The translations under genes were made by a program, and so were the position numbers. Of a stretch of 64,000 nt of DNA, positions 1-64,000 are shown one piece after another. The DNA comes from Carboxydocella thermautotrophica (GTDB taxonomy: Bacteria > Bacillota > GCA-003054495 > Carboxydocellales > Carboxydocellaceae), in the NCBI GenBank assembly GCA_003054495.1, contig CP028514.1:1042501-1106500 (forward strand), given 5' to 3'. The notes below the pieces were generated by a model, which had not been told where the DNA came from, searched no databases, and saw nothing but the letters and a program-made list of their open reading frames with translations. The number at the start of each line of letters is the position of its first letter. Positions within the stretch are counted from its first letter, which is position 1.

Positions 1-2064
1 AAGCCGACGCTGTGTAATGGCTGTTCCAGCCGCTGTGGTGTGCTGGTGCATTTAAAAAACGGCCGGATCTGGAAAATTACCGGCAATCCTGACCATCCGG
101 CCAGCAAGGGTAAGGTATGCGCCCGCGGACAGGGGGTGGCCAGCTGGGTTTATCATCCGGACCGTTTAACACAGCCGTTGAAACGGGTCGGGGATAACAA
201 GTTTGAACCAATTTCCTGGGAACAGGCCTTTAAAGAAATTGGCGAAAAGCTGCAGGAAATCCGGCAGAAATACGGTGGAGAAACTATTTTCTATGCTCAC
301 AACCCCAAGGAAATCGGTGAGTTTTACGGGGAACGGCTGGCCTATGCCCTTGGTACTCCTACTATCCTTTCTCATCACGTGATGTGCAGCCTTAACCGGG
401 ATGTAGGCATGCAGTGGACTTTGGGTGGAGTTCCTTCGGCCGATGTCAGCAAAGCCAAATATATGATTTTTATCGGCCGTAGTTATGCTGACGGGATTAA
501 ACCTTCTTCCATTTCTGCCCTGCTGAAGGCCAAGAGCAAAGGGGCCAAGATTATTGTCATCGACCCCCGTTACAACAGCACGGCGCCCCTGGCCGACAAG
601 TGGCTGCCGATCAATCCTGGTACCGACCTGGCTTTCCTGCTGGCTATGGCGCATGTAATCATTCGGGATAAGCTTTATGATGAAGAATTTGTCACTAAGA
701 ATGCTGTCGGTTTCCCGGAATTTGCTGCAGCCATGGCTCAGTACACACCGGCCTGGGCGGAAAAAATCACCGGCATCAAGGCTGAGACCATTGAGGAAAT
801 CGCTACCGATTTTGCCAAAGCCAAACCCAAAGCTTTTATTGAGCCAAGCTGGAAAGGGGGCTTTGGTTGCAGCTATCAGAACAGCACCGAAACAGCCCGG
901 ATGGTGGCCCTGGTCAATGCCTTAATCGGCAATATCAACCGGCAAGGCGGTCTTGTTTTTGGCGCCAAACCGAAGCTGGGCAAATTAGATCATACCAAAT
1001 TCCCGGAACCGGAAAAACCGAAAGTCAGACGTCTGGATGAAGTTGGTGAAAATGACACTTATCCATTAGCTTTGCCGTCCAAAGGCATTATTCAACTGGT
1101 AGCGCAAAAAGCCAAAGAAGGCAAAGCCAAAGCAGGAATTGTTTATCACTTCAACCCAATCCGCAATGTGCCAGATCCCCAGCATATGATTGAAGGGTTT
1201 AAGAATCTGGAATTGCTGGTTGTTATCGACATGTTCATGAGCGAAACAGCAGAGCTGGCTCACTATGTGTTGCCAGAACCCACTTATCTGGAACGGACAG
1301 AACTAGTGGAGCCGCAAAAAGGCTGGGTCCCGGCTGTGGCTATCAGAGCTAAAGTTATGGAACCACTGCACAAAGAAACCAGGCCTTTTGATGAAATAGT
1401 GACCGGGATTGCCCAAGCGGCTGGAGTTGGCCAGTATTTCAACTTCACTCTGGAGGAAGTTAACCGGATTATGCTGGCCGGAGCAGGCGTTACTTTGGAA
1501 CAGTTGCTGGAAAAAGGAGTTTTCAGCTTCAAAGACCAGGAGATGCCGGAAGGTTTCACAGAACTGAAAACCCCCAGCAAAAAAGTGGAATTTGCTTCCC
1601 AGGCCTTTGCCAAGGCTGGTTTCAGCGCGGTGCCCCGTTGGATCGAGCCTCTGGTCAAACCCAATCCTGAACAGGGAGAATTCCGGTTGTTGCACGGCAA
1701 GCAGGGTATTCACTCCCATACCTCTACTGCCAACTTGCCTGTACTGCTGGAAATTACCAAACAGTATGACATGGAAAGGCTGTGGATACCGGCTAAACGG
1801 GCCAAAGCGCTGGGTATCAAAGATGGTGACTGGGTTATTGTCGAGAACGATCGCGCCAAAGGACGGATCAGGGCTAAAGTGACAGAACTTTTGCATCCTG
1901 ATGTTGTGTACCTGCCCGGCCATTATGGCAGTTTTGCCAAAAAGATGCGTTATTCCAAAGGCTTTGGCATCAGCATGAACGACTTTATCAAATACATGAT
2001 CGAACCCATGTCCGGAGCCGTCAATGCGATGGAAGTGGTCGTCAAAGTCCGGAAGGAGGCGTAA
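1..2064 (+). CDS. Molybdopterin oxidoreductase catalytic subunit (PsrA/PhsA type), 5' partial
   Basis: The reading frame is open from base 1, so the true start and any Tat signal lie upstream of the window. The first residues contain CNGCSSRC, the CxxCxxxC part of an N-terminal 4Fe-4S site, followed by GNPDHPASKGKVCARG, typical of the bis-MGD (DMSO reductase) family. The Cys in VMCSLNRD is the likely molybdenum ligand position. The C-terminal part (LLHGKQGIHSHT, then IKDGDWVIVEND) is the molydopterin dinucleotide-binding domain. The neighbours (4Fe-4S subunit 3 bp away, NrfD anchor, TorD-like chaperone) make this a membrane-bound respiratory reductase or oxidase of the polysulfide/thiosulfate reductase group. 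The substrate cannot be read from sequence; tetrathionate, arsenate or sulfur compounds are all possible. Confidence 0.85.
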   Translation, partial: KPTLCNGCSSRCGVLVHLKNGRIWKITGNPDHPASKGKVCARGQGVASWVYHPDRLTQPLKRVGDNKFEPISWEQAFKEIGEKLQEIRQKYGGETIFYAHNPKEIGEFYGERLAYALGTPTILSHHVMCSLNRDVGMQWTLGGVPSADVSKAKYMIFIGRSYADGIKPSSISALLKAKSKGAKIIVIDPRYNSTAPLADKWLPINPGTDLAFLLAMAHVIIRDKLYDEEFVTKNAVGFPEFAAAMAQYTPAWAEKITGIKAETIEEIATDFAKAKPKAFIEPSWKGGFGCSYQNSTETARMVALVNALIGNINRQGGLVFGAKPKLGKLDHTKFPEPEKPKVRRLDEVGENDTYPLALPSKGIIQLVAQKAKEGKAKAGIVYHFNPIRNVPDPQHMIEGFKNLELLVVIDMFMSETAELAHYVLPEPTYLERTELVEPQKGWVPAVAIRAKVMEPLHKETRPFDEIVTGIAQAAGVGQYFNFTLEEVNRIMLAGAGVTLEQLLEKGVFSFKDQEMPEGFTELKTPSKKVEFASQAFAKAGFSAVPRWIEPLVKPNPEQGEFRLLHGKQGIHSHTSTANLPVLLEITKQYDMERLWIPAKRAKALGIKDGDWVIVENDRAKGRIRAKVTELLHPDVVYLPGHYGSFAKKMRYSKGFGISMNDFIKYMIEPMSGAVNAMEVVVKVRKEA

Positions 2065-2067
2065 GAC

Positions 2068-2607
2068 ATGGCACGTTACGGGATGTTAATCGATACCAGG
2101 AAGTGTGTAGCCTGCTTTTCATGCAAAGTAGGCTGTCAGATGCAAAATGAACTGGAACCGGGTCAGGCTTTTACCCGGTTAGAGCAGAGAGAAAGCGGGG
2201 TGTATCCCGATGTCCGGGTGGAAAATGTCTTTATCCAGTGCCAGCACTGTGAAGACGCTCCCTGTGTCAAAGTTTGTCCCACCACTGCCAGCTACCGGCG
2301 GCCTGACGGTGTTGTCCTGGTTGACCCTGACAAATGTATCGGCTGTAAATACTGCATGGTGGCCTGTCCTTACCAGGCCCGGATCCAGGATGAGAAAACC
2401 GGGGTGGTGGAAAAGTGCCGTTTCTGTATTGAACTGGTGGAAGCGGGCGGTGAACCCCACTGTGTAACTTCCTGCATTACCGGTTGTCGGATCTTTGGGG
2501 ACCTGGATGACCCCAAAAGTGAAATCAACAAGGAAATCATCAAACGGGGAGCCAAACCGCTCCGGCCTGATCTGTGTACAAAGGCCAAAATCTTTTACGT
2601 GAGGTGA
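2068..2607 (+). CDS. 4Fe-4S electron-transfer subunit (PsrB/PhsB type)
   Basis: A 179-residue ferredoxin-like subunit with four cysteine clusters: CVACFSCKVGC near residue 12, CQHCEDAPCVKVC near 57, CIGCKYCMVAC near 90, and a last group around CRFCIELVEAGGEPHCVTSC. This is the standard four-cluster DmsB/PsrB pattern. It would carry electrons between the molybdopterin subunit and the membrane anchor. The start ATG has GGAAGGAGG upstream and lies 3 bp after the preceding stop, so the two genes are translationally close. There is no signal peptide, as expected for a subunit exported together with a Tat-signal partner. Confidence 0.9.
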   Translation: MARYGMLIDTRKCVACFSCKVGCQMQNELEPGQAFTRLEQRESGVYPDVRVENVFIQCQHCEDAPCVKVCPTTASYRRPDGVVLVDPDKCIGCKYCMVACPYQARIQDEKTGVVEKCRFCIELVEAGGEPHCVTSCITGCRIFGDLDDPKSEINKEIIKRGAKPLRPDLCTKAKIFYVR

Positions 2608-2614
2608 GGACTTT

Positions 2615-3478
2615 ATGGCATGGGGAACGATCATCGCAGCCTACCTCTTTTTAGCCGGGGTTAGTGCCGGCGCGTTTCTGACGGCAGTTAATGCTCCCCG
2701 CCTGTGGCCGCGGGGTAAGTGGGAGGCTTTGACTAAAAGCGGCATTTTACTGGCAATACCCTTAATGGCTCTTGGTTTGTTGTTACTAGTATTTGACGCT
2801 GAAGCGGGCTTGAAAGCGCCCTGGCGCTTTTTGTACCTCTTTTTGAACTTCCCGGGTTCAATGATGACCAACGGTACTATCATCATCTCCCTGTATATGC
2901 TGGTACTGCTTTACTGCGGCTGGCTGGTATGGAAAAAGCAAGAATTGCCGCGCTGGCTGGTAACAACCGGCAACCTGCTGGCGCTTGGTACAGCTGGATA
3001 TACGGGCTTGTTGATCGGTGTAGTAAACACTGTTCCTCTCTGGAACACGGCAGTTTTACCGGTGTTATTCCTGGTTTCTGCGCTGTCGACGGGGATGGCA
3101 GCAGCCGTTCTCACTGCCCTCTGGCTGGATGGTGGAATTATTGGTCAGCTGCAGGGTATGAAAAAAGTGCACCTGGGTCTGCTGATTGGAGAGTTGATTT
3201 TGCTGTTTTTCCTGGTTTATGTAACCGGCACTTCTTCCGATGTAGCCCGGCAATCGGTAGATTTGCTGTTGACCGGCAAATTTGCTGCTCTCTTCTGGGG
3301 TGGACTTATCGGCCTGGGCCTGGTACTGCCTCTACTCATTGAATGGTGGGAAATGGGCAATGCTAAACATGAAAACAAAGCTTTGACTGTCTTAAGTGAA
3401 GTGATGGTACTGTCTGGAGGATTTATTCTGCGCTACCTGATTCTTGCCGCAGCCCTGCCGGTTAATCTCCTCGGTTAG
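2615..3478 (+). CDS. NrfD/PsrC-type membrane anchor subunit
   Basis: A 287-residue, very hydrophobic protein with about eight predicted membrane helices. The N-terminus AWGTIIAAYLFLAGVSAGAF matches the start of NrfD/PsrC quinone-interacting subunits, where the AGxSAG motif is common. It would exchange electrons with the menaquinone pool and hold the catalytic and FeS subunits on the outer face of the membrane. It starts 7 bp after the FeS subunit gene (GTGAGG ribosome site). Length is typical of the family (280-320 residues). Confidence 0.88.
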   Translation: MAWGTIIAAYLFLAGVSAGAFLTAVNAPRLWPRGKWEALTKSGILLAIPLMALGLLLLVFDAEAGLKAPWRFLYLFLNFPGSMMTNGTIIISLYMLVLLYCGWLVWKKQELPRWLVTTGNLLALGTAGYTGLLIGVVNTVPLWNTAVLPVLFLVSALSTGMAAAVLTALWLDGGIIGQLQGMKKVHLGLLIGELILLFFLVYVTGTSSDVARQSVDLLLTGKFAALFWGGLIGLGLVLPLLIEWWEMGNAKHENKALTVLSEVMVLSGGFILRYLILAAALPVNLLG

Positions 3479-3488
3479 GGGGATGAAA

Positions 3489-3959
3489 ATGAACAGTGAA
3501 ATATGGTTTGAATTGGCCGATGCCCTGAAGGAGCCGGAAGACTGGAATTACCGGGACGATTATCTGGAAGCCTTTGTTCATCCTAAGACCAGGATTATCC
3601 CCGTGGAATCCCTGTTTCGGCCCTGGAGCGAAGGGGAGAAAACTGAACTCCCCTTCGCCCGGCAAAAGGGCTATCTTTTATCAGACCGGGCCCTGCATAT
3701 GAGAGAGCTGTTAAATCAGTATGGACTGGAAATACCGCCAGAAATGCAGGAGACCCCGGATCACCTGATAATCGAGCTGGAATTTCTGGGCTTTTTGCTG
3801 GCAAACGGAAAAGGGGAGGAAGCAAAAGCCTTTGTGGGGGAGCATTTGGACTGGGTACCGGAATTGGTAGAAAATGCAAGGGGGAAATTGCCTGCTGATA
3901 ACCGGTATCTAAAAGTGTTACAGGAAATTGAGGCAAAAATTAAAGAATACTTTGCCTAG
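3489..3959 (+). CDS. TorD/DmsD-like molybdoenzyme chaperone
   Basis: A 156-residue, mostly helical acidic protein beginning MNSEIWFELADALKEPEDWN. Its size, the LSDRALHMRELLNQYGLEIPPE stretch and the acidic helix LEFLGFLLANG followed by AKAFVGEHLDWVPEL resemble the TorD family, which protects apo-molybdoenzymes before cofactor insertion and Tat export. Its place as last gene of a Psr/Phs operon supports that role. The start is chosen at 3489 because GGGGG sits about 7 bases before it; an ATG at 3483 would leave almost no spacing. Assignment rests on context plus general family features. Confidence 0.7.
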   Translation: MNSEIWFELADALKEPEDWNYRDDYLEAFVHPKTRIIPVESLFRPWSEGEKTELPFARQKGYLLSDRALHMRELLNQYGLEIPPEMQETPDHLIIELEFLGFLLANGKGEEAKAFVGEHLDWVPELVENARGKLPADNRYLKVLQEIEAKIKEYFA

Positions 3960-3960
3960 A

Positions 3961-3993
3961 GAATGGCCCTGTACATTTTGTACAGGGCCATTC
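3961..3993. terminator. Bidirectional hairpin between convergent operons
   Basis: A perfect 15-bp inverted repeat (GAATGGCCCTGTACA and its complement, 3-nt loop) lies between the end of the molybdoenzyme operon and the end of the minus-strand rsgI-like gene. T-tracts are weak on both sides, so termination efficiency is uncertain, but placement and symmetry fit a shared terminator. Confidence 0.7.
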
Positions 3994-4005
3994 TATTGAG
4001 GCTTA

Positions 4006-5058
4006 TCAGGTGCCGTCCTCATTCTTCCCACGTCCTTTTCCTGAGTCTTGCTCTGTCTCGGGCTCCGCTTGCTCAGGTTGTTCAGATTGGGATGGCAGTT
4101 CATCCTGGGATGGTAGTTTGCCCTGTAATTTCTCTGGCCGTTGTTGAAGTTTGCGTTTATCAGGCTTCTGTTTTTGCTTTGGTTTTTCTGGTTTCTGCGA
4201 ATGCTCTTTATTATTCCCGATCTCTGGCTGTTCGTCTTTGTCATCCTTAAACAGGTCTTCAGCTTCATCAGCCTGGATCTCTCTGATACTGCGCCTGTTC
4301 ACTTCTTTGATATCCAGCTCTTTCCCTCTGGCTTTCAGGCGCTTCCAGGTCAGATATTTTCCTACGGAAACCTGTTGTTTATCCGCTTCCTCCTTGTCGG
4401 AGGGGTCAGCTTCCAGAGCAATGGCTTGAGCAGGAAGAGCTTTCGCTTTGATTTTTTCAGCCAGAACCAGCTTGACCCGCTCTTTTACTAATACCGGTTT
4501 TGCCTTATTTTTCTTTACTACCGTCAGAGTGGTTACAATCAAATTTTGCCTGTTACCGGGGAGGTAATTACTTTTTGCTGCCAGGTCGAGGATTTGATCC
4601 AGAGCTTCTTCCCAGGTCAGGCCTTCCAGTTTAGCTTTAGCCAATAGTCTCTGACCATCAGAGTTTAAACCGCGGGCGGAGATAATATGTCCATTTTCCG
4701 TTAAGGCGAGCTCAATACTGGGGTTGATATCGACCGTCAGAAAGGCAACAGGCTCAGCCTGAGCTAGCTGGATATTCTCCCCGGGTTTTACTGCTGGCGG
4801 CTGGCTCACGGTTTGTTGGATAGGGTTTTGCTGTGGCTTTAGACCAGCCAGCAGGAATAGAAGGGCGACAGCAGCTGCCAGGGTACCTAGAGCCCAGTTA
4901 GGCCAGGACAGGGAAGAGGCAGGAGTGAAAATGATTTCCTCACCGGGATTAACCTGGTGATTTTTAGCCGGTATCCGGTGAAAATCTCCGTCCGGGGTTA
5001 GGACAATCAAATATTTGCCATCGCGCTTGACTACCATGCCTTTAATTTTGGCTTTCAT
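4006..5058 (-). CDS. rsgI: RsgI-like membrane anti-sigma factor
   Basis: A 350-residue protein with three parts. Residues 1-50 (MKAKIKGMVVKRDGKYLIVL onward) match the RsgI N-terminal domain that binds SigI. A single membrane helix lies near 54-72. An extracellular globular part follows (AFLTVDINPSIELALTENG, then LTWEEALDQILDLA), which is the conserved RsgI middle domain. The last 120 residues are low-complexity, rich in Lys, Glu, Gln and Pro, with no sensor domain such as the carbohydrate-binding modules of cellulolytic clostridia. It overlaps sigI by 4 bp, so the pair is translationally coupled. The signal it senses cannot be inferred. Confidence 0.88.
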   Translation of the reverse strand: MKAKIKGMVVKRDGKYLIVLTPDGDFHRIPAKNHQVNPGEEIIFTPASSLSWPNWALGTLAAAVALLFLLAGLKPQQNPIQQTVSQPPAVKPGENIQLAQAEPVAFLTVDINPSIELALTENGHIISARGLNSDGQRLLAKAKLEGLTWEEALDQILDLAAKSNYLPGNRQNLIVTTLTVVKKNKAKPVLVKERVKLVLAEKIKAKALPAQAIALEADPSDKEEADKQQVSVGKYLTWKRLKARGKELDIKEVNRRSIREIQADEAEDLFKDDKDEQPEIGNNKEHSQKPEKPKQKQKPDKRKLQQRPEKLQGKLPSQDELPSQSEQPEQAEPETEQDSGKGRGKNEDGT

Positions 5059-5777
5059 TCCTGCTCCCTCTCTTCCAGTTGTAACAGTGGTTTGAGATAA
5101 TAGATTAAGTGAACAAACTCCGTTGCGTCATGTAGAATCAAAGCCACAGCAATCAGATATTTGCGCCCCTTTTCCAGGGTCTTCAGGCTGACACCGCTCA
5201 CTTCAGCCAGCTGCTTCGCGGGCACAGTTTTTTTCTCCAGCAATTGCTGAAATAAGGATTGATTTTGGGCCAGGTAGCGGGCAGCTTTGACTAATGCCTG
5301 TTTGGTATCCCTGTGCCTGGGGGCTGAGTCCACCAGGTCATTAAAGCTAATGGCGAATGGTCGAAGTTTTTCTTCCAGCAGGGCCAGTTCCAGTCCGCGC
5401 TCTTCCGCCAGGGAACGGGCTTGATACTGGGCCAGAGAAAGTTGCAGTTCAGCGGGACTGAAATCCTCTTCCTGTTCGTTTTCAATATCCAGACTGAGAT
5501 GCTGGTGCCGCTGTTCGGCCCGCAGCCAGTCCAGCAGCCGGCTCCGGATTACCAGAGCGGCAAAAGGAAGAAAGGGAGTACCCTTTTTCTGTTGAAAGCG
5601 AAGTATGGCTTCATCAAAGGCGGTCAGTGCAATATTTAGTTCCTCATCTACTCCCCAGTTTAGAAAACGCCCTACTGTCTGACTGGCTATTTTAACAATA
5701 AATGGTTGATATTCCTGCAAGAGCTGTTCCCTGAGTTGACGATCCCCTTGCTGGGCCCGGAGTACCAGTTCCTCCAT
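5055..5777 (-). CDS. sigI: RNA polymerase sigma factor SigI
   Basis: A 240-residue sigma-70 family protein. The N-terminal region (LVLRAQQGDRQLREQLLQEYQPFI, then ALTAFDEAILRFQ and FLPFAALVIRSRLLDWLRAE) is the SigI form of region 2. The C-terminal part (VSGVSLKTLEKGRKYLIAVALI) fits the SigI C-terminal helix-turn-helix, which replaces a standard region 4. It is followed by its cognate anti-sigma gene with a 4-bp overlap. In Bacillus the pair answers heat and envelope stress; here the stimulus is unknown. Confidence 0.9.
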   Translation of the reverse strand: MEELVLRAQQGDRQLREQLLQEYQPFIVKIASQTVGRFLNWGVDEELNIALTAFDEAILRFQQKKGTPFLPFAALVIRSRLLDWLRAEQRHQHLSLDIENEQEEDFSPAELQLSLAQYQARSLAEERGLELALLEEKLRPFAISFNDLVDSAPRHRDTKQALVKAARYLAQNQSLFQQLLEKKTVPAKQLAEVSGVSLKTLEKGRKYLIAVALILHDATEFVHLIYYLKPLLQLEEREQE

Positions 5778-5805
5778 CTTTACACCTCTATGGCTTTTTC
5801 TTTAT

Positions 5806-5835
5806 ATTATACGATAGAATTTAAATTTTTGGGGG
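5806..5835 (-). promoter_or_regulatory. Candidate sigI promoter (autoregulated or sigma-A)
   Basis: Read on the minus strand, ACCCCC is followed after about 17 bases by CGTA, then TATAAT. ACCCCC with a CGWA-like -10 resembles SigI-dependent promoters, which would mean autoregulation; TATAAT at 5806-5811 could also serve sigma-A. The two readings overlap and cannot be separated by eye. Confidence 0.35.
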
Positions 5836-5843
5836 TTAAATTA

Positions 5844-6110
5844 ATGGCAAAACGTTATCGCGGCCAGGGCGGAGTCAGTACAGTCAGGCCTGGAGGCCAT
5901 CCGGAGGAAGTTTTTTTAAAAATAAAAATAGCTCCAGGTTGTATTCGGTACCTGAAAAATATTCTTGAAGGATATGAGCATCTGGCGTTTATGGTACCTT
6001 TAAATGGGCGGGAAGGGATTGTGGCCCTGCATACTACCAGCAGCTTGAAAAACAATTTAATCGCTGTTCTGGAAAACTTACCCTTTCCTGTGGTTTTTCT
6101 CTATGATTAG
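5844..6110 (+). CDS. DUF4911 domain protein
   Basis: An 88-residue protein: a basic N-terminus (MAKRYRGQGG), then VFLKIKIAPGCIRYLKNILEG and LKNNLIAVLENLPFPVVFLYD. The pattern of an iAPxxIxYLkxIlEgYehl segment followed by a hydrophobic end fits the small DUF4911 family of Firmicutes. Function is not known. The start ATG at 5844 is preceded by GGGGG at a spacing of 8; longer upstream frames would run through the divergent sigI promoter region. Confidence 0.6.
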   Translation: MAKRYRGQGGVSTVRPGGHPEEVFLKIKIAPGCIRYLKNILEGYEHLAFMVPLNGREGIVALHTTSSLKNNLIAVLENLPFPVVFLYD

Positions 6111-6211
6111 GAATAGCGAAAAATTATTTTGATATTAGCAGGAAAATCGGCCTGACATAGCGAATTAGCTTATATCAGATTGTTCAGTTAAGTACAAAAG
6201 AGGTGGCCTCG

Positions 6212-7921
6212 ATGTTTAACCGGATGGAACCATGGTTAAGCCCCCTGCCCTTACATAAAGGGGATATGATCGATTATGAATATCGTTATGGTTTCCTCTT
6301 TAGGGGAATGGTAGCAGGGATTACAACTGTTCTGGGCTGGTGGCATACCAATGGCTATGGCTTTTCGCTAGTTGGCGCTTTACTGGTGTTGTTGTTGTTA
6401 AATGTTTTTTATTACCTGGCCTTACGTCAATGTTATCGCATTCGCCTTATCTGGGGTATGCGGCTGTTAATTTCCCTGACCATGTTACTCTGGGTCTGTT
6501 ATGTGACGGTCCTGCCAGGCATGTTAAACTTACAGGCGGCATTGTTGATGGCCGTCTTACTGGAGCTGGCCATGGCCCAACCGGGGCTGATGGAGTTTGT
6601 TTTACTGGGGCTGGGAGGCCATCTGGCCTTTGTGGCAGCCCACTGGTGGCGGGAAGGGAACTTGCTCTTTTATGCGAGTAAAGAGTTCTGGGCCACCATC
6701 ATCGTTGTGTCTTTCTTTTACCTGGGAGTTTTGCTGGTGATTCGACGCACCTGGTGGCCGGAGCGTTTGCTGAATCAAGCGGATAATTATGCCGGTTTTT
6801 TGAACCGAAAATCTTTTATGCAAATGGCAGAAAATAAAATTCAGGAAGCGGAAAAAACGGGTGAAGAGCTGAGCCTGGTTCATATCGATTTGCACGGTTT
6901 GGATGAAATTGCGGCCCGCTACGGGGTAGCTATGACGGAGATATTTTTTCGCACCATCATCCAGGACAATCAACGCCAGCGCTGGGGTATAATGGGGCGA
7001 TGCGGTTATCAGCGCCTGGGTTTGCTGGTGGAAGGAGATTATCAGCAGGCCCGGAACATGGTAGAGAGATTTTTTCAACACCTGCGGGAAAAACACCAAT
7101 TCTTTTTCGGCGAAGAAGATGTCTTTGCCCAGGCGGGACTGGCTTCCTACCCTCAACATGGCCATGCGGTTTTTCAATTGATTGATTATGCTGATCTGGC
7201 CCTGAGCTATGCCGGGCATCAACCCTGGGCCATCCAGGTTTATCATGGACTGGGGGACTGCTGTTCCAATTTGTCAGCACGCCGGTATATAGGCCATCTT
7301 CAGACTTTGCTCAACCGGATTAAGGATTATGATGAAGAACTATACTGGCATTCGGTCAATGTCGCCCAGTATGCCGCTTTTCTGGCCTGCTTGCTGGGAT
7401 TACCTGCTCCAGAGGTCAATCGTATACGCCTGGCCGGTTTACTGCACGATCTGGGCAAAACCAGCTGGAGCAGGGAACTGTTTTTGAAAACGGGGAATTT
7501 AACGGAAAAAGAGTGGCAGGAGATCAAGGAACACCCTCAACTGGGCTGGCAGCTGATTACTGAAACCACTTCCTGGATTCCCGATGAAATCCGATATGGG
7601 GTACTTTATCATCATGAGAATTTTGATGGGAAGGGGTATCCTAAGGGTTTGGCCGGGAAAAATATCCCTCTGGTAGCCAGGATTATTGCTGTGGCTGATG
7701 TCTATGATGCCTTGCGGGAAGAACGGCCTTACCGGCCCAGCAAGAACTTAAGTGAGGCCTTACGGGAATTAAACAGGATGGCCTACCAGCGGCTGGATCC
7801 CTATCTGGTAGAGTGTTTTATCCAGCAAATCAACGGGCTGGAAAAGGATTTGCCGCGCAAACTGACAACGAACACGGTAGAAGAATGGATTCGCATCACA
7901 TTTTGTCATAAAAGTGCTTGA
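6212..7921 (+). CDS. Membrane-bound HD-GYP protein with degenerate GGDEF domain
   Basis: Residues 1 to about 190 hold six or so membrane helices. A GGDEF-like fold follows ([20 protein letters not shown]), but the active-site loop reads CGYQR where GGDEF is expected, so cyclase activity is unlikely. The C-terminal HD-GYP domain is complete: [16 protein letters not shown] (His near 412), and [11 protein letters not shown], followed by [15 protein letters not shown]. This domain hydrolyses cyclic di-GMP in known members. Start ATG 6212 is preceded by AGAGGTGG; a GTG at 6203 is a less likely alternative. The stop codon lies inside the -35 box of the next promoter. Confidence 0.88.
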
Positions 7922-7946
7922 CACCTCCCGCTGGAGGTGTTATATT
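7918..7946 (+). promoter_or_regulatory. sat operon promoter with palindrome filling the spacer
   Basis: TTGACA (7918-7923) and TATATT (7941-7946) are 17 bp apart. The inverted repeat ACACCTCC-cgct-GGAGGTGT (7921-7940) spans almost the whole spacer. It fits an operator for a repressor of the sulfur operon, but the stem followed by TTATATTTTT could also act as an intrinsic terminator for the upstream HD-GYP gene, whose stop codon is at 7919-7921. Both roles may coexist. Confidence 0.65.
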
Positions 7947-8001
7947 TTTAGCAATAAAACAAACTAAACAAATCGGAATTATAGGAATAGGGGGAGTGGT
8001 C

Positions 8002-9132
8002 ATGGCATTGGTGAATCGAGTTTTAACAGGACCGGAAAGGGAGGAGGCTTTGACCCGGCTGGAGAAAGCCGAGAAGATTCTGCTGGGGGCCAAAGAGTTA
8101 TCGGATCTGGAAATGCTGGCAGTAGGGGCTTTTTCACCCCTAACCGGCTTTATGACTCAGGAGGATTATCGGCGGGTGGTGGCAGAAATGCGCCTGGCCG
8201 ACGGGCAAATCTGGAGTATGCCCATCACCCTTTCGGTTTCAGCGGAACAGGCGGCCAGCCTGAAACCCGGGCAAGAAGTGGCTCTGGTGGGTGCCGACCA
8301 GACTATCTATGGGTCATTGCAGGTGGAAGAAGTTTACAGCTATGATAAACGAGAAGAAGCCCGGCAGGTTTTCCGCACCGAAGATGAGGCCCATCCCGGG
8401 GTAAAGCGCCTGTATGAGCAGGGAGAATATCTAGTCGGGGGACCTATCTGGCTGGTAAACCGGCCCAGACCTCAGTTTCCCGATTTTCACCGGGATCCCG
8501 AGGAAGTGCGGGCAATCATCCGTTCCCGGGGCTGGCAAACGGTGGTTGGTTTCCAGACCCGCAATCCGGTCCACCGGGCCCATGAGTACATCCAGAAATG
8601 CGCTCTGGAAATAGTGGATGGCTTGCTCTTGCACCCATTAGTAGGAGAAACCAAGGCAGATGATATTCCTGCCCATATTCGCATGGAGAGCTATCAGGTG
8701 CTGCTGCAAAAGTACTATCCCCAGGAGCGGGTGCTGCTTTCAGTGCTGCCGGCAGCCATGCGTTATGCCGGACCCAGGGAAGCAGTTTTTCATGCTCTGA
8801 TTAGAAAAAATTACGGCTGCACCCATTTCATTGTCGGTCGAGACCATGCTGGAGTTGGCAATTATTACGGTACTTATGACGCCCAGCTGATTTTCCGGGA
8901 ATTTAAACCAGAAGAACTGGGAATAACTCCCCTTTTCTTTGAGCATACCTTTTACTGCCGTGCCTGTGGCAATATGGCATCAAGCAAAACCTGTCCCCAT
9001 GGTCGGGAAGAACATGTAGTATTGAGTGGTACCAAAGTACGAGAGATGCTCACCCGGGGAGAAGTGCCGCCACCGGAATTCACCCGGCCGGAAGTGGCGG
9101 AAGTCTTAATTCGGGGTTACAGGGAGGAATAG
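8002..9132 (+). CDS. sat: Sulfate adenylyltransferase (ATP sulfurylase)
   Basis: A 376-residue protein that makes adenylyl sulfate (APS) and pyrophosphate from sulfate and ATP. Family motifs are plain: [28 protein letters not shown] (the HXXH-type nucleotide site QTRNPxHRAHE), GETKADDIP and [13 protein letters not shown]. Near the C-terminus a [15 protein letters not shown] segment carries Cys residues, as in many prokaryotic Sat proteins that bind a metal. Start ATG 8002 is chosen over upstream in-frame codons because those lie in the promoter. First gene of a six-gene sulfur operon. Confidence 0.95.
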
Positions 9133-9135
9133 TTG

Positions 9136-10119
9136 ATGAAATGCCATTACTGCGGCAACCGCCGTTCGGAACTATACCTGTATTGCCCGGCCTGCGGGGC
9201 AGAGGAGGGCAAGGAGTACCGGCAGCCCCCCCGGACTTTTGAGCTTTATCGTACTCATCGCCTGCCTGCTCAAATCTTACCGGAGGGAAAACGAGACCTG
9301 TTTCGGGATTTTATCAAAATGCCAGTTGGTAATCTCTGGATAGTCCGTATTCTCCTGCCTCTGGGCCTCCTGCAGGCGGATCAGCTGGCGGAAATAGGGC
9401 GTCTGGCCAGAGAATATGGCCAGGGGGAAGTGCACTGGACCACTCGCCAGGGCCTGGAAATTCCCGGAGTGCCGGGGGAAAAAGTGCTGGACCTCCAGGA
9501 TGAATTAGCTGCCCTGGGGCTTAAAACAGCACCCCGGGGAGGCACTGGGCGCAATGTGGTTTGCTGTCCGGGTCAGCCCACCTGTACCAACGGGCTGGCG
9601 GCAGTGAGGGAACTGGCGCAGCAGTTACAGCAGGAGTTTGCCGGTAAACAGGGTTATCCTCATAAGTTCAAAATTGCCATTTCCGGCTGCCCCAACAATT
9701 GTGCCCGGGCTGAGGCCCATGATTTTGGCCTGATTGCGGTACAACAGGTTCGGGTGGAAAAAGAAAAGTGTACCGCCTGTGGGCTTTGCGCCAGGGCCTG
9801 TAAGGAAAAAGCTATTACCATTACCGCAGAGGGGGCAGTAATTGAGTACAGCAACTGTCAGGAATGCGGTATGTGCCTGCGGGCCTGCCCGGCCGGAGCG
9901 ATTATAGAGACTGCCAGGGGCTACAGGGCACTGGTTGGCGGAAACGGGGGACGGCATCCCCGGTTGGGACGGCTCTGGCGTCAGCTGGCTCAGGCAGAGG
10001 AAATTGTGGATTTAATTAAAGAGGTACAGGCTGACTGGATTGCCCATGGCCGCACCAAAGAAAGAATAGGCGCTTATCTTATACGCAAAGAGCAGGAGGG
10101 GAAAGCAAATGAGCAATAA
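9136..10119 (+). CDS. Siroheme nitrite/sulfite reductase-like protein with Zn ribbon and ferredoxin insert
   Basis: A 327-residue protein. The N-terminus has two CxxC pairs (CHYCGN, CPACG), a probable zinc ribbon. The central part has the siroheme/4Fe-4S signature: CCPGQPTC and then [10 protein letters not shown], the Cx5C...Cx3C pattern. A two-cluster ferredoxin ([30 protein letters not shown]) follows. This resembles the small anaerobic sulfite reductases (AsrC type), and the place between sat and cysC supports a six-electron reduction of sulfite to sulfide. ATG 9136 has AGGGAGGA at good spacing. A nitrite substrate cannot be excluded. Confidence 0.82.
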
Positions 10120-10642
10120 GGAAAAAGGTTTTATACTCTGGTTCACTGGTCTATCCGGGGCTGGCAAATCCACCCTTTCCGGTCTGGTAGCCGAGGAGCT
10201 GCGGCGGCGGGGTAAAAAAGTGGAGATCCTGGATGGAGATGAAGTCAGGGAAAATCTGTCCAAAGGTCTGGGGTTCAGTAAGGAGGATCGGGATACCAAT
10301 ATCAAGCGCATCGGCTTTGTAGCCAAACTGCTGGCCCGTAACGGGGTAGTGGCCATAACCGCTGCAATTTCCCCCTACCGGGAAACCAGAGACTATGTCC
10401 GCTCCACTTATCCTGATTTTGTGGAGGTATTTGTGGATTGCCCCCTGGAAAAATGCATAGAGCGGGATGTGAAGGGCCTGTACAAAAAGGCTCTGGCTGG
10501 AGAAATTCCCCAGTTTACCGGGGTTTCTGATCCCTATGAGCCTCCTTTAAATCCGGAAATTGTGGTAAAAACCCATGAGCAAACCCATGAAGAGTCAGTA
10601 GCTACTATTATTCGCCGGCTGGAGGAGTTAAACTATCTATAA
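10109..10642 (+). CDS. cysC: Adenylylsulfate (APS) kinase
   Basis: A 177-residue kinase with the P-loop GLSGAGKST near residue 14, the [15 protein letters not shown] segment that binds APS, and the family pattern [13 protein letters not shown] and [24 protein letters not shown]. It phosphorylates APS to PAPS in the cytoplasm. It overlaps the sulfite reductase-like gene by 11 bp. The presence of APS kinase next to an APS-reductase-like pair (11497-13453) means APS has two possible fates in this cluster. Confidence 0.95.
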
Positions 10643-10669
10643 ATAGAGATTGTAAAGGAGGACCAGCCC

Positions 10670-11518
10670 ATGATTGACCTCCATACCCATACCACAGCCT
10701 CTGATGGCACCTTCCGTCCGGCTGAACTGGTGGAGCTGGCTTATAAGCAGGGTTTGGCTGCTCTGGCGATTACCGATCATGATGTAGTAGATGGTTTAGC
10801 AGAAGGCATCGCCCGTGGCCGTGAGCTGGGCCTGCCTGTTATTTCCGGAGTGGAAATCAGTGTTGAATGGCAGGGGCGGGAGATGCATATACTGGGCTAC
10901 TATATCGATCACCAGCATCCGCAATTACTGCAAAATCTGGCCCAGCTCCGGGAGTTTCGCGCCCAGCGTAACCCGAAAATGGTGGAGAAGCTACAAGCCC
11001 TCGGGATCGAGATAACCATGGCAGAAGTGGAAGCCAAAGCCCAGGGGCAGGTGGTGGGGCGCCCGCATTTTGCCGCTGTATTACTGGAAAAAGGGGTAGT
11101 AAGTTCGGTAAATGAAGCTTTTGATAAATACCTGGCCCGGGGGGGACTGGCTTATGTTCCGAAAGAGAGGCTAACCCCCCGGGAGGGAATAACTTTGATT
11201 CGTCAGGCTGGAGGGGTTCCGGTGCTGGCTCATCCCAGGTATCTAGGTTTAGCTCAGTCCCAGCTGGTTGATCTGGCCCGGGAATTGCGGGATTATGGGC
11301 TGGCCGGAATAGAAGTCTATTATTCGGAAAACAGCGAGGCTGATACTGCTCAGGCCAGAGCAGTTGCAGAAGAACTGGGGCTGGTGATGACCGGGGGCAC
11401 GGATTTTCATGGTACCAACAAACCGGAAATCCAGCTGGGACGCGGTCATGGCAATTTAAGTATTCCCTATAGCCTGGTTGAGGAGTTGGAGAAAGCATGG
11501 AAAAGGTTGACCTCTTGA
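10670..11518 (+). CDS. PHP-domain phosphoesterase, RNase AM/YciV type (possible pAp phosphatase)
   Basis: A 282-residue protein with all PHP metal-binding motifs in order: DLHTHTTASDG at the N-terminus, AITDHDVV near residue 40, SGVEIS near 60, MHILGYY, LAHPRYLG near 186 and TGGTDFHG near 243. Members of this group (YciV/TrpH) hydrolyse 3',5'-nucleoside bisphosphates such as pAp or short RNA. Its place between APS kinase and the AprA-like gene makes pAp removal a sensible role, because pAp is the by-product when PAPS is used. Ribosome site AAGGAGG. Function inferred from family plus context. Confidence 0.82.
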   Translation: MIDLHTHTTASDGTFRPAELVELAYKQGLAALAITDHDVVDGLAEGIARGRELGLPVISGVEISVEWQGREMHILGYYIDHQHPQLLQNLAQLREFRAQRNPKMVEKLQALGIEITMAEVEAKAQGQVVGRPHFAAVLLEKGVVSSVNEAFDKYLARGGLAYVPKERLTPREGITLIRQAGGVPVLAHPRYLGLAQSQLVDLARELRDYGLAGIEVYYSENSEADTAQARAVAEELGLVMTGGTDFHGTNKPEIQLGRGHGNLSIPYSLVEELEKAWKRLTS

Positions 11519-13158
11519 TCATTGGCGGCGGGGCAGCCGGATGTATGGCTGCTATTGCCGCCCGGGAAATAGACCCGGCTTTAAGGGTAGTAATAATGGA
11601 GAAAGCGGAAATCAGCCGCAGTGGCTGCCTGGCAGCTGGAATCAATGCGATTAATGCCTATCTTAACCCGGGCCAGACCCCGGAAACTTTTTTGGCTTAT
11701 GTGAAAAAAGATAACTATGGTCTGGTTCGGGACGATCTTGTCCTGACTATGGCCGAACGGTTTAACAGCATGGCTCGCCGTCTGGCCGAATGGGGGTTGC
11801 CCTTCAAACGGGATGCCGAGGGCAATTTTCTTCCCCGCGGGCCCCGTTCGGTACAAATCGAAGGGGAGAGCATTAAGCCGGTACTGGCCGCGGCGGTAAG
11901 ACGGGCAGGAATAGAAGTCTGGAATCGCACGGTATTGCTGGATCTGGTCCAGGTGGAAGGCCGTGTGGTGGGGGCCCTGGGCTGGGAGACCAGAACTGGC
12001 CGTTTCCGCCCCGTCCTGGCCAGAGCCGTTATCCTGGCCACCGGGGGAGCAGCAGGTATCTATCGTCCTAATAATCAGGGAGAAGCCCGCCATAAAATGT
12101 GGTACTGTCCCTTTAATACGGGGGGTGGGCTGGCTGCTGGCTTACGGGTTGGGGCAGCCTTAACCTCTCTGGAAATGCGGTTTATAGCCCTCAGGACCAA
12201 GGATGCCATTGCTCCCACCGGGACGCTGGCGCAAGGAGTAAAAGCCAAAGAAGTAAATGCCCGGGGGGAAAACTATCTGGAACATTATGCTGACCGCACT
12301 ACTCCGGGCCGACTGGCGGCCTTGCTGGCGGAAATGACGGCAGGACGGGGCCCCTGTTATCTGGATACCTCTCATCTGGGAGAGGAGCAGCAGCGGCAAC
12401 TACAGGAGGCATATTTAAACATGGCTCCTGGTGCGGTGCTTTACTGGGCGGATCGGAATCTGAGGCCCAATCAGCCGGTGGAGATAATCGGGACTGAGCC
12501 CTATCTGGTGGGCGGTCATGGTATGGCAGGATTCTGGATAGATAGCGGTCGCCGAACCACTGTACCGGGCTTGTATGCGGCTGGAGATATTGCTGGTGGC
12601 GCCCCCAAAAAATATGTAACCGGGTCCATGGCTGAAGGGGAAATTGCTGCTCATACGGCTGTAGCCGAGCTGCAGGAATATGATGTTGAAAAGGCAATGG
12701 CTGCGGCCGAAACTCTATTAAAGCAGCGACAAAGTCAGTTTGAGCGATGGCAGAAACAGCAAGGGTATCTGACCCCCTGGCGTTTGGAGGAGAGATTGCA
12801 AAAAATCATGGATGAATATGCTGGCGGGATTAGCACCGGCTATAAATATACGGAAGCCGGGCTGAAACGGGCCCGGCAGGAGCTGGCCTGGCTGGGCGAA
12901 GATTTGCAGCAAATAGCCTGTACCGACAATTACCAGCTTTTACAGGCGATTGAAGTGGAAGAGCGCTGGTTGCTGGCCCGGGCCCTGGTTGAACACATGC
13001 TCTATCGCAAGGAGAGCCGCTGGCCAGCCTATCAGGAGTTTCTTGACTATCCCCGCCGGGATGACGGGCGCTGGCTCTGTTTCATCAATTCCCGCTATCG
13101 CCGGGAGCAGGATATGTTTGCCATAGAGGAGGTGCCCTATCATGCCACCTCTGATTAA
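11497..13158 (+). CDS. aprA: Adenylylsulfate reductase alpha-like flavoprotein (AprA-like)
   Basis: A 553-residue FAD enzyme of the fumarate reductase superfamily. DLLIIGGGAAGCMAAIAA is the dinucleotide-binding motif; GINAINAYLNPGQTPETFLAYV, then NYGLVRDDLVLTMAERF and LAEWGLPF, closely resemble AprA rather than fumarate reductase or aspartate oxidase. VGGHGMAGFWID and GLYAAGDIAGGAPKKYV complete the flavin site. It would reduce APS to sulfite plus AMP with the next gene's ferredoxin. It overlaps the PHP gene by 22 bp and the ferredoxin gene by 17 bp, so the three are tightly coupled. It is shorter than dissimilatory AprA (about 620-660), which suits an assimilatory-type enzyme. Confidence 0.82.
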   Translation: MEKVDLLIIGGGAAGCMAAIAAREIDPALRVVIMEKAEISRSGCLAAGINAINAYLNPGQTPETFLAYVKKDNYGLVRDDLVLTMAERFNSMARRLAEWGLPFKRDAEGNFLPRGPRSVQIEGESIKPVLAAAVRRAGIEVWNRTVLLDLVQVEGRVVGALGWETRTGRFRPVLARAVILATGGAAGIYRPNNQGEARHKMWYCPFNTGGGLAAGLRVGAALTSLEMRFIALRTKDAIAPTGTLAQGVKAKEVNARGENYLEHYADRTTPGRLAALLAEMTAGRGPCYLDTSHLGEEQQRQLQEAYLNMAPGAVLYWADRNLRPNQPVEIIGTEPYLVGGHGMAGFWIDSGRRTTVPGLYAAGDIAGGAPKKYVTGSMAEGEIAAHTAVAELQEYDVEKAMAAAETLLKQRQSQFERWQKQQGYLTPWRLEERLQKIMDEYAGGISTGYKYTEAGLKRARQELAWLGEDLQQIACTDNYQLLQAIEVEERWLLARALVEHMLYRKESRWPAYQEFLDYPRRDDGRWLCFINSRYRREQDMFAIEEVPYHATSD

Positions 13159-13453
13159 CCGTGAACGCTGCAATGGTTGCGGCCAGGCGGCAGAGAGCTG
13201 TTGCCAGCGGGTCTGTCCGGGAGATTTGTTAATCCGGAAAGATGGTAAGGCAGAGTTGCGTGACGGGCGGTCCTGCTGGGACTGCGCCGCCTGTGTCAAA
13301 GCCTGTCCCCGTCAGGCTATCCGGTTGGTCCTGCCGGCAGAAATCGGTGGCGGCCGGGCCTGGCTGGGGATTGAAGGGAAAGAATGGGTGCTGGCCTATC
13401 CTGATGGTAAAACTGAACGATTTCCTTTACCAGAAACCAAAACCCCGACCTGA
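13142..13453 (+). CDS. aprB: Adenylylsulfate reductase beta-like ferredoxin (AprB-like)
   Basis: A 103-residue protein with two 4Fe-4S motifs: CNGCGQAAESCCQRVCPGDL, where the long gap between cysteines is typical of AprB, and CWDCAACVKACPRQA. A short beta-rich tail (WLGIEGKEWVLAYPDG) follows; in dissimilatory AprB this tail is longer and wraps around AprA. It is the electron donor for the AprA-like flavoprotein and overlaps its gene by 17 bp. Last gene of the sulfur operon; its stop codon lies in the terminator stem. Confidence 0.82.
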   Translation: MPPLINRERCNGCGQAAESCCQRVCPGDLLIRKDGKAELRDGRSCWDCAACVKACPRQAIRLVLPAEIGGGRAWLGIEGKEWVLAYPDGKTERFPLPETKTPT

Positions 13454-13475
13454 TCTTCAGGCCGGGGCTCTTTTA
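13443..13475 (+). terminator. Terminator of the sulfur operon
   Basis: Arms CCCCGACCTGA and TCAGGCCGGGG with loop TCT, one A-C mismatch, then CTCTTTTATTT. The aprB stop codon is inside the stem. Confidence 0.8.
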
Positions 13476-13643
13476 TTTGCTTTGACAGAGGTATTCTTCG
13501 GGAAGCGGAGGGAAAGCGGGGTTTGGAGGGGCATCCCCGAAACGCATGATGTGTAACTCGCCACCTAATGCTTGCTGATAGAACTTAACTGCTTCTTCGC
13601 AATTGCCATTGAAAGTTACGTACGGTACTACCCAGTTACCCAA
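13473..13643 (-). pseudogene. Truncated VOC/PhnB-like (glyoxalase fold) protein
   Basis: The 56-residue product starts GNWVVPYVTFNGNCEEAVKF and continues YQQALGGELHIMRFGDAPPNP, which is the first beta-alpha-beta unit of PhnB/YjdN-type VOC proteins (normally about 135-150 residues). The frame then stops after PLPEEYLCQSK, so more than half is missing and no continuation was found. The start is taken as TTG 13643 with GAAGGGG upstream. Probably a remnant left by deletion next to the sulfur operon terminator. Confidence 0.65.
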
Positions 13644-13745
13644 TATTACCCCTTCTTTCTGAAGAATTTCTTGTATATTATAACGGATTGGGTTGTAATT
13701 GCAAAAAAAATCCCTTGACAAAACATCCCTACCATTAAAAAATGA

Positions 13746-13792
13746 TTGCGCAAGGAAATAAGTTGCACTATAATAAAAACTGACCAGTCAGT
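13746..13792 (+). promoter_or_regulatory. Promoter with TetR-type operator for the HlyD/ABC operon
   Basis: TTGCGC (13746-13751) and TATAAT (13769-13774) are 17 bp apart. The palindrome ACTGAC-ca-GTCAGT (13779-13792) covers the expected transcription start, a usual place for a repressor. The TGAC..GTCA core is common among TetR-family sites controlling efflux genes. No TetR gene is in the window. Confidence 0.65.
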
Positions 13793-13811
13793 ACAAAAAG
13801 GGGGAGTTATA

Positions 13812-14951
13812 ATGCCAAGAAAAAGGATGCTAACAATTACCGCCGCTGGAATACTGGCCCTGGCTTTTAGTGGTTTCTGGCTCATGGGCGGTGGCAGTAG
13901 TAGTGGCAGTATCCTGACAGGCGGGAACACCTACACAGCTACCATCGAGGGTACAGAAATAGACGTAGCCTTCAAGATCCCCGGCAAATTAGCGAAGGTA
14001 TACATTGAAGAAGGAGACCAGGTAAAACCAGGTCAGCTCCTGGCAGAGCTGGAAAGTAAAGAACTGGCCGCCCAGCTGGAACAGGCCCGCGGTACCTATC
14101 AGGCGGCTGTGGCGAAAGTAGCTCAGGCTGAGGCAGCGGTTAAGGCGACCAGAGAAGGAGCCTGGGCCCAGCTCAGCAAAGCCCAGAGTGGCTATGCTGC
14201 CAAGGCTGATGCTAACCGCAAGAATGTAGCCATGGCCAAAGCTGCCCTGGATGCGGCCCAGACCGCTAATGACATTGCTAAAGCCAACTGGCAACGGGTT
14301 CAGGAACTGTACCGGGAGGGAGCAGTGCCAAAAAGCAAATATGAAGAAGCCCAGATGGCGTATGCCAAAGCCGAGGCAGAACTGGCAAGAGCCAGAGAGA
14401 CCTATAATCTGGCCAGCGGAACAGCCGGGCAGAAAGAAGTAGAAGCTGCGGCCGATGATGTGGCTTTGGCCCAGGCCAATCTGGAGCAAATCAACTTGCG
14501 GGAAAAAGATGTGCAGGCAGCCAAAGCCGCAGTGGAACAGGCCAGGGGGGCCCTCAATGCTGCTCAGGCCATGTATGAAAATCGCCTGCTCTATGCTCCC
14601 GCTGGCGGGATAGTATTAACCCGCAATATGGAGGCAGGGGAGATGGTGGCAGCTGGCTTGCCTTTTGCCACCCTGGTGGATTTGGATGACCTCTTTATCA
14701 AGATCTATGTTACTGAGGACAAACTGGCCTCTCTGTCCACTGGCAAGGAAGTGACGGTAGAAATTCCTGCCCTGAATAATGCCGTCTATAAGGGTAAAAT
14801 CGTAAATATCAGCGCTGCCGCTGATTTTGCGGTGAAAAAAGCTACCAGTGAACTGGGGCAGACGGATATTCGTTCTTTTGCCGTTAAAATCAAACTGGTG
14901 AACCGGGATCACAAATTGCGGCCGGGTTTGACAGCAAAAATACGCCTGTAA
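13812..14951 (+). CDS. HlyD-family membrane fusion protein
   Basis: A 379-residue protein with an N-terminal membrane anchor (residues 7-25), a biotinyl-lipoyl-like segment (KVYIEEGDQVKPGQLLAELES), a long Ala/Gln/Glu-rich coiled coil (roughly 70-250) and a beta-barrel part (YAPAGGIVLTRNMEAGEMV). It fits the YbhG/EmrA group that works with ABC-2 exporters, here encoded by the next two genes. Start ATG 13812 is preceded by GGGGGAG. In a single-membrane cell it would extend from the outer face of the membrane. Confidence 0.88.
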   Translation: MPRKRMLTITAAGILALAFSGFWLMGGGSSSGSILTGGNTYTATIEGTEIDVAFKIPGKLAKVYIEEGDQVKPGQLLAELESKELAAQLEQARGTYQAAVAKVAQAEAAVKATREGAWAQLSKAQSGYAAKADANRKNVAMAKAALDAAQTANDIAKANWQRVQELYREGAVPKSKYEEAQMAYAKAEAELARARETYNLASGTAGQKEVEAAADDVALAQANLEQINLREKDVQAAKAAVEQARGALNAAQAMYENRLLYAPAGGIVLTRNMEAGEMVAAGLPFATLVDLDDLFIKIYVTEDKLASLSTGKEVTVEIPALNNAVYKGKIVNISAAADFAVKKATSELGQTDIRSFAVKIKLVNRDHKLRPGLTAKIRL

Positions 14952-14964
14952 AGGGGTGGGAATA

Positions 14965-15633
14965 ATGTTGGAAGTTAACAACCTCAGTATTGCCCGCCGC
15001 CGAGGTTACTATTTTCAGAATCTATCCTGGCGCTTGCAACCTGGTGAGTTACTACTGGTCTATGGAGCTCGCAATAGTGGCAAAACCCAGTTACTGGAGG
15101 TTCTGATCGGCGCTAGAATCGCAGCGTCCGGGGAAGTTAGACTGGCTGGCCAACCTGTGCGGGGAGGATTGCCCTTGCCCATTACCCGAGTGGGTTATGC
15201 GCCCCAGAGCCTGGGGCTATGGCCCGATTTGACCGGGGAAGAAACTATCAACTTTTTTACCGGCTATAATGAACAATTAACCAGGGAGTTAAAACATAAC
15301 TGGCAACTGGAAGAAGCCTGGCGGAAACCGGTGGGAGAGCTGGAAGGGCCGCTCAGGCAGAGAATAAATCTTGCGGTCAGTCTCGCGGGGAACGCTCCCT
15401 TGATTGTCTGGGATGAACCTCTGGTAATAGCCGATCCTGGAACACGAACAGTGATTTTCGATAATTTGCAGCTTTCCTTGCAGTCTGGCAAAACGATAGT
15501 ATTGACCACTGCGTTCTGGCAGGAGGCAGAAAATTTGCCAGTAGATAAAGTTCTGTGGCTGAAAGGAAATGAAGCTGTTCTGGTGGCACCGGTAGAACTC
15601 TCTCGGGCTTTGCAGGGAGGGGTGTCGGCATGA
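14965..15633 (+). CDS. ABC transporter ATP-binding protein with degenerate motifs
   Basis: A 222-residue ABC ATPase domain. Walker A is GARNSGKTQ (acceptable GxxxxGKT), the Q-loop is APQSLGLWPDL and Walker B is LIVWDEPL. The signature motif, however, reads LEGPLRQR instead of LSGGQxQR, and the H-loop region reads LTTAFWQ with no histidine. Hydrolysis may therefore be weak or depend on a partner. It lies between the HlyD gene and the ABC-2 permease (4-bp overlap with the latter). The ATG at 14965 follows GGGGTGG. Confidence 0.85.
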   Translation: MLEVNNLSIARRRGYYFQNLSWRLQPGELLLVYGARNSGKTQLLEVLIGARIAASGEVRLAGQPVRGGLPLPITRVGYAPQSLGLWPDLTGEETINFFTGYNEQLTRELKHNWQLEEAWRKPVGELEGPLRQRINLAVSLAGNAPLIVWDEPLVIADPGTRTVIFDNLQLSLQSGKTIVLTTAFWQEAENLPVDKVLWLKGNEAVLVAPVELSRALQGGVSA

Positions 15634-16799
15634 AAATCAGTGACATCGCCTGGCTGGAATTTCTGCATATTAAAAAGGACCGACGCCTGGCAGCGGTTTT
15701 ATTCTTAATACCAGCACTTTATCTGCTGATTTTTGGTTATCTTTATTCGGCGCAAAAAGTAAGGGAATTGCCCACACTGGTGGTGGATGAAGAAAATTCC
15801 TATCTGAGCCGGGAACTGGTACGGGCCTATGACCAGTCGGAAACCTTTCGCATAAGCGGTTTTGCTCTGAATGAGACAGAGGCGCAAAAGGAAATAGATG
15901 CAGGTCGGGCGCAGATAGTGCTGATAATTCCGGCGGGATTGACCAGGGACTTAAAAGAGGGAAAAAGTCCGGCGATTATGACCCTGATCAATGGCAGCAA
16001 TATGATTATCGCCAATGCTGCCACCAGGGCGGCCAATGAGATCGTCGCCACCTTTGGCGCCGGAGCCAGTCTGAAAGTCATGGAAGCAGCGGGCATAAAT
16101 CCGGAAAAAGCCCGGCATACCCTGCAACCTTTGTTGTTCCGCTATCGGGTCCTTTACAATCCCACTTTTAATTATACTAACTTTCTCTTGCCCGGGTTGC
16201 TGGGAGCCGTAATTCAGCAGGTCCTATTGCTGGGGGTCGCTTTAGCTATCACCAGGGAAAAGGAGCAGGGAACCTGGATTCGTTTGCTGCAGAGCCCAGG
16301 GGGACTCAAGACGGTGCTTCTGGGTAAAGGATTGGTTTATTTCCTGGTCGGCTGTCTGGATTCCCTCTTGACCTTTGCCCTTTTACATTGGCTTTGGGGT
16401 GTTCCCATCAAGGGCAATGGTCTTTTGCTTCTGGTCTTTAATTTGCTATTTATTCTGGCTTTAGTCGCAGTGGGGCTGACAGCATCTCTTTTCAGCCGGA
16501 CCCAGCTGGAGGCCACTCAGGTAACCATGCTGATTGCCATGCCCTCTTTTCTCCTGTCAGGCTATACCTGGCCTATGTTAGCAATTCCTGATCCCTTAAA
16601 ACCCCTCAGCTTTATTTTGCCTCTGACCTATTATACCCATGGTTTACGGGCCCTGGTGGACCGGGGCCAGGGCTGGCAGGCTCTGAAGGTGGATGTGGCC
16701 GCTTTTCTGGCCCTGATTTTCCTCTGCTGGTTGCTGCTAAAAAAATTTGCAACAAATTTTGCGGAAAAGCAGGAAAATAACCCTGTCGGTGACGAATAA
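15630..16799 (+). CDS. ABC-2 type permease
   Basis: A 389-residue membrane protein: one N-terminal helix (near 20-40), a large extracellular domain (about 40-175, with VDEENSYLSRELVRAYDQSE), then five helices from about 180 to the end, including LLPGLLGAVIQQVLLLGVAL and the motif TREKEQGTWIRLLQSP. This is the YhgE/YbhR-like ABC-2 layout. It forms an exporter with the preceding ATPase and HlyD protein; the cargo (drug, lipid or peptide) is unknown. Overlaps the ATPase gene by 4 bp. Confidence 0.88.
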   Translation: MKISDIAWLEFLHIKKDRRLAAVLFLIPALYLLIFGYLYSAQKVRELPTLVVDEENSYLSRELVRAYDQSETFRISGFALNETEAQKEIDAGRAQIVLIIPAGLTRDLKEGKSPAIMTLINGSNMIIANAATRAANEIVATFGAGASLKVMEAAGINPEKARHTLQPLLFRYRVLYNPTFNYTNFLLPGLLGAVIQQVLLLGVALAITREKEQGTWIRLLQSPGGLKTVLLGKGLVYFLVGCLDSLLTFALLHWLWGVPIKGNGLLLLVFNLLFILALVAVGLTASLFSRTQLEATQVTMLIAMPSFLLSGYTWPMLAIPDPLKPLSFILPLTYYTHGLRALVDRGQGWQALKVDVAAFLALIFLCWLLLKKFATNFAEKQENNPVGDE

Positions 16800-16848
16800 T
16801 ATAATGGTTTGTAACGGATGGTGCAAGAAAAGCGGCGGAGGTGGTGTT

Positions 16849-18258
16849 GTGAGCGCCCATGTAGTTTTGCTCACTCCTCCCTATCATGCAGGGGTTATTG
16901 AAATTACCGGAACCTGGCCGCCTTTAAATCTGGTGTATCTGGCAGGGGCTTTGCGGAATAAAGGCATACAGGTTGAAATTTATGATGCCATGTCTTTAAA
17001 TCATAGCGTGGCTGAGATCCAAGCCAGACTGGCTCAGGTGAGGCCGCAAGTAGTAGGAATTACGGCTACCACTGCCAGCGCACCGGCGGCAATAGCCACA
17101 CTGAAAGCGGTCAGAGAGGTGTTACCCACTGCCTTGCTGGTGATGGGAGGAATCCATGCCACCTTCTGCTGGGAAGAAATTTTAACCAGCTCTCCCTGGG
17201 TTGATGTGATCATCAGGTGGGAAGGGGAAGAGACTTTCCCGGAACTGGTGCAGGCCTGGCAGGATGGGCGCAGTTTCCGGACTGTCAGGGGCATTGCCTA
17301 CCGGGAACAAGGCGAGCCTTGCGCCACCGAGCCAAGGCCTCTTATTGAAGATCTGGATACCCTGGCACCAGCCTGGGATTTGCTGGACTGGGATTTATAC
17401 CGCTACCGGATTACCGATTCCCGGCTGGCAATTGTCAGTGGCTCCCGCGGTTGTGATCAGGAATGTCGCTTTTGTTCCCAGCACCATTTCTGGCGTAAAC
17501 AATACCGGGAGCGCAGTCCTAAATCTCTGGTTCAGGAGATCCTGGAGTTGCGGGACCGTTTTGGGGTGGAGATGGTACTGTTTGCTGATGAATATACCAC
17601 TAAAAACCGGGAACGCTGGGAAAAGTTCCTCGATCTTTTGCTTGAGGCTCAACCGGGGGTCATGCTGACGATGGAAACCAGGGCCCCCGATATTGTACGG
17701 GATCAGGACATCCTCTGGAAATACCGGGCCGCCGGGTTTATCCATGTCTATATCGGCGTGGAATCGGCCAACCAGGCTACTCTGAATGCCTTGCAGAAGA
17801 ATATAAAGGCGGAAGAGGCGGAAACAGCCATCCGCCTGCTGAATGAGCAGGGAATTTTGACCGAGTGCTCTTTTCTCCTGGGACACTGGGAGGAAACGCC
17901 CCGGTCCATTGAAGAGACTTTGCAGCAAGCCTTGCGGTATAATCCGGATCTGGCCCATTTTCTCTTCCTGACGCCATGGCCTTATGCCGACCTGTGGCAG
18001 GAGGTAGCGGAAAGAGTAGAGGAATGGGATTTCAGCAAGTATGACCTGGTTCATCCCATCATGCCCAGCCGGGCTATGAGCCGGGAGGAGCTGCGGGAAG
18101 CCATGGTTCGCTGTTTCAAGGTGTTCTACCGGGAAAAAATGCGCCAGTATTGCCAGGAAGCTGAAGATAGTTTCAAGAAACGGTATATGCAAAAATCCAT
18201 GAAAGTGCTGTTTAATAACTCTTTTTTGACCGAATTTCTGGCAGGAATGAAAAGATAG
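16849..18258 (+). CDS. B12-binding radical SAM protein
   Basis: A 469-residue protein. Residues 1 to about 150 are a cobalamin-binding fold (VVLLTPPYHAGVIEI, GITATTASAPAAIATL, VMGGIHATFCWEEIL). The radical SAM core follows with SGSRGCDQECRFCSQ, the CxxxCxxC cluster site near residue 202. VLFADEYTTKNRERW and YIGVESANQATLNALQKNI are usual core elements. It belongs to the BchE-like group of class B proteins; the reaction (methylation, cyclisation or other) cannot be told. The start is GTG 16849 with GGAGGTGG just upstream. It appears to stand alone, ended by a hairpin. Confidence 0.85.
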   Translation: MSAHVVLLTPPYHAGVIEITGTWPPLNLVYLAGALRNKGIQVEIYDAMSLNHSVAEIQARLAQVRPQVVGITATTASAPAAIATLKAVREVLPTALLVMGGIHATFCWEEILTSSPWVDVIIRWEGEETFPELVQAWQDGRSFRTVRGIAYREQGEPCATEPRPLIEDLDTLAPAWDLLDWDLYRYRITDSRLAIVSGSRGCDQECRFCSQHHFWRKQYRERSPKSLVQEILELRDRFGVEMVLFADEYTTKNRERWEKFLDLLLEAQPGVMLTMETRAPDIVRDQDILWKYRAAGFIHVYIGVESANQATLNALQKNIKAEEAETAIRLLNEQGILTECSFLLGHWEETPRSIEETLQQALRYNPDLAHFLFLTPWPYADLWQEVAERVEEWDFSKYDLVHPIMPSRAMSREELREAMVRCFKVFYREKMRQYCQEAEDSFKKRYMQKSMKVLFNNSFLTEFLAGMKR

Positions 18259-18267
18259 AATATAAAA

Positions 18268-18301
18268 CCTCCGCTGCTGTGCGGCAGACGGAGGATCTTT
18301 T
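18268..18301 (+). terminator. Terminator after the radical SAM gene
   Basis: Stem CCTCCG/CGGAGG with inner CTGC/GCAG pairing and a one-base bulge, then ATCTTTT. The next 150 bases up to the methyltransferase start hold no feature I can support. Confidence 0.75.
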
Positions 18302-18451
18302 CATTCTGTATCGAATTGGTCCTTATATCGGTTTTTAAGAGGATGACCATATTCTTTTTCGGATTGGACTTTCTGGGAAGCTTGTTTAGAGAAAGCATTA
18401 ATTACGTCAGCTACGACAAGCAATATAGAATAGAGAAGAGGAGGGGTATTT

Positions 18452-20323
18452 TTGACACAGGATGAAAAGCAGTTAACGATGTTTGACATTAAGGAGGCTC
18501 CTGGCCGCCCTATGCTTCATTGGCTAGGGAAACGGCCTTTGCGAGCCGTGAAATATTATGAAGCTTAACTTAAAGAGCAATACGGTGAGCCGATTGAAGA
18601 CGGCTGGGTTAGCCGCCTCTACTGGGGTGACAATCTGCAGGTAATGAGCCATTTAATGAAAGAGTTCAGAGGGAAGATTAAACTCATCTACATAGACCCT
18701 CCCTTCGATTCTAAAGCGGACTATCGGAAGCGCATTAGGTTAAGAGGCAAGCAATTAGAGGGTGACACCTCCGTAATTGAGGAGAAGCAATATACAGATA
18801 TTTGGGCTAATGACCTTTACCTCCAATTCATGTTTGAGAGATTGCAGTTGATGCGGGAATTGCTATCGGAAGAAGGCTTTATTTTTATTCATTTGAATGA
18901 TGAACGAGTACATTATATAAAAATTATACTTGATGAAATATATGGTAATTCCAACTACCGGAATCAGTTAATCGTAAAGCGTATTAAGAAAAGTTATGTT
19001 GAAGAATCTGGAATATTTTCTTTTAACGAGGGCTGTGATTATATCTTGCTCTATTCTAAATCCGAAAACCCAAGATTAAGACCCTCCTTGAAGTATGCTC
19101 CGAAGGAAGAGCGGTGGCACGGGTTCGATGCTCCCAATATTCGTCCCAACTTGACCTATGAATTGTTCGGTCAATTGCCTCCGCCGGGCAGGCACTGGTT
19201 GAAATCACAAGAAGAAGCACAGAAAATGATTGAAGCAGGGGATTTACGGCCTAATCCAAATACCGGAAAACCTGAATATCGCATACCAGCTACTGAATAT
19301 ATCGGCAGGGATAACCTATGGGATGATATTACTGCATCCGCTTTTACGACAGGGTATCCAACCGAAAAAAATGAGACGTTGCTTAAGGAAATTTTAAATG
19401 TAGCTTCCAACCCTGGCGACCTTGTAGCCGACTTTTTCTGCGGGTCCGGCACTACCCTGGCTGTAGCCCAGAAGCTGGGCCGCCGCTGGATTGGCAGTGA
19501 CATCAATTTAGGGGCTATTCATACCACAGCACGAAGGGTTTCGCAAATCATCAAAGAACAGCAGGAAAAGATGCGGCAACAAACCCTACTGGACGAAGGG
19601 AAAAAGTTTTACCCTGCCTTTGCCGTTTATAACGTTAACCACTATGACATTTTCAAGAATGCCCTGGAGGCCAAAGAGATAGTAATGAAACTTTACGGGG
19701 TAGAACCGGTAAAGCGCTCTTTCTTTGATGGTATCCTGAACGGCAAATGGGTTAAGGTGGTAGAACTAAACCGGGTCTGCTCCAAGGAGGATGTGCAGGC
19801 AGTTTTTGATGAGATACTCTCCAAAGGCGAAAATGAAATAGAAGCTAACTACAGGCGGGGCGTGCTCATTCTATGCAGCGGCCACGAGTACGACGTGTTG
19901 GATTATGCCAAACGCTTAAATGTGGTCAACATTCCCTTTGAAATACGCGACATCCTTACGGACCGCAAGGATATTATCTTCAAACGTCCCCCTGAAGCGG
20001 ACATCGCTTTAAGGCTGGAGGGAGGCAAAGCAGTGGTAGAGATACGACAGTTCTACTCCCCCATGCTCCTGCAGAAACTGCAACTGGAGGATGATCCTGA
20101 AGAAATCGAGGACTGGCGGCAATTAGTAGAAGCAGTCCTCATTGACCCAAACTATGATGGTGAGGTGTTTAAGCCCGCTATTCAAGATATTCCCGGCAAG
20201 AAGGATATGGTATCTGGGGTCTACGAACTCCCTCTCACTGGACCCGGGCAGAAAATTGCCGTTAAGATTGTGGATGTGCTGTCGGAGGATTTTTTTGAGG
20301 TCCTGGAGGCGGAAGTAAAATGA
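18452..20323 (+). pseudogene. mod: Type III-like DNA methyltransferase (Mod), interrupted by an in-frame stop
   Basis: One reading frame from TTG 18452 (GGAGGGG upstream) to 20323, broken by TAA at 18566-18568. Before the stop: DEKQLTMFDIKEAPGRPM; after it, still in frame: LKEQYGEPIEDGW, then SRLYWGDNLQVMSHL, a conserved lead-in of this family. Downstream motifs are intact: LIYIDPPF (beta-class order, motif IV first) and DFFCGSGTTLAVA (motif I). Re-initiation at ATG 18644 would give 559 residues that keep both catalytic motifs but lose the LYWGDN segment. It would methylate adenine in the locus's target. Possible outcomes are loss of function, re-initiation or stop readthrough; a sequencing error is also possible. 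Confidence 0.8.
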
Positions 20324-21528
20324 TGCCACTGGAACAGGTGTTAGAACTGGTTGGCGACCTAGATGATGCTCCAGGCGAGAAAACGCCAAGGGAACGATTC
20401 CGCCGATTCTTGTCCCAAAATTTGACCAGCGTTGGCGCTGTGCGCGATTACGTGGAAGAGTGTCTGCGCAGGCCCGGGGAGCAGTACAACCGGGCCTTAC
20501 AAGACCTAGTGAACCACTTAGGCCGCCTTTTGGGTTTTGACGTAACCTTTGGTAGATATAAAGGCGTCCAGGGGGAAATCGGGTTTGACGGCGTGTGGAA
20601 GTCCCCTTCCGGTCTTTATATCGTCGTAGAAGTGAAAACAACTGATGTTTATGCCATAAAAACGGCTACTCTCCTCGGTTACATAGACCGGCTTATATCC
20701 GAACAAAAGATACCCGACTGGGACCATGCTCTGGGTCTTTATGTAGTAGGGCGCAGTGATGCTGAACTGAAGCAACTGGAAAACTCCATTATTGCTGAAA
20801 AGCGTATCCACCAATTACGGGTTGTTACCGCTGATAAACTGCTTACCCTGGCTGAACTTTTAGCCGATTACGAAATGGAACACGAGGCTGTTTTAACTAT
20901 GCTCCGGCCAACGGGTCCTGTAGTTGATTCTCTGGTTGAACTGATTGCCGGTCTGGTAGCGAAAGAAATCCGCACTGCCGGCGAAGGCATACAACAGCCG
21001 CAGGAAGAAACTACTAATGAGCCTTCATCGGAGCCAGAAGGTACTGATGTTCAGTATTACCTCGCTCCGGTAGCGTCTGATGACACTCAAACCGCAGAAG
21101 AACGTATAAAAAAACTCCTAGGTGCAGGAATTTACGCCGTCAGCGAAAATTCTCTTGGCCGGAAAGTTAAGCCGGGCGACTGGATTTGTTTTTATGCCAC
21201 CGCGACGGGCGTGGTAGCCCACGCCAGGGTAAAATCATCCCCTGTGCAGAAACATCACCCGCTGGTAAAGCATCCCGAAAAGTATTCTTACGTCTTCGAG
21301 GTGGATTCCGTCAGTATCTATACCGAAAATCCCGTTGTTTTGCGTGCTGAATTAAGGGAGAAGCTGGATGCTTTCAGGGGCGTGACTCTTCTAAAAGATG
21401 GGCATGGTTTGTCCAAGGCACGGGACGGGTCACTAAGCACGATTTTATGCTGCTTACCCGGCAAGCAAAGGTTGAGGTGGTATGATGAGCACAATTTCTT
21501 TTTTAGACCAACTGTGGCAGACTTTTGA
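20320..21528 (+). CDS. Nuclease-like plus EVE/PUA-like two-domain protein of the restriction locus
   Basis: A 402-residue protein between mod and res genes. Residues about 55-190 look like a PD-(D/E)XK nuclease fold: EIGFDGVWKS with D90, then YIVVEVKTT with E104 and K106. A Pro/Glu/Thr-rich linker (about 225-245) leads to a C-terminal part (VQYYLAPVAS, KVKPGDWICFYATATGVVAHARV, residues 250-390) like EVE/PUA-type domains, which read modified bases in nucleic acids. It overlaps mod by 4 bp and res by 47 bp. The domain calls are by eye; the exact family is unknown. A role in recognition or cleavage of modified DNA is an inference. Confidence 0.65.
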   Translation: MMPLEQVLELVGDLDDAPGEKTPRERFRRFLSQNLTSVGAVRDYVEECLRRPGEQYNRALQDLVNHLGRLLGFDVTFGRYKGVQGEIGFDGVWKSPSGLYIVVEVKTTDVYAIKTATLLGYIDRLISEQKIPDWDHALGLYVVGRSDAELKQLENSIIAEKRIHQLRVVTADKLLTLAELLADYEMEHEAVLTMLRPTGPVVDSLVELIAGLVAKEIRTAGEGIQQPQEETTNEPSSEPEGTDVQYYLAPVASDDTQTAEERIKKLLGAGIYAVSENSLGRKVKPGDWICFYATATGVVAHARVKSSPVQKHHPLVKHPEKYSYVFEVDSVSIYTENPVVLRAELREKLDAFRGVTLLKDGHGLSKARDGSLSTILCCLPGKQRLRWYDEHNFFFRPTVADF

Positions 21529-24019
21529 ACAGTGCCGGGGCTATTCCAGTGATGAATTTGCTGGGAAACGCTTGCGGCAGGAAGAGAACGAGCGCTTTTA
21601 CGAGGGAGACTTTTTTAAAAAGGTCTTCCCCGAGACCCAGAACATCTTGCGCCACATCCGGGAGGTTGGCTTTTTACGCCCACCGCAGGTGGACGCTTTT
21701 GAGCTTTACGTCTACCTTAAAGAAATCCAAGGCAACCCTACCATCAAAGAATTATACCGCCGGCTTTTGTTACCGGAAGGCACACAGTTGGATGTATTAG
21801 CGCTAACAGCGGAGCAACTGGAAGAAATTAAGCAAAAGAAAGCCCTCCTGGAGGCTCTGGATAGCGAATTGCAGGGGCTTGCCTACCCCAACTGGCTTTT
21901 TGCCCTGGGTATGGGAACTGGTAAAACCATCCTCATGGCAACCATGATTTTTTATGATTTTATCCTGGCCGAGCATTATCCAGAGGACGGGCGCTTCGCC
22001 AAGAATGCCCTGGTCTTTGCTCCTGACACCACTATCTTTGATTCTCTACGGGAAATCCAGGATTTTGACTATTCCAGGGTAATTCCGCAGGAATATGCTC
22101 TTTTTCTGTCCAGCAATCTAAAGTTTCATTACCTTTCCGATGTCCAGACCGAGCTTTCCGTACTGTCCAGTTCGGCGTACAACATTATTGTCTCGAACGG
22201 GCAAAAGATTATCCTCAAGAAGCAGGGAAACAACAGCAACGGACAGCAGACCCTCTTCCCGGTGGTTAAAGATATAGAGGGTGAATGGAAAGTCAACGAC
22301 CGCTTGCGGAAACTAGAACAGCTGGACAACCTGGCTGTATTTGTGGATGAGGCCCACCATGCTTTCGGGACATCAATTACCAACGACCTGAAGCGTGTGC
22401 GGGAGACAATCAACCGGCTTGACCGCAAGTCTCCTCTGGCTGGGTGTATCAATCTCACCGGTACCCCATATGTGGATGGTAAGATGCTCCCTGAAGTGGT
22501 TTTCTTTTATTCCGTCAAACAGGCCATTGATGACGGGCACTTGAAGCAGGTCAAATTCATTGACTACGCCAATACCAAGACGGAAGAGTTTATCAGGGAC
22601 GTGGTAGACCGGTTCTGGCGTCAATACGGGGAAGAGCGGCGTGAAGGGATGCTACCTAAAATCGCTTTCTACTGCACTACTATTTCCGAACTGGAGGATG
22701 AGTTCAGGCCCCTGTTAGAAAAAGTCCTGGCAGAACAAAGCATTCCCCTGACTAAAATCCTGGTCAACCACAGTGACGTTGAGTACGAGAATATCCGCCG
22801 TTTCCGGCTCCTGGATACTCCAGAATCCGAAGACCAGTTTATTCTTCTGGTGGGTAAGGGTACGGAAGGATGGAACTGCCGCAGCCTGTTTGCTACTGCC
22901 ATGTATCGCAGGCCCCGCAGCAAGGTATTCCTTCTCCAGTCATCCTTACGATGCCTCCGGGCCATTGGAGACATGCCCCAGACGGCAACCATTTTCCTCT
23001 CTACTGAGAACCGGGCCATACTGGAGAATGAAATTCAGAAGAACCTGGGCACCACCATGTCCGAACTTGAAGGGCGCAAGAACAAGCGCAAGGTTACCAT
23101 TCAAAAGCGTAAAGACGTCAAAATAAAACTGGCTAAGCAGCGTGTAAAAGTTCTGCGCCAGGATCAGGAGGAGACCGGCCAAATTAAGCTGGCCCTGGAT
23201 GAATATTACACCAATCATAAGAACGAATTCGTGGCTTTCGTAACGGAACGAGAGATGGCAACAAATGGTAAAAAGATAAAACTCGCCGTCAAGGACAGCC
23301 AGACTCTACAACGCCGCCAAAAGGACTATACCCTCTACACCCTGGTGGAAGAGATAAGCAGGTACACTCATTTACCCTGCCTCAAGGTGGAAAAAATTTT
23401 ACGGAACAGCGATATGGGTATTGATGGTTGTCTTGCCTGGGTAAACTGCGAAAACCGCCTCATAGAGGTTATTGTCTACCGTATCTTAGATGCAGTTTTC
23501 CGGTATGAGGTAGTTAATGAGGTGGAATGGGAAGAAGTTGAGCTTGCTAAGAATTTCCCCGTAAATTGGGTAGTGGAAGAAGACAAGAGAGCTTTGGAAA
23601 TGTATGACGGGAGGTACCCAAATAGTTTCCATATTGAGCCCTACATATTTGATAACGAGTCAGAGAAACGGCTTTTTGAATATTTCGTGGAGCATAAGGA
23701 TATAGAGGAAATTTACTATACTGGCGGCATTACTGACGTCGGACATAATGAGTTTTACGTGGAATATTACGATGAGCTGGAAGAACGCTGGAGGCGCTAT
23801 TATCCAGACTTTATACTTAAACTCAAAAATAATGGGTGGGCAGTGGTTGAAGTGAAGCAGGCAGACCAAACGGCGCACCCTAATGTGATAGCAAAAGAGC
23901 AAGCCGCCCGCGAACTCTTTGAAAAGCTGAATTCGTTTCACTACATTATCAAGCGGGACGATGAGATACGCCGGGGCATGTTCCAGGACATTTTTCTCGT
24001 GGAGTTTGAAAGGAAGTAA
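21482..24019 (+). CDS. res: Type III-like restriction subunit (Res), helicase-nuclease
   Basis: An 845-residue superfamily 2 helicase with nuclease. Walker A is GMGTGKT (143-149), motif II is DEAH (289-292, in VFVDEAHHAFG), and motif III-like LTGTPYVDG follows. The helicase C-terminal part has LLVGKGTEGWN and LLQSSLRCLRAIG. The end carries a PD-(D/E)XK site: YPDF with D776, then VVEVKQ with E790 and K792. It would translocate along DNA and cut when paired with Mod. It begins at ATG 21482 or 21485 inside the previous gene. No internal stop, so the nuclease side appears intact although mod is damaged. Confidence 0.88.
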   Translation: MMSTISFLDQLWQTFEQCRGYSSDEFAGKRLRQEENERFYEGDFFKKVFPETQNILRHIREVGFLRPPQVDAFELYVYLKEIQGNPTIKELYRRLLLPEGTQLDVLALTAEQLEEIKQKKALLEALDSELQGLAYPNWLFALGMGTGKTILMATMIFYDFILAEHYPEDGRFAKNALVFAPDTTIFDSLREIQDFDYSRVIPQEYALFLSSNLKFHYLSDVQTELSVLSSSAYNIIVSNGQKIILKKQGNNSNGQQTLFPVVKDIEGEWKVNDRLRKLEQLDNLAVFVDEAHHAFGTSITNDLKRVRETINRLDRKSPLAGCINLTGTPYVDGKMLPEVVFFYSVKQAIDDGHLKQVKFIDYANTKTEEFIRDVVDRFWRQYGEERREGMLPKIAFYCTTISELEDEFRPLLEKVLAEQSIPLTKILVNHSDVEYENIRRFRLLDTPESEDQFILLVGKGTEGWNCRSLFATAMYRRPRSKVFLLQSSLRCLRAIGDMPQTATIFLSTENRAILENEIQKNLGTTMSELEGRKNKRKVTIQKRKDVKIKLAKQRVKVLRQDQEETGQIKLALDEYYTNHKNEFVAFVTEREMATNGKKIKLAVKDSQTLQRRQKDYTLYTLVEEISRYTHLPCLKVEKILRNSDMGIDGCLAWVNCENRLIEVIVYRILDAVFRYEVVNEVEWEEVELAKNFPVNWVVEEDKRALEMYDGRYPNSFHIEPYIFDNESEKRLFEYFVEHKDIEEIYYTGGITDVGHNEFYVEYYDELEERWRRYYPDFILKLKNNGWAVVEVKQADQTAHPNVIAKEQAARELFEKLNSFHYIIKRDDEIRRGMFQDIFLVEFERK

Positions 24020-24050
24020 ACTAAACTGAATCCCGGAAAAGGGCACAAAA

Positions 24051-24092
24051 CCCCCTGTGGTAGAATTGTATGCTACTACAGGGGGGTTAATT
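24051..24092 (+). terminator. Terminator after the restriction locus
   Basis: Stem CCCCCTGT/ACAGGGGG with inner GGTAG/CTAC pairing, then GTTAATTT. Confidence 0.75.
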
Positions 24093-24123
24093 TAGGGCCG
24101 GGAAAAGGGGGAGTAATAGTAAA

Positions 24124-24390
24124 CTAGAGCCAGTAACAGATTTGGTACGGCAAACCAGAAGAGAAAAGTAAATATTTTTTTCTCCGCAAAAAATCTTCTG
24201 GATTTTCTGATGAGTAATTTGCTCGAATACGGTCGCCTCCAACCAGTATACCGGAAAAAATTGCTGCCAGACCTATAGAGACTAACCCTGTTATTCCGAT
24301 GATCTTAATACCAGAGGCTAATTGTTTTTGTATTGACGAAATTAGCAGCACAGAGACAAGAAAAATGGTACCTGATAATACCGAGAGCAT
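24124..24390 (-). CDS. DUF5316-like small membrane protein
   Basis: An 88-residue protein with two membrane helices (about 5-20 and 28-50) followed by GDRIRANYSSENPEDFLRRK and a third hydrophobic stretch at the end. The GDRxRANyxxE segment is what I associate with DUF5316 proteins of spore-forming Firmicutes. Function unknown. The minus-strand start has CAGGAGGTTGG upstream. Confidence 0.6.
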   Translation of the reverse strand: MLSVLSGTIFLVSVLLISSIQKQLASGIKIIGITGLVSIGLAAIFSGILVGGDRIRANYSSENPEDFLRRKKYLLFSSGLPYQICYWL

Positions 24391-24465
24391 TTTACCAACC
24401 TCCTGGTGTGTAAAATATTTAGAGACTTTATTTTATGTATAGGATACTACCTATTAATAATAACC

Positions 24466-24493
24466 AGCCCCTGGCCCAATAAAGCCAGGGGCT
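24466..24493 (-). terminator. Terminator of gap
   Basis: Perfect 10-bp stem AGCCCCTGGC/GCCAGGGGCT, 8-nt loop, just past the gap stop codon; the following minus-strand bases (GGTTATTATTAAT) give only a modest T-tract. Confidence 0.75.
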
Positions 24494-24516
24494 GAATGAT
24501 TAGCGGTCTAACTTTT

Positions 24517-25527
24517 TTATTCCAGTCTTTCCCCGACATAACGGGCCAGATCTACTACCCGGCAGGAATAACCCCACTCATTGTCATACCAGGCCAGGAC
24601 CTTGGCCTGATGCTTGCTAATGGCCATGGTAGAAAGGCCATCGACAATCGAGGAAGCGGAGTGGCCGATGAAATCAGAGGACACCAGGGGTTCCTCGGTA
24701 TAGGCCAGAATGCCTTTCAGCGCACCATTGGCCGCTTCCTTCAGGGCGGCATTGATGGTTTCCACTGAAACTTCTTGTTCAAAATCTGCGACCAGGTCTA
24801 CCACTGAAACATTGGGGGTAGGTACCCGCAGGGCCAGGCCGTTCAATTTGCCATTCAGCTCCGGCAACACCTTGCCTACGGCTTTGGCAGCGCCGGTAGT
24901 GGTGGGAATGATGGACTGGGCACAGGCCCGGGCCCGCCGTAAATCCTTATGGGGATTATCCAGGTTTTTCTGGTCATTGGTATAGGCATGAACGGTAGTC
25001 ATCATACCGCTGATGATGCCGAATTTCTCATGCAGCACCTTGGCCACCGGGGCCAGGCAGTTGGTGGTACAGGAAGCATTGGAAATAATATGATGATTGG
25101 CCGGGTCATAGGTCTGTTCGTTTACGCCCATTACGATGGTCACATCTTCGTTTTTGCCTGGAGCTGTGATAATTACTTTTTTGGCACCGGAAGCCAGGTG
25201 TAGACTGGCCCCGTCCCGGTCTTTAAATTTGCCGGTGGCCTCGATGACGATATCTATTCCCAGGTCACCCCAGGGCAAATTGCGGGGATCCCGGTCGGAT
25301 AGACAACGAACTTTCTGGCCATTAACATAGATTTCCTGCTCTCCGGCAGCAACATCTGCACTATAAACCCGATGGATTGTATCATATTTTAACAAGTGGG
25401 CCAGTATGGATGGAGCGTAGGATGCATTGATGGCCACTACCTCAAAAACAGGATCCAGGGCCGCTGCCCGCATGACCAGACGGCCAATGCGACCAAAACC
25501 ATTGATACCGATTCTAATTTTCTTCAT
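24517..25527 (-). CDS. gap: Glyceraldehyde-3-phosphate dehydrogenase
   Basis: A 336-residue enzyme with the NAD-binding start IRIGINGFGRIGR, the catalytic SNASCTTNCLAPV (active Cys near 153), and the ends SDFIGHSASSIVDG and WYDNEWGYSCRVVDL. It catalyses glyceraldehyde 3-phosphate to 1,3-bisphosphoglycerate in glycolysis or the reverse in gluconeogenesis. It is monocistronic here, divergent from the fatty-acid operon, with about 250 bp between. The start ATG 25527 has GGTGAG directly before it and GGGGAGG further up. Cofactor preference cannot be settled by eye. Confidence 0.97.
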   Translation of the reverse strand: MKKIRIGINGFGRIGRLVMRAAALDPVFEVVAINASYAPSILAHLLKYDTIHRVYSADVAAGEQEIYVNGQKVRCLSDRDPRNLPWGDLGIDIVIEATGKFKDRDGASLHLASGAKKVIITAPGKNEDVTIVMGVNEQTYDPANHHIISNASCTTNCLAPVAKVLHEKFGIISGMMTTVHAYTNDQKNLDNPHKDLRRARACAQSIIPTTTGAAKAVGKVLPELNGKLNGLALRVPTPNVSVVDLVADFEQEVSVETINAALKEAANGALKGILAYTEEPLVSSDFIGHSASSIVDGLSTMAISKHQAKVLAWYDNEWGYSCRVVDLARYVGERLE

Positions 25528-25696
25528 CTCACCATAAACCTCCCCTTATTGTTAAGCCACATAACACTATTCGCCGAAAACAGAGAAAATCCTGCATACA
25601 AAATATATTTTTTCGCTAAATAAGTATGACACATTTGCTGCAATTGTGTCTATATATTGCTGCCAAATTTTTTGCTTGAATTTTGCAAAAATTATC

Positions 25697-25750
25697 TTGA
25701 CACAGGTAAGGATTGACAGCTAAAATTAAATCAGAATGAATACTCATTCA
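25697..25750 (+). promoter_or_regulatory. Promoter and FadR-type operator of the beta-oxidation operon
   Basis: TTGACA (25697-25702) and TAAAAT (25721-25726) are 18 bp apart. Right downstream, GAATGA-atac-TCATTC (25734-25749) extends to 17 of 18 matches with the Bacillus FadR consensus TGAATGANTANTCATTCA. The site covers the expected transcription start, so binding would repress fadN-fadA-fadE until long-chain acyl-CoA appears. A second TTGACA at 25713 has no good -10. The fadR gene is not in the window. Confidence 0.75.
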
Positions 25751-25781
25751 GTAAGATGTGGGTAAAAGGGAGGTAGAGGGA

Positions 25782-28193
25782 ATGAAAAGGGAAATCCGCA
25801 CAGCTGCGGTCCTTGGTGCCGGGGTGATGGGTGCTACCATTGCTGGCCATCTGGCCAATGTGGGCATTCCGGTTCTGTTGCTGGACATTGTGCCCAGGGA
25901 ACTGACTCCGGAAGAACAGGCCAAGGGGTTGACGATGGAAAGCCCGCAGGTCCGCAATCGATTTGCAGCCAGGGGCAAAGAACTTTTACTCAAGAGCAAA
26001 CCGGCTCCCCTGTTTGTGCCGGAAGTAGCTCAACGTATTGAAATCGGGAACTTTGAGGATGATTTGCCGAAAATCAAGGATGCTGACTGGATTATCGAAG
26101 TGGTAGTGGAAAACCTGGCTATCAAGCAACAATTACTGGCCAGAGTAGCTCAGTATCGCAAGCCAGGAGCCATTGTCAGCACCAATACTTCTGGTATTTC
26201 CGTCAATAAAATGGTGGAGGGCCTGGCGCTGGAATTCAGACAGCATTTTCTGGGAACCCATTTCTTTAACCCTCCCCGCTATATGAAGCTGCTGGAAATT
26301 ATCCCGGGAACAGATACCCTGCCGGAAATTGTGGAGTTTTTGTCCTGGTTCGGGGAACGTCGCCTGGGTAAAGGAATAGTTTTGTGCAAAGATACTCCCA
26401 ATTTTATTGCTAATCGCATTGGAGTTTATGGTATGGTATCTACGGCCCAGGCCATGGAAGAACTGGGCCTGACTCCGGAAGAAGTGGATGCTCTCACCGG
26501 ACCGGCTCTGGGGCGACCCAAGAGCGCTTCCTTCCGTACTCTGGATATGGTTGGACTGGACACTTTCCTGCATGTAGCGGCCAATGTACGGGATAATGTC
26601 ACCGAACAATGGGAAAAAGAGGCTTTCCGCATTCCCGAGTTTTTGACCAAAATGGTGGAGAACAAGTGGCTGGGGGATAAAACTGGACAAGGGTTTTATC
26701 AAAAGGTAAAAACTCCGGAAGGCAAGCAGGTCTTGACCCTTGACTGGCAAACCTTGACTTACCGGCCCCAGCAGAAGGTGAAGTTGCCCCAGGTGGAGAT
26801 GGCCAAACAGGCTCCCGGTGGGCTGGCCGGTCAGATGAAGGCTCTGGTTAATGGCAAGGACAAGTACAGTCAAATGGCCTGGCTTGCAGTCAGCCGTCCC
26901 CTGTTGTACGCTGCCCGCAAAGCCCAGGAGATTGCCGACAGCATTCTGGCCATAGATAAAGCCATGGAATGGGGCTTTAACTGGCAAATGGGGCCCTTTG
27001 CCACCTTTGATGCCCTGGGGGTAGAAGCTACTGTGGCCCGTATGGAGGCTGAAGGTCAGGAAGTACCCGCCTGGGTAAAAAACATGCTGGCTAAAGGCTT
27101 CAAGTCCTTCTACAAGAAGGAACAGGGCCAGTTATGGCAGTATGACTGGAACAAAGAGGACTATGTCCTGGTGGAAGATAAACCGGGGTTAATTATCCTG
27201 AAAAACCGGAAAGAGCAACCTGGAGCCGTGATTTACCGTAACTCCGGTGCCAGCCTGGTGGATCTGGGTGATGGCGTCGCTTGTCTGGAATTCCATTCCC
27301 CCAACAATGCCATCGGTGGGGATATCACTGATGCTATTCGCGTTGCGGTGGAAGAAGTGGAGAAAAACTTTGTGGGTTTGGTAGTTGGTAATCAAGGGAA
27401 AAACTTCTGTGTTGGTGCTAACCTGATGTGGATGCTGTTTGAATCCCAGGCAGGGGACTGGGATGAAATCGAGCTGATGGTCCGCACCTTCCAGAACGCC
27501 GTGATGAGCCTGAAATACTGCCGCAGACCGGTCGTGGCGGCGCCCTTCGGCATGACCCTGGGCGGAGGCTATGAGGTCTGTGCCCATACCCATAGGATTC
27601 AGGCAGCAGCTGAGACTTATATGGGTCTGGTGGAGCTGGGTGTAGGCCTGATCCCGGCTGGTGGTGGCTGCAAGGAGCTGTTATTGCGTATGTATGAAGG
27701 TATCCCGGCTGGCACCAGAACTGACCTGCAGCCCTTTGTCAACAAGGCCTTTGAAACCATTGCCATGGCCAAAGTTTCCACCAGTGGTCCTGAGGCTAAA
27801 ACTCTGGGCTACCTGCGGGCAAGCGATGGGATTACCTTCAATAGTGATTATCTGATTGCTGAAGCCAGGGAAGCGGTTCTGGCCATGGATCGTACCGGCT
27901 TTATGCCACCAGAGCCCAAACAGATTCCGGTGGTCGGGGAGTCGGGTTATGCCACCATGGCCTTAGGAGCCTATTCTCTGAAGATGGGGGGCTATATCAG
28001 CGAATATGACGAACACCTGGCCAAAAAAGTTGCCTATGTCCTCTCCGGTGGCAAGGTGCCGGCTGGCACTCTGGTAACTGAACAGTATCTGCTGGATCTG
28101 GAACGGGAAGCCTTCCTGAGTCTGGCCGGTGAACCCAAGACCCAGGCCCGCATGCAACACATGCTGGCCACGGGCAAACCCTTGCGGAACTAG
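25782..28193 (+). CDS. fadN: 3-hydroxyacyl-CoA dehydrogenase / enoyl-CoA hydratase
   Basis: An 803-residue two-domain enzyme. The N-terminal dehydrogenase has the NAD motif AVLGAGVMGATIAGHLANVG, the HFFNPPRYMKLLEIIPG segment with the catalytic His, and NFIANRIGVYGM. The C-terminal hydratase/isomerase (crotonase) domain begins near 495 with CLEFHSPNNAIGGDI and has VGNQGKNFCVGAN and FGMTLGGGYEVCAH. The order (dehydrogenase first) is that of FadN in Bacillus, opposite to E. coli FadB. First gene of the operon; GGGAGG before ATG 25782. Confidence 0.95.
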   Translation: MKREIRTAAVLGAGVMGATIAGHLANVGIPVLLLDIVPRELTPEEQAKGLTMESPQVRNRFAARGKELLLKSKPAPLFVPEVAQRIEIGNFEDDLPKIKDADWIIEVVVENLAIKQQLLARVAQYRKPGAIVSTNTSGISVNKMVEGLALEFRQHFLGTHFFNPPRYMKLLEIIPGTDTLPEIVEFLSWFGERRLGKGIVLCKDTPNFIANRIGVYGMVSTAQAMEELGLTPEEVDALTGPALGRPKSASFRTLDMVGLDTFLHVAANVRDNVTEQWEKEAFRIPEFLTKMVENKWLGDKTGQGFYQKVKTPEGKQVLTLDWQTLTYRPQQKVKLPQVEMAKQAPGGLAGQMKALVNGKDKYSQMAWLAVSRPLLYAARKAQEIADSILAIDKAMEWGFNWQMGPFATFDALGVEATVARMEAEGQEVPAWVKNMLAKGFKSFYKKEQGQLWQYDWNKEDYVLVEDKPGLIILKNRKEQPGAVIYRNSGASLVDLGDGVACLEFHSPNNAIGGDITDAIRVAVEEVEKNFVGLVVGNQGKNFCVGANLMWMLFESQAGDWDEIELMVRTFQNAVMSLKYCRRPVVAAPFGMTLGGGYEVCAHTHRIQAAAETYMGLVELGVGLIPAGGGCKELLLRMYEGIPAGTRTDLQPFVNKAFETIAMAKVSTSGPEAKTLGYLRASDGITFNSDYLIAEAREAVLAMDRTGFMPPEPKQIPVVGESGYATMALGAYSLKMGGYISEYDEHLAKKVAYVLSGGKVPAGTLVTEQYLLDLEREAFLSLAGEPKTQARMQHMLATGKPLRN

Positions 28194-28205
28194 GAGGTGG
28201 AAAGA

Positions 28206-29360
28206 ATGAGGGAAGCTGTGATTGTTGCCGGTGCTCGTACTGCGGTAGGGAAAGCACCCAAAGGGACCTTGCGGCATGTTCGCCCGGAAGATATGGGGGC
28301 AGCGGTGATCCGCAATGTGCTGGAACGGGTACCGCAGGTTCAACCTGAAATGATAGATGATGTGATTGTCGGTTGCTCTTTCCCGGAAGGGGAACAGGGT
28401 TTCAACATGGGCCGGGTGCTGGTCCTGCGGGCGGAATTGCCTATCACTGTACCCGGGTTTACTATTAACCGTTTTTGTTCCTCCGGTTTAAACGCCATTG
28501 CCCTGGCTGCCCAGCAAATTATGATCGGCCAGGCGGATATCATCCTGGCCGGTGGCGTGGAATCCATGAGTATGGTCCCGATGGGTGGCAATAAGATTGC
28601 CCCCAACCCCTGGTTAATGGAACACATGCCTGCTGCCTATATGGGCATGGGTCTGACGGCGGAAAATGTGGCCCAGCGCTATGGTATTACCCGGGAGGAA
28701 CAGGATCGCTTTGCTCTGGCCAGCCACCAGAAAGCAGCAGCGGCTATTCGGGAAGGCCGGTTTAAGGATGAAATCGTTCCCCTGACTGTAAAACAGGGCA
28801 AAAAGGAAATTATCTTCGACACTGATGAAGGGGTGCGGTCTGACACTTCTCTGGAAGCGCTGGCCAAACTCAAGCCTGCCTTCCATGCAAAAGGTACTGT
28901 AACTGCCGGGAACTCTTCCCAGACCAGTGACGGAGCTGCTTTTGTCATGGTCATGGCCAGAGAGAAGGCAGAAGAGCTGGGTCTAGAGCCCCTGGCGGTA
29001 TTCAAGGCCTTTGCTGTGGGTGGGGTTCACCCTGATGAAATGGGGATTGGTCCGGTAGTAGCCATTCCCAAGGCCTTGAAAATTGCCGGGCTGACTTTGG
29101 ATGATATCAAAGTGGTTGAGCTGAATGAAGCCTTTGCTTCTCAGGCTCTCTATGTCATAAAAAAACTGGAGCTGGATCCTGCCAGGGTCAACCCCAATGG
29201 TGGCGCCATTGCCCTGGGTCATCCCCTGGGTTGTACAGGAGCTAAACTCACCGTCAGCCTGATTAATGAACTGAGACGGCGGGGCGGTGGTTACGGTATC
29301 GTCAGTATGTGTATCGGTGGCGGTATGGGTGCTGCCGGAATCTTTGAAGTACTGGCCTAA
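28206..29360 (+). CDS. fadA: Acetyl-CoA acyltransferase (3-ketoacyl-CoA thiolase)
   Basis: A 384-residue thiolase with the acyl-accepting Cys in [19 protein letters not shown] (near 90), [23 protein letters not shown], the catalytic His in [18 protein letters not shown] and the second Cys in [16 protein letters not shown]. It removes acetyl-CoA in the last step of beta-oxidation. Start ATG 28206 has AGGAGGTGG upstream; 12 bp after fadN. Could also work in the biosynthetic direction, but the operon argues for degradation. Confidence 0.95.
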
Positions 29361-29381
29361 TTATGAAGGGAGGAAATGAGC

Positions 29382-31148
29382 ATGGGAGAAAGAGTAAAAG
29401 GGGGCGCATTTTTGCTGGGCCCTGTCAGTCCGGAACAGGTCTTTACTCCGGAGGAATTTACCGAAGAACATAAGATGATTGCCAAAACCGCCTTTGATTT
29501 TACCGCCAAAGAGGTAGAGCCGCGGGTAGAAGAATTGGAAAAATTAAACCCGGAACTTATGTCTTCCTTGCTGAAACAGGCCGGGGAGCTGGGCCTGCTG
29601 GCGGCCGATATTCCGGAAGAATATGATGGTGCTGGTCTGGATAAAATCAGCTCCATGTTGATTGCGGAAAACCTGACCCGGGGCGGATCCTTCGGGCTGG
29701 CCCATGGGGCTCATACCGGTATCGGCTCATTGCCCATTGTGCTGTTCGGTAATGCCGACCAGAAAAAACGCTATCTGCCTGCCCTGGCCAGTGGGGAAAA
29801 GATTGCCGCCTATTGCTTGACTGAACCAACTTCCGGTTCCGATGCGCTGGGAGCTAAAACCCGGGCTGACCTCAGTGCTGATGGAAAATATTACATCCTC
29901 AACGGTACCAAGCAGTTTATCACCAACGCCGGTATGGCTGATGTTTTCGTGGTTTATGCCAAAGTGGATGGTGACAAGTTTACTGCTTTTATCGTGGACC
30001 GGGAGACCGAAGGCCTCAGCCTGGGCCCCGAGGAAAAGAAAATGGGAATTAAAGGCTCTACCACTCGCCAGGTTATTCTGGAAAACGCCAAAGTGCCGGT
30101 GGAAAATGTACTGGGCGAAATCGGCAAAGGCCATGTCATTGCCTTCAACATCCTCAATATCGGCCGTTACAAGCTGGCGGTAGGTTGTCTGGGAGCAGCA
30201 AAACATGCCATCGAGCTGGCGGCCAAATACAGCCTGGAGCGTAAGCAGTTCGGCAAGCCCATCGCCTCCTTTGGTATGATTCGGGAAAAACTGGCCCGTA
30301 TGGCTACCAGCATCTATGTCACTGAAAGTATGGTCTACCGTACCGGAGGCCTAATCGATGCTGCCCTGGCTGAAATCGACCACCATGCTGAAGATGCCGG
30401 ACCCAGAATCGGGCGGGCAATCGAAGAATATGCTCTGGAGTGCAGTATTAACAAAGTCTTTGCTTCCGAGGCCCTGGACTTTGTAGCTGATGAAGCTGTT
30501 CAGATTCATGGCGGTTATGGTTATATTTCCGAATATCCAGTCGAACGCATTTACCGTGACTCCCGGATCAACCGGATTTTTGAAGGGACCAATGAAATAA
30601 ACCGGCTGATCATTCCCGGCATGCTGATGCGCAAGGCGATGAAAAATGAATTGCCCTTCCTGCAAGTGGCTCAGGCCCTGCAGAAAGAGCTGTTACAGCC
30701 TCTGACTCCGGTTAGCGATGAACCGGTAACCCGGGAAGCCCAGCTGGTGGAACGGGCCAAGAAAATTTTCCTGCTGACTGCTGGTTCTGCTGTGCAGAAA
30801 CTGGGGCAGAAACTGCAGGATGAACAGGAGGTCCTGGCTCGCATCGCAGATCTGGTCATCGAAATCTTTGCCATGGAAAGCGCGGTACTGCGCACCATCA
30901 AGAAAGTGCAGGCCAAAGACCTGTATGCCGATCTGGCTGTGGCCATGACTTCTTTCTATTGCTTCGATGCTTTCCGGCGGGTGGAAGGCTATGCCCGGGA
31001 AGTACTGCTGGCTATCGAAAAAGGGGATGTGCTGGCTACCCAGCTCAGTGCCCTCAAGAAACTGGCCCGTCCACCTTTTGTTGACTGGCTGGGTCTCACC
31101 CGTACCATTGCTGCCAAAGTCCTGGATTTTCAGGGCTATAAAATCTAA
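29382..31148 (+). CDS. fadE: Acyl-CoA dehydrogenase
   Basis: A 588-residue enzyme of the longer FadE type found in Firmicutes: an acyl-CoA dehydrogenase core (residues 30-400; AYCLTEPTSGSDALGAKTRA, ERKQFGKPIASFGMI, QIHGGYGYISEYPVER, FEGTNEINRLIIPG) plus a helical C-terminal extension (about 400-588). FAD-dependent first step of beta-oxidation; electrons go to an electron-transfer flavoprotein not encoded here. ATG 29382 is preferred over 29376 because GAAGGGAGG is 8 bases before it. Last gene of the operon. Confidence 0.94.
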   Translation: MGERVKGGAFLLGPVSPEQVFTPEEFTEEHKMIAKTAFDFTAKEVEPRVEELEKLNPELMSSLLKQAGELGLLAADIPEEYDGAGLDKISSMLIAENLTRGGSFGLAHGAHTGIGSLPIVLFGNADQKKRYLPALASGEKIAAYCLTEPTSGSDALGAKTRADLSADGKYYILNGTKQFITNAGMADVFVVYAKVDGDKFTAFIVDRETEGLSLGPEEKKMGIKGSTTRQVILENAKVPVENVLGEIGKGHVIAFNILNIGRYKLAVGCLGAAKHAIELAAKYSLERKQFGKPIASFGMIREKLARMATSIYVTESMVYRTGGLIDAALAEIDHHAEDAGPRIGRAIEEYALECSINKVFASEALDFVADEAVQIHGGYGYISEYPVERIYRDSRINRIFEGTNEINRLIIPGMLMRKAMKNELPFLQVAQALQKELLQPLTPVSDEPVTREAQLVERAKKIFLLTAGSAVQKLGQKLQDEQEVLARIADLVIEIFAMESAVLRTIKKVQAKDLYADLAVAMTSFYCFDAFRRVEGYAREVLLAIEKGDVLATQLSALKKLARPPFVDWLGLTRTIAAKVLDFQGYKI

Positions 31149-31167
31149 ATCCTCTACCCACCTTGTA

Positions 31168-31198
31168 CCCCGGCCTGGCAGAGCCGGGGAAATTTTTT
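31168..31198 (+). terminator. Terminator of the beta-oxidation operon
   Basis: Stem CCCCGGC/GCCGGGG, 8-nt loop, then AAATTTTTT: a strong intrinsic terminator. Confidence 0.9.
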
Positions 31199-31228
31199 GC
31201 TGAGAATGGGGGTGGGGTCAAACCTTTA

Positions 31229-31699
31229 TTAACCGGGCGGGATTCCAGGACGTCCCTGGAGCATCATCATAGTTGCTGTCATAGTAGCAATGAGCTTTTG
31301 TTTTTCTCCCTCAAGGGAAAAAACTTCTCCTGCGCAAACGGTGATTGTATGCCCTGGTTTTACAACCTTACCTTTAGCCAAAAACAACTCTCCCTTTGCC
31401 GGTGAAAGAAAATTTACCTTAAATTCAATAGTCAGAACAGTAGCATTGTCTGGCATCAGACTCAAAGCGGCATAACCGCAGGCGTTGTCCACAATAGTAG
31501 TAATAATCCCGGCGTGCAGGAAACCATGTTGTTGAGTGAGGTCATTTCTAAAAGGGAGTTGAATTTCCACTTCACCAGGTGCTACTTTAGCCAGTTCAGC
31601 GCCAATAAGTTTCATTACTGCTTGTCTGGCAAAACTTGACCTAACCTGGTTTTCAAAATCCGGGGTTTTGGGGTTAAAGCAATTTTTATCCCCTTTCAT
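31229..31699 (-). CDS. PaaI-family hotdog thioesterase
   Basis: A 156-residue hotdog protein with the PaaI-type pattern QQHGFLHAGIITTIVDNACGY (the HGxxxxG.h.t..D segment with the acidic catalytic residue) and ATVLTIEFKVNFLSPAKGE. Members hydrolyse acyl-CoA thioesters, often aromatic or medium-chain. It is next to the acyl-CoA operon but on the other strand, so co-function is only suggested. Minus-strand ribosome site GGAAGGAAC. Confidence 0.85.
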   Translation of the reverse strand: MKGDKNCFNPKTPDFENQVRSSFARQAVMKLIGAELAKVAPGEVEIQLPFRNDLTQQHGFLHAGIITTIVDNACGYAALSLMPDNATVLTIEFKVNFLSPAKGELFLAKGKVVKPGHTITVCAGEVFSLEGEKQKLIATMTATMMMLQGRPGIPPG

Positions 31700-31764
31700 T
31701 GTTGTTCCTTCCTTTCTTAAAGAAATTGTTAGGGATGATGGGGGTGTTTTTATGGCCAGAAAGG

Positions 31765-31793
31765 GTGGCCCAAAAGCGCTCCTTTTGGGCCAC
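31765..31793 (-). terminator. Terminator of the KimA-like permease gene
   Basis: Perfect 12-bp stem GTGGCCCAAAAG/CTTTTGGGCCAC with a 5-nt loop, between the permease stop and the thioesterase gene on the same strand. The T-rich tail is short. Confidence 0.75.
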
Positions 31794-31837
31794 TTCTGCC
31801 TATAGTTATAGGTGCAAAATCCTTTCCTTCTGGCCGC

Positions 31838-33667
31838 TTATTTAGAGAGATGGAAAGGTACAGAACCAATAACCACATCTTTTTTCAGAGTCAGCGAGGC
31901 TTTTAAAATTAACCCGGTCTGATTGTGCAGGAAGAAGTGCCACCATTTGCGGGGAATAAACTCTGGCAAGAGGACTGTGATGATTTCATCAGGACCAGCT
32001 TCCTGTTCCAGTTTTTCTAGGTATTCCACCAGCGGCTGGGTGATTGACCGATAGGGTGAATCTAGAATAACTAAAGGAATATCCGATTCAAAACATTGCC
32101 ATTTTTGCTGCAATTTCTCCAGATTGTGCTCATTGGTATTTACCGTAACTGCTATGATATGCTGACTAATTGAGCGAGCATACTGTACTGTATTGATGAC
32201 AGCCTTGGTAAAGGTACTGACAGGAATGATAACGGTATTTTTTCGAAAGTGTCTTATTTCCACATTACAGGCTGTGGATAAATCCTCTGCTACATCGGCA
32301 TAGTGCCTTTTTATGGCAATGAACAGATAAACCAGTAGAGGTATTAAAATGATGACTATCCAGGCACCAGCAGTAAATTTGGTAGTAGCGATTACTATAG
32401 TAACAATACCGGTAATGATTGCACCGATAGCATTGATTAAAAGATTAAATTGCCAGCCTCTATCCCGGTTTTTTAACCAGTGTTTTACCATGCCAATCTG
32501 GGAGAGAGTAAATGAAAGGAAAACACCAATAGCATACAAGGGAATGAGCAAATGGGTGTCTCCATGAAAAATCAGGACCAGAAAGGCGGCAGCTGCTCCT
32601 AAGAGAATGATTCCATTTGAATATACCAGGCGGTCTCCGCGAATGGTCAGAAAATGAGGCAGAAAACCATCGGCTGCCAGCCGGGAGGCTAACAAAGGCG
32701 CGCCATTATAACTTGTGTTTGCAGCCAGAATTAGTATTAAAGCAGTGCTGGCCTGTAAGAGATAGTAAGCCCAGTTACGCCCTCCGAAAGCAATTTCGGC
32801 GATTTGGGAAACCAGGGTCTCGCCTTTTACAGGTACTACCCCAAATAACTCCGCTAACAGGCTGGTGCCACCGAAAAGAAAAATGGCAATACCGCCTAAT
32901 GCGAACAAAACAATAATAGCATTTCTGGCTTTGGGTTCTTTAAAGGTAGGCACACCATTACTAACTGCCTCTACCCCGGTTAGGGCTGTACAACCACCGG
33001 AAAAGGCGCGCAAAATCGCCAGTAGCCCGAAATTAGCATAAACTGGTTGCAGCTGAGCTGCTGGCATTACAGGTGGGGCACCATAGGTGTAGTAGCGCCA
33101 CAGTCCAGCGAGGATCATAAAAGCCATACTGAAAAGAAATAAATAAGGTGGGTAGGCAAGAATAGTTGAAGCTTCACTAATACCCCTTAGATTAATAACA
33201 GTAAGAAGAAATATAAAGAATATAGCAATATGGACAGTATACGGCAATAATCTGGGGAAGGCAGAGGTAATTGCTGCAGTACCTGAAGAGATGCTAACGG
33301 AAACAGTGAGCAGATAGTCAATTAATAGGGAGGCACCGGCAATTAATCCATAGATTGTACCCAGGTTTTCCTTAGCTACCACATAGGAACCGCCGCCACT
33401 GGTGTAAACTCTGATTACGTGGCGGTAAGATAAAACGACGATCAGAAGTAAAAAGATAATGGCCAGGGAAATTGGTGTCAAATAACCCATGGCCTGAGCG
33501 CCGAATAATGCCAGCACCAGGGTGATTTCTTCGGTGGCATAGGCTACAGAGGATAGAGCATCAGAGGCGTATACGGCCAGAGCTTTTCTTTTAGGCATGG
33601 TTTCATGACTGAGTCGGCTAGTAGGCATAGGGTCACCGACCAGCAGTTTTTTCAAAATACGGTACAT
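31838..33667 (-). CDS. APC-family permease, KimA/YdaO-like potassium transporter
   Basis: A 609-residue protein: about twelve membrane helices (residues 40-480) and a cytoplasmic C-terminal domain (480-609; VIIPVSTFTKAVINTVQYAR, ITVLLPEFIPRKWWH). The start MYRILKKLLVGDPMPTSR and the helix 1 motif YASDALSSVAYATEEITL match the KimA/YdaO subgroup of high-affinity potassium importers. In Bacillus the gene is under a cyclic-di-AMP riboswitch; I see none in the 350 bp upstream here. GGAGGGGG lies before ATG 33667. Confidence 0.88.
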   Translation of the reverse strand: MYRILKKLLVGDPMPTSRLSHETMPKRKALAVYASDALSSVAYATEEITLVLALFGAQAMGYLTPISLAIIFLLLIVVLSYRHVIRVYTSGGGSYVVAKENLGTIYGLIAGASLLIDYLLTVSVSISSGTAAITSAFPRLLPYTVHIAIFFIFLLTVINLRGISEASTILAYPPYLFLFSMAFMILAGLWRYYTYGAPPVMPAAQLQPVYANFGLLAILRAFSGGCTALTGVEAVSNGVPTFKEPKARNAIIVLFALGGIAIFLFGGTSLLAELFGVVPVKGETLVSQIAEIAFGGRNWAYYLLQASTALILILAANTSYNGAPLLASRLAADGFLPHFLTIRGDRLVYSNGIILLGAAAAFLVLIFHGDTHLLIPLYAIGVFLSFTLSQIGMVKHWLKNRDRGWQFNLLINAIGAIITGIVTIVIATTKFTAGAWIVIILIPLLVYLFIAIKRHYADVAEDLSTACNVEIRHFRKNTVIIPVSTFTKAVINTVQYARSISQHIIAVTVNTNEHNLEKLQQKWQCFESDIPLVILDSPYRSITQPLVEYLEKLEQEAGPDEIITVLLPEFIPRKWWHFFLHNQTGLILKASLTLKKDVVIGSVPFHLSK

Positions 33668-33880
33668 ATATCCCCCTCCGAATTTTGTAAACTAAAGAAC
33701 TACAGGAAAAGAATACAACTTTGCAGGTACATATACAAACTTAGTATTGCCCTGATTAAGCTGATTTAAGCCTGTGGCTGGTTATCGCATTAGATTAGCT
33801 CAGGCTGATATGATTATTTATTAACGGTTAAAGAAATATTATACTGTTTAACTTTTATAGAATTAAAGAGAAATGAAAAG

Positions 33881-33910
33881 AAATGACTGTCTGTTTTCAG
33901 ACAGTCATTT
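33881..33910 (+). promoter_or_regulatory. 30-bp perfect palindrome, probable enhancer site for the sigma-54 activator
   Basis: Arms of 13 bp (AAATGACTGTCTG and its exact complement) around TTTT. It lies between divergent genes, where no transcript needs to end, about 57 bp upstream of the -24/-12 promoter (centre near -97 from the expected start). This is the usual distance for an NtrC-family upstream activating sequence, and a sigma-54 activator is the last gene of the operon. A terminator role is possible by shape, but does not fit the position. Confidence 0.65.
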
Positions 33911-33965
33911 TGTTTGTTTTTATACACTAGCCCAACAAGAGCCTAATCGAACCAGGTACAACCCC

Positions 33966-33981
33966 TGGCATGCAAATTGCA
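33966..33981 (+). promoter_or_regulatory. Sigma-54 (-24/-12) promoter of the export/two-component operon
   Basis: TGGCAT-GCAAA-TTGCA matches the RpoN consensus TGGCAC-N5-TTGCA with one mismatch; GG (33967-33968) and GC (33979-33980) have the required 10-bp spacing. It lies about 42 bp before the GTG start at 34024. Confidence 0.8.
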
Positions 33982-34023
33982 ATATAAAGAAATGAAAAAA
34001 TAAACGAGGGGGTTTAGAGATAA

Positions 34024-35639
34024 GTGAAGAAAGGAAAGTTGGCTTTAATCATCGGTATCAGTCTACTGGTAGTGGCAGGAGCGGCCTGGGGCTGGCTGGG
34101 CCGCAACAAAACAGCTGCCACCAGCCAGCAGGCAAGCATCGCTGTCCGGAAAGGCGAGTTACAAGTTACCATCAGCGGTAATGGCACCATTCAACCGGCA
34201 GCCAGTAAGAGTATTACCACGGCGGTCAGCGGGAAAATCAGCAGTATCAATTTCCAGAATGGTCAGCAGGTAAAAGCAGGGGACCTTTTGTTCACCATCA
34301 CTGCCGATAGTCTGGCGTATGACCTGGCCCGCAGCCGCCTGGAACTAAAACAGGCGGAGCTGGAACTGGCCAACCTGAAAACCCAGCAACGGCAGCTGCA
34401 GATCACAGCTCCGGTCAGCGGATATGTGACAGGAGTTCAGGTAAGTACTGGACAGGAAATACAAAAAGGCATGACGTTATTGACTATTGAAGATCGCAGT
34501 AAACTGAAAACAAAAATATCCTTTAATGAAGCTCAGATTAACCAGATAAAGGTGGGGCAAAAAGCTGAAGTTACAGTTACCGATCTATTTACTACTTTAA
34601 CAGGAACCGTAACCGAAGTCGACCGTAATGGTCGGGCCGATAGCAATGGCGCCAAACTCTATGATGTTACAGTTGAAATTACCAATCCAGGCTCTCTGTC
34701 CCCTGGAATGAAAACCCAGGTAACGGTTCAGACTGCGGCTGGAACGGAAACCGGATTGTCTGCCGGTACACTGGCCTGGGCTGATACCACTACCGTGAGG
34801 GCCTTAACCGGTGAGACGGTAACTAAACTGCTAGTGGATGAAAACAGCTATGTGCGGAAAGGACAGCTTTTGGTCAGCCTCAGCAATGACTCACTGGTTT
34901 CCCAGATCGCCAGTCAGGAATTGCGGGTAGAACAAGCCCGCCTGGCTTTGGCACAAGTGGAACAGCAACAGGCGGAAACGAAAATATACGCTCCCTGGGA
35001 CGGAATTGTTTATTTAAGTCAGGCTAGTAGCACTTTAAGTGGAAGCAGCAATAACAGCTCTGCCACAACCAGTGCCAGCAATAATGGTAGTGGTAACTTG
35101 CAGGTTGGAGATGAGGTGAAAAGCGGGCAAATCCTAGCTACCCTGCTTAGCCCCAGCTTGCAGGTGGTAGTACCGGTAGATGAAACGGATATCGGCAAAA
35201 TCTATACCGGTCAGAAAGCCGAAATCACTGTGGATGCCTATCCAGAGCGGAAATTTGCCGGCACTGTGACGGAAATTGCCGCTCAGGGTACGGTGCAGAA
35301 CAAAGTGGCAAGTTTTGACGTGACTCTGGTCCTGGATGATACTACCGGGTTAAAAGCAGGGATGACTGCCAATGTGGAAATCCTGGTTGAGGATAAAAAG
35401 GATGCCCTGATGTTGCCAATTGAAGCTATCATCGAACGGGGCGACAGGAAGTTTGTCCGGACTGAGGCTGGCAGCTTGCAAGCGGTGGAAACAGGTCTGT
35501 ATAATGAAACCATGATTGAAATCAAAAGCGGGCTGAAGGAAGGAGACCGGGTGGTCTTGCCAGAGGTAGTACGCAAGAACAATAGTAATCAGCAACCCCG
35601 CTTCCCGGGTGCTGGTGGGCCTCCGGGAGGGATGAGATA

Positions 35640-35640
<1 letters not shown>
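34024..35640 (+). CDS. MacA-like membrane fusion protein
   Basis: A 538-residue adaptor with an N-terminal membrane anchor (KLALIIGISLLVVAGAAWGW), two biotinyl-lipoyl-like parts (GKISSINFQNGQQVKAGD near 80; KLLVDENSYVRKGQLLVSL near 265), a short coiled coil and beta-barrel segments. A Ser/Asn/Gly-rich insertion (TLSGSSNNSSATTSASNNGS) sits near residues 338-357 inside the second lipoyl-like domain. It is longer than usual MacA (about 370) because this module is duplicated. It works with the MacB pair encoded next. Start is GTG; GGGGG lies upstream. Confidence 0.87.
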
Positions 35641-36313
<673 letters not shown>

Positions 36314-36317
<4 letters not shown>

Positions 36318-37483
36318 GTAACTGGCAAATTATCAAACTGGCCTGGGCAGGGATCAAGGCCAATAAGCTGCGCTCCTTCCTCACCATGCTGGGAGTTATT
36401 ATCGGGGTGGCAGCCGTGATTATCCTGGTTTCCATTGCTCAAGGTACCAGCCAGTCGGTTACCGGCCGGATTCAGGGCCTGGGTTCAAACCTGGTCAGTG
36501 TTTCCTTACGGTCCAGTGAAATTGATGATACGCTAACCTACGAAGAAGTATTAAAGTGGCAGGAACGTCCCGGAGTTAAGGGTGTGGCCCCGGTGCTCAA
36601 TGGCAACGTTACTGTTAAATATGGCAATAAAAAATATGATACTTCCCTGGAGGGTGTAACTCCTGAATATGAAGAAGTACGTAACTTTCACACCCAGCGG
36701 GGACGGTTTCTGCTTGACTCCGATGTTAGCTTGCGCCAGCGGGTGGCCCTGGTTGGTACTGAGGTGGCCAAAGAATTGTTTGGTCAAACCAATCCGGTTG
36801 GTAAAACCATCAAAATCAATGGCGAAAATTTTGTTGTAGTCGGATTGCTGGAGGAAAAAGGGGCTGCTTCCTTTGGTTCCAATGACGATAAAGTAATGAT
36901 ACCTCTGAGTACGGCTGAACGCCTGCTCAATACCAGAGGAATTCGCTTTGTTTATGTTCAGGCTACCAGCCCTGAAGATGTAGACGGGGTAGTGGCCCAG
37001 CTGGATAATTTACTTTATCGTAAGCTTAAAAATACCGATGCTTATCGGGTTTTTAGCCAGGCAGAAATGCTTTCCACCGTAAGTCAGGTTACTGGAATGC
37101 TTACCCTGATGCTGGGGGGAATAGCTGGAATCTCCCTGCTAGTAGGGGGTATCGGCATAATGAACATTATGCTGGTAACCGTGACGGAGCGGACCAGGGA
37201 AATCGGGATCCGTAAAGCTATCGGAGCCAGACGGCGGGATATTCTGCGGCAGTTTCTAATTGAGGCCCTGGTAGTGAGTGGAGCAGGTGGTCTCTTTGGA
37301 ATAGTGCTGGGTGTTGCTGGTTCCAAACTGCTTAATCAGTTTCTTGGTGTTAGCGCTGCTATTTCCTGGCAGATAATCGGTATCGCTTTTGGTTTTGCCT
37401 TGCTGGTAGGGGTTATTTTTGGAATCTATCCGGCCAACAAAGCGGCCAAACTCAATCCCATCGAGGCCCTGCGTTATCAGTAA
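36314..37483 (+). CDS. MacB-type permease (FtsX fold)
   Basis: A 389-residue membrane protein: helix 1 near 20-40 (LTMLGVIIGVAAVIILVSIA), a large MacB_PCD extracellular domain (about 45-235) and three C-terminal helices with the FtsX motif VTERTREIGIRKAIGARRRDIL. With the previous two genes it forms a mechanotransmission-type exporter. Substrate unknown; peptides, antibiotics or lipoproteins are known for the family. Confidence 0.93.
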
Positions 37484-37498
37484 GAAGAGGTGGCAAAC

Positions 37499-38980
37499 TT
37501 GCGCAGAAAGTTTAACCAATCCCTGGTATTTCAGATGGGCACCATTCTGGGCAGTGTATTGACCCTGCTGATCTTTACCCTGGTTTCCCTGCACGTGGTG
37601 GCGGGTCGCTACAATGAGGAAATTCTGCAGGATAAGAAGGAAAAGCTGGAGGTAGCAGGCCAAAGCCTGCAGAGGGGGCTGGTTAGTCAACTGGAAAAGG
37701 GTACCTCGGCTGAACTGATCAAAACTTACTTTGAGGAACAGGCCGGACGGCTGACAGAAAGCAATCCGCGGGTAGTAGTGGCTCTTTCCCTGCCCCGGCT
37801 GGGATCAAACCTGATTTTCAGTCAGCCGGTACAGGGAGAAAAATATATTTTCTTTCCTCCCCCGGGCCGCCCCCCGGGAGAACCTGGATTCTTCGGGATT
37901 AAGCCGGAAGAACTGCAACAACCCCGCACTGTGGTCAGAGATGGACCAGGCGGTGTATTAATTGCCAGTGCTTATCCGATTTCAGCCCGAGGCCAGCGGC
38001 AGGGAACATTGCTGGTGGTAGAAAGGGTTCAGGAGGGTTTTAACCTGGTCAGAACCGGAATCAGGATTGTATCAATCCTGATTCCCCTTTCGGCTTTAAT
38101 CGGTGTTCTGGCTACCTTCTGGCTATTGAACCGTATGAAACAACGGGTTCGGGAGATAACCGCCGGCCTGGAGCAATTATCCCAGGATTCTTCCTATCGG
38201 CTGCCGGTAAAGGGCAATGATGAGCTGGGGGAAATTGCAGCTGCCATCAATCAGCTGGCCAATGCAGTGGAAGAGAAAAAGTTGCTGGAGGAGCAGCTGG
38301 CCCAGAATGACCGCCTGGCTGCTCTCGGTCGCCTGGTGGCCGGGGTGGCCCATGAAATCCGTAATCCCCTGGGCATAATGAAAACCACTTTACAGGTAAT
38401 GCGGGAGGAATTTGCGGACCAGGGGGAGTTGCAGGAATATTTGCAGGTATTGCAGGAACAGGTAGAACGGCAAAATAAAACCGTGCAAGAGTTTCTGGCT
38501 TATGCCAGACCGGTGCCACCGGTGATACAGCCGCTTAATGTAAATAGTGTCATTGATTCCGTTTTGTATCTGGCCGGTCCCTATATCCAGAGACAACAGG
38601 TCATGGTAAAAACTGCTCTGGAGCCAGAATTACCTCGGGTTGCCGGTGATGGAGAGAAATTGAAACAGGTTTTTCTCAATCTGGTTTTAAATGCAGTTGA
38701 AGCCATGCCCGATGGCGGAGAATTGAATATTAGTAGTTATCAGGAAGAGAACTGGGTGATAGTGCAATTTGCTGATACCGGGCCGGGGATAGCCGAAGAG
38801 GATTTAACCCGGGTGTTTGAGCCTTTCTATACCACCAAACCCGGGGGTATGGGGCTGGGGTTGGCCCTGGCCTATAAAATGATAGAACAGCAAAGGGGAC
38901 TGATTGAAGTTAAAAGCAGCAGGGGAGCGGGAACGATTTTTCGCGTCAAGCTGCCTCTGGCCGGGCAAAGGGGGTGCTGA
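37499..38980 (+). CDS. Membrane sensor histidine kinase
   Basis: About 493 residues: helix near 10-33, an extracellular sensor part with a proline-rich stretch ([16 protein letters not shown]), a second helix near 185-205, HAMP ([18 protein letters not shown]), the dimerisation domain with [17 protein letters not shown] (phosphorylated His) and an ATPase domain ([45 protein letters not shown]). This is the NtrB/ZraS-like class that pairs with sigma-54 activators, here the next gene. TTG 37499 is favoured by AGAGGTGG 7 bases before it; GTG 37490 is the alternative. Confidence 0.9.
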
Positions 38981-38981
38981 G

Positions 38982-40328
38982 ATGGCAGCGACGATACTGG
39001 TTATCGATGATGAGGAGCATTTGCGCTGGATATTGAGCAAGGCATTGAACAAAACAGGTTACCGGGTTCTGACGGCCGCAACCGGACAGGAAGGCCTGAA
39101 GCTGGTCAGTGAACAAATGCCTGACCTGGTATTACTGGATTTGCGCTTACCGGACCTGGATGGGATAACAATTTTAAAGACCATTAAAAAAGACCAGCCC
39201 CAGCTGCCAGTCATTGTCATCACTGCCCACGGGACAGTGGAAACGGCCATCGAGGCTATGAAAACCGGGGCTGTTGATTACCTGACCAAGCCCTTTGACC
39301 TGGATGAGCTAAAACTTGTAATTGAACGCACCCTGACACTGGTGGAACTAAGCCAGGAAGTGGATTATTTGCGGGGAGAGCTGCGGGAACGGCAGGGGGA
39401 GGGCCTAATTGGCCAAAGTCCCTCTATGGTGGAAATTCGTGAGCTGATAGGTCGTATTGCCGATACGGCAGCCACGGTGCTGATCCAGGGGGAAAGCGGT
39501 ACAGGCAAGGAAGTGGTGGCCCGGCAGCTGCATCTGCAGAGCAGTCGTGCCAATAAACCCTTTGTAGCCATTAACTGTGCTGCCATTCCGGAAAATTTGC
39601 TGGAAAGCGAACTGTTTGGCCATGAACGGGGGGCTTTTACAGGAGCCAATGCCAGAAAGAAGGGGAAACTGGAACTGGTACGAGGGGGTACTCTGTTTCT
39701 GGATGAAATCGGGGAAATGCCGCTGACCCTGCAGGCCAAACTGTTAAGAGTGCTGCAGGAACGAACTTATGAGCGGGTAGGTGGCACAGAGCCCTTGAAA
39801 CTGGAAGCCCGCATTATTGCCGCTACCAACCGTGACTTGCGTAAAGCTATTCAGGAAGGCAAATTCCGGGAAGACTTGTACTATCGTCTGCAGGTTATTC
39901 CTATTCACTTACCCCCTTTACGGGAACGGCGGGAGGATATACCTTTACTGGTACAGCACTTTTTGCGCAAGTATGATCCCGGGAAAAGGCTAAAAGGGGT
40001 TGCCCCGGAAGCGATGGCCTTATTGCAACAATACCACTGGCCCGGCAACATCAGGGAGCTGGAAAACACTATCGAGCGAGCGGTAATCCTTTGTACGGGC
40101 CATGAAATCACACCGGAGAATCTGCCCCGGGAAATAAGCGGAGATAAGCAACGGGTAGCTGGAGTTTTACTGGATTTTCCCCCGGAGGGTATCAATCTGG
40201 AAGAAGTAGAACGGGAGTTAATCCGACTGGCTCTGGTCAGAAGTGGTGGCAATCAGACTCAGGCTGCCCGTTTACTGGGAATAACCCGTTCGGCCTTAAT
40301 CTATCGTATGGAGAAATACGGGTTGTAA
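38982..40328 (+). CDS. Sigma-54-dependent response regulator (NtrC family)
   Basis: A 448-residue protein: receiver domain ([15 protein letters not shown], phosphorylated Asp in [10 protein letters not shown], conserved Lys in [11 protein letters not shown]), AAA+ domain (GESGTGKE, sigma-54-contacting [15 protein letters not shown], and [14 protein letters not shown]) and a C-terminal Fis-type helix-turn-helix ([21 protein letters not shown]). It is coded directly after its kinase. The sigma-54 promoter and palindrome ahead of this operon are its likely target, giving a self-reinforcing circuit. Confidence 0.95.
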
Positions 40329-40338
40329 CTTGGTAAGA

Positions 40339-40367
40339 GGTTGCCATTTCGGCAGCCTTTATTTTTT
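40339..40367 (+). terminator. Terminator of the sigma-54 operon
   Basis: Stem GGTTGCC/GGCAGCC (one G-U pair) followed by TTTATTTTTTG. Confidence 0.8.
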
Positions 40368-40416
40368 GTGAATTTAAAAGTAAAATGAAGATACTACGAA
40401 AGAGAGGAGAGAGATA

Positions 40417-41022
40417 ATGGTTTACGTCAATATTATCCTTCTCTGGACTGCTTTTGGGTTTTTGCACAGTTTTCTTATTTCGCGGTGGATGATGAAGATT
40501 ATGCAAGCCAGGTTAGGGAGATATTATGCCTTCTACCGTCTGGGATATAACATCTTTTCTTTGCTGACCTTTATTCCACCTTATCTTTATACTAAATCCG
40601 TTTCTACTCCTCTGGCATATTCTTTTAGTGGCTGGCGCTGGCTGCAGTTCGGCCTGTTAGTGCTGGCTTTGGGTCTGATGCTGGGCGCTTTTCTGACCTA
40701 TGACTTAAAAGAGTTTCTGGGGATTAAACAGGCACAGACTTTTAAAAGGCCGGGTACAGTGGCAGCGCCACGCCATACCAGGATCGTAAAACAGGGCCTT
40801 TTGGCCTGGGTCCGCCATCCTGTCTACCTGGGAACGATTATCTTCCTGTGGAGTATGGATTCTACCTGGGCAGAGGTAGTAGCAAAAGGGGTGATGACTC
40901 TCTATATTCTGGTGGGCATCAGGCTGGAAGAACAGAAACTGGTAGCAGAGTTTGGTGAGGAATATCGCCGCTATCAGCAGGAGGTGCCGATGTTATTGCC
41001 CTGGCGGAGAAATAAGGTTTAA
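40417..41022 (+). CDS. Isoprenylcysteine/phospholipid methyltransferase-family membrane protein
   Basis: A 201-residue protein with about five membrane helices. The C-terminal part has LLAWVRHPVYLGTIIFLW and RLEEQKLVAEFGEEYRRYQQEVP, the RHPxY...E...F.G.EY..Y signature of the ICMT/PEMT fold, which binds S-adenosylmethionine between the last helices. Substrate unknown (lipid or small hydrophobic molecule). GAGAGGAGAG lies before the ATG. Alone between two terminators. Confidence 0.8.
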   Translation: MVYVNIILLWTAFGFLHSFLISRWMMKIMQARLGRYYAFYRLGYNIFSLLTFIPPYLYTKSVSTPLAYSFSGWRWLQFGLLVLALGLMLGAFLTYDLKEFLGIKQAQTFKRPGTVAAPRHTRIVKQGLLAWVRHPVYLGTIIFLWSMDSTWAEVVAKGVMTLYILVGIRLEEQKLVAEFGEEYRRYQQEVPMLLPWRRNKV

Positions 41023-41031
41023 AGACTGGCA

Positions 41032-41055
41032 AACCCCGTCGCTATGGACGGGGTT
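41032..41055. terminator. Shared terminator between convergent genes
   Basis: Perfect 9-bp stem AACCCCGTC/GACGGGGTT; it overlaps the last codon of the minus-strand fabF-like gene. Confidence 0.75.
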
Positions 41056-42268
41056 AAACTGTCTTTTCAAACAAAACCACACCATTATGTCCACCGAAAC
41101 CGGCTGAAAGAGAGAGGGCAAATTCCAGTTCAGCCTTGCGTCCCACGTTGGGAATGTAATCCAGATCGCAGTCGGGGTCAGGTTCTTTAAGATTGATAGT
41201 AGGAGGCAACCACTGCTGGCGCAAGGCTAAAATGGTTATAACCGCTTCCACAGCTCCGGCAGCCCCTAACAGATGGCCGGTCATGCTTTTGCTGGAACTA
41301 ACGGGTGTTTTGTAGGCTGCCGAACCTAAAGCCTGCTTCAAAGCCAGGGTCTCGATTTTATCATTCAAGGGTGTGGAAGTGCCATGGGCATTGATATAGC
41401 CCAGTTCCGCCGGCGTAATGCCCCCTTCTTGCAGGGCCAGGCTGATGGCCCGGGCCAGGGCGGAGCCATCCGGCCGGGGAGCGGTCAGGTGGTAGGCATC
41501 ACAGGTCTGGCCAAAACCCCTGAGCAAGGCCAGGGGGCGGGCACCCCGGGCCCTTGCATGTTCGGCCGCCTCCAGGACCAGAAAGGCGGCCCCTTCTCCC
41601 ATGACATAGCCATCCCGGCGGGCATCAAAGGGACAGCAGGCCTCAGACGGGGGGCAGGGCCGGCTGGACATGGCTCTGGCGGCACAGGTGCCGGCAAATA
41701 ATGAGGGAACCAGGGGAGCTTCGGCACCGCCTATGATAACCACTGGTATCTGGCCGCTTTTGATCAGCCAGTAGGCCTCGCCGATGGTGAGAGTGCCGGA
41801 GGCGCAGGCAGCCATATAGGTTTTGACCGGGCCCTGAACACCTGCCAGCTGGGCCAGCTTCACTGCCGTGAACTGGGGCTGGTACCAGCGCCAGGGATTA
41901 GAGACAGGGGAGGGCTCGCCCCGGAGCCAGGCCCAGGTAAACTGTTCCCATTCCACCAGCCCTCCCCGGCTGGTAGCCAGCAGAAACGCCCCTTTAGTCA
42001 GGTCAGCAGAGCTAAGGCCGGCCATTGTCAGGGCCTCTTGCATTGCTACCAGAGCCAGCTGACCGAACTGAGGCAGCTCCAGCTCGGCCGGCACTTGTGG
42101 CCAGGGGTCAATCTGGGCGGCCACTTTGGTGGGGAAGGGCTCGGGATCAAAGCGGGTCAAGTAAGATATGCCACTGCGGCCAGTCTGGAGAGCAGCCCAG
42201 AGCTGGGTTAAATTGGTGCCGAGGGGAGAAATAGCTCCCATGCCTGTAACAACTACGTCTATACTCAT
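41054..42268 (-). CDS. Beta-ketoacyl-ACP synthase II-like (FabF-like)
   Basis: A 404-residue condensing enzyme with a full Cys-His-His set: Cys in YMAACASGTL (near 165), His in NAHGTSTPLNDK (near 300), and Lys/His in SKSMTGHLLGAAGAVEA (near 330-340), then ALSLSAGFGGHNGVVLF. Real FabF usually has TACATG around the Cys; the ACASG variant and the isolated gene set suggest a special-purpose synthase. It is last in a four-gene minus-strand group with a FabG and a FabZ-like protein. No acyl carrier protein gene is in the window. Confidence 0.85.
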   Translation of the reverse strand: MSIDVVVTGMGAISPLGTNLTQLWAALQTGRSGISYLTRFDPEPFPTKVAAQIDPWPQVPAELELPQFGQLALVAMQEALTMAGLSSADLTKGAFLLATSRGGLVEWEQFTWAWLRGEPSPVSNPWRWYQPQFTAVKLAQLAGVQGPVKTYMAACASGTLTIGEAYWLIKSGQIPVVIIGGAEAPLVPSLFAGTCAARAMSSRPCPPSEACCPFDARRDGYVMGEGAAFLVLEAAEHARARGARPLALLRGFGQTCDAYHLTAPRPDGSALARAISLALQEGGITPAELGYINAHGTSTPLNDKIETLALKQALGSAAYKTPVSSSKSMTGHLLGAAGAVEAVITILALRQQWLPPTINLKEPDPDCDLDYIPNVGRKAELEFALSLSAGFGGHNGVVLFEKTV

Positions 42269-42313
42269 AATTTGTTCACTCGTTTCTGAAGTATGGTTTA
42301 CAATAATTATACC

Positions 42314-43048
42314 CTACCAGGTGGTAGGGCGGCAATCGGCATTGAAAATCTGTCCGGTAATATAGCCGTTCTCCGGCCGGCAGAGAAAGGCGGTCAGGTT
42401 GGCTACATCCTGGCCCTGACCGGGGAAACCCCTGGGAATGGAGGATAGAATTCTTTCTTTATAACGCTCATAGGCAGCCTGACTCATTTCACTGAGCACA
42501 AAAGGGGGACAAATAGCATTGACACTGATTTGGTATTGAGCTGTTTCTAAGGCCAGGGATTTGGTAAGAGCGAAAAGGGCAGCCTTGGCGGCAGCATAGT
42601 TGGCCTGACCTCTGCGACCCTGCTGGCCGACTATGGAAGCGATATTGATAATGCGACCGAAGTTGCCGGAAAACATGTCAGGCAGTACTTGCTGGCAAAG
42701 GAAATAAGCAGCGTTGAGATGAACATCCAGCACCTCCTGCCACTGGGCTAGCTCCATTTTGTGCAGCAGGGCATCTCGGGCAACCCCGGCATTGTTGATG
42801 AGAGCGGTGATGGGTCCCAGCTGTTCCCGGATATTCAGTACCATTTGCAGGATGGCTGCCTGGTTCCGCAAATCAGCGGCAAAGATTTCGGCCCGCTGCC
42901 CCTGAGTTTGCAGCGAGCGGGCCAATTCCCGGGCAGCTTCCTCGCCCCGGTTATAATGTAAAGCCAGCGTCCAGCCCTCAGCGGCCAGGGTCTGGGCGAT
43001 GGCCCGACCGATGGTGCCACTGGCTCCGGTTACCAGTGCTACTTTCAT
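42314..43048 (-). CDS. 3-oxoacyl-ACP reductase-like SDR (FabG-like)
   Basis: A 244-residue short-chain dehydrogenase: NADP motif VTGASGTIGRAIA, NNAGVARDALLHKM, catalytic Ser in INIASIVGQQGRRG and YAAAK (Tyr-x3-Lys), and the end YITGQIFNADC. It resembles FabG closely and would reduce the 3-keto product of the neighbouring synthase. Overlaps the FabZ-like gene by 4 bp. Confidence 0.9.
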   Translation of the reverse strand: MKVALVTGASGTIGRAIAQTLAAEGWTLALHYNRGEEAARELARSLQTQGQRAEIFAADLRNQAAILQMVLNIREQLGPITALINNAGVARDALLHKMELAQWQEVLDVHLNAAYFLCQQVLPDMFSGNFGRIINIASIVGQQGRRGQANYAAAKAALFALTKSLALETAQYQISVNAICPPFVLSEMSQAAYERYKERILSSIPRGFPGQGQDVANLTAFLCRPENGYITGQIFNADCRPTTW

Positions 43049-43422
43049 GCTTTCGTCCCCCTTTCCAGACTAACAAAACTTCCCTGTAATTCTCCGACCA
43101 GCTCCCCTTCCACCCAGGCCCGGCCCTGTCTTTTGCCAAACCCGCGCTTAAAAGCGATGATTTCGGCCTCCAGGTGCAGCTGTTCCCCGGCTAGCAGAGG
43201 ACGGTGTAAAATAGCAGTGTCGATGCCTGTTAACATGGTAGCCTGGCCCAGGGCCAGGGCCGCCAGCTGGCCCAGCGCTTCCCAGAGCAAAGGGCCAGAC
43301 CAGTACCGCCAGCCTTCACAGGCCGTAATCAGTTTATGACCCCGGGCTTTATACCCAGGTTCCACTATCTCCCACTGGTCCAGCAGGATAAAAGGGGGGC
43401 GGTGGGGCAGGGGATACATCAC
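43045..43422 (-). CDS. FabZ-like hotdog protein lacking the catalytic His motif
   Basis: A 125-residue hotdog protein. The start LPHRPPFILLDQWEIVEPGYK is typical of FabZ, and LLWEALGQLAALAL keeps the helix with the Glu. But the segment that should carry GHFPxxPVMPGV reads ACEGWRYWSGPL, so the catalytic His is missing. It may bind rather than dehydrate acyl chains, or act by another mechanism. It overlaps both neighbours by 4 bp, so it is made together with the FabG-like enzyme. Confidence 0.75.
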   Translation of the reverse strand: MMYPLPHRPPFILLDQWEIVEPGYKARGHKLITACEGWRYWSGPLLWEALGQLAALALGQATMLTGIDTAILHRPLLAGEQLHLEAEIIAFKRGFGKRQGRAWVEGELVGELQGSFVSLERGTKA

Positions 43423-43946
43423 TTTTTGCCTCCTTTGCCGCTTTTGCCTGCTTTGGGCTGGAGGACAGCCAGAAACTCTTCCCGGTTGGCAGGGGTAAGG
43501 CCGAACTGGCCTTTTTTCGTATACAGCAGGACCACATTTTTTCTAGCGGTAGCGTAAAGATTATATTTTTCCCCGCGGTGAGCAAAGGTGCCGATGTGTA
43601 GCCCCGGCCAGCTGGCTCCCCAGAGACGGGCAAAGGTTTTGCCTTCCTGGCTCAGTTCGACTTTCTTAATTTCCTTGAGGGGAATGGTGAGCCGACGATT
43701 GGCCCAGCGGATGACCAGCTGTTTCTCATCCACTTCATAGGCAAGGGTATAGGCAGCATAGAGAAAATAACCGACCAGCCCAAGTGCCAGTAGAATTAGA
43801 CCGACGAAAGGCACGGCTGTGGCCAGGGTCCACTCGCCCTGCTTATAGGTGAGATAAGCTGGAGCAGCAGCACTGACCACGATCAGCAGGATTAAGGCCC
43901 AGCCCCAGATAATGCGGGGACTGGCCTGGGGTTTAAATTCTTGCAT
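43419..43946 (-). CDS. Membrane protein with bacterial PH-like domain
   Basis: A 175-residue protein with two membrane helices (about 12-30 and 45-68), then a PH-like domain (AYEVDEKQLVIRWANRRLTI, WPGLHIGTFAHRGEKYNLYA, VLLYTKKGQFGLTPANREEF), and a Lys/Gly-rich tail. The pGlhxGtf...YaT pattern fits the bPH_5 (PF10882) group. Function unknown; first gene of the fatty-acid-like group, so a lipid-related role is an inference. Confidence 0.7.
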   Translation of the reverse strand: MQEFKPQASPRIIWGWALILLIVVSAAAPAYLTYKQGEWTLATAVPFVGLILLALGLVGYFLYAAYTLAYEVDEKQLVIRWANRRLTIPLKEIKKVELSQEGKTFARLWGASWPGLHIGTFAHRGEKYNLYATARKNVVLLYTKKGQFGLTPANREEFLAVLQPKAGKSGKGGKK

Positions 43947-44028
43947 GAAAAAAGCCTCCTTTTCTCTGCAGCAGCAGGATTTTTACGGAAAAGAGCGAAT
44001 AAATGTTTGGGAAGGAGGAGAAAAAGTA

Positions 44029-45162
44029 ATGGCGGATTCTCTTTTATTATTATCCATGATTGTCTCCCTTGCCAACCTTTTTTTGATAATTTTTCTGCTC
44101 TGGCGTCAGCAGGACCAGCGCCGGGAGGGGGAACGCCAGGAAAGGCTGATGCGGGAAGAACTGGCCCGTAACCGGGAAGAATTAATCCAGGCCTTTCACA
44201 GTTTCAGCCAGCAGGCTGACCGCTTGCGGGAAGGGGTTGAGGGACGCCTGCGGCTGCTGCAGGAGGATAATCACCGCCAGCTGGAAAAAATCCGCCAGAC
44301 GGTGGATGAACAGCTGCATGCCACTCTGGAAAGGCGTCTGGGCCAATCTTTCCAGCTGGTCAGCGAACGGTTAGAGCAGGTACAGAAAGGTCTGGGGGAA
44401 ATGCTGGCCCTGGCGGCAGGGGTCGGGGATCTGAAGCGGGTGCTGACCAATGTCAAGACCAGGGGGATCTGGGGCGAAGTCCAGCTGGCCCAGGTGCTGG
44501 AACAGCTCCTGACCCGGGAGCAATATGCCGAAAATATCGTGACCAAAGCGGGCAGCAATGAACGGGTGGAATTTGCCATCCGGCTGCCGGGCAGAGAGAG
44601 GGACAATGAATTTATCTGGCTGCCCATAGATGCCAAGTTTCCTCTGGAGGATTACCAGCGGCTGCTGGAGGCCCAGGAACGGGGGGAGGCCGCTCTGGCC
44701 CAGGAAGCAGGCAAACAGCTGGAATTACGGCTAAAAGCGGAGGCCAAGGCGATCCGGGACAAATATCTGGACCCGCCCCGCACTACCGATTTTGCCCTGC
44801 TCTATCTGCCGGTAGAAGGCCTCTATGCCGAGGTATTGCGGCGACCGGGCCTGTATGATTGCCTCTTGCGGGAATACCGGGTGGTAATAACGGGCCCCAC
44901 TACCCTGGCAGCCTTGCTTAACAGCCTGCAACTGGGCTTTCGCACCCTGGCCATCGAGAAGCGTTCCGCAGAGGTATGGCAGTTACTGGGGGCGGTGAAA
45001 ACGGAGTTTGGCAAATTCGGGGATCTGCTGGAAAAAACCCAGAAGAAACTGCAGGAAGCCAGCAATTCTATAGAAACCGCAGCGCGCAAATCCCGCACCA
45101 TTGAACGAAAACTGAAAGATGTGGAAGCAATTCCAGTGGAAGAGACGGGATTACTGAAATAA
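44029..45162 (+). CDS. rmuC: DNA recombination protein RmuC
   Basis: A 377-residue protein: an N-terminal membrane helix (SMIVSLANLFLIIFLLW), a long coiled coil (about 25-135), then the RmuC domain with TRGIWGEVQLAQVLEQLL, WLPIDAKFPLEDYQRLL (nuclease-like DAKFP), LLYLPVEGLYAEVLRR and ITGPTTLAALLNSLQLGFRT. It limits DNA inversions at repeats in E. coli. ATG 44029 has GAAGGAGG upstream. Confidence 0.95.
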   Translation: MADSLLLLSMIVSLANLFLIIFLLWRQQDQRREGERQERLMREELARNREELIQAFHSFSQQADRLREGVEGRLRLLQEDNHRQLEKIRQTVDEQLHATLERRLGQSFQLVSERLEQVQKGLGEMLALAAGVGDLKRVLTNVKTRGIWGEVQLAQVLEQLLTREQYAENIVTKAGSNERVEFAIRLPGRERDNEFIWLPIDAKFPLEDYQRLLEAQERGEAALAQEAGKQLELRLKAEAKAIRDKYLDPPRTTDFALLYLPVEGLYAEVLRRPGLYDCLLREYRVVITGPTTLAALLNSLQLGFRTLAIEKRSAEVWQLLGAVKTEFGKFGDLLEKTQKKLQEASNSIETAARKSRTIERKLKDVEAIPVEETGLLK

Positions 45163-45177
45163 CAGGGAGGGGTAAAA

Positions 45178-45570
45178 ATGGAAGTGCTACGGGTAAGGAC
45201 TGGGGCCCGGGATCAACTGGTGGATATAACTGACCGGGTGCAGCAGGTAGTAAGTCAGAGGGGGGTGAAGTCAGGGCTGTGCGTAGTATTTGTTCCCCAT
45301 ACTACCGCCGGGGTGACCATCAATGAAAATGCCGACCCCGATGTAGTGACAGATATGCTGACGGTCCTTGACAAGCTGGTACCCTGGCGGGCTAACTACC
45401 GCCACGGGGAAGGCAATTCGGCAGCTCATGTCAAAGCATCCCTGTTGGGCTCATCTGTTACGGTAATCATTGAAGAAGGGCGTTTACAGCTGGGCACCTG
45501 GCAGGGAATTTATCTGGCGGAATTCGATGGGCCACGGGAGCGCAAGGTTTATGTCAAGGTCCAGGGCTAA
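45178..45570 (+). CDS. YjbQ/UPF0047 family protein
   Basis: A 130-residue protein with the family pattern VFVPHTTAGVTINENADPDV (the HTT site), NYRHGEGNSAAHVKASLLGSS and GTWQGIYLAEFDGPRERKV. Members complement thiamin-phosphate synthase weakly; the true role is uncertain. It follows rmuC by 15 bp in the same transcript and ends at a strong terminator. Confidence 0.92.
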   Translation: MEVLRVRTGARDQLVDITDRVQQVVSQRGVKSGLCVVFVPHTTAGVTINENADPDVVTDMLTVLDKLVPWRANYRHGEGNSAAHVKASLLGSSVTVIIEEGRLQLGTWQGIYLAEFDGPRERKVYVKVQG

Positions 45571-45601
45571 AAAATCCAGAGGATAGTCTCTGGATTTTTT
45601 T
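45571..45601 (+). terminator. Terminator after yjbQ
   Basis: Stem AAAATCCAGAG/CTCTGGATTTT with loop GATAGT, then more T. Confidence 0.88.
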
Positions 45602-45653
45602 ATCTCTTAATGATATAATTATATTGTAATATACTTATAAGAAGGTGAGGAAC

Positions 45654-46601
45654 TTGTGGAAAAATTTCGTTGACTGGCTGGTTTTTCAGCAAATGGGCCT
45701 AAAAGCCGATAGCGCGCTGGGGCAAGCAGTGCATTTTTTTATCTATGATACTGTCAAAATTTTTGTTTTACTGGCGGTGGTTATCTACCTGATCTCCTAT
45801 TTGCGTTCCTATTTCCCGCCGGAAAGGACGAAAAAATATTTAAGCGGTAGTCGCCTCTTTGGCGGCAACATCCTGGCTGCTTTGCTGGGAATTGTCACTC
45901 CCTTTTGCTCCTGTTCAGCAGTACCCATGTTTATTGGCTTTGTTGAAGCCGGGGTTCCCCTGGGGGTTACTTTTTCATTCCTGATTGCTTCCCCCATGGT
46001 GAATGAGGTGGCACTGGCTTTGCTCTTCGGTCTGTTTGGCTGGAAAATCGCTTTTACTTACCTGGCGGCAGGTTTGACGGTCGCTATCATCAGTGGGATA
46101 GTTATCGGCAAGCTGGGCCTGGAAAGCTGGGTGCAGGATTATGTTTATCAGATTCGGGTCGGGCAGCAGGAAATAAAGGAAATGAGCCAGCAGGAAAGGC
46201 ACCAGTATGCGCTGGGGTATGTCAAAGACATTATTCGCAAAGTCTGGCTTTATATTCTGGTGGCTATTGCCATCGGAGCCTGGATGCACGGGTATGTACC
46301 CCAGGACTTTCTCCTGCGCTATGCCGGGCCCGGCCACTGGTATGCGGTGCCGCTGGCGGTGCTGGTCGGGATTCCCCTCTATTCCAATGCCGCCGGGATT
46401 ATTCCCCTGGTTAGCGTTTTCCTGGAAAAAGGGATGGCTTTAGGGACGGTACTGGCTTTTATGATGGCAGTAACTGCTCTCAGTTTGCCGGAGATGATTA
46501 TCCTGAAACAAGTGCTGAAGCCCAGATTGATCGCGCTATTTGTGGCAATTGTGGGCAGCGGGATTTTGCTGGTGGGTTATCTCTTTAACTGGTTATGGTA
46601 G
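45654..46601 (+). CDS. UPF0718-like permease
   Basis: A 315-residue protein with eight or so helices in two halves. The motif TPFCSCSAVPMFIGFVEAGV and ASPMVNEVALALLFGLFG are the signature of the DUF318/UPF0718 permease family, seen with arsenic and metal resistance or redox proteins; in the second half GIPLYSNAAGIIPLVSVFLEKG mirrors it. The thioredoxin-like gene 18 bp downstream is a common partner. Start is TTG 45654 after AAGGTGAGG; GTG 45645 is possible. Substrate unknown. Confidence 0.82.
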   Translation: MWKNFVDWLVFQQMGLKADSALGQAVHFFIYDTVKIFVLLAVVIYLISYLRSYFPPERTKKYLSGSRLFGGNILAALLGIVTPFCSCSAVPMFIGFVEAGVPLGVTFSFLIASPMVNEVALALLFGLFGWKIAFTYLAAGLTVAIISGIVIGKLGLESWVQDYVYQIRVGQQEIKEMSQQERHQYALGYVKDIIRKVWLYILVAIAIGAWMHGYVPQDFLLRYAGPGHWYAVPLAVLVGIPLYSNAAGIIPLVSVFLEKGMALGTVLAFMMAVTALSLPEMIILKQVLKPRLIALFVAIVGSGILLVGYLFNWLW

Positions 46602-46619
46602 AGGGAGGAGGTGAGAGAA

Positions 46620-46865
46620 ATGTTGAGTATCAAGGTTTTGGGCTCTGGTTGTGCTAACTGCACCAAACTGGAGGCCCTGGTCAAGGAAGCTATTGCTGAG
46701 CTGGGAGTAGAGGCGGAAGTGAGCAAGGTGCAGGACTGGCCGCAGATCATGGCTTACGGGGTGATGGCCACGCCGGGGCTGGTGATCAATGAAAAGGTGG
46801 TTCATGCCGGTTCGGTACCGGATAAGGCTAAGGTAGTAAGTTTAATTACATCAGCACTGGTATAG
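46620..46865 (+). CDS. Small thioredoxin-fold protein
   Basis: An 81-residue protein with a redox CxxC (GSGCANCTKLEALV) and the cis-Pro segment MATPGLVIN. It belongs to the short thioredoxin-fold group often encoded next to UPF0718 permeases; together they may reduce a metalloid or thiol substrate. ATG 46620 is preceded by GGAGGAGGTGA. Confidence 0.88.
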   Translation: MLSIKVLGSGCANCTKLEALVKEAIAELGVEAEVSKVQDWPQIMAYGVMATPGLVINEKVVHAGSVPDKAKVVSLITSALV

Positions 46866-46948
46866 ATAGAGTTGACGGAGCCGGCCAGGGGCTATCTGGG
46901 CCATTTGCTGGCCGGAAAAGAGAGCCTCAGTGCTGAACGCTGATTAAT

Positions 46949-46973
46949 AGCCAGGGTTTCCTGGCCTTTTTTC
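46949..46973 (+). terminator. Terminator ahead of the first serine dehydratase unit (empty intron site)
   Basis: AGCCAGG-gttt-CCTGGC then CTTTTTTC, directly followed by TTGCCT. The same hairpin and flank occur at 56919-56942 plus 58674 onward, where a group II intron separates them. Confidence 0.85.
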
Positions 46974-47036
46974 TTGCCTCCGTCCTCTCTCTACAGTAAA
47001 CTACAAGTGTAAGATTTCCCTGAAGGAGGAACAAGG

Positions 47037-47696
47037 ATGAACATTTTCGATATAATGGGCCCGGTCATGATCGGGCCTTCCAGTTCTCATACCGCCGGAG
47101 CGGCCCGGATTGGCCGCCTGGCCGGGATTGTTCTGGGCGAACCGCCCGTTAAGGCGGATTTTTACCTGCACGGCTCCTTTGCCGAAACCTATCTGGGCCA
47201 TGGCACCGACCGGGCCCTGGTGGGCGGCCTGCTGGGCTTTGACACTGCCGATGAGCGAATTCGCCAGTCCCTGGAGCTTGCAGAAGAGGCAAAAATCAAG
47301 CTGGCCTTCCACAAAACCGATCTGGGGGATGTGCACCCCAATACCGTCAAGGTGGTAGTGCGGGGACAAAGCGGTAAGGTGGTGGATCTGGTCGCCTCCT
47401 CCATCGGCGGGGGCAACATCCGGGTGGTCAATCTGCTGGGCTTCCCGGTGGATTTTTCCGGTCAGTTCCATACCCTCATCATTCCCCACCGGGACCGTCC
47501 CGGTCTGATTGCAGCGGTCAGCGGCCTGCTGGCTGAAAGCGGAATTAACATTGCCCAGATGAAAGTGACCCGGGAACAGCGGGGAGCAGAGGCGATTATG
47601 ATCATTGAAACTGACCAGAACTGTCCGGAATCCCTGGCTAGCCAAATCAAGGGGATAGCCAATATTCAGGATGTAATTGTCGTTAAGCCACTGTAA
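47037..47696 (+). CDS. sdaAB: L-serine dehydratase beta subunit, copy 1
   Basis: A 219-residue subunit: MNIFDIMGPVMIGPSSSHTAGA (the SSSHTAGA site), FAETYLGHGTDRALVGGLLGF, and a C-terminal ACT domain (IIPHRDRPGLIAAVSGLLAE, INIAQMKVTREQRG). With the alpha subunit it deaminates serine to pyruvate using a 4Fe-4S cluster. Strong GAAGGAGG ribosome site. A paralogous copy at 58737 is very similar. Confidence 0.95.
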   Translation: MNIFDIMGPVMIGPSSSHTAGAARIGRLAGIVLGEPPVKADFYLHGSFAETYLGHGTDRALVGGLLGFDTADERIRQSLELAEEAKIKLAFHKTDLGDVHPNTVKVVVRGQSGKVVDLVASSIGGGNIRVVNLLGFPVDFSGQFHTLIIPHRDRPGLIAAVSGLLAESGINIAQMKVTREQRGAEAIMIIETDQNCPESLASQIKGIANIQDVIVVKPL

Positions 47697-47711
47697 AGGA
47701 AGGGAAATAAG

Positions 47712-48593
47712 ATGTTAAGCTATTTAAAAGTACAGGAGCTGGTGGAAGCAGCGGAACGGACAGGCCAGAAACTGTGGCAGGTGATTCTCACCGATCAGGC
47801 TCAGGCACTGGGGCGCGACCAGGAGGAGCTATGGCAGGAGATGCAACACAGGCTGCAGGTGATGCGGGAATCGCTGGCTAAAGGCCTGAGCGGGGATAAT
47901 ATCTCCGTCAGCGGCCTGAGCGGGCGGGATGCGGGCAAGGTGCAAAGGGCGCTGGCGGCAGGGCGCCTGCTGGGCGGACCGGTACTGGACGGAGCCATCC
48001 TGAAGGCCCTGGCTATCGCAGAGGTGAATGCGGCGATGGGCAGGATCGTGGCTGCTCCGACAGCGGGTTCCTGCGGCATACTGCCTGGAGTGCTGTTAAC
48101 AGCAGCGGAGGTATTGCAGGCTTCGGAAGAGGAACAGGTGGCAGCCCTTTTCACCGCTGCCGGGATCGGGATGGTGATTGCCAAAGTAGCAGGCGTATCG
48201 GGAGCAGCTGGAGGCTGCCAGGCTGAATGCGGCAGTGCTTCAGCCATGGCGGCAGCGGCAGTGGTGGAAATGGCCGGGGGTACACCGGCCCAGGCTGCTC
48301 ACGCCTGTGCCATCGCTCTGAAAAATATTCTGGGTCTGGTCTGCGACCCGGTGGCCGGGCTGGTGGAGGTGCCCTGTATCAAACGCAATGCTGCCGGTGC
48401 AGCCAACGCCCTGGTGGCCATCGATCTGGCTCTGGCTGGGGTTAAGAGCGTTATCCCGGTCGATGAAGTGATTTCGGCTATGTACCAGGTAGGACAGGCC
48501 CTGCCGGCTAGCCTCAAGGAAACAGCTTTAGGCGGTCTGGCGGCCACTCCTACCGGCTGCCGGCTGGCCCGGGAGCTGCGTCAGGAGGGATAA
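47712..48593 (+). CDS. sdaAA: L-serine dehydratase alpha subunit, copy 1
   Basis: A 293-residue catalytic subunit: SGLSGRDAGKVQRALAAGR, VAAPTAGSCGILPGVL, GGCQAECGSASAMAAAA and NILGLVCDPVAGLVEVPCIK carry the Cys residues that hold the 4Fe-4S cluster. Its last third (48384-48577) is identical base for base with copy 2, unlike the rest of the gene. Confidence 0.95.
   Translation: MLSYLKVQELVEAAERTGQKLWQVILTDQAQALGRDQEELWQEMQHRLQVMRESLAKGLSGDNISVSGLSGRDAGKVQRALAAGRLLGGPVLDGAILKALAIAEVNAAMGRIVAAPTAGSCGILPGVLLTAAEVLQASEEEQVAALFTAAGIGMVIAKVAGVSGAAGGCQAECGSASAMAAAAVVEMAGGTPAQAAHACAIALKNILGLVCDPVAGLVEVPCIKRNAAGAANALVAIDLALAGVKSVIPVDEVISAMYQVGQALPASLKETALGGLAATPTGCRLARELRQEG
48384..48577 (+). repeat. 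194-bp identical tract shared with 60086-60279 (copy 1)
   Basis: From CGCAATGCTGCC to GGCCCGGGAGCT no difference is seen between the two sdaAA genes. Sequence just outside differs at many third positions, so the tract points to recent gene conversion. Confidence 0.9.
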
Positions 48594-48594
48594 T

Positions 48595-49110
48595 ATGAAA
48601 AAAAGCTGGAAGTATACTCTGATTATCTTTGTCCTGCTGGCTATACTGGCAGTGTTCTGGCGGCTAATGCCAGGTTGGAATACTAAGCAGCAGGGCCAGG
48701 GCAGTGGTGAAATCGTGCCACAGCAGCTCGCTTCCTTGCCCCGGGTAGAGCTGGTTACCGGGCCGGAAGCAATACGGCAGATTGCCATGATGCACGGAAA
48801 ACCCATTGACCTGGCGGAAGGATATATCGCCAGCTACCGTAATGGTGAAAAGGAAGTAACTCTGTGGGTATCCGTATCCGCCAGTGCGGAAGCAGCGGCG
48901 GCTCTGTTCAGGCAAATGGATGAGAAAATGCCGACCAGTCCGGTTTTTACCGGCCGTCAGGAGCTGGACCTCGGGGGCCAGAAAGTGATCAGAGTGGAAG
49001 GTATGGGACAGGAGCACTACTAATGGGTAAAAGGGAAAAGCAACTACTGGGTGGCTGTAACCGGTCTTGATGGCAAAGAAGTGGCGACGGACCCATTCAC
49101 GGCCCAGGTG
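48595..49110 (+). pseudogene. Hypothetical membrane-anchored protein, copy 1, broken
   Basis: Homologue of the intact gene at 60298. N-terminal membrane helix (YTLIIFVLLAILAVFWRLM), then VELVTGPEAIRQIAMMHGKP and VIRVEGMGQEHY. TAA at 49021-49023 stands where copy 2 has a Tyr codon; after it the frame goes on as WVKGKSNYWVAVTGLDG and then loses similarity before the usual end. So it has a nonsense change plus a rearranged 3' end. Function unknown; always linked here to the serine dehydratase genes. Confidence 0.75.
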
Positions 49111-49126
49111 CACAGAAAATCAAGGG

Positions 49127-49270
49127 GTGAAAGGATATTTCAAATACTTATGGACAAATCAAGCTCGTTTTGGTATCTTCTTATTAGCGATTATTGGTTG
49201 TCGCCACGGATGGTTGGCAGCGGGCTTGTGCGGTGTTTTCACAATGCCCGCATTTTCTTTTAAGAGCTAA
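49127..49270 (+). CDS. Possible small hydrophobic protein, unrecognised
   Basis: From GTG 49127 (AAGGGG near) a 47-residue frame reads KGYFKYLWTNQARFGIFLLA, then GWLAAGLCGVFTMPAFSF: one or two membrane-like stretches. I do not recognise a family. It may be a fragment left by the rearrangement that removed the end of the preceding pseudogene. From 49271 to 49494 I see nothing supportable. Confidence 0.25.
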   Translation: MKGYFKYLWTNQARFGIFLLAIIGCRHGWLAAGLCGVFTMPAFSFKS

Positions 49271-49494
49271 TTGCGCTGTCAGAAAATCCTGACAATCCAA
49301 GGGATTAGCGAAAGGGCGAAAATAAATTTACCCCAGAAAAAGGTGTATAGAAAAGGGTTTTTAGCGCAAAACAAGAGGTTGTGGGAAAAATTCACCCCAG
49401 CCTCAAATGTTGTAAAAAATAAGCAACAGGCATCCACCTGTGGTAAAATTGAAGTTGAAAGACAAACAATTCCACACAGGGAGGGATGCCTGTT

Positions 49495-50556
49495 ATGGCT
49501 ATTATACCACAAATTAAGCTATTTGAGTAGACAGAACAAGTACCGTCGCCCTGGGCATACACCCGGTTTTTAAAGGCGCTGATGAAACAAGAGAATTTAA
49601 TAGACGAGATGTTCGATAAAATGGTGAAGCAATTGTCTGAAATGTTACCGGACTTTGGCAAGAACCTGGCTATGGACAGTAAGGCAATTTCATCATTTGC
49701 CAAACACAAAAATAAAAAGGGAGAAACAGACGGTCGCCGGGATACAGATGCGGACTATGGCAGGAAGGAATATAGAGGGGTGTACGAGAACGGTAAGGCA
49801 TGGGAGAAGATCGTGAAATGGTTTGGGTACAAACTGCATCTGATAGTTGACGCGACCTATGAACTTCCGATAATATTCAGTTTAACGAAAGCGTCGGAGT
49901 CTGACATAAAAGAGGGGCATCGAATGCTGGAACGGATGGAGGAAAAGCAAGCAGAAATACTCAAGAGGGCGGAAACCATGGTGGCAGATAGAGGGTATGA
50001 TGATACAAAACTAATAACAAAGTGCTGGGATAAATACCGAATAAAGCCTGTTATTGACATACGTAACTTGTGGAGAGATGGGGATAGAACGCGGCTACTG
50101 ACCAATTACAAGAACGTGGCCTACAATTACAAGGGCAATGTATATTGCTATTGTCCGGAAACCGGAACGCAACGAGAAATGAGTAATGGTGGTTTTGAAA
50201 AAGACAGAGGGACACTAAAGAAGTTATGTCCGGCAAAGCGGTACGGAATCAAGTGTCAGGGAATGGAACAGTGTTCAGTTAGTCAGGGAATACGTATACC
50301 GCTAGCGGAAAACCGACGGATTTTCACGCCGATCGACCGGGCAAGTTATAAGTGGGAAAAAGAATATAAAAAACGCACAGCAGTAGAACGGGTAAATAGC
50401 AGACTCGATGTATCCTTTGGATTCGAACTGCATACCATTCGGGGCATGGCCAAAATGAAGCTGCGGTGTGGACTGGCCCTGTGTGTTATGCTAGCAATGG
50501 CGATAGGGCGAATTCGGGAAAATCAGGCAGAGAAGATGCGGAGCCTAGTAGCTTAA
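49495..50556 (+). pseudogene. DDE transposase with N-terminal deletion (decayed insertion sequence)
   Basis: MAIIPQIKLFE is followed by TAG at 49528-49530 and then, in the same frame, TEQVPSPWAYTRFLKALMKQ. About 90-100 residues that normally lie between these parts seem to be deleted. The rest is a DDE transposase: NLAMDSKAISS (first Asp), VADRGYDDTKL (second Asp) and KKRTAVERVNSRLDVSFGFE (Glu). It resembles the IS1182/IS4-like DDE_Tnp_1 group; the exact family is not certain. Terminal inverted repeats could not be identified. The element cannot make a full transposase. Confidence 0.7.
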
Positions 50557-50744
50557 AAAGGAGAAGAAAAGCATCTCTAATATGGGCAAAAAGTTACAGG
50601 CCGGATGATTAAGAAGTCATTTTAGGGCTAGTGGGATTAGTGCGCCCTTTTTTAGGATTTAAAAAAAGAGAGATAGCGTTATCCTTGCTAAACAACTGAA
50701 TGATAATGTTTAAAAAAATTTATTTATAATATTTTTAGCAATTT

Positions 50745-51813
50745 TCATTCTGAAAAAGGGTACATCACAAAAAGCATTTTTAAAGGAGTTTCTTGACGAA
50801 TGGGCTTTTGAACTTCTTCCAGTAAGAATCTTTGTCCTTTGCATAAGACAAAAAGCTCTCCGCTTAGAGTTTCGCGAACTTCGACTCGCGTTTTAACTGG
50901 ATAGTTTGTTTTGAGCTATTCGTTACAATTTTATAAATTTTGCCTTTGTATGATATTGTTTCGCCTTGGTGGACAGTGCGCCTTTCGCAGTAGCACAGGA
51001 TATATTCAAGAGATTGTCCTTCGCCTAAAGGAACAAATGCACTTTCCGGATCACAGGTTGGACTGTAAAAAGCTGGTTATGTCTCCTAATTAGTTCTGGG
51101 AGAACCTGGTTTGCTTCTTCAATAGAGTTGATATTACGAAGTCGCAATTCTACCATCCAGCAATCTTGTAGTGTGCCAAAGAGGCGTTCGATTCTTCCCT
51201 TGGCTTGAGGAGAAAGGGCTTTAATATGGGTTATACCAATTCCTGCACTTCCGTATCCTCACGTGGGCGAAAAACTGCTGAGACAATTTCTCCAGTAGCA
51301 TCGTCAATAGCTGCAATTAGAGTGAAAGGTGCAGACCGGTCTTCAAGCCAAGGATGAAAGCTACCATCTATTTGGACCAACATACCTGCCTGAGTTTTTC
51401 TGTTCCTTGGGCGATGAGCTTTAGGAGGACGTCTTTTTCTTAGGTGGAAGATTGGATTCGCAACGAATTCTGCGAATAGTAGAGGGGCTGACAGTAATCC
51501 CCTCATGCTCGGCTAGTAATTGGGCTAAATGATGATCATTGCAGTTGCGGTAGCGTTCGCTTTTGAGAATGTTCTGGATAGTATTTCGCAGCTCATTTGA
51601 TAAAGCATGTGCCGGTTTTCGCCCGCGGTTTTTATGGATAATTCCGGTTTCTCCCTCCTCCAAGATTCTTTTTTTAAGGCGAAAAACCTGGCGAGTACTT
51701 AAATTCAGTTCGATTGCAGCTTCGTTAGCTGTGATAAGTCCTTGGATATGTTTCATAATTACCATGTAACGCTTCAATTCTTTTTTGCTCATAGTGATTC
51801 TCTCCTGTCCCAT
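50745..51813 (-). pseudogene. ISNCY-type transposase remnant
   Basis: Read on the minus strand. An N-terminal helix-turn-helix part (TANEAAIELNLSTRQVFRLK, 51813-51421) changes frame into the catalytic start (GMLVQIDGSFHPWLEDR, with FTLIAAIDDATGEIVSAVF), which stops at 51231. The middle of the catalytic domain is missing; the frame then resumes with HIKALSPQAKGRIERLFGTL and, after further frameshifts, ends with ETLSGELFVLCKGQRFLLEE and a stop at 50745. So at least two frameshifts and one deletion. From 50557 to 50744, AT-rich sequence with nothing recognised. Confidence 0.7.
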
Positions 51814-51951
51814 AGTGACATTTTATCAGAAGCGTTACAATATGACAATATCATAGACGTACGACAGTTTTATTTTTGTCTTGACAAAACTTTAAAATCC
51901 AGAGATAATGAGAATGAAAATCAATCTCTTAGAAAAGGGGAGGGAAGAAAA

Positions 51952-52665
51952 TTGTTCAGCCTTATTTCACATACAGGAAAAGAGTTCATGCAAGAGCTTG
52001 TGGCTTTACAGGCAAAGCAGGCTGCTGTTATTCAAAGTGAACAGCTATTTGGGGAAGAATTTGTCATTTTTTGGCAAAAAGTGGGGCGGCTGTTGCTAAA
52101 AACGGACAAAAAACATGCTGAAATCATTGCACATCTGCTGGAAAGGGGTGAGGAAGTCTATAGATCTCTTCTGAAGACAGAGACTCCTGACCATATCCCG
52201 ACTGAGCTAATCGGCAACTGGATCGAATGGACTTTACGGCCCTGGTATCTGGCCAAAGGCAGAAAAACAACTACTGCTAAAGACCATAAGTGCCCGGTTT
52301 GTAATTGCAGCGCTGATCTGGCCATTTTAGAGGCAGCCGACGGGAAGAAATATCTGGCCTGCAGCTATTGTGAGGTGCGCTGGCCCGCTCCCAGGCTGAA
52401 ATGTCCCGCTTGTGGCACAACCGACCATCAACATTTAGGCTATTTTTTTGTCAATAATGCACCAGAACAACAAATTCACTATTGCCAGCAATGTAAGACT
52501 TATATAAAAACCCTGGATTTAAGACACTGTGCAGCTATGAAAGAACTGCCAGACCTGTTGTTAGTGCGGCATCTGTTGTCCCATCTGGATGTGCTGGCAC
52601 AAACCAGGGGATATACCGGTCTGGCTGAGAAAATCACCGGCTTGGAGGGGAGAAAAATATGTTAA
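51952..52665 (+). CDS. fdhE: Formate dehydrogenase accessory protein FdhE
   Basis: A 237-residue protein with a helical N-terminal half and zinc-ribbon pairs: CPVCNCSADL, CSYCEVRW, CPACGTTDHQ and CQQCKTYI. FdhE is needed for assembly of Tat-exported formate dehydrogenases and may bind or insert cofactors. TTG 51952 is chosen because GGGGAGGGAAG is just before it. The frame is open further up, into the IS remnant, but that part lacks similarity. It overlaps the dehydrogenase gene by 7 bp. Confidence 0.9.
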   Translation: MFSLISHTGKEFMQELVALQAKQAAVIQSEQLFGEEFVIFWQKVGRLLLKTDKKHAEIIAHLLERGEEVYRSLLKTETPDHIPTELIGNWIEWTLRPWYLAKGRKTTTAKDHKCPVCNCSADLAILEAADGKKYLACSYCEVRWPAPRLKCPACGTTDHQHLGYFFVNNAPEQQIHYCQQCKTYIKTLDLRHCAAMKELPDLLLVRHLLSHLDVLAQTRGYTGLAEKITGLEGRKIC

Positions 52666-55640
52666 TCAGCCGCAGGAGATTTTTGCAACTAATCGGGGTT
52701 TCGACAGCGGCCACTTTAATTTCCGGTTTGGAGTTTCTGCAACCGGATACCGCTAGCGCCATTAGCATCAAATTGACTGATGCTGTTGCTACGCCAACCA
52801 TTTGTTCCTTTTGTTCAGTTGGCTGCGGGCTGCTGGTTCATACCAAAATAAAAGACGGTGTACCAGCACTGATTAACATTGAAGGAGATCCTGACCATCC
52901 CATTAACCGGGGGTCTGTTTGCAGCAAAGGAGCAGCCTCTTTTCAAATCAGGGAAAATAGCCGCAGAATTACCACTCCCCTTTATCGGGCCCCGGGGAGC
53001 AATGCCTGGGTGGCCAAAGACTGGAACTGGATGCTGGACACTATTGCCAGTCGGATAAAAACCCTGAGGGATGAGACTTTTATAGAAATGGAAAATGGCC
53101 TGACGGTGAACCGGACTGAAGCCATTGCCTGTCTGGGGGGAGCGGCCCTGGATAATGAAGAAGCCTATCTGCTCACCAAATTCATGCGGGGGCTTGGGGT
53201 AGTTTATTTAGAACATCAGGCCCGGGTTTGACATAGCTCAACTGTTGCCGGTCTGGCAACAACTTATGGCCGTGGGGCTATGACCAATCACTGGATTGAT
53301 TTGCAAAATACCGACTGTGCTCTGATAATCGGCAGTAATGCAGCGGAAAACCATCCGATCGCCTTCAAATGGCTAAATGAAGCCCGGAGAAAACGGGGAG
53401 CTAAAATAATTCATGTTGATCCTCGTTTCAACCGAACTTCAGCCCAGGCTGATATTTACATAAAACTGCGGCCTGGGACGGATATCGCCTTTATGGGCGG
53501 GTTGATCAATTATGTTCTTACCGGAGGCTATTATGACCGGGACTATATGCTGGCTTACACCAATGCTGCTTATCTGGTCAATCCTGGCTTTAAATTTGAG
53601 GATGGGCTGTTTAGCGGCTATGACCCGGTGAACCGCAGCTATAACCAGGACAGCTGGAGCTTTCAACGGGATGCCGCTGGCAATATTCTTACCGATCCTA
53701 CCCTGACCAATCCGGCTACCGTCTGGCAGCTTTTAAAACAGCATTATTCCCGTTATACTCCGGAACGGGTGGCGGCTACTTGTGGCATGACGGTGGAGGA
53801 ATTTTTGCAGGTGGCTTCCCTTTTTGCCGCCACGGGGGCCCGGGATAAGACGGGGACCATTCTGTATGCCATGGGGGCAACCCAGCACAGTGTAGGCTCA
53901 CAAAATGTCCGTTCCTATGCCATTTTACAGCTGTTGCTGGGGAATATCGGTAAGCCGGGGGGAGGCATCAATGCTCTGCGGGGTGAATCCAATGTTCAGG
54001 GCTCTACTGATCTGGGCTTGCTCTATGACAGTTTGCCGGGCTATCTGGCCTCCCCCACCAGCAGTCTTAAACACCAGAACCTCACTGAATACAACAAAAA
54101 TGAAACTCCGGCGCAGGGGTACTGGGTGAATAAACCCAGGTTTATGGTCAGTTTGCTCAAAGCCTGGTATGGCCCAGCAGCGGTTGCGGAGAAGGACTTT
54201 GCCTATCATTATTTGCCGAAGCGAAATGCAGCCAAAAACTATTCCTATATCAACCTCTTTGAAGACATATATGAGGGCACCATCAAAGGCCTGCTTTGTT
54301 TTGGACAGAATCCGCTGGTATCAGGGCCTAATGCCGGGAAAACTGCCAGAGCCCTGGCCAAACTGCAATGGCTGGTGGTAGCGGATTTGTGGGAAACGGA
54401 AACTGCTGCTTTCTGGAAAGCTCCGGGGGTAAATCCAGCAGAAATCAATACTGAAGTCTTTATCTTGCCGGTAGCAGCGGCGATTGAAAAATCAGGCTGC
54501 ATCACCAATTCCGGGCGCTGGCTGCAATACCGCTGGCAAGCTTTAAATCCCCCGGGGCAGGCCCAAAATGATGCCTGGATCGTGCATAACCTCTGTTTAA
54601 AACTAAAAGGCCTCTATGCTACCAGCCTGCAGGCTAAAGATGAGCCCATTCGACAACTATACTGGCCTTATGGTGCTGCCGGGGAACCGGATCTGAATCA
54701 GGTGCGGCTGGAAATGAACGGCTATACTGTGGCGGACGGAATGCCGGTCAGCGGGTTCAGTCAGCTCCAGGCCGATGGCTCTACCGCCTGCGGGATCTGG
54801 ATTTATTCCGGTTTCTATACGGCAACAGGAAACAAGAGCCAGAACAGAAACAATGTGGATGATAGCGGCATAGGCAGCTACCCGGGCTGGGGTTATGCCT
54901 GGCCTGCCAATCGGCGCATTTTGTATAACCGGGCAGCCGCGGATCCACAGGGCCAGCCCTGGCATGCCGATAAAGCCGTAATCTGGTGGGATGGCCTGCG
55001 CTGGACCGGCAAAGACGTGCCTGACTTCAATGCCAGTCTGAGCCCGACAGCTGCAGGAGGCAACAAGCCCTTTATCATGTTACCGGATGGGGTAGGAGCT
55101 TTGTTTGGCAAACTGAAAGACGGGCCATTCCCCGAGCATTATGAACCCTATGAAAGTCCGGTAGCCAACCAGTTTTCTTCAGTACAAACCAATCCGGTAC
55201 TTAAACCTCTGACCACTGCTTTAAATGCCAGGGGGACATCCAGTGCCTATCCCTTTGTTGCCACTACTTACCGGGTGTCGGAACACTGGCAAACCGGGGC
55301 CATGACCCGCAACTTACCCTGGCAGGCGGAGCTGATGCCGGAGATGTTCGTAGAAATCAGTGAAACTCTGGCAGCGTCCAGGGGAATCGCTAACGGAGAC
55401 TGGGTGATTGTCTCTTCCGCCAGGGGAGAGATCAAGGCCAGGGCGCTGGTTACAAAAAGGGTCAAGCCCTTGCCGGTAAATGGTCAGTTGATAGAACAAA
55501 TTGGCCTGCCCTGGCACTGGGGGCACCAGGGCGTTGTAACCGGGGAAATGGCCAATGTGCTCACGCCGAATATAGGTGATGCCAACACCATGATCCCGGA
55601 ATATAAAGCATTTCTGGTTAACATCAGGAAGGTGGTGTAA
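52659..55640 (+). CDS. fdnG: Selenocysteine formate dehydrogenase, catalytic subunit
   Basis: One 993-residue protein if TGA 53229-53231 is read as selenocysteine. Tat signal LISRRRFLQLIGVSTAATLI at the start; 4Fe-4S site CSFCSVGCGLLV, and GDPDHPINRGSVCSKGA. The active-site context is EHQARV-U-HSSTVAGLATTYGRGA, as in FDH-N where Sec sits in the same place. Downstream: MTNHWIDLQNTDCALIIGSN, NIGKPGGGINALRGESNVQG, and the C-terminal MGD-binding domain (IANGDWVIVSSARGEIKARA, LPWHWGHQG). It oxidises formate outside the membrane. Taking TGA as a stop would give a 190-residue fragment and an unpreceded 786-residue rest, both nonsensical. Confidence 0.95.
53229..53262 (+). promoter_or_regulatory. Selenocysteine codon and bacterial SECIS hairpin
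   Basis: TGA (53229-53231) is followed by the stem GTTGCC/GGCAAC (53244-53260) with apical loop GGTCT, the same GGUCU loop that SelB recognises in E. coli fdhF. The loop begins 19 bases after the TGA, inside the usual window. Confidence 0.92.
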
Positions 55641-55642
55641 CC

Positions 55643-56920
55643 ATGGCCAGAATGGGAAAATTCATCGATTTAAGCAAATGCCTGGGTTGCCGTGGTTGCC
55701 AGACTGCCTGCAAGCAATGGAACAATTTGCCGGCGGAAATTGAGGGCTTTAGTGGCAGCTATCAGACTCACCGGGATACTTTGCCCCGCACCTATACCAT
55801 TGTAAAAATGAAAGAAATTGAAGAAAATGGCAAGCTGGAGTGGCATTTTCGTAAACATCAATGTCTGCATTGTGGTGAACCCACCTGTGTCCGGGTGTGT
55901 CCCCATAAGGCGCGCAAGCAGATGCCTGAAGGCGCAGTTTACCGGCAGGGGGGTTGTCGCGGTTGTGCCTATTGTGTGGTAAAATGTCCCTTTGGCGTGC
56001 CCAAAATCGGCAGCGATAAAAAGAGTTACAGTTGCTGGCTCTGTTATGACCGCATTACCAATAATCTGAAACCGGCCTGTGCCACCGCCTGTCCTACCGG
56101 GGCCATCACATTTGGGGTTTGGGATGAACTGGTAAACCAGGCCAGAACCAGACTGGGGGAAGTGCTTTCCCGCTGGCCGAAAGCTAATTTATACGGGGCA
56201 GATTTTCTGGGGGGTACAGGTGTGTTCTACCTGCTCTTACGGGAGCCGGAATTTTATGACCTGCCGGTTAATCCCCGGGTACCAGCGCCGGGAAGCTGGT
56301 ATGGTTCTGCCAATAGCACCCCCGAGTGCTATACCTGTCATGACAGTGAGCCGGTAGCAAATGTTATTCACCCTGCTGAAGGGCAGACTGTTTCCGGGAC
56401 CATTCAAGTAACTGCCTATGCTGACAGTCAGCAGACAATTACCAGGGTAGAATTCTACCTGGATGGAGCGTTGATTGGGACAGCAACCGGAACTCCTTAT
56501 ACTATCAACCTGGATACGACCCGTTACAGTAATGGTCTTCATACTTTGAAAGCCAAACCTTATACTGCCATTTCCTCTGGCGAGAGCAAAACCACTACCT
56601 TCTACATTCAAAACAGTCAGCAAGCTCCTGCTTCGGCACCTGATACCACTCCGCCCAAAGTAAGTTTTCTGGCGCCTGCTGCCAATAGTTCTCTGAAAGG
56701 GACTGTAGTAGTGAAGGTTAGTGCTACGGATAATGTGGCTGTAGCCAAAGTGGAGTTGTATGTCAGGGACCAGCTGGCCGGGGTCAAACTGGAAGCTCCT
56801 TTTGACTTTACGCTGGATACGAGCAAATATCCCGGCGGGAAAGCTACACTGAAAGCAGTGGCTTATGATAGTGCTGGTAACAAGGCCTCTGCCCAGATCA
56901 ATGTGAAGTTTACTCGCTAG
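55643..56920 (+). CDS. Formate dehydrogenase FeS subunit fused to two Ig-like domains, with a CxxCH motif
   Basis: Residues 1 to about 215 are the FdnH-like subunit with four clusters: CLGCRGCQTACKQW, CLHCGEPTCVRVCPHKA, CRGCAYCVVKCPFG and CWLCYDRITN-to-CATACPTGAI. In FdnH a membrane helix follows; here it is replaced by PECYTCHDSEPV, a CxxCH motif (C229-C232-H233), and two Big_7-like Ig domains (VIHPAEGQTVSGTIQVTAYA; VSFLAPAANSSLKGTVVVKV). No gamma (FdnI) cytochrome gene follows. The complex may attach to the outer surface through the Ig domains, and the CxxCH could bind heme c or another metal. The stop codon forms part of the terminator stem. Confidence 0.88.
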   Translation: MARMGKFIDLSKCLGCRGCQTACKQWNNLPAEIEGFSGSYQTHRDTLPRTYTIVKMKEIEENGKLEWHFRKHQCLHCGEPTCVRVCPHKARKQMPEGAVYRQGGCRGCAYCVVKCPFGVPKIGSDKKSYSCWLCYDRITNNLKPACATACPTGAITFGVWDELVNQARTRLGEVLSRWPKANLYGADFLGGTGVFYLLLREPEFYDLPVNPRVPAPGSWYGSANSTPECYTCHDSEPVANVIHPAEGQTVSGTIQVTAYADSQQTITRVEFYLDGALIGTATGTPYTINLDTTRYSNGLHTLKAKPYTAISSGESKTTTFYIQNSQQAPASAPDTTPPKVSFLAPAANSSLKGTVVVKVSATDNVAVAKVELYVRDQLAGVKLEAPFDFTLDTSKYPGGKATLKAVAYDSAGNKASAQINVKFTR

Positions 56921-56942
56921 CCAGGGTTTCCTGGCTTTTTTC
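56919..56942 (+). terminator. Terminator of the formate dehydrogenase operon, 5' exon of the intron
   Basis: AGCCAGG-gttt-CCTGGCT then TTTTTTC; the group II intron begins at the next base. Confidence 0.88.
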
Positions 56943-58673
56943 GTGCGCCCGGCATGGGCGTTGTCTATAGGGTGAAAGTCCCGAACGGCGAAGGTAGCAG
57001 TAGCCGTAGCTTAAGACAAGGGTGTCCACCGTGAGGTGGAATCTGAAGGAAGTCGGCGGCAAACCTCCGGCCCGACGAACAGGAACCACATAAGAGGCTA
57101 GCGGCAGTTGGATGAGCTTGCGAAACAAAGCGAAGTCCTTGCTACCGAAGGCTGCCGAGAGTAAATGTGGCGGGTAGATGGAGGGAAAGACAGCGCTCTT
57201 ACCCGGGGAGGTCTGCCGGAGATGTTGGTAATGCCAATAACCCAGGTTGTAAGGCCTGGCTGAACCGGCAGAAGTCAGCAGAGGTCATAGTAGCCAGTAC
57301 AGACGTCAAACTGGTGAAGGGCCGAACACAAAGCGAGGGATGGACTTGGCACGTTCGAGAGATACACAAAGACAGCAGAAAACCCCATATGGGGGGGGTG
57401 GAGGAGAACAAAGGTGCCCCAGGAATCGACCAGGTCACGGTAAAAGACCTCCGGGACTACGTAAGGGAGCACTGGGACAGAATCAGGGAAGAACTTCTCA
57501 CGGGAACCTATAAACCGCAACCGGTACGCCGGGTCGAAATCCCGAAACCTGGCGGCGGAACAAGGTTATTAGGAATCCCAACCGTCATAGATCGCCTAAT
57601 CCAGCAGGCCCTCCTGCAAGTGCTTACTCCCATCTTTGATCCGGAGTTTTCCCCGTACAGCTACGGGTTTAGACCCGGACGCAGGGGACATGATGCGGTC
57701 AGACAGGCAAGGAAGTACGCAGAGGAAGGATACACCTGGGTGGTAGACATGGACCTGGAGAAATTTTTCGACCGGGTAAACCATGACATCTTAATGGCCC
57801 GTGTTGCCCGCAAAGTGAGAGACAAGCGGGTACTAAGACTTATCCGCCGCTATCTTCAGGCCGGAGTAATGGTCAACGGAGTAGTAATGGACACTGAAGA
57901 AGGCACTCCCCAGGGAGGGCCATTGAGTCCATTGCTGGCTAACATAATGCTGGATGACCTGGACCGGGAACTGGAAAGACGAGGACACAGATTCGTGCGC
58001 TATGCGGACGACTGTAACATTTACGTCTGAAGTCAGCGAGCTGGGGAGCGGGTGTTTGAGAGCATTAAATTCTTCCTGGAGGACAAGTTAAAACTCAAAG
58101 TAAATGAGACAAAGAGTGCGGTAGACAGGCCGTGGAAGCGGAAGTTTCTGGGCTTCAGCATGTACAGAGGGAAAGACAGAGTAGGAATCAGATTAGCCCC
58201 GGAAACAGTTAAACGGGTAAAGAATAGACTTCGGGAAATGACATCACGAAGCAGGGCAGAGAAGATTTCGGACCGCATCAAGAGCATCAATGCCTACCTT
58301 GGAGGCTGGATAGGATACTATGCGCTGGCGGAAACGCCGGGCGTATTCCAGGAAATCGAAGGGTGGCTAAGGCGAAGATTGCGGATGTGCGTCTGGAAAC
58401 AATGGAAACGTGTCCGAACCCGATACCGTGAGCTGCGGGCCCTGGGCCTACCGGAGCGAGTAGTCCATATAATGGCTAATGCCCGTAAAGGCTACTGGCG
58501 AATGTCTCGACAATTAAATAACGCCCTGAACAATGCCTACTGGCAAAGTCAGGGCTTGAAGAGTTTGACTGAACGTTATCATCGCATTCGTCAAGCTTGG
58601 TGAACCGCCGTATACCGAACGGTACGTACGGTGGGGTGAGAGGACGGGGGTTAATCACCCCCTTCTACTCGAT
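56943..58673 (+). mobile_element. Group II intron (IIC-like), with exact ends fixed by an empty paralogous site
   Basis: The 5' end GTGCGCCC fits the GUGYG rule; the 3' end lies in CTACTCGAT after domain V (GAACCGCCGTATACC...GTACGGTGG region 58602-58637) and the domain VI hairpin GGGGG-ttaatcA-CCCCC. Joining the flanks gives TTTTTTC^TTGCCT, which is exactly the uninterrupted sequence at 46967-46979. Insertion just after a terminator stem is the hallmark of class C introns. Length 1731 bp. The reverse transcriptase frame inside has a nonsense codon, so movement needs help in trans. Confidence 0.9.
57167..58603 (+). pseudogene. Group II intron reverse transcriptase/maturase, nonsense-interrupted
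   Basis: RT fingers and palm: ENKGAPGIDQVTVKDLRDYV, IPKPGGGTRLLGIPTVIDRL, SYGFRPGRRGHDAVRQARKY, DMDLEKFFDRVNHDIL, GTPQGGPLSPLLANIML and FVRYADDCNIYV (YADD active site). TGA at 58028-58030 follows immediately, then the same frame goes on with SQRAGERVFESIKFFL, KFLGFSMYRGKDRVG and the maturase-like end. A single AGA or similar codon change explains it. The translation start is uncertain; the first supportable similarity begins near 57400. Confidence 0.82.
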
Positions 58674-58736
58674 TTGCCTTCCCACCTAAACTTCGGTTAA
58701 ACTACTACTGTAAGTAACCATGAAGGAGGCACAGGA

Positions 58737-59396
58737 ATGAACATCTTGGATATACTGGGCCCGGTCATGATCGGGCCTTCCAGTTCCCATACAGCCGGTG
58801 CCGCTCGCATCGGCCGGCTGGCTGGCATTGTGCTGGGCGAGCCTCCGGCAGCAGCGGATTTTTACCTGCACGGTTCTTTTGCCGAAACTTATCAGGGCCA
58901 CGGCACTGACCGGGCCCTGGTAGGCGGCCTGCTGGGTTTTGACACAGCCGATGAGCGGATTCGCCAGTCCCTGGAACTGGCCGCGGCGGCTGGCATCAGC
59001 ATCTCCTTTAACCGCACAGATCTGGGGGATGTCCATCCCAATACCGTCAAAGCGATGGTGAAAGGGAAAAGCGGCAAGACCATCGACCTGGTAGCTTCTT
59101 CTATCGGCGGGGGCAATATCCGGGTTGTGGAGCTGCTGGGCTTCCCGGTGGACTTTTCCGGCCAGTTTCACACCATCATCATCCCCCACCGGGATCGGCC
59201 GGGACTGATCGCTGCTGTCAGCAGCCTGCTGGCCGAAAGGGGCATCAATATCGCCCAGATGAAGGTGACCCGGGAGCAACGGGGGGCGGAGGCCATCATG
59301 ATCATTGAAGCAGACCAATCTTGTCCAACCGAGTTAGTGGAGCAGCTAGCCGCTATTCCGGATATCAGGGACGTTATCACTGTCAGGCCGTTATAA
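58737..59396 (+). CDS. sdaAB: L-serine dehydratase beta subunit, copy 2
   Basis: A 219-residue paralogue of the gene at 47037 with the same SSSHTAGA site, the FAETYQGHGTDRALVGGLLGF block and the ACT domain (INIAQMKVTREQRG). Differences are spread through the gene (for example AAAAGISISFNRTD in place of EEAKIKLAFHKTD), so the copies are not recent over this part. GAAGGAGG precedes the ATG. The intron sits about 60 bp upstream. Confidence 0.95.
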   Translation: MNILDILGPVMIGPSSSHTAGAARIGRLAGIVLGEPPAAADFYLHGSFAETYQGHGTDRALVGGLLGFDTADERIRQSLELAAAAGISISFNRTDLGDVHPNTVKAMVKGKSGKTIDLVASSIGGGNIRVVELLGFPVDFSGQFHTIIIPHRDRPGLIAAVSSLLAERGINIAQMKVTREQRGAEAIMIIEADQSCPTELVEQLAAIPDIRDVITVRPL

Positions 59397-59413
59397 GGAA
59401 AGGAGCAACAGGA

Positions 59414-60301
59414 ATGTTCAGCTACAACAAGGTTCAGGAATTGGTGGACGCAGCGGAAACCAAAGGGCAGAAGCTGTGGGAGGTTATTCTTGAGGACCAG
59501 GTTCATGTCCTGGGCCGAACCAGGGCAGAGATCTGGAATGAAATGGAACAGCGGTTGGAAGTGATGCGGGAAGCCCTTGCACGGGGCTTGAATGGGGACA
59601 ACCTCTCTGTCAGCGGTCTGAGCGGCCGGGATGCCGGCAAGGTGAAAAGGGCGCTGGCAGCAGGGCGCCTGCTGGGGGGACCGGTGCTGGATGGGGCCAT
59701 TATGAAAGCTCTGGCGGTGGCTGAGGTGAATGCGGCCATGGGCCGGATTGTGGCCGCACCGACTGCCGGATCCTGCGGGATTTTGCCGGCGGTGCTGTTC
59801 ACTGCCGCCGATGTGCTGGGTTCGAGCCGAGAGGAGCAAGTGGCAGCTCTGATTACCGCTTCCGGTATCGGCATGGTCATCGCTCGCATCGCCGGCGTAT
59901 CAGGGGCTGCGGGGGGCTGTCAGGCCGAATGCGGCAGCGCCTCGGCCATGGCAGCAGCAGCGGCAGTGGAGATGGCGGGAGGTTCACCAGCCCAGGCCGC
60001 CCACGCCTGTGCCATCGCTCTCAAGAATATCCTCGGTCTGGTCTGCGACCCGGTGGCCGGGCTGGTGGAAGTTCCTTGCATAAAGCGCAATGCTGCCGGT
60101 GCAGCCAACGCCCTGGTGGCCATCGATCTGGCTCTGGCTGGGGTTAAGAGCGTTATCCCGGTCGATGAAGTGATTTCGGCTATGTACCAGGTAGGACAGG
60201 CCCTGCCGGCTAGCCTCAAGGAAACAGCTTTAGGCGGTCTGGCGGCCACTCCTACCGGCTGCCGGCTGGCCCGGGAGCTAAGAAAAGGGGGAGAAGAATG
60301 A
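59414..60301 (+). CDS. sdaAA: L-serine dehydratase alpha subunit, copy 2
   Basis: A 295-residue subunit with VAAPTAGSCGILPAVLFTAA, GGCQAECGSASAMAAAAAVE and NILGLVCDPVAGLVEVPCIK. It starts at ATG 59414 (GGAAAGGAG upstream). Apart from the identical 194-bp tract at its end it shows many silent and some amino-acid changes against copy 1. The stop overlaps the next gene by 4 bp. Confidence 0.95.
   Translation: MFSYNKVQELVDAAETKGQKLWEVILEDQVHVLGRTRAEIWNEMEQRLEVMREALARGLNGDNLSVSGLSGRDAGKVKRALAAGRLLGGPVLDGAIMKALAVAEVNAAMGRIVAAPTAGSCGILPAVLFTAADVLGSSREEQVAALITASGIGMVIARIAGVSGAAGGCQAECGSASAMAAAAAVEMAGGSPAQAAHACAIALKNILGLVCDPVAGLVEVPCIKRNAAGAANALVAIDLALAGVKSVIPVDEVISAMYQVGQALPASLKETALGGLAATPTGCRLARELRKGGEE
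60086..60279 (+). repeat. 194-bp identical tract shared with 48384-48577 (copy 2)
   Basis: Second member of the exact repeat; see the copy in the first sdaAA gene. It ends 22 bp before the stop. Confidence 0.9.
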
Positions 60302-60801
60302 AAAAGCACTGGAAAATTTTATCCATCGCTTTAGCCCTGCTGGCTGCCATAGCCATCATCTGGCGGCTGCCGGGCCAGAGCGCTGAGTCACAACAGGCGG
60401 AGCTGGTGCCACCGCAACTGGCGTGGCTGCCCCGGGTAAAACTGGTATCGGGGCCGCCGGCCATCCAGCAGATTGCCATGATGCACGGTAAACCTCTGCA
60501 ACTGGCCGAGGGCTATATTGCCATCTACCAGAGCGGGGACAGTGAGATTATGCTGTGGTTATCAGTATCCAATAACGAGGAAGAGGCGCTGAAACTGTTC
60601 CAGCAAATGGATGAAAAGATGCCGGCCAGTCAGGTCTTTACCGGCCGGCAGGAGCTGAAAATCAAAGGCCAGCAGGTGATTCGGGTAGAGGGTATGGGTC
60701 AGGAACATTATTACTGGGTACAGGGTAAGTACAACTACTGGGTAGCGGCCAACGGGGTGGCAGGCAGACAGGCGGTGGAGGAGTTAGTTGAGAAAAAATA
60801 A
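60298..60801 (+). CDS. Hypothetical membrane-anchored protein, copy 2, intact
   Basis: A 167-residue protein with one N-terminal membrane helix (ILSIALALLAAIAIIWRLPG) and an outer domain: VKLVSGPPAIQQIAMMHGKP, EGYIAIYQSGDSEIMLWLSV, QQMDEKMPASQVFTG and RVEGMGQEHYYWVQGKYNYW. I do not recognise the family. Its 4-bp overlap with sdaAA, and the same order in copy 1, suggest a role tied to serine use or its control. Confidence 0.75.
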   Translation: MKKHWKILSIALALLAAIAIIWRLPGQSAESQQAELVPPQLAWLPRVKLVSGPPAIQQIAMMHGKPLQLAEGYIAIYQSGDSEIMLWLSVSNNEEEALKLFQQMDEKMPASQVFTGRQELKIKGQQVIRVEGMGQEHYYWVQGKYNYWVAANGVAGRQAVEELVEKK

Positions 60802-60816
60802 GTCATAAAATAATAA

Positions 60817-60856
60817 CAAACAAATGTTTGAGTGTTTATTTGGAGTATGCTATAAT
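60817..60856 (+). promoter_or_regulatory. Promoter and palindrome for the small peptide gene
   Basis: TTGAGT (60828-60833) and TATAAT (60851-60856) are 17 bp apart. CAAACA-aa-TGTTTG (60817-60830) overlaps the -35 box and may bind a repressor. Transcription should begin near 60863. Confidence 0.6.
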
Positions 60857-60905
60857 TTTTTTGAGGAAGGAAATGGCATCATCTCCCTGGGGAGGGGGTG
60901 AAAGG

Positions 60906-61052
60906 ATGTTTCCAAAGCGCAAAGAAACAAATATTAAAGGGAAAATACTTCTGATACTGTTATTGACTAGCATGTTGCTATCGATATTGAAAACAGGAAT
61001 TCCCTTGACAATAAACATAACTCCTGCAGGGATTTATATCAAATTCAATTAA
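60906..61052 (+). CDS. 48-residue hydrophobic peptide (type I toxin-like)
   Basis: MFPKRKETNIKGKILLILLL continues TSMLLSILKTGIPLTINITP and a short polar end. One membrane helix (about residues 13-28) after a basic start is the usual build of small membrane toxins. GGAGGGGGTG lies upstream of ATG 60906, and a small CTCC-CTGG-GGAG hairpin could hide part of it. An in-frame ATG at 60873 would give 59 residues. The first 16 bases of the coding region (60906-60921) are perfectly complementary to 61136-61151, the expected 5' end of a downstream small RNA. Function is inferred only from this layout. Confidence 0.6.
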   Translation: MFPKRKETNIKGKILLILLLTSMLLSILKTGIPLTINITPAGIYIKFN

Positions 61053-61101
61053 AACTATTTTATGTTTGAATCAACTTCAGCCATTTCCTTCCTCTTCTAC
61101 C

Positions 61102-61130
61102 TTGAAATTTTTCTTGAACTATGTTATTAT
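61102..61130 (+). promoter_or_regulatory. Promoter of the putative antisense-acting small RNA
   Basis: TTGAAA (61102-61107), 17-bp spacer, TATTAT (61125-61130). A start 6-8 bases further lands at 61136-61138, the first base of the complementary segment. Confidence 0.6.
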
Positions 61131-61135
61131 AGTTA

Positions 61136-61209
61136 TGCGCTTTGGAAACATGTTGTCAAGGGAAGTGTTTTCCCGCAAAAGGCTGTTTGCACAGCCTTTT
61201 TTCTTTTTT
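61136..61209 (+). ncRNA. Putative small RNA complementary to the peptide start codon
   Basis: About 74 nt: a 5' segment TGCGCTTTGGAAACAT that pairs perfectly with 60906-60921 (ATG and following codons), then a hairpin GGGAA-gtgtt-TTCCC (61160-61174), then a terminator. It is on the same strand as its target, so it would act in trans as a separate RNA, or as a 3' end folding back onto the same transcript. No reading frame of note inside. Confidence 0.6.
61177..61209 (+). terminator. Terminator of the small RNA
   Basis: Perfect stem AAAAGGCTGT/ACAGCCTTTT with loop TTGC, followed by TTCTTTTTT. The minus-strand radical SAM gene ends inside the T-tract. Confidence 0.9.
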
Positions 61210-62113
61210 AATCAATTAAACATAACCCCAAATCCAGTGCCCACTGGCGGGCCTGGGCCAGTTCGGTGCCGGTGATGCGCCGGCGCAGGGCCGGTTCCTG
61301 CCTGGCCTGAAAAGCAGGATAATATTGTCCCATGATATTGATGGCAGTATGGGGGGAGATTTCCTGAGCCAGGAATTCCACCACTGCCCTGGTACCGGCC
61401 AGATCCTCGGGCAGTACCAGGTGGCGAACGATGAGACCCCGGCGGGCTAGGCCCTGCCCATCCACCTCCAGGTCGCCAACCTGCCGGTGCATCTCCTTGA
61501 TGGCCTTACGGGCAACGGCGAAATAATCCTTGGCATCGGCCAGGCGCCGGGAGACAGCGGGGGAGACAAATTTCAGGTCAGGCAGGTAGATGTCCACTAC
61601 CCCTGCCAGCAGCCTGAGGGCGCTGACCTCATCATAACCGCCGCTGTTGTAAACCAGCGGGATAGTCAGGCCCCGGGCCGCGGCCAGCTCCACTGCTTCC
61701 AGGATGGGAGCGACGAAATGGGACGGGGAAACGAAATTGATATTGACACAACCCTGTTTTTGGAGATAAAGCATGATTTCCGCCAGCTCAGAACTTGAGA
61801 CTTCTTCACCCGCATCCGCTTGACTGATGTCACAATTCTGGCAGAAAATACAACGCAAATTGCAGTTACTGAAAAAAATGGTGCCGGAGCCGCCCTGGCC
61901 GACCAGTACCTCTTCCTCGCCAAAATGGGGGGAATAGGAGGCGACCAGGGCCCGGGCGCCGGAACGGCAGTAGCCTTTCTGGCCTTCCAGTCGATTGACC
62001 CCGCAGTGGCGGGGACAGAGATGGCAGCTGGCCAGGGCAGCCCAGGCCTTTTCGGCCCGCTCTGCCAGCTGGCCGCTGGCGTGCAGTTGCCGGTAGGAGG
62101 GCGCTATGTCCAT
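61208..62113 (-). CDS. PflX-like radical SAM protein
   Basis: A 301-residue protein. CHLCPRHCGVNRLEGQKGYC near residue 30 is the extra N-terminal Cys cluster of this group, and the SAM cluster site is FFSNCNLRCIFCQN (CxxxCxxC near 88). It continues NINFVSPSHFVAPILEAVEL, VYNSGGYDEVSALRLLAGVV and VDIYLPDLKF. These are traits of COG1313 (PflX), related to pyruvate-formate-lyase activators; target unknown. GAGGTGAG before ATG 62113. Probably co-transcribed with the DUF362 gene. Confidence 0.88.
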   Translation of the reverse strand: MDIAPSYRQLHASGQLAERAEKAWAALASCHLCPRHCGVNRLEGQKGYCRSGARALVASYSPHFGEEEVLVGQGGSGTIFFSNCNLRCIFCQNCDISQADAGEEVSSSELAEIMLYLQKQGCVNINFVSPSHFVAPILEAVELAAARGLTIPLVYNSGGYDEVSALRLLAGVVDIYLPDLKFVSPAVSRRLADAKDYFAVARKAIKEMHRQVGDLEVDGQGLARRGLIVRHLVLPEDLAGTRAVVEFLAQEISPHTAINIMGQYYPAFQARQEPALRRRITGTELAQARQWALDLGLCLID

Positions 62114-62120
62114 AATGATC

Positions 62121-62748
62121 TCACCTCACATGGGGCGGTTTGATGCCTGCCGCATCAAGGGCGATTTCATAACCATAGGCGGCCTGGCTGAAAAGGCGCT
62201 CAGCTTCAACCTGGGCCGTGCAATTCGGCCGGGGGCCAGCTGAGGGCGATGTTCTTGATGCCGAGGGTGACGGTGGCCTCCTGGTGAACCTTGATTTGGG
62301 CCAGGCTGATGATGACATCTGCCTCTGCCAGCAGGCGGTTAACCTGCAGAACGGGTAAAAGGGGATGGTTCAATTTTAATTCTAGATAGGGCCCATAGTT
62401 TAAATCAACAAATTCCCCACCAGTTTCCTGAATGACATTGAGAAATCCCTGTTGTTGCAAAACCAGAGGAGTAGGGTCACCGCCCGAACCGGCCGCCACT
62501 ACCAGGCGGGCAGGTTGAAAATCCTGCAGATACAGGAGCAAGCGCTGTAGAGTGCCGGGCCCGGTGATGGTGCCACTGGCTGGAGGCTGGTTTTTAACCA
62601 GATTGGGTACTACTACTACTGTATCCCCAGGGCGGAAGAGCTGGGTGTGGGGCAACAGTTCCAGAGCCTGGATCAGAGCATCTCCTTCGTAAGGATGGCG
62701 GGTAATGGCGATAAAAGGCTGATGAACGCGACGACGACGCTGATTCAT
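62121..62748 (-). pseudogene. DUF362-like protein, probably frameshifted
   Basis: The frame from ATG 62748 (GGAGG upstream) gives 180 residues ending ALSWPPAELHGPG at 62206: TVVVVPNLVKNQPPASGTIT, VVAAGSGGDPTPLVLQQQGF and ADVIISLAQIKVHQEATVTL fit the DUF362 (COG2006) pattern. In the next frame, from the AELH codons, a coding-like stretch AQVEAERLFSQAAYGYEIAL goes on to a stop at 62121, 7 bases before the PflX gene, the normal operon spacing. So a one-base change near 62210 probably split the gene. Without it the protein would be about 209 residues, still short for the family. Confidence 0.6.
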
Positions 62749-62873
62749 GTTCTCGACCTCCTTCATCAAAGTATAAGGTGGACAGATTGACCGGGGAAAA
62801 TGTACATTTACCCCAAACTTGTTCTTGCCAAACAAACAATGTTCTGGTAAACTATTAACAGTAAATCCTTTAA

Positions 62874-63545
<672 letters not shown>

Positions 63546-63554
63546 CCCTTTAAA

Positions 63555-63650
63555 ACTGGTCCTGTGAGGCCGGCAAGGGTGGATATACTAACCGTTAATG
63601 TCGGGTTAGTCTGCCTTCCTGCCCTTTCAGGCCGGAAGGCTTTTATTTTA
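63555..63650 (+). promoter_or_regulatory. Second PyrR-dependent attenuator, between pyrR and pyrP
   Basis: GTCCTGTGAGGCC (63559-63571) within a CTGG/CCGG stem matches the PyrR loop (UCCNGNGAGG). A hairpin ACTAACC/GGTTAGT (63584-63610) may act as antiterminator part. The terminator GCCTTCC/GGAAGGC (63613-63640) then TTTTATTTT completes the switch. Confidence 0.85.
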
Positions 63651-63675
63651 CATATCAGAAGAGGAGGACTCATAC

Positions 63676-64000
63676 ATGAAGAAACGCTTTGATGTCCACG
63701 AAAGACCGCCAATAGGACAGGCCCTGGTCCTGGCCCTGCAGCATGTTTTCGCCATGTTCGGGGCGACGGTGCTGGTGCCTTTCCTGACCGGTCTGGATCC
63801 AGCAGTAGCCCTCTTTACTTCCGGGGTAGGGACTATCATCTTTCACCTCTTTACCGGCGGCAAAGTTCCTGCCTATCTTGGCAGTTCCTTTGCCTTTATT
63901 GCTCCTCTGGCAGCCTGGGTAACAGGGGCGAAAGACTTACCTGGCGCTATGGGTGGGGCTTTTGTGGCCGGTCTGGTTTATGTTCTGATGTTCTTTTTGA
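63676..64000 (+). CDS. pyrP: Uracil permease (NCS2 family), 3' partial
   Basis: The first 108 residues: [60 protein letters not shown] and SSFAFIAPL are the strongly conserved start of UraA/PyrP uracil:proton symporters. The gene runs off the window end. GAGGAGG before ATG 63676, after a PyrR attenuator, so it is repressed when pyrimidines are plentiful. Confidence 0.94.

Follow-up and report, generated by a model that had tools for sequence, protein, structure and literature searches.

A candidate self-activated, sigma-54-dependent operon for a MacAB-type exporter in Carboxydocella thermautotrophica

Introduction

How is the MacAB-type exporter operon in the DNA analyzed here (64,000 nucleotides of the C. 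thermautotrophica genome, hereafter the window) controlled, and is the palindrome upstream of its promoter the site of the NtrC-type regulator that the operon itself encodes? Activators of the NtrC type are phosphorylated by a kinase, bind DNA, reach the promoter by DNA looping and drive its opening with ATP. In the ZraSR and AtoSC systems of Escherichia coli, a membrane kinase is combined with a regulator composed of receiver, AAA+ and Fis domains, and paired sites lie upstream of a -24/-12 promoter.

The sigma-54 regulons of 57 Clostridiales species, with Carboxydocella among the genera, were assigned to 39 activator groups (Nie et al., 2019; PMC6615313). According to passages of that study, the targets have upstream sites, often multiple per operon and many of them TGT...ACA inverted repeats, the regulons serve mainly fermentation and amino-acid catabolism, and two-component regulators make up ~10% of those activators that have an N-terminal domain (PMC6615313). 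TGT/ACA sites and many sigma-54 response regulators are also described in passages on Desulfovibrio (PMC4641369, PMC3333781).

Results and Discussion

The operon and its products

Pfam confirmed each of the five products that the original prediction had placed at 34024-40328, i.e., a MacA, a MacB ATPase, a permease, a histidine kinase and an NtrC-type regulator (Table 1). The adaptor, the MacB_PCD/FtsX permease and the MacB-like ATPase together identify an exporter of the MacAB type. Because the NCBIfam equivalog cut-offs were missed (83 of 342 bits for MacA; 292 and 233 vs. 966 bits for MacB), and because the ATPase and permease are separate genes here but fused in E. coli MacB, the exporter is, as judged from its sequence, MacAB-type rather than orthologous MacAB.

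Table 1. Features of the exporter operon and of its upstream region (positions in the window).
Feature	Positions	Strand	Basis
Perfect palindrome, 13-bp arms and 4-bp spacer (13+4+13), holding the main dyad	33881-33910	none	Direct reading
Main candidate activator dyad, TGTCTGTTTTCAGACA	33888-33903	none	Kept upstream of macA in relatives
Weak second candidate dyad, TGTTTGTTTTTATACA, 3 mismatches	33911-33926	none	Spacing as in the pairs of relatives
Predicted sigma-54 (-24/-12) promoter, TGGCATGCAAATTGCA	33966-33981	+	Direct reading; kept in relatives
Ribosome-binding site GAGGGGG before the macA GTG start	34006-34012	+	Direct reading
MacA-like membrane-fusion adaptor	34024-35640	+	Pfam HlyD_3, HlyD_D23; NCBIfam RND_mfp above cut-off
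MacB-like ABC ATPase	35640-36317	+	Pfam ABC_tran
MacB-like permease	36314-37483	+	Pfam MacB_PCD, FtsX
Membrane sensor histidine kinase	37490-38980	+	Pfam HAMP, HisKA, HATPase_c
NtrC-type response regulator: receiver, AAA+ with GAFTGA, Fis-type HTH	38982-40328	+	Pfam; helix alignment, tree
Terminator-like hairpin closing the operon	40336-40360	+	Terminator scan

The regulator, whose ATG lies one base past the kinase stop, has the full domain set of an NtrC-type sigma-54 activator (Table 1); the regulator query used in the searches carried one extra leading residue. The kinase and regulator share the organization of ZraSR and AtoSC, which were also their best-scoring curated families, at scores below the NCBIfam equivalog cut-offs (AtoC, 542/714; ZraR, 451/760; AtoS, 310/646; ZraS, 211/479 bits). 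The extracytoplasmic sensor of the kinase gave no match in Pfam and PDB profile searches, and is predicted to be a PAS/Cache-like domain from an AlphaFold model that was built with only two sequences (mean pLDDT of 73). As the Foldseek matches of this sensor (WalK, CitA and chemoreceptor Cache domains) are weak, with E-values no better than 1.6e-3, we name no ligand for it.

The promoter and the palindrome

The original prediction had called a sigma-54 promoter with exact GG-N10-GC spacing ahead of macA, and the site was read there with GG at 33967-68, GC at 33979-80 and 10 bp between them; transcription from it is predicted to start near 33992. Such sites are enriched in this DNA. TGGCAY-N5-TTGCW was found twice in the window vs. 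0.24 times expected from shuffles, the other copy lying within a coding frame at 46009, and TGGCACG-N4-TTGCW with up to one mismatch matched 28 times in the whole genome vs. four times for the reversed control. The genome (2.74 Mb, 99.6% complete) has a single rpoN and approximately 18 strong sigma-54 activator domains.

The palindrome reads AAATGACTGTCTG-TTTT-CAGACAGTCATTT. It is perfect and has the 13-bp arms that had been claimed for it, but it ends 55 bp, not 57 bp, before the promoter. Its inner 24-mer has no second match in the genome when up to three mismatches are allowed, and its core is a 16-bp dyad, TGTCTG-N4-CAGACA, centered at approximately -96 from the predicted start. The weak second dyad starts 23 bp after the first and is centered at -73 in the window species; the same 16-mer also stands before the kinase gene in another locus (L261). 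Upstream, on the other strand, an amino-acid permease gene starts at 33667.

Taken alone, the palindrome is ambiguous because a terminator finder also scored it as terminator-like, on both strands. Its hairpin is stable (z of -5.9), and a GC-containing hairpin with a T-tract, as in an intrinsic terminator, is found here in the window only. It is the relatives that decide. As a bare hairpin the palindrome does not stand out, for the window has four more perfect hairpins with 12- to 16-bp arms; the one at 3960-3994, with 16-bp arms (AGAATGGCCCTGTACA and TGTACAGGGCCATTCT) and a 3-nt loop, is the longest perfect inverted repeat of the window.

Conservation of the site, promoter and gene order

A search for macA in 398 genomes of the phylum gave 42 oriented loci for comparison, 41 of them distinct. 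The class to which the window genome belongs has four genomes in the collection, and the contig sequence of L035 is the same as L156 of genome G013. The kinase and regulator follow macAB in five of the 41, i.e., L154 of the window species, L155, L160, L176 and L034. The contig of L034 ends within the kinase, and another contig of the same genome (L265) starts within a kinase, which the regulator follows. Each of the five loci has two elements within ~250 bp before macA: a sigma-54 site (0-2 mismatches) and one or more TGTCTG-N4-CAGACA dyads (likewise 0-2 mismatches). This combination is absent from the remaining 36 distinct macAB loci, although for some of these the sequence compared reaches only a little past the permease, and a kinase-regulator pair may lie farther on. 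A split of five vs. 36 would arise by chance with a probability of ~1e-6 if the loci were independent, a value that is only illustrative because the loci are related by descent and the association counts are not independent.

A search with the kinase as query added two macAB-kinase-regulator operons, L248 (genome G035) and L260 (G278, of another family), with both the sigma-54 site and dyads before macA, and a second copy in G283 (L249), in which the macA start lies off the contig. In total, six such operons outside the window species have a sigma-54 site and one or two dyads upstream. Shuffled copies of these stretches gave the promoter-dyad composite only six times in 5.46 Mb. Paired dyads start 20-23 bp apart, approximately two helical turns, and fall within the range that is usual for activator sites. 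In relatives, the dyad centers precede the predicted start by ~87 to 132 bp. The pair of L176 consists of two identical exact copies of TGTCTGATATCAGACA; in L248, a single good dyad is preceded at 21 bp by a degenerate TGGCTGTTTTTGAACA.

These comparisons show that the arrangement of site, promoter and gene order is real and conserved, albeit made of familiar parts. When the palindrome was sought upstream of macA in relatives, as had been proposed, the 16-bp dyad and the -24/-12 site were found to be kept and the 30-bp palindrome was not, its outer arms being confined to the window species. By sequence comparison, what is conserved is thus the 16-bp dyad, which mostly comes in tandem pairs, and not the palindrome.

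The reading that was considered first, that the palindrome merely terminates transcription in both directions, as an intrinsic terminator separating two divergent genes, and lies ahead of a sigma-54 promoter by coincidence, was rejected on these comparative grounds. The terminator-like score, the stable hairpin, and the extended arms and following T-rich stretch of the window species speak for it. At the same place in relatives, however, the hairpin arms and T-tract are not preserved and only the 6-bp half-sites are kept, also where the arms are short; T content after the dyads varies, and several copies have no T-tract. Nor would a terminator account for the tandem spacing of the dyads, or for the shift of the dyad with the recognition helix described below, and on the + strand no gene ends just upstream of the palindrome. 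We consider this reading improbable, including its milder form in which an activator site also ends stray transcripts.

Equally improbable is that an unseen sigma-A promoter mainly drives the operon and that sigma-54 control is minor or vestigial. Some basal transcription is needed by any self-activated operon, and weak sigma-70-like matches do occur within this one (e.g., at 35476-35505), but their number, 10 vs. 6.6 expected on both strands, is not clearly above chance. The promoter scan matched no sigma-70-like promoter in 33500-34100, and the sigma-54 site and dyads are kept across families. A sigma-54 promoter with an upstream activator site is the reading that we follow below.

The regulator and its dyad

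The exact dyad has a single occurrence in each of the two genomes of the window species. In G111, the exact matches are the two members of the tandem pair ahead of macA, and G283 has just one, also ahead of macA. Among dyads with up to one mismatch in the window genome, the macA one alone is near a listed sigma-54-like site. A wider regulon in this genome was considered and set aside, as the other such dyads are not near sigma-54-like sites at the thresholds used. Given that there is a single exact dyad and no other near-dyad beside a sigma-54-like site, the operon that encodes the regulator is probably also its main target. Fourteen of the dyads with up to one mismatch are one and the same 16-mer, TGTCTGGCTATAGACA, which has 14 copies in the window genome (one around position 1501 of L208 and 13 more) and none in the same-species draft genome; the copy that was read sits in an apparent TnpB-like transposon gene.

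The kinase-regulator pair is not restricted to macAB loci. In other families it was found without macAB, often next to a divergently oriented gene with a separate -24/-12 site on the other strand, and the dyads track the adjacent pair in these loci too. Such divergent loci were seen among L252-L264, which belong to other Bacillota_B genomes. Judged by their translations, the products of the divergent genes are TauE/SafE-like exporters, a SulP-type transporter accompanied by a CBS-domain protein, and proteins of unknown kind.

The type of dyad changes with the recognition helix of the regulator. TGTCTG-type dyads (up to three mismatches) occur in 14 of 15 loci whose regulators have a [T]RSAL helix and in none of five RPTL-type loci, and four of these five (L258, L262, L263 and L264) have TGTAGC-N4-GCTACA dyads instead. 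The regulators of the four form one clade (support 100/100), which points to one evolutionary change and not four. The tree places the window regulator in a macAB clade of five members with full support, and those of L176/L248 and L260 branch apart from it. The divergent regulators of L266, L267, L268 and L271 have no TGT...ACA dyad of such kind in the checked stretches; neither dyad type was found in the first three, and none in the stretch checked of L271. The helix of the regulator thus predicts its dyad, and the sequences point to a possible specificity code, RSAL for TGTCTG and RPTL for TGTAGC.

Binding of the dyads by a different sigma-54 activator, or by an unrelated regulator, is very unlikely, and the least likely of the alternatives: TGT...ACA sites are common in Clostridiales and Desulfovibrio according to passages of earlier studies (PMC6615313; PMC4641369), but the dyads accompany the adjacent kinase-regulator pair with or without macAB and change with its helix, and the recognition helices of the other sigma-54 activators of the genome differ.

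We therefore consider it highly probable that the palindrome holds the upstream activator site of the operon's own NtrC-type regulator, and that the operon encodes a positively autoregulated, sigma-54-dependent MacAB-type exporter. The self-activating circuit of the original prediction is supported by the conservation of the dyad and the -24/-12 site, the absence of this combination from the other macAB loci and the helix-dyad match. Direct observations are the sequence elements and their conservation, the fact that they go together with the kinase-regulator pair, and the correspondence of dyad and helix. Counting against the proposal are the weak second dyad with its three mismatches, the terminator-like nature of the palindrome, the shared ancestry of the loci and the restriction of the helix change to a single clade.

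Proposed mechanism

We infer binding, activation and feedback by analogy with established NtrC-type activators. A signal outside the membrane would lead the kinase to phosphorylate the regulator, which would oligomerize on the TGTCTG-N4-CAGACA dyads ~75-100 bp upstream of the start. DNA looping would then bring the regulator into contact with the RNA polymerase-sigma54 complex held at -24/-12, and ATP hydrolysis by the regulator would open the promoter. The output would be the MacA-ATPase-permease exporter together with more kinase and regulator, i.e., a positive feedback loop on this one operon. Its role may be export triggered by envelope damage or by a toxic or peptide substrate. Envelope stress is a plausible guess for the signal.

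Relation to known systems

The closest likenesses differ from this locus in one or another component. Here, in contrast to ZraSR and AtoSC, the target is a MacAB-type exporter in the same operon and the site is TGTCTG-N4-CAGACA. The Clostridiales regulons follow the same logic, with the activator gene beside its target, but the 39 activator groups as given in the main text include no MacAB or efflux target (PMC6615313). XptB (sulT) and XhpR (hyp-memP) of those regulons may, as a guess, be the sulfur-transporter branch seen here. Word searches of the Desulfovibrio studies found no MacAB target (PMC4641369, PMC3333781). A survey of 2025 reported, as a statistical prediction, an enrichment of MacB/FtsX-type permeases behind sigma-54 promoters, which it called a first (PMC12316311). 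The permease class is the same as that predicted here, but its groups are Gammaproteobacteria, Opitutia and Bacteroidia, not Bacillota, and the relevant passages name neither activator nor site (PMC12316311).

Other macAB operons of the phylum (e.g., L035 of Thermincola ferriacetica) have a homologous adaptor, ATPase and permease (45-69% identity), but their upstream regulator reads as OmpR-like and no sigma-54 site or dyad precedes macA. A literature search that paired MacAB with sigma-54 activators found none. The logic is thus that of known sigma-54 two-component loops, whereas the literature searched gave no description of a MacAB target in Bacillota, of an operon that combines all these genes, or of the contrast with OmpR-type control.

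With this locus, the known targets of sigma-54 in Bacillota would come to include a MacAB-type exporter, for which a candidate activator and site can be named. OmpR-type and NtrC-type regulators, which are of unrelated classes, on homologous exporters make a clear case for studies of regulator replacement, and the match of helix to half-site offers a directly testable specificity rule for the Fis-type domains of sigma-54 activators. More broadly, we give about even chances to the proposal that the kinase-regulator pair is a transferable sigma-54 cassette in Bacillota_B, which has been joined to more than one kind of exporter (to MacAB within one operon; to TauE/SafE-like and SulP-like transporters in divergent orientation), with replacement of an OmpR-type regulator and a helix code that sets the DNA site.

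Two further observations were made. Both operons of G283 have an extra gene between the permease and the kinase (5831-6595 of oriented L155 and 2213-2767 of L249), encoding 254 and 184 amino acids with one apparent membrane helix each; the 254-residue product had no NCBIfam match. In the window genome, a sigma-54-like site follows many sigma-54 activator genes within ~1 kb, for example near genome positions 594200, 885050, 1031624, 1416759 and 2423331, and pairs of neighboring activators and targets could be read off the genome from such sites.
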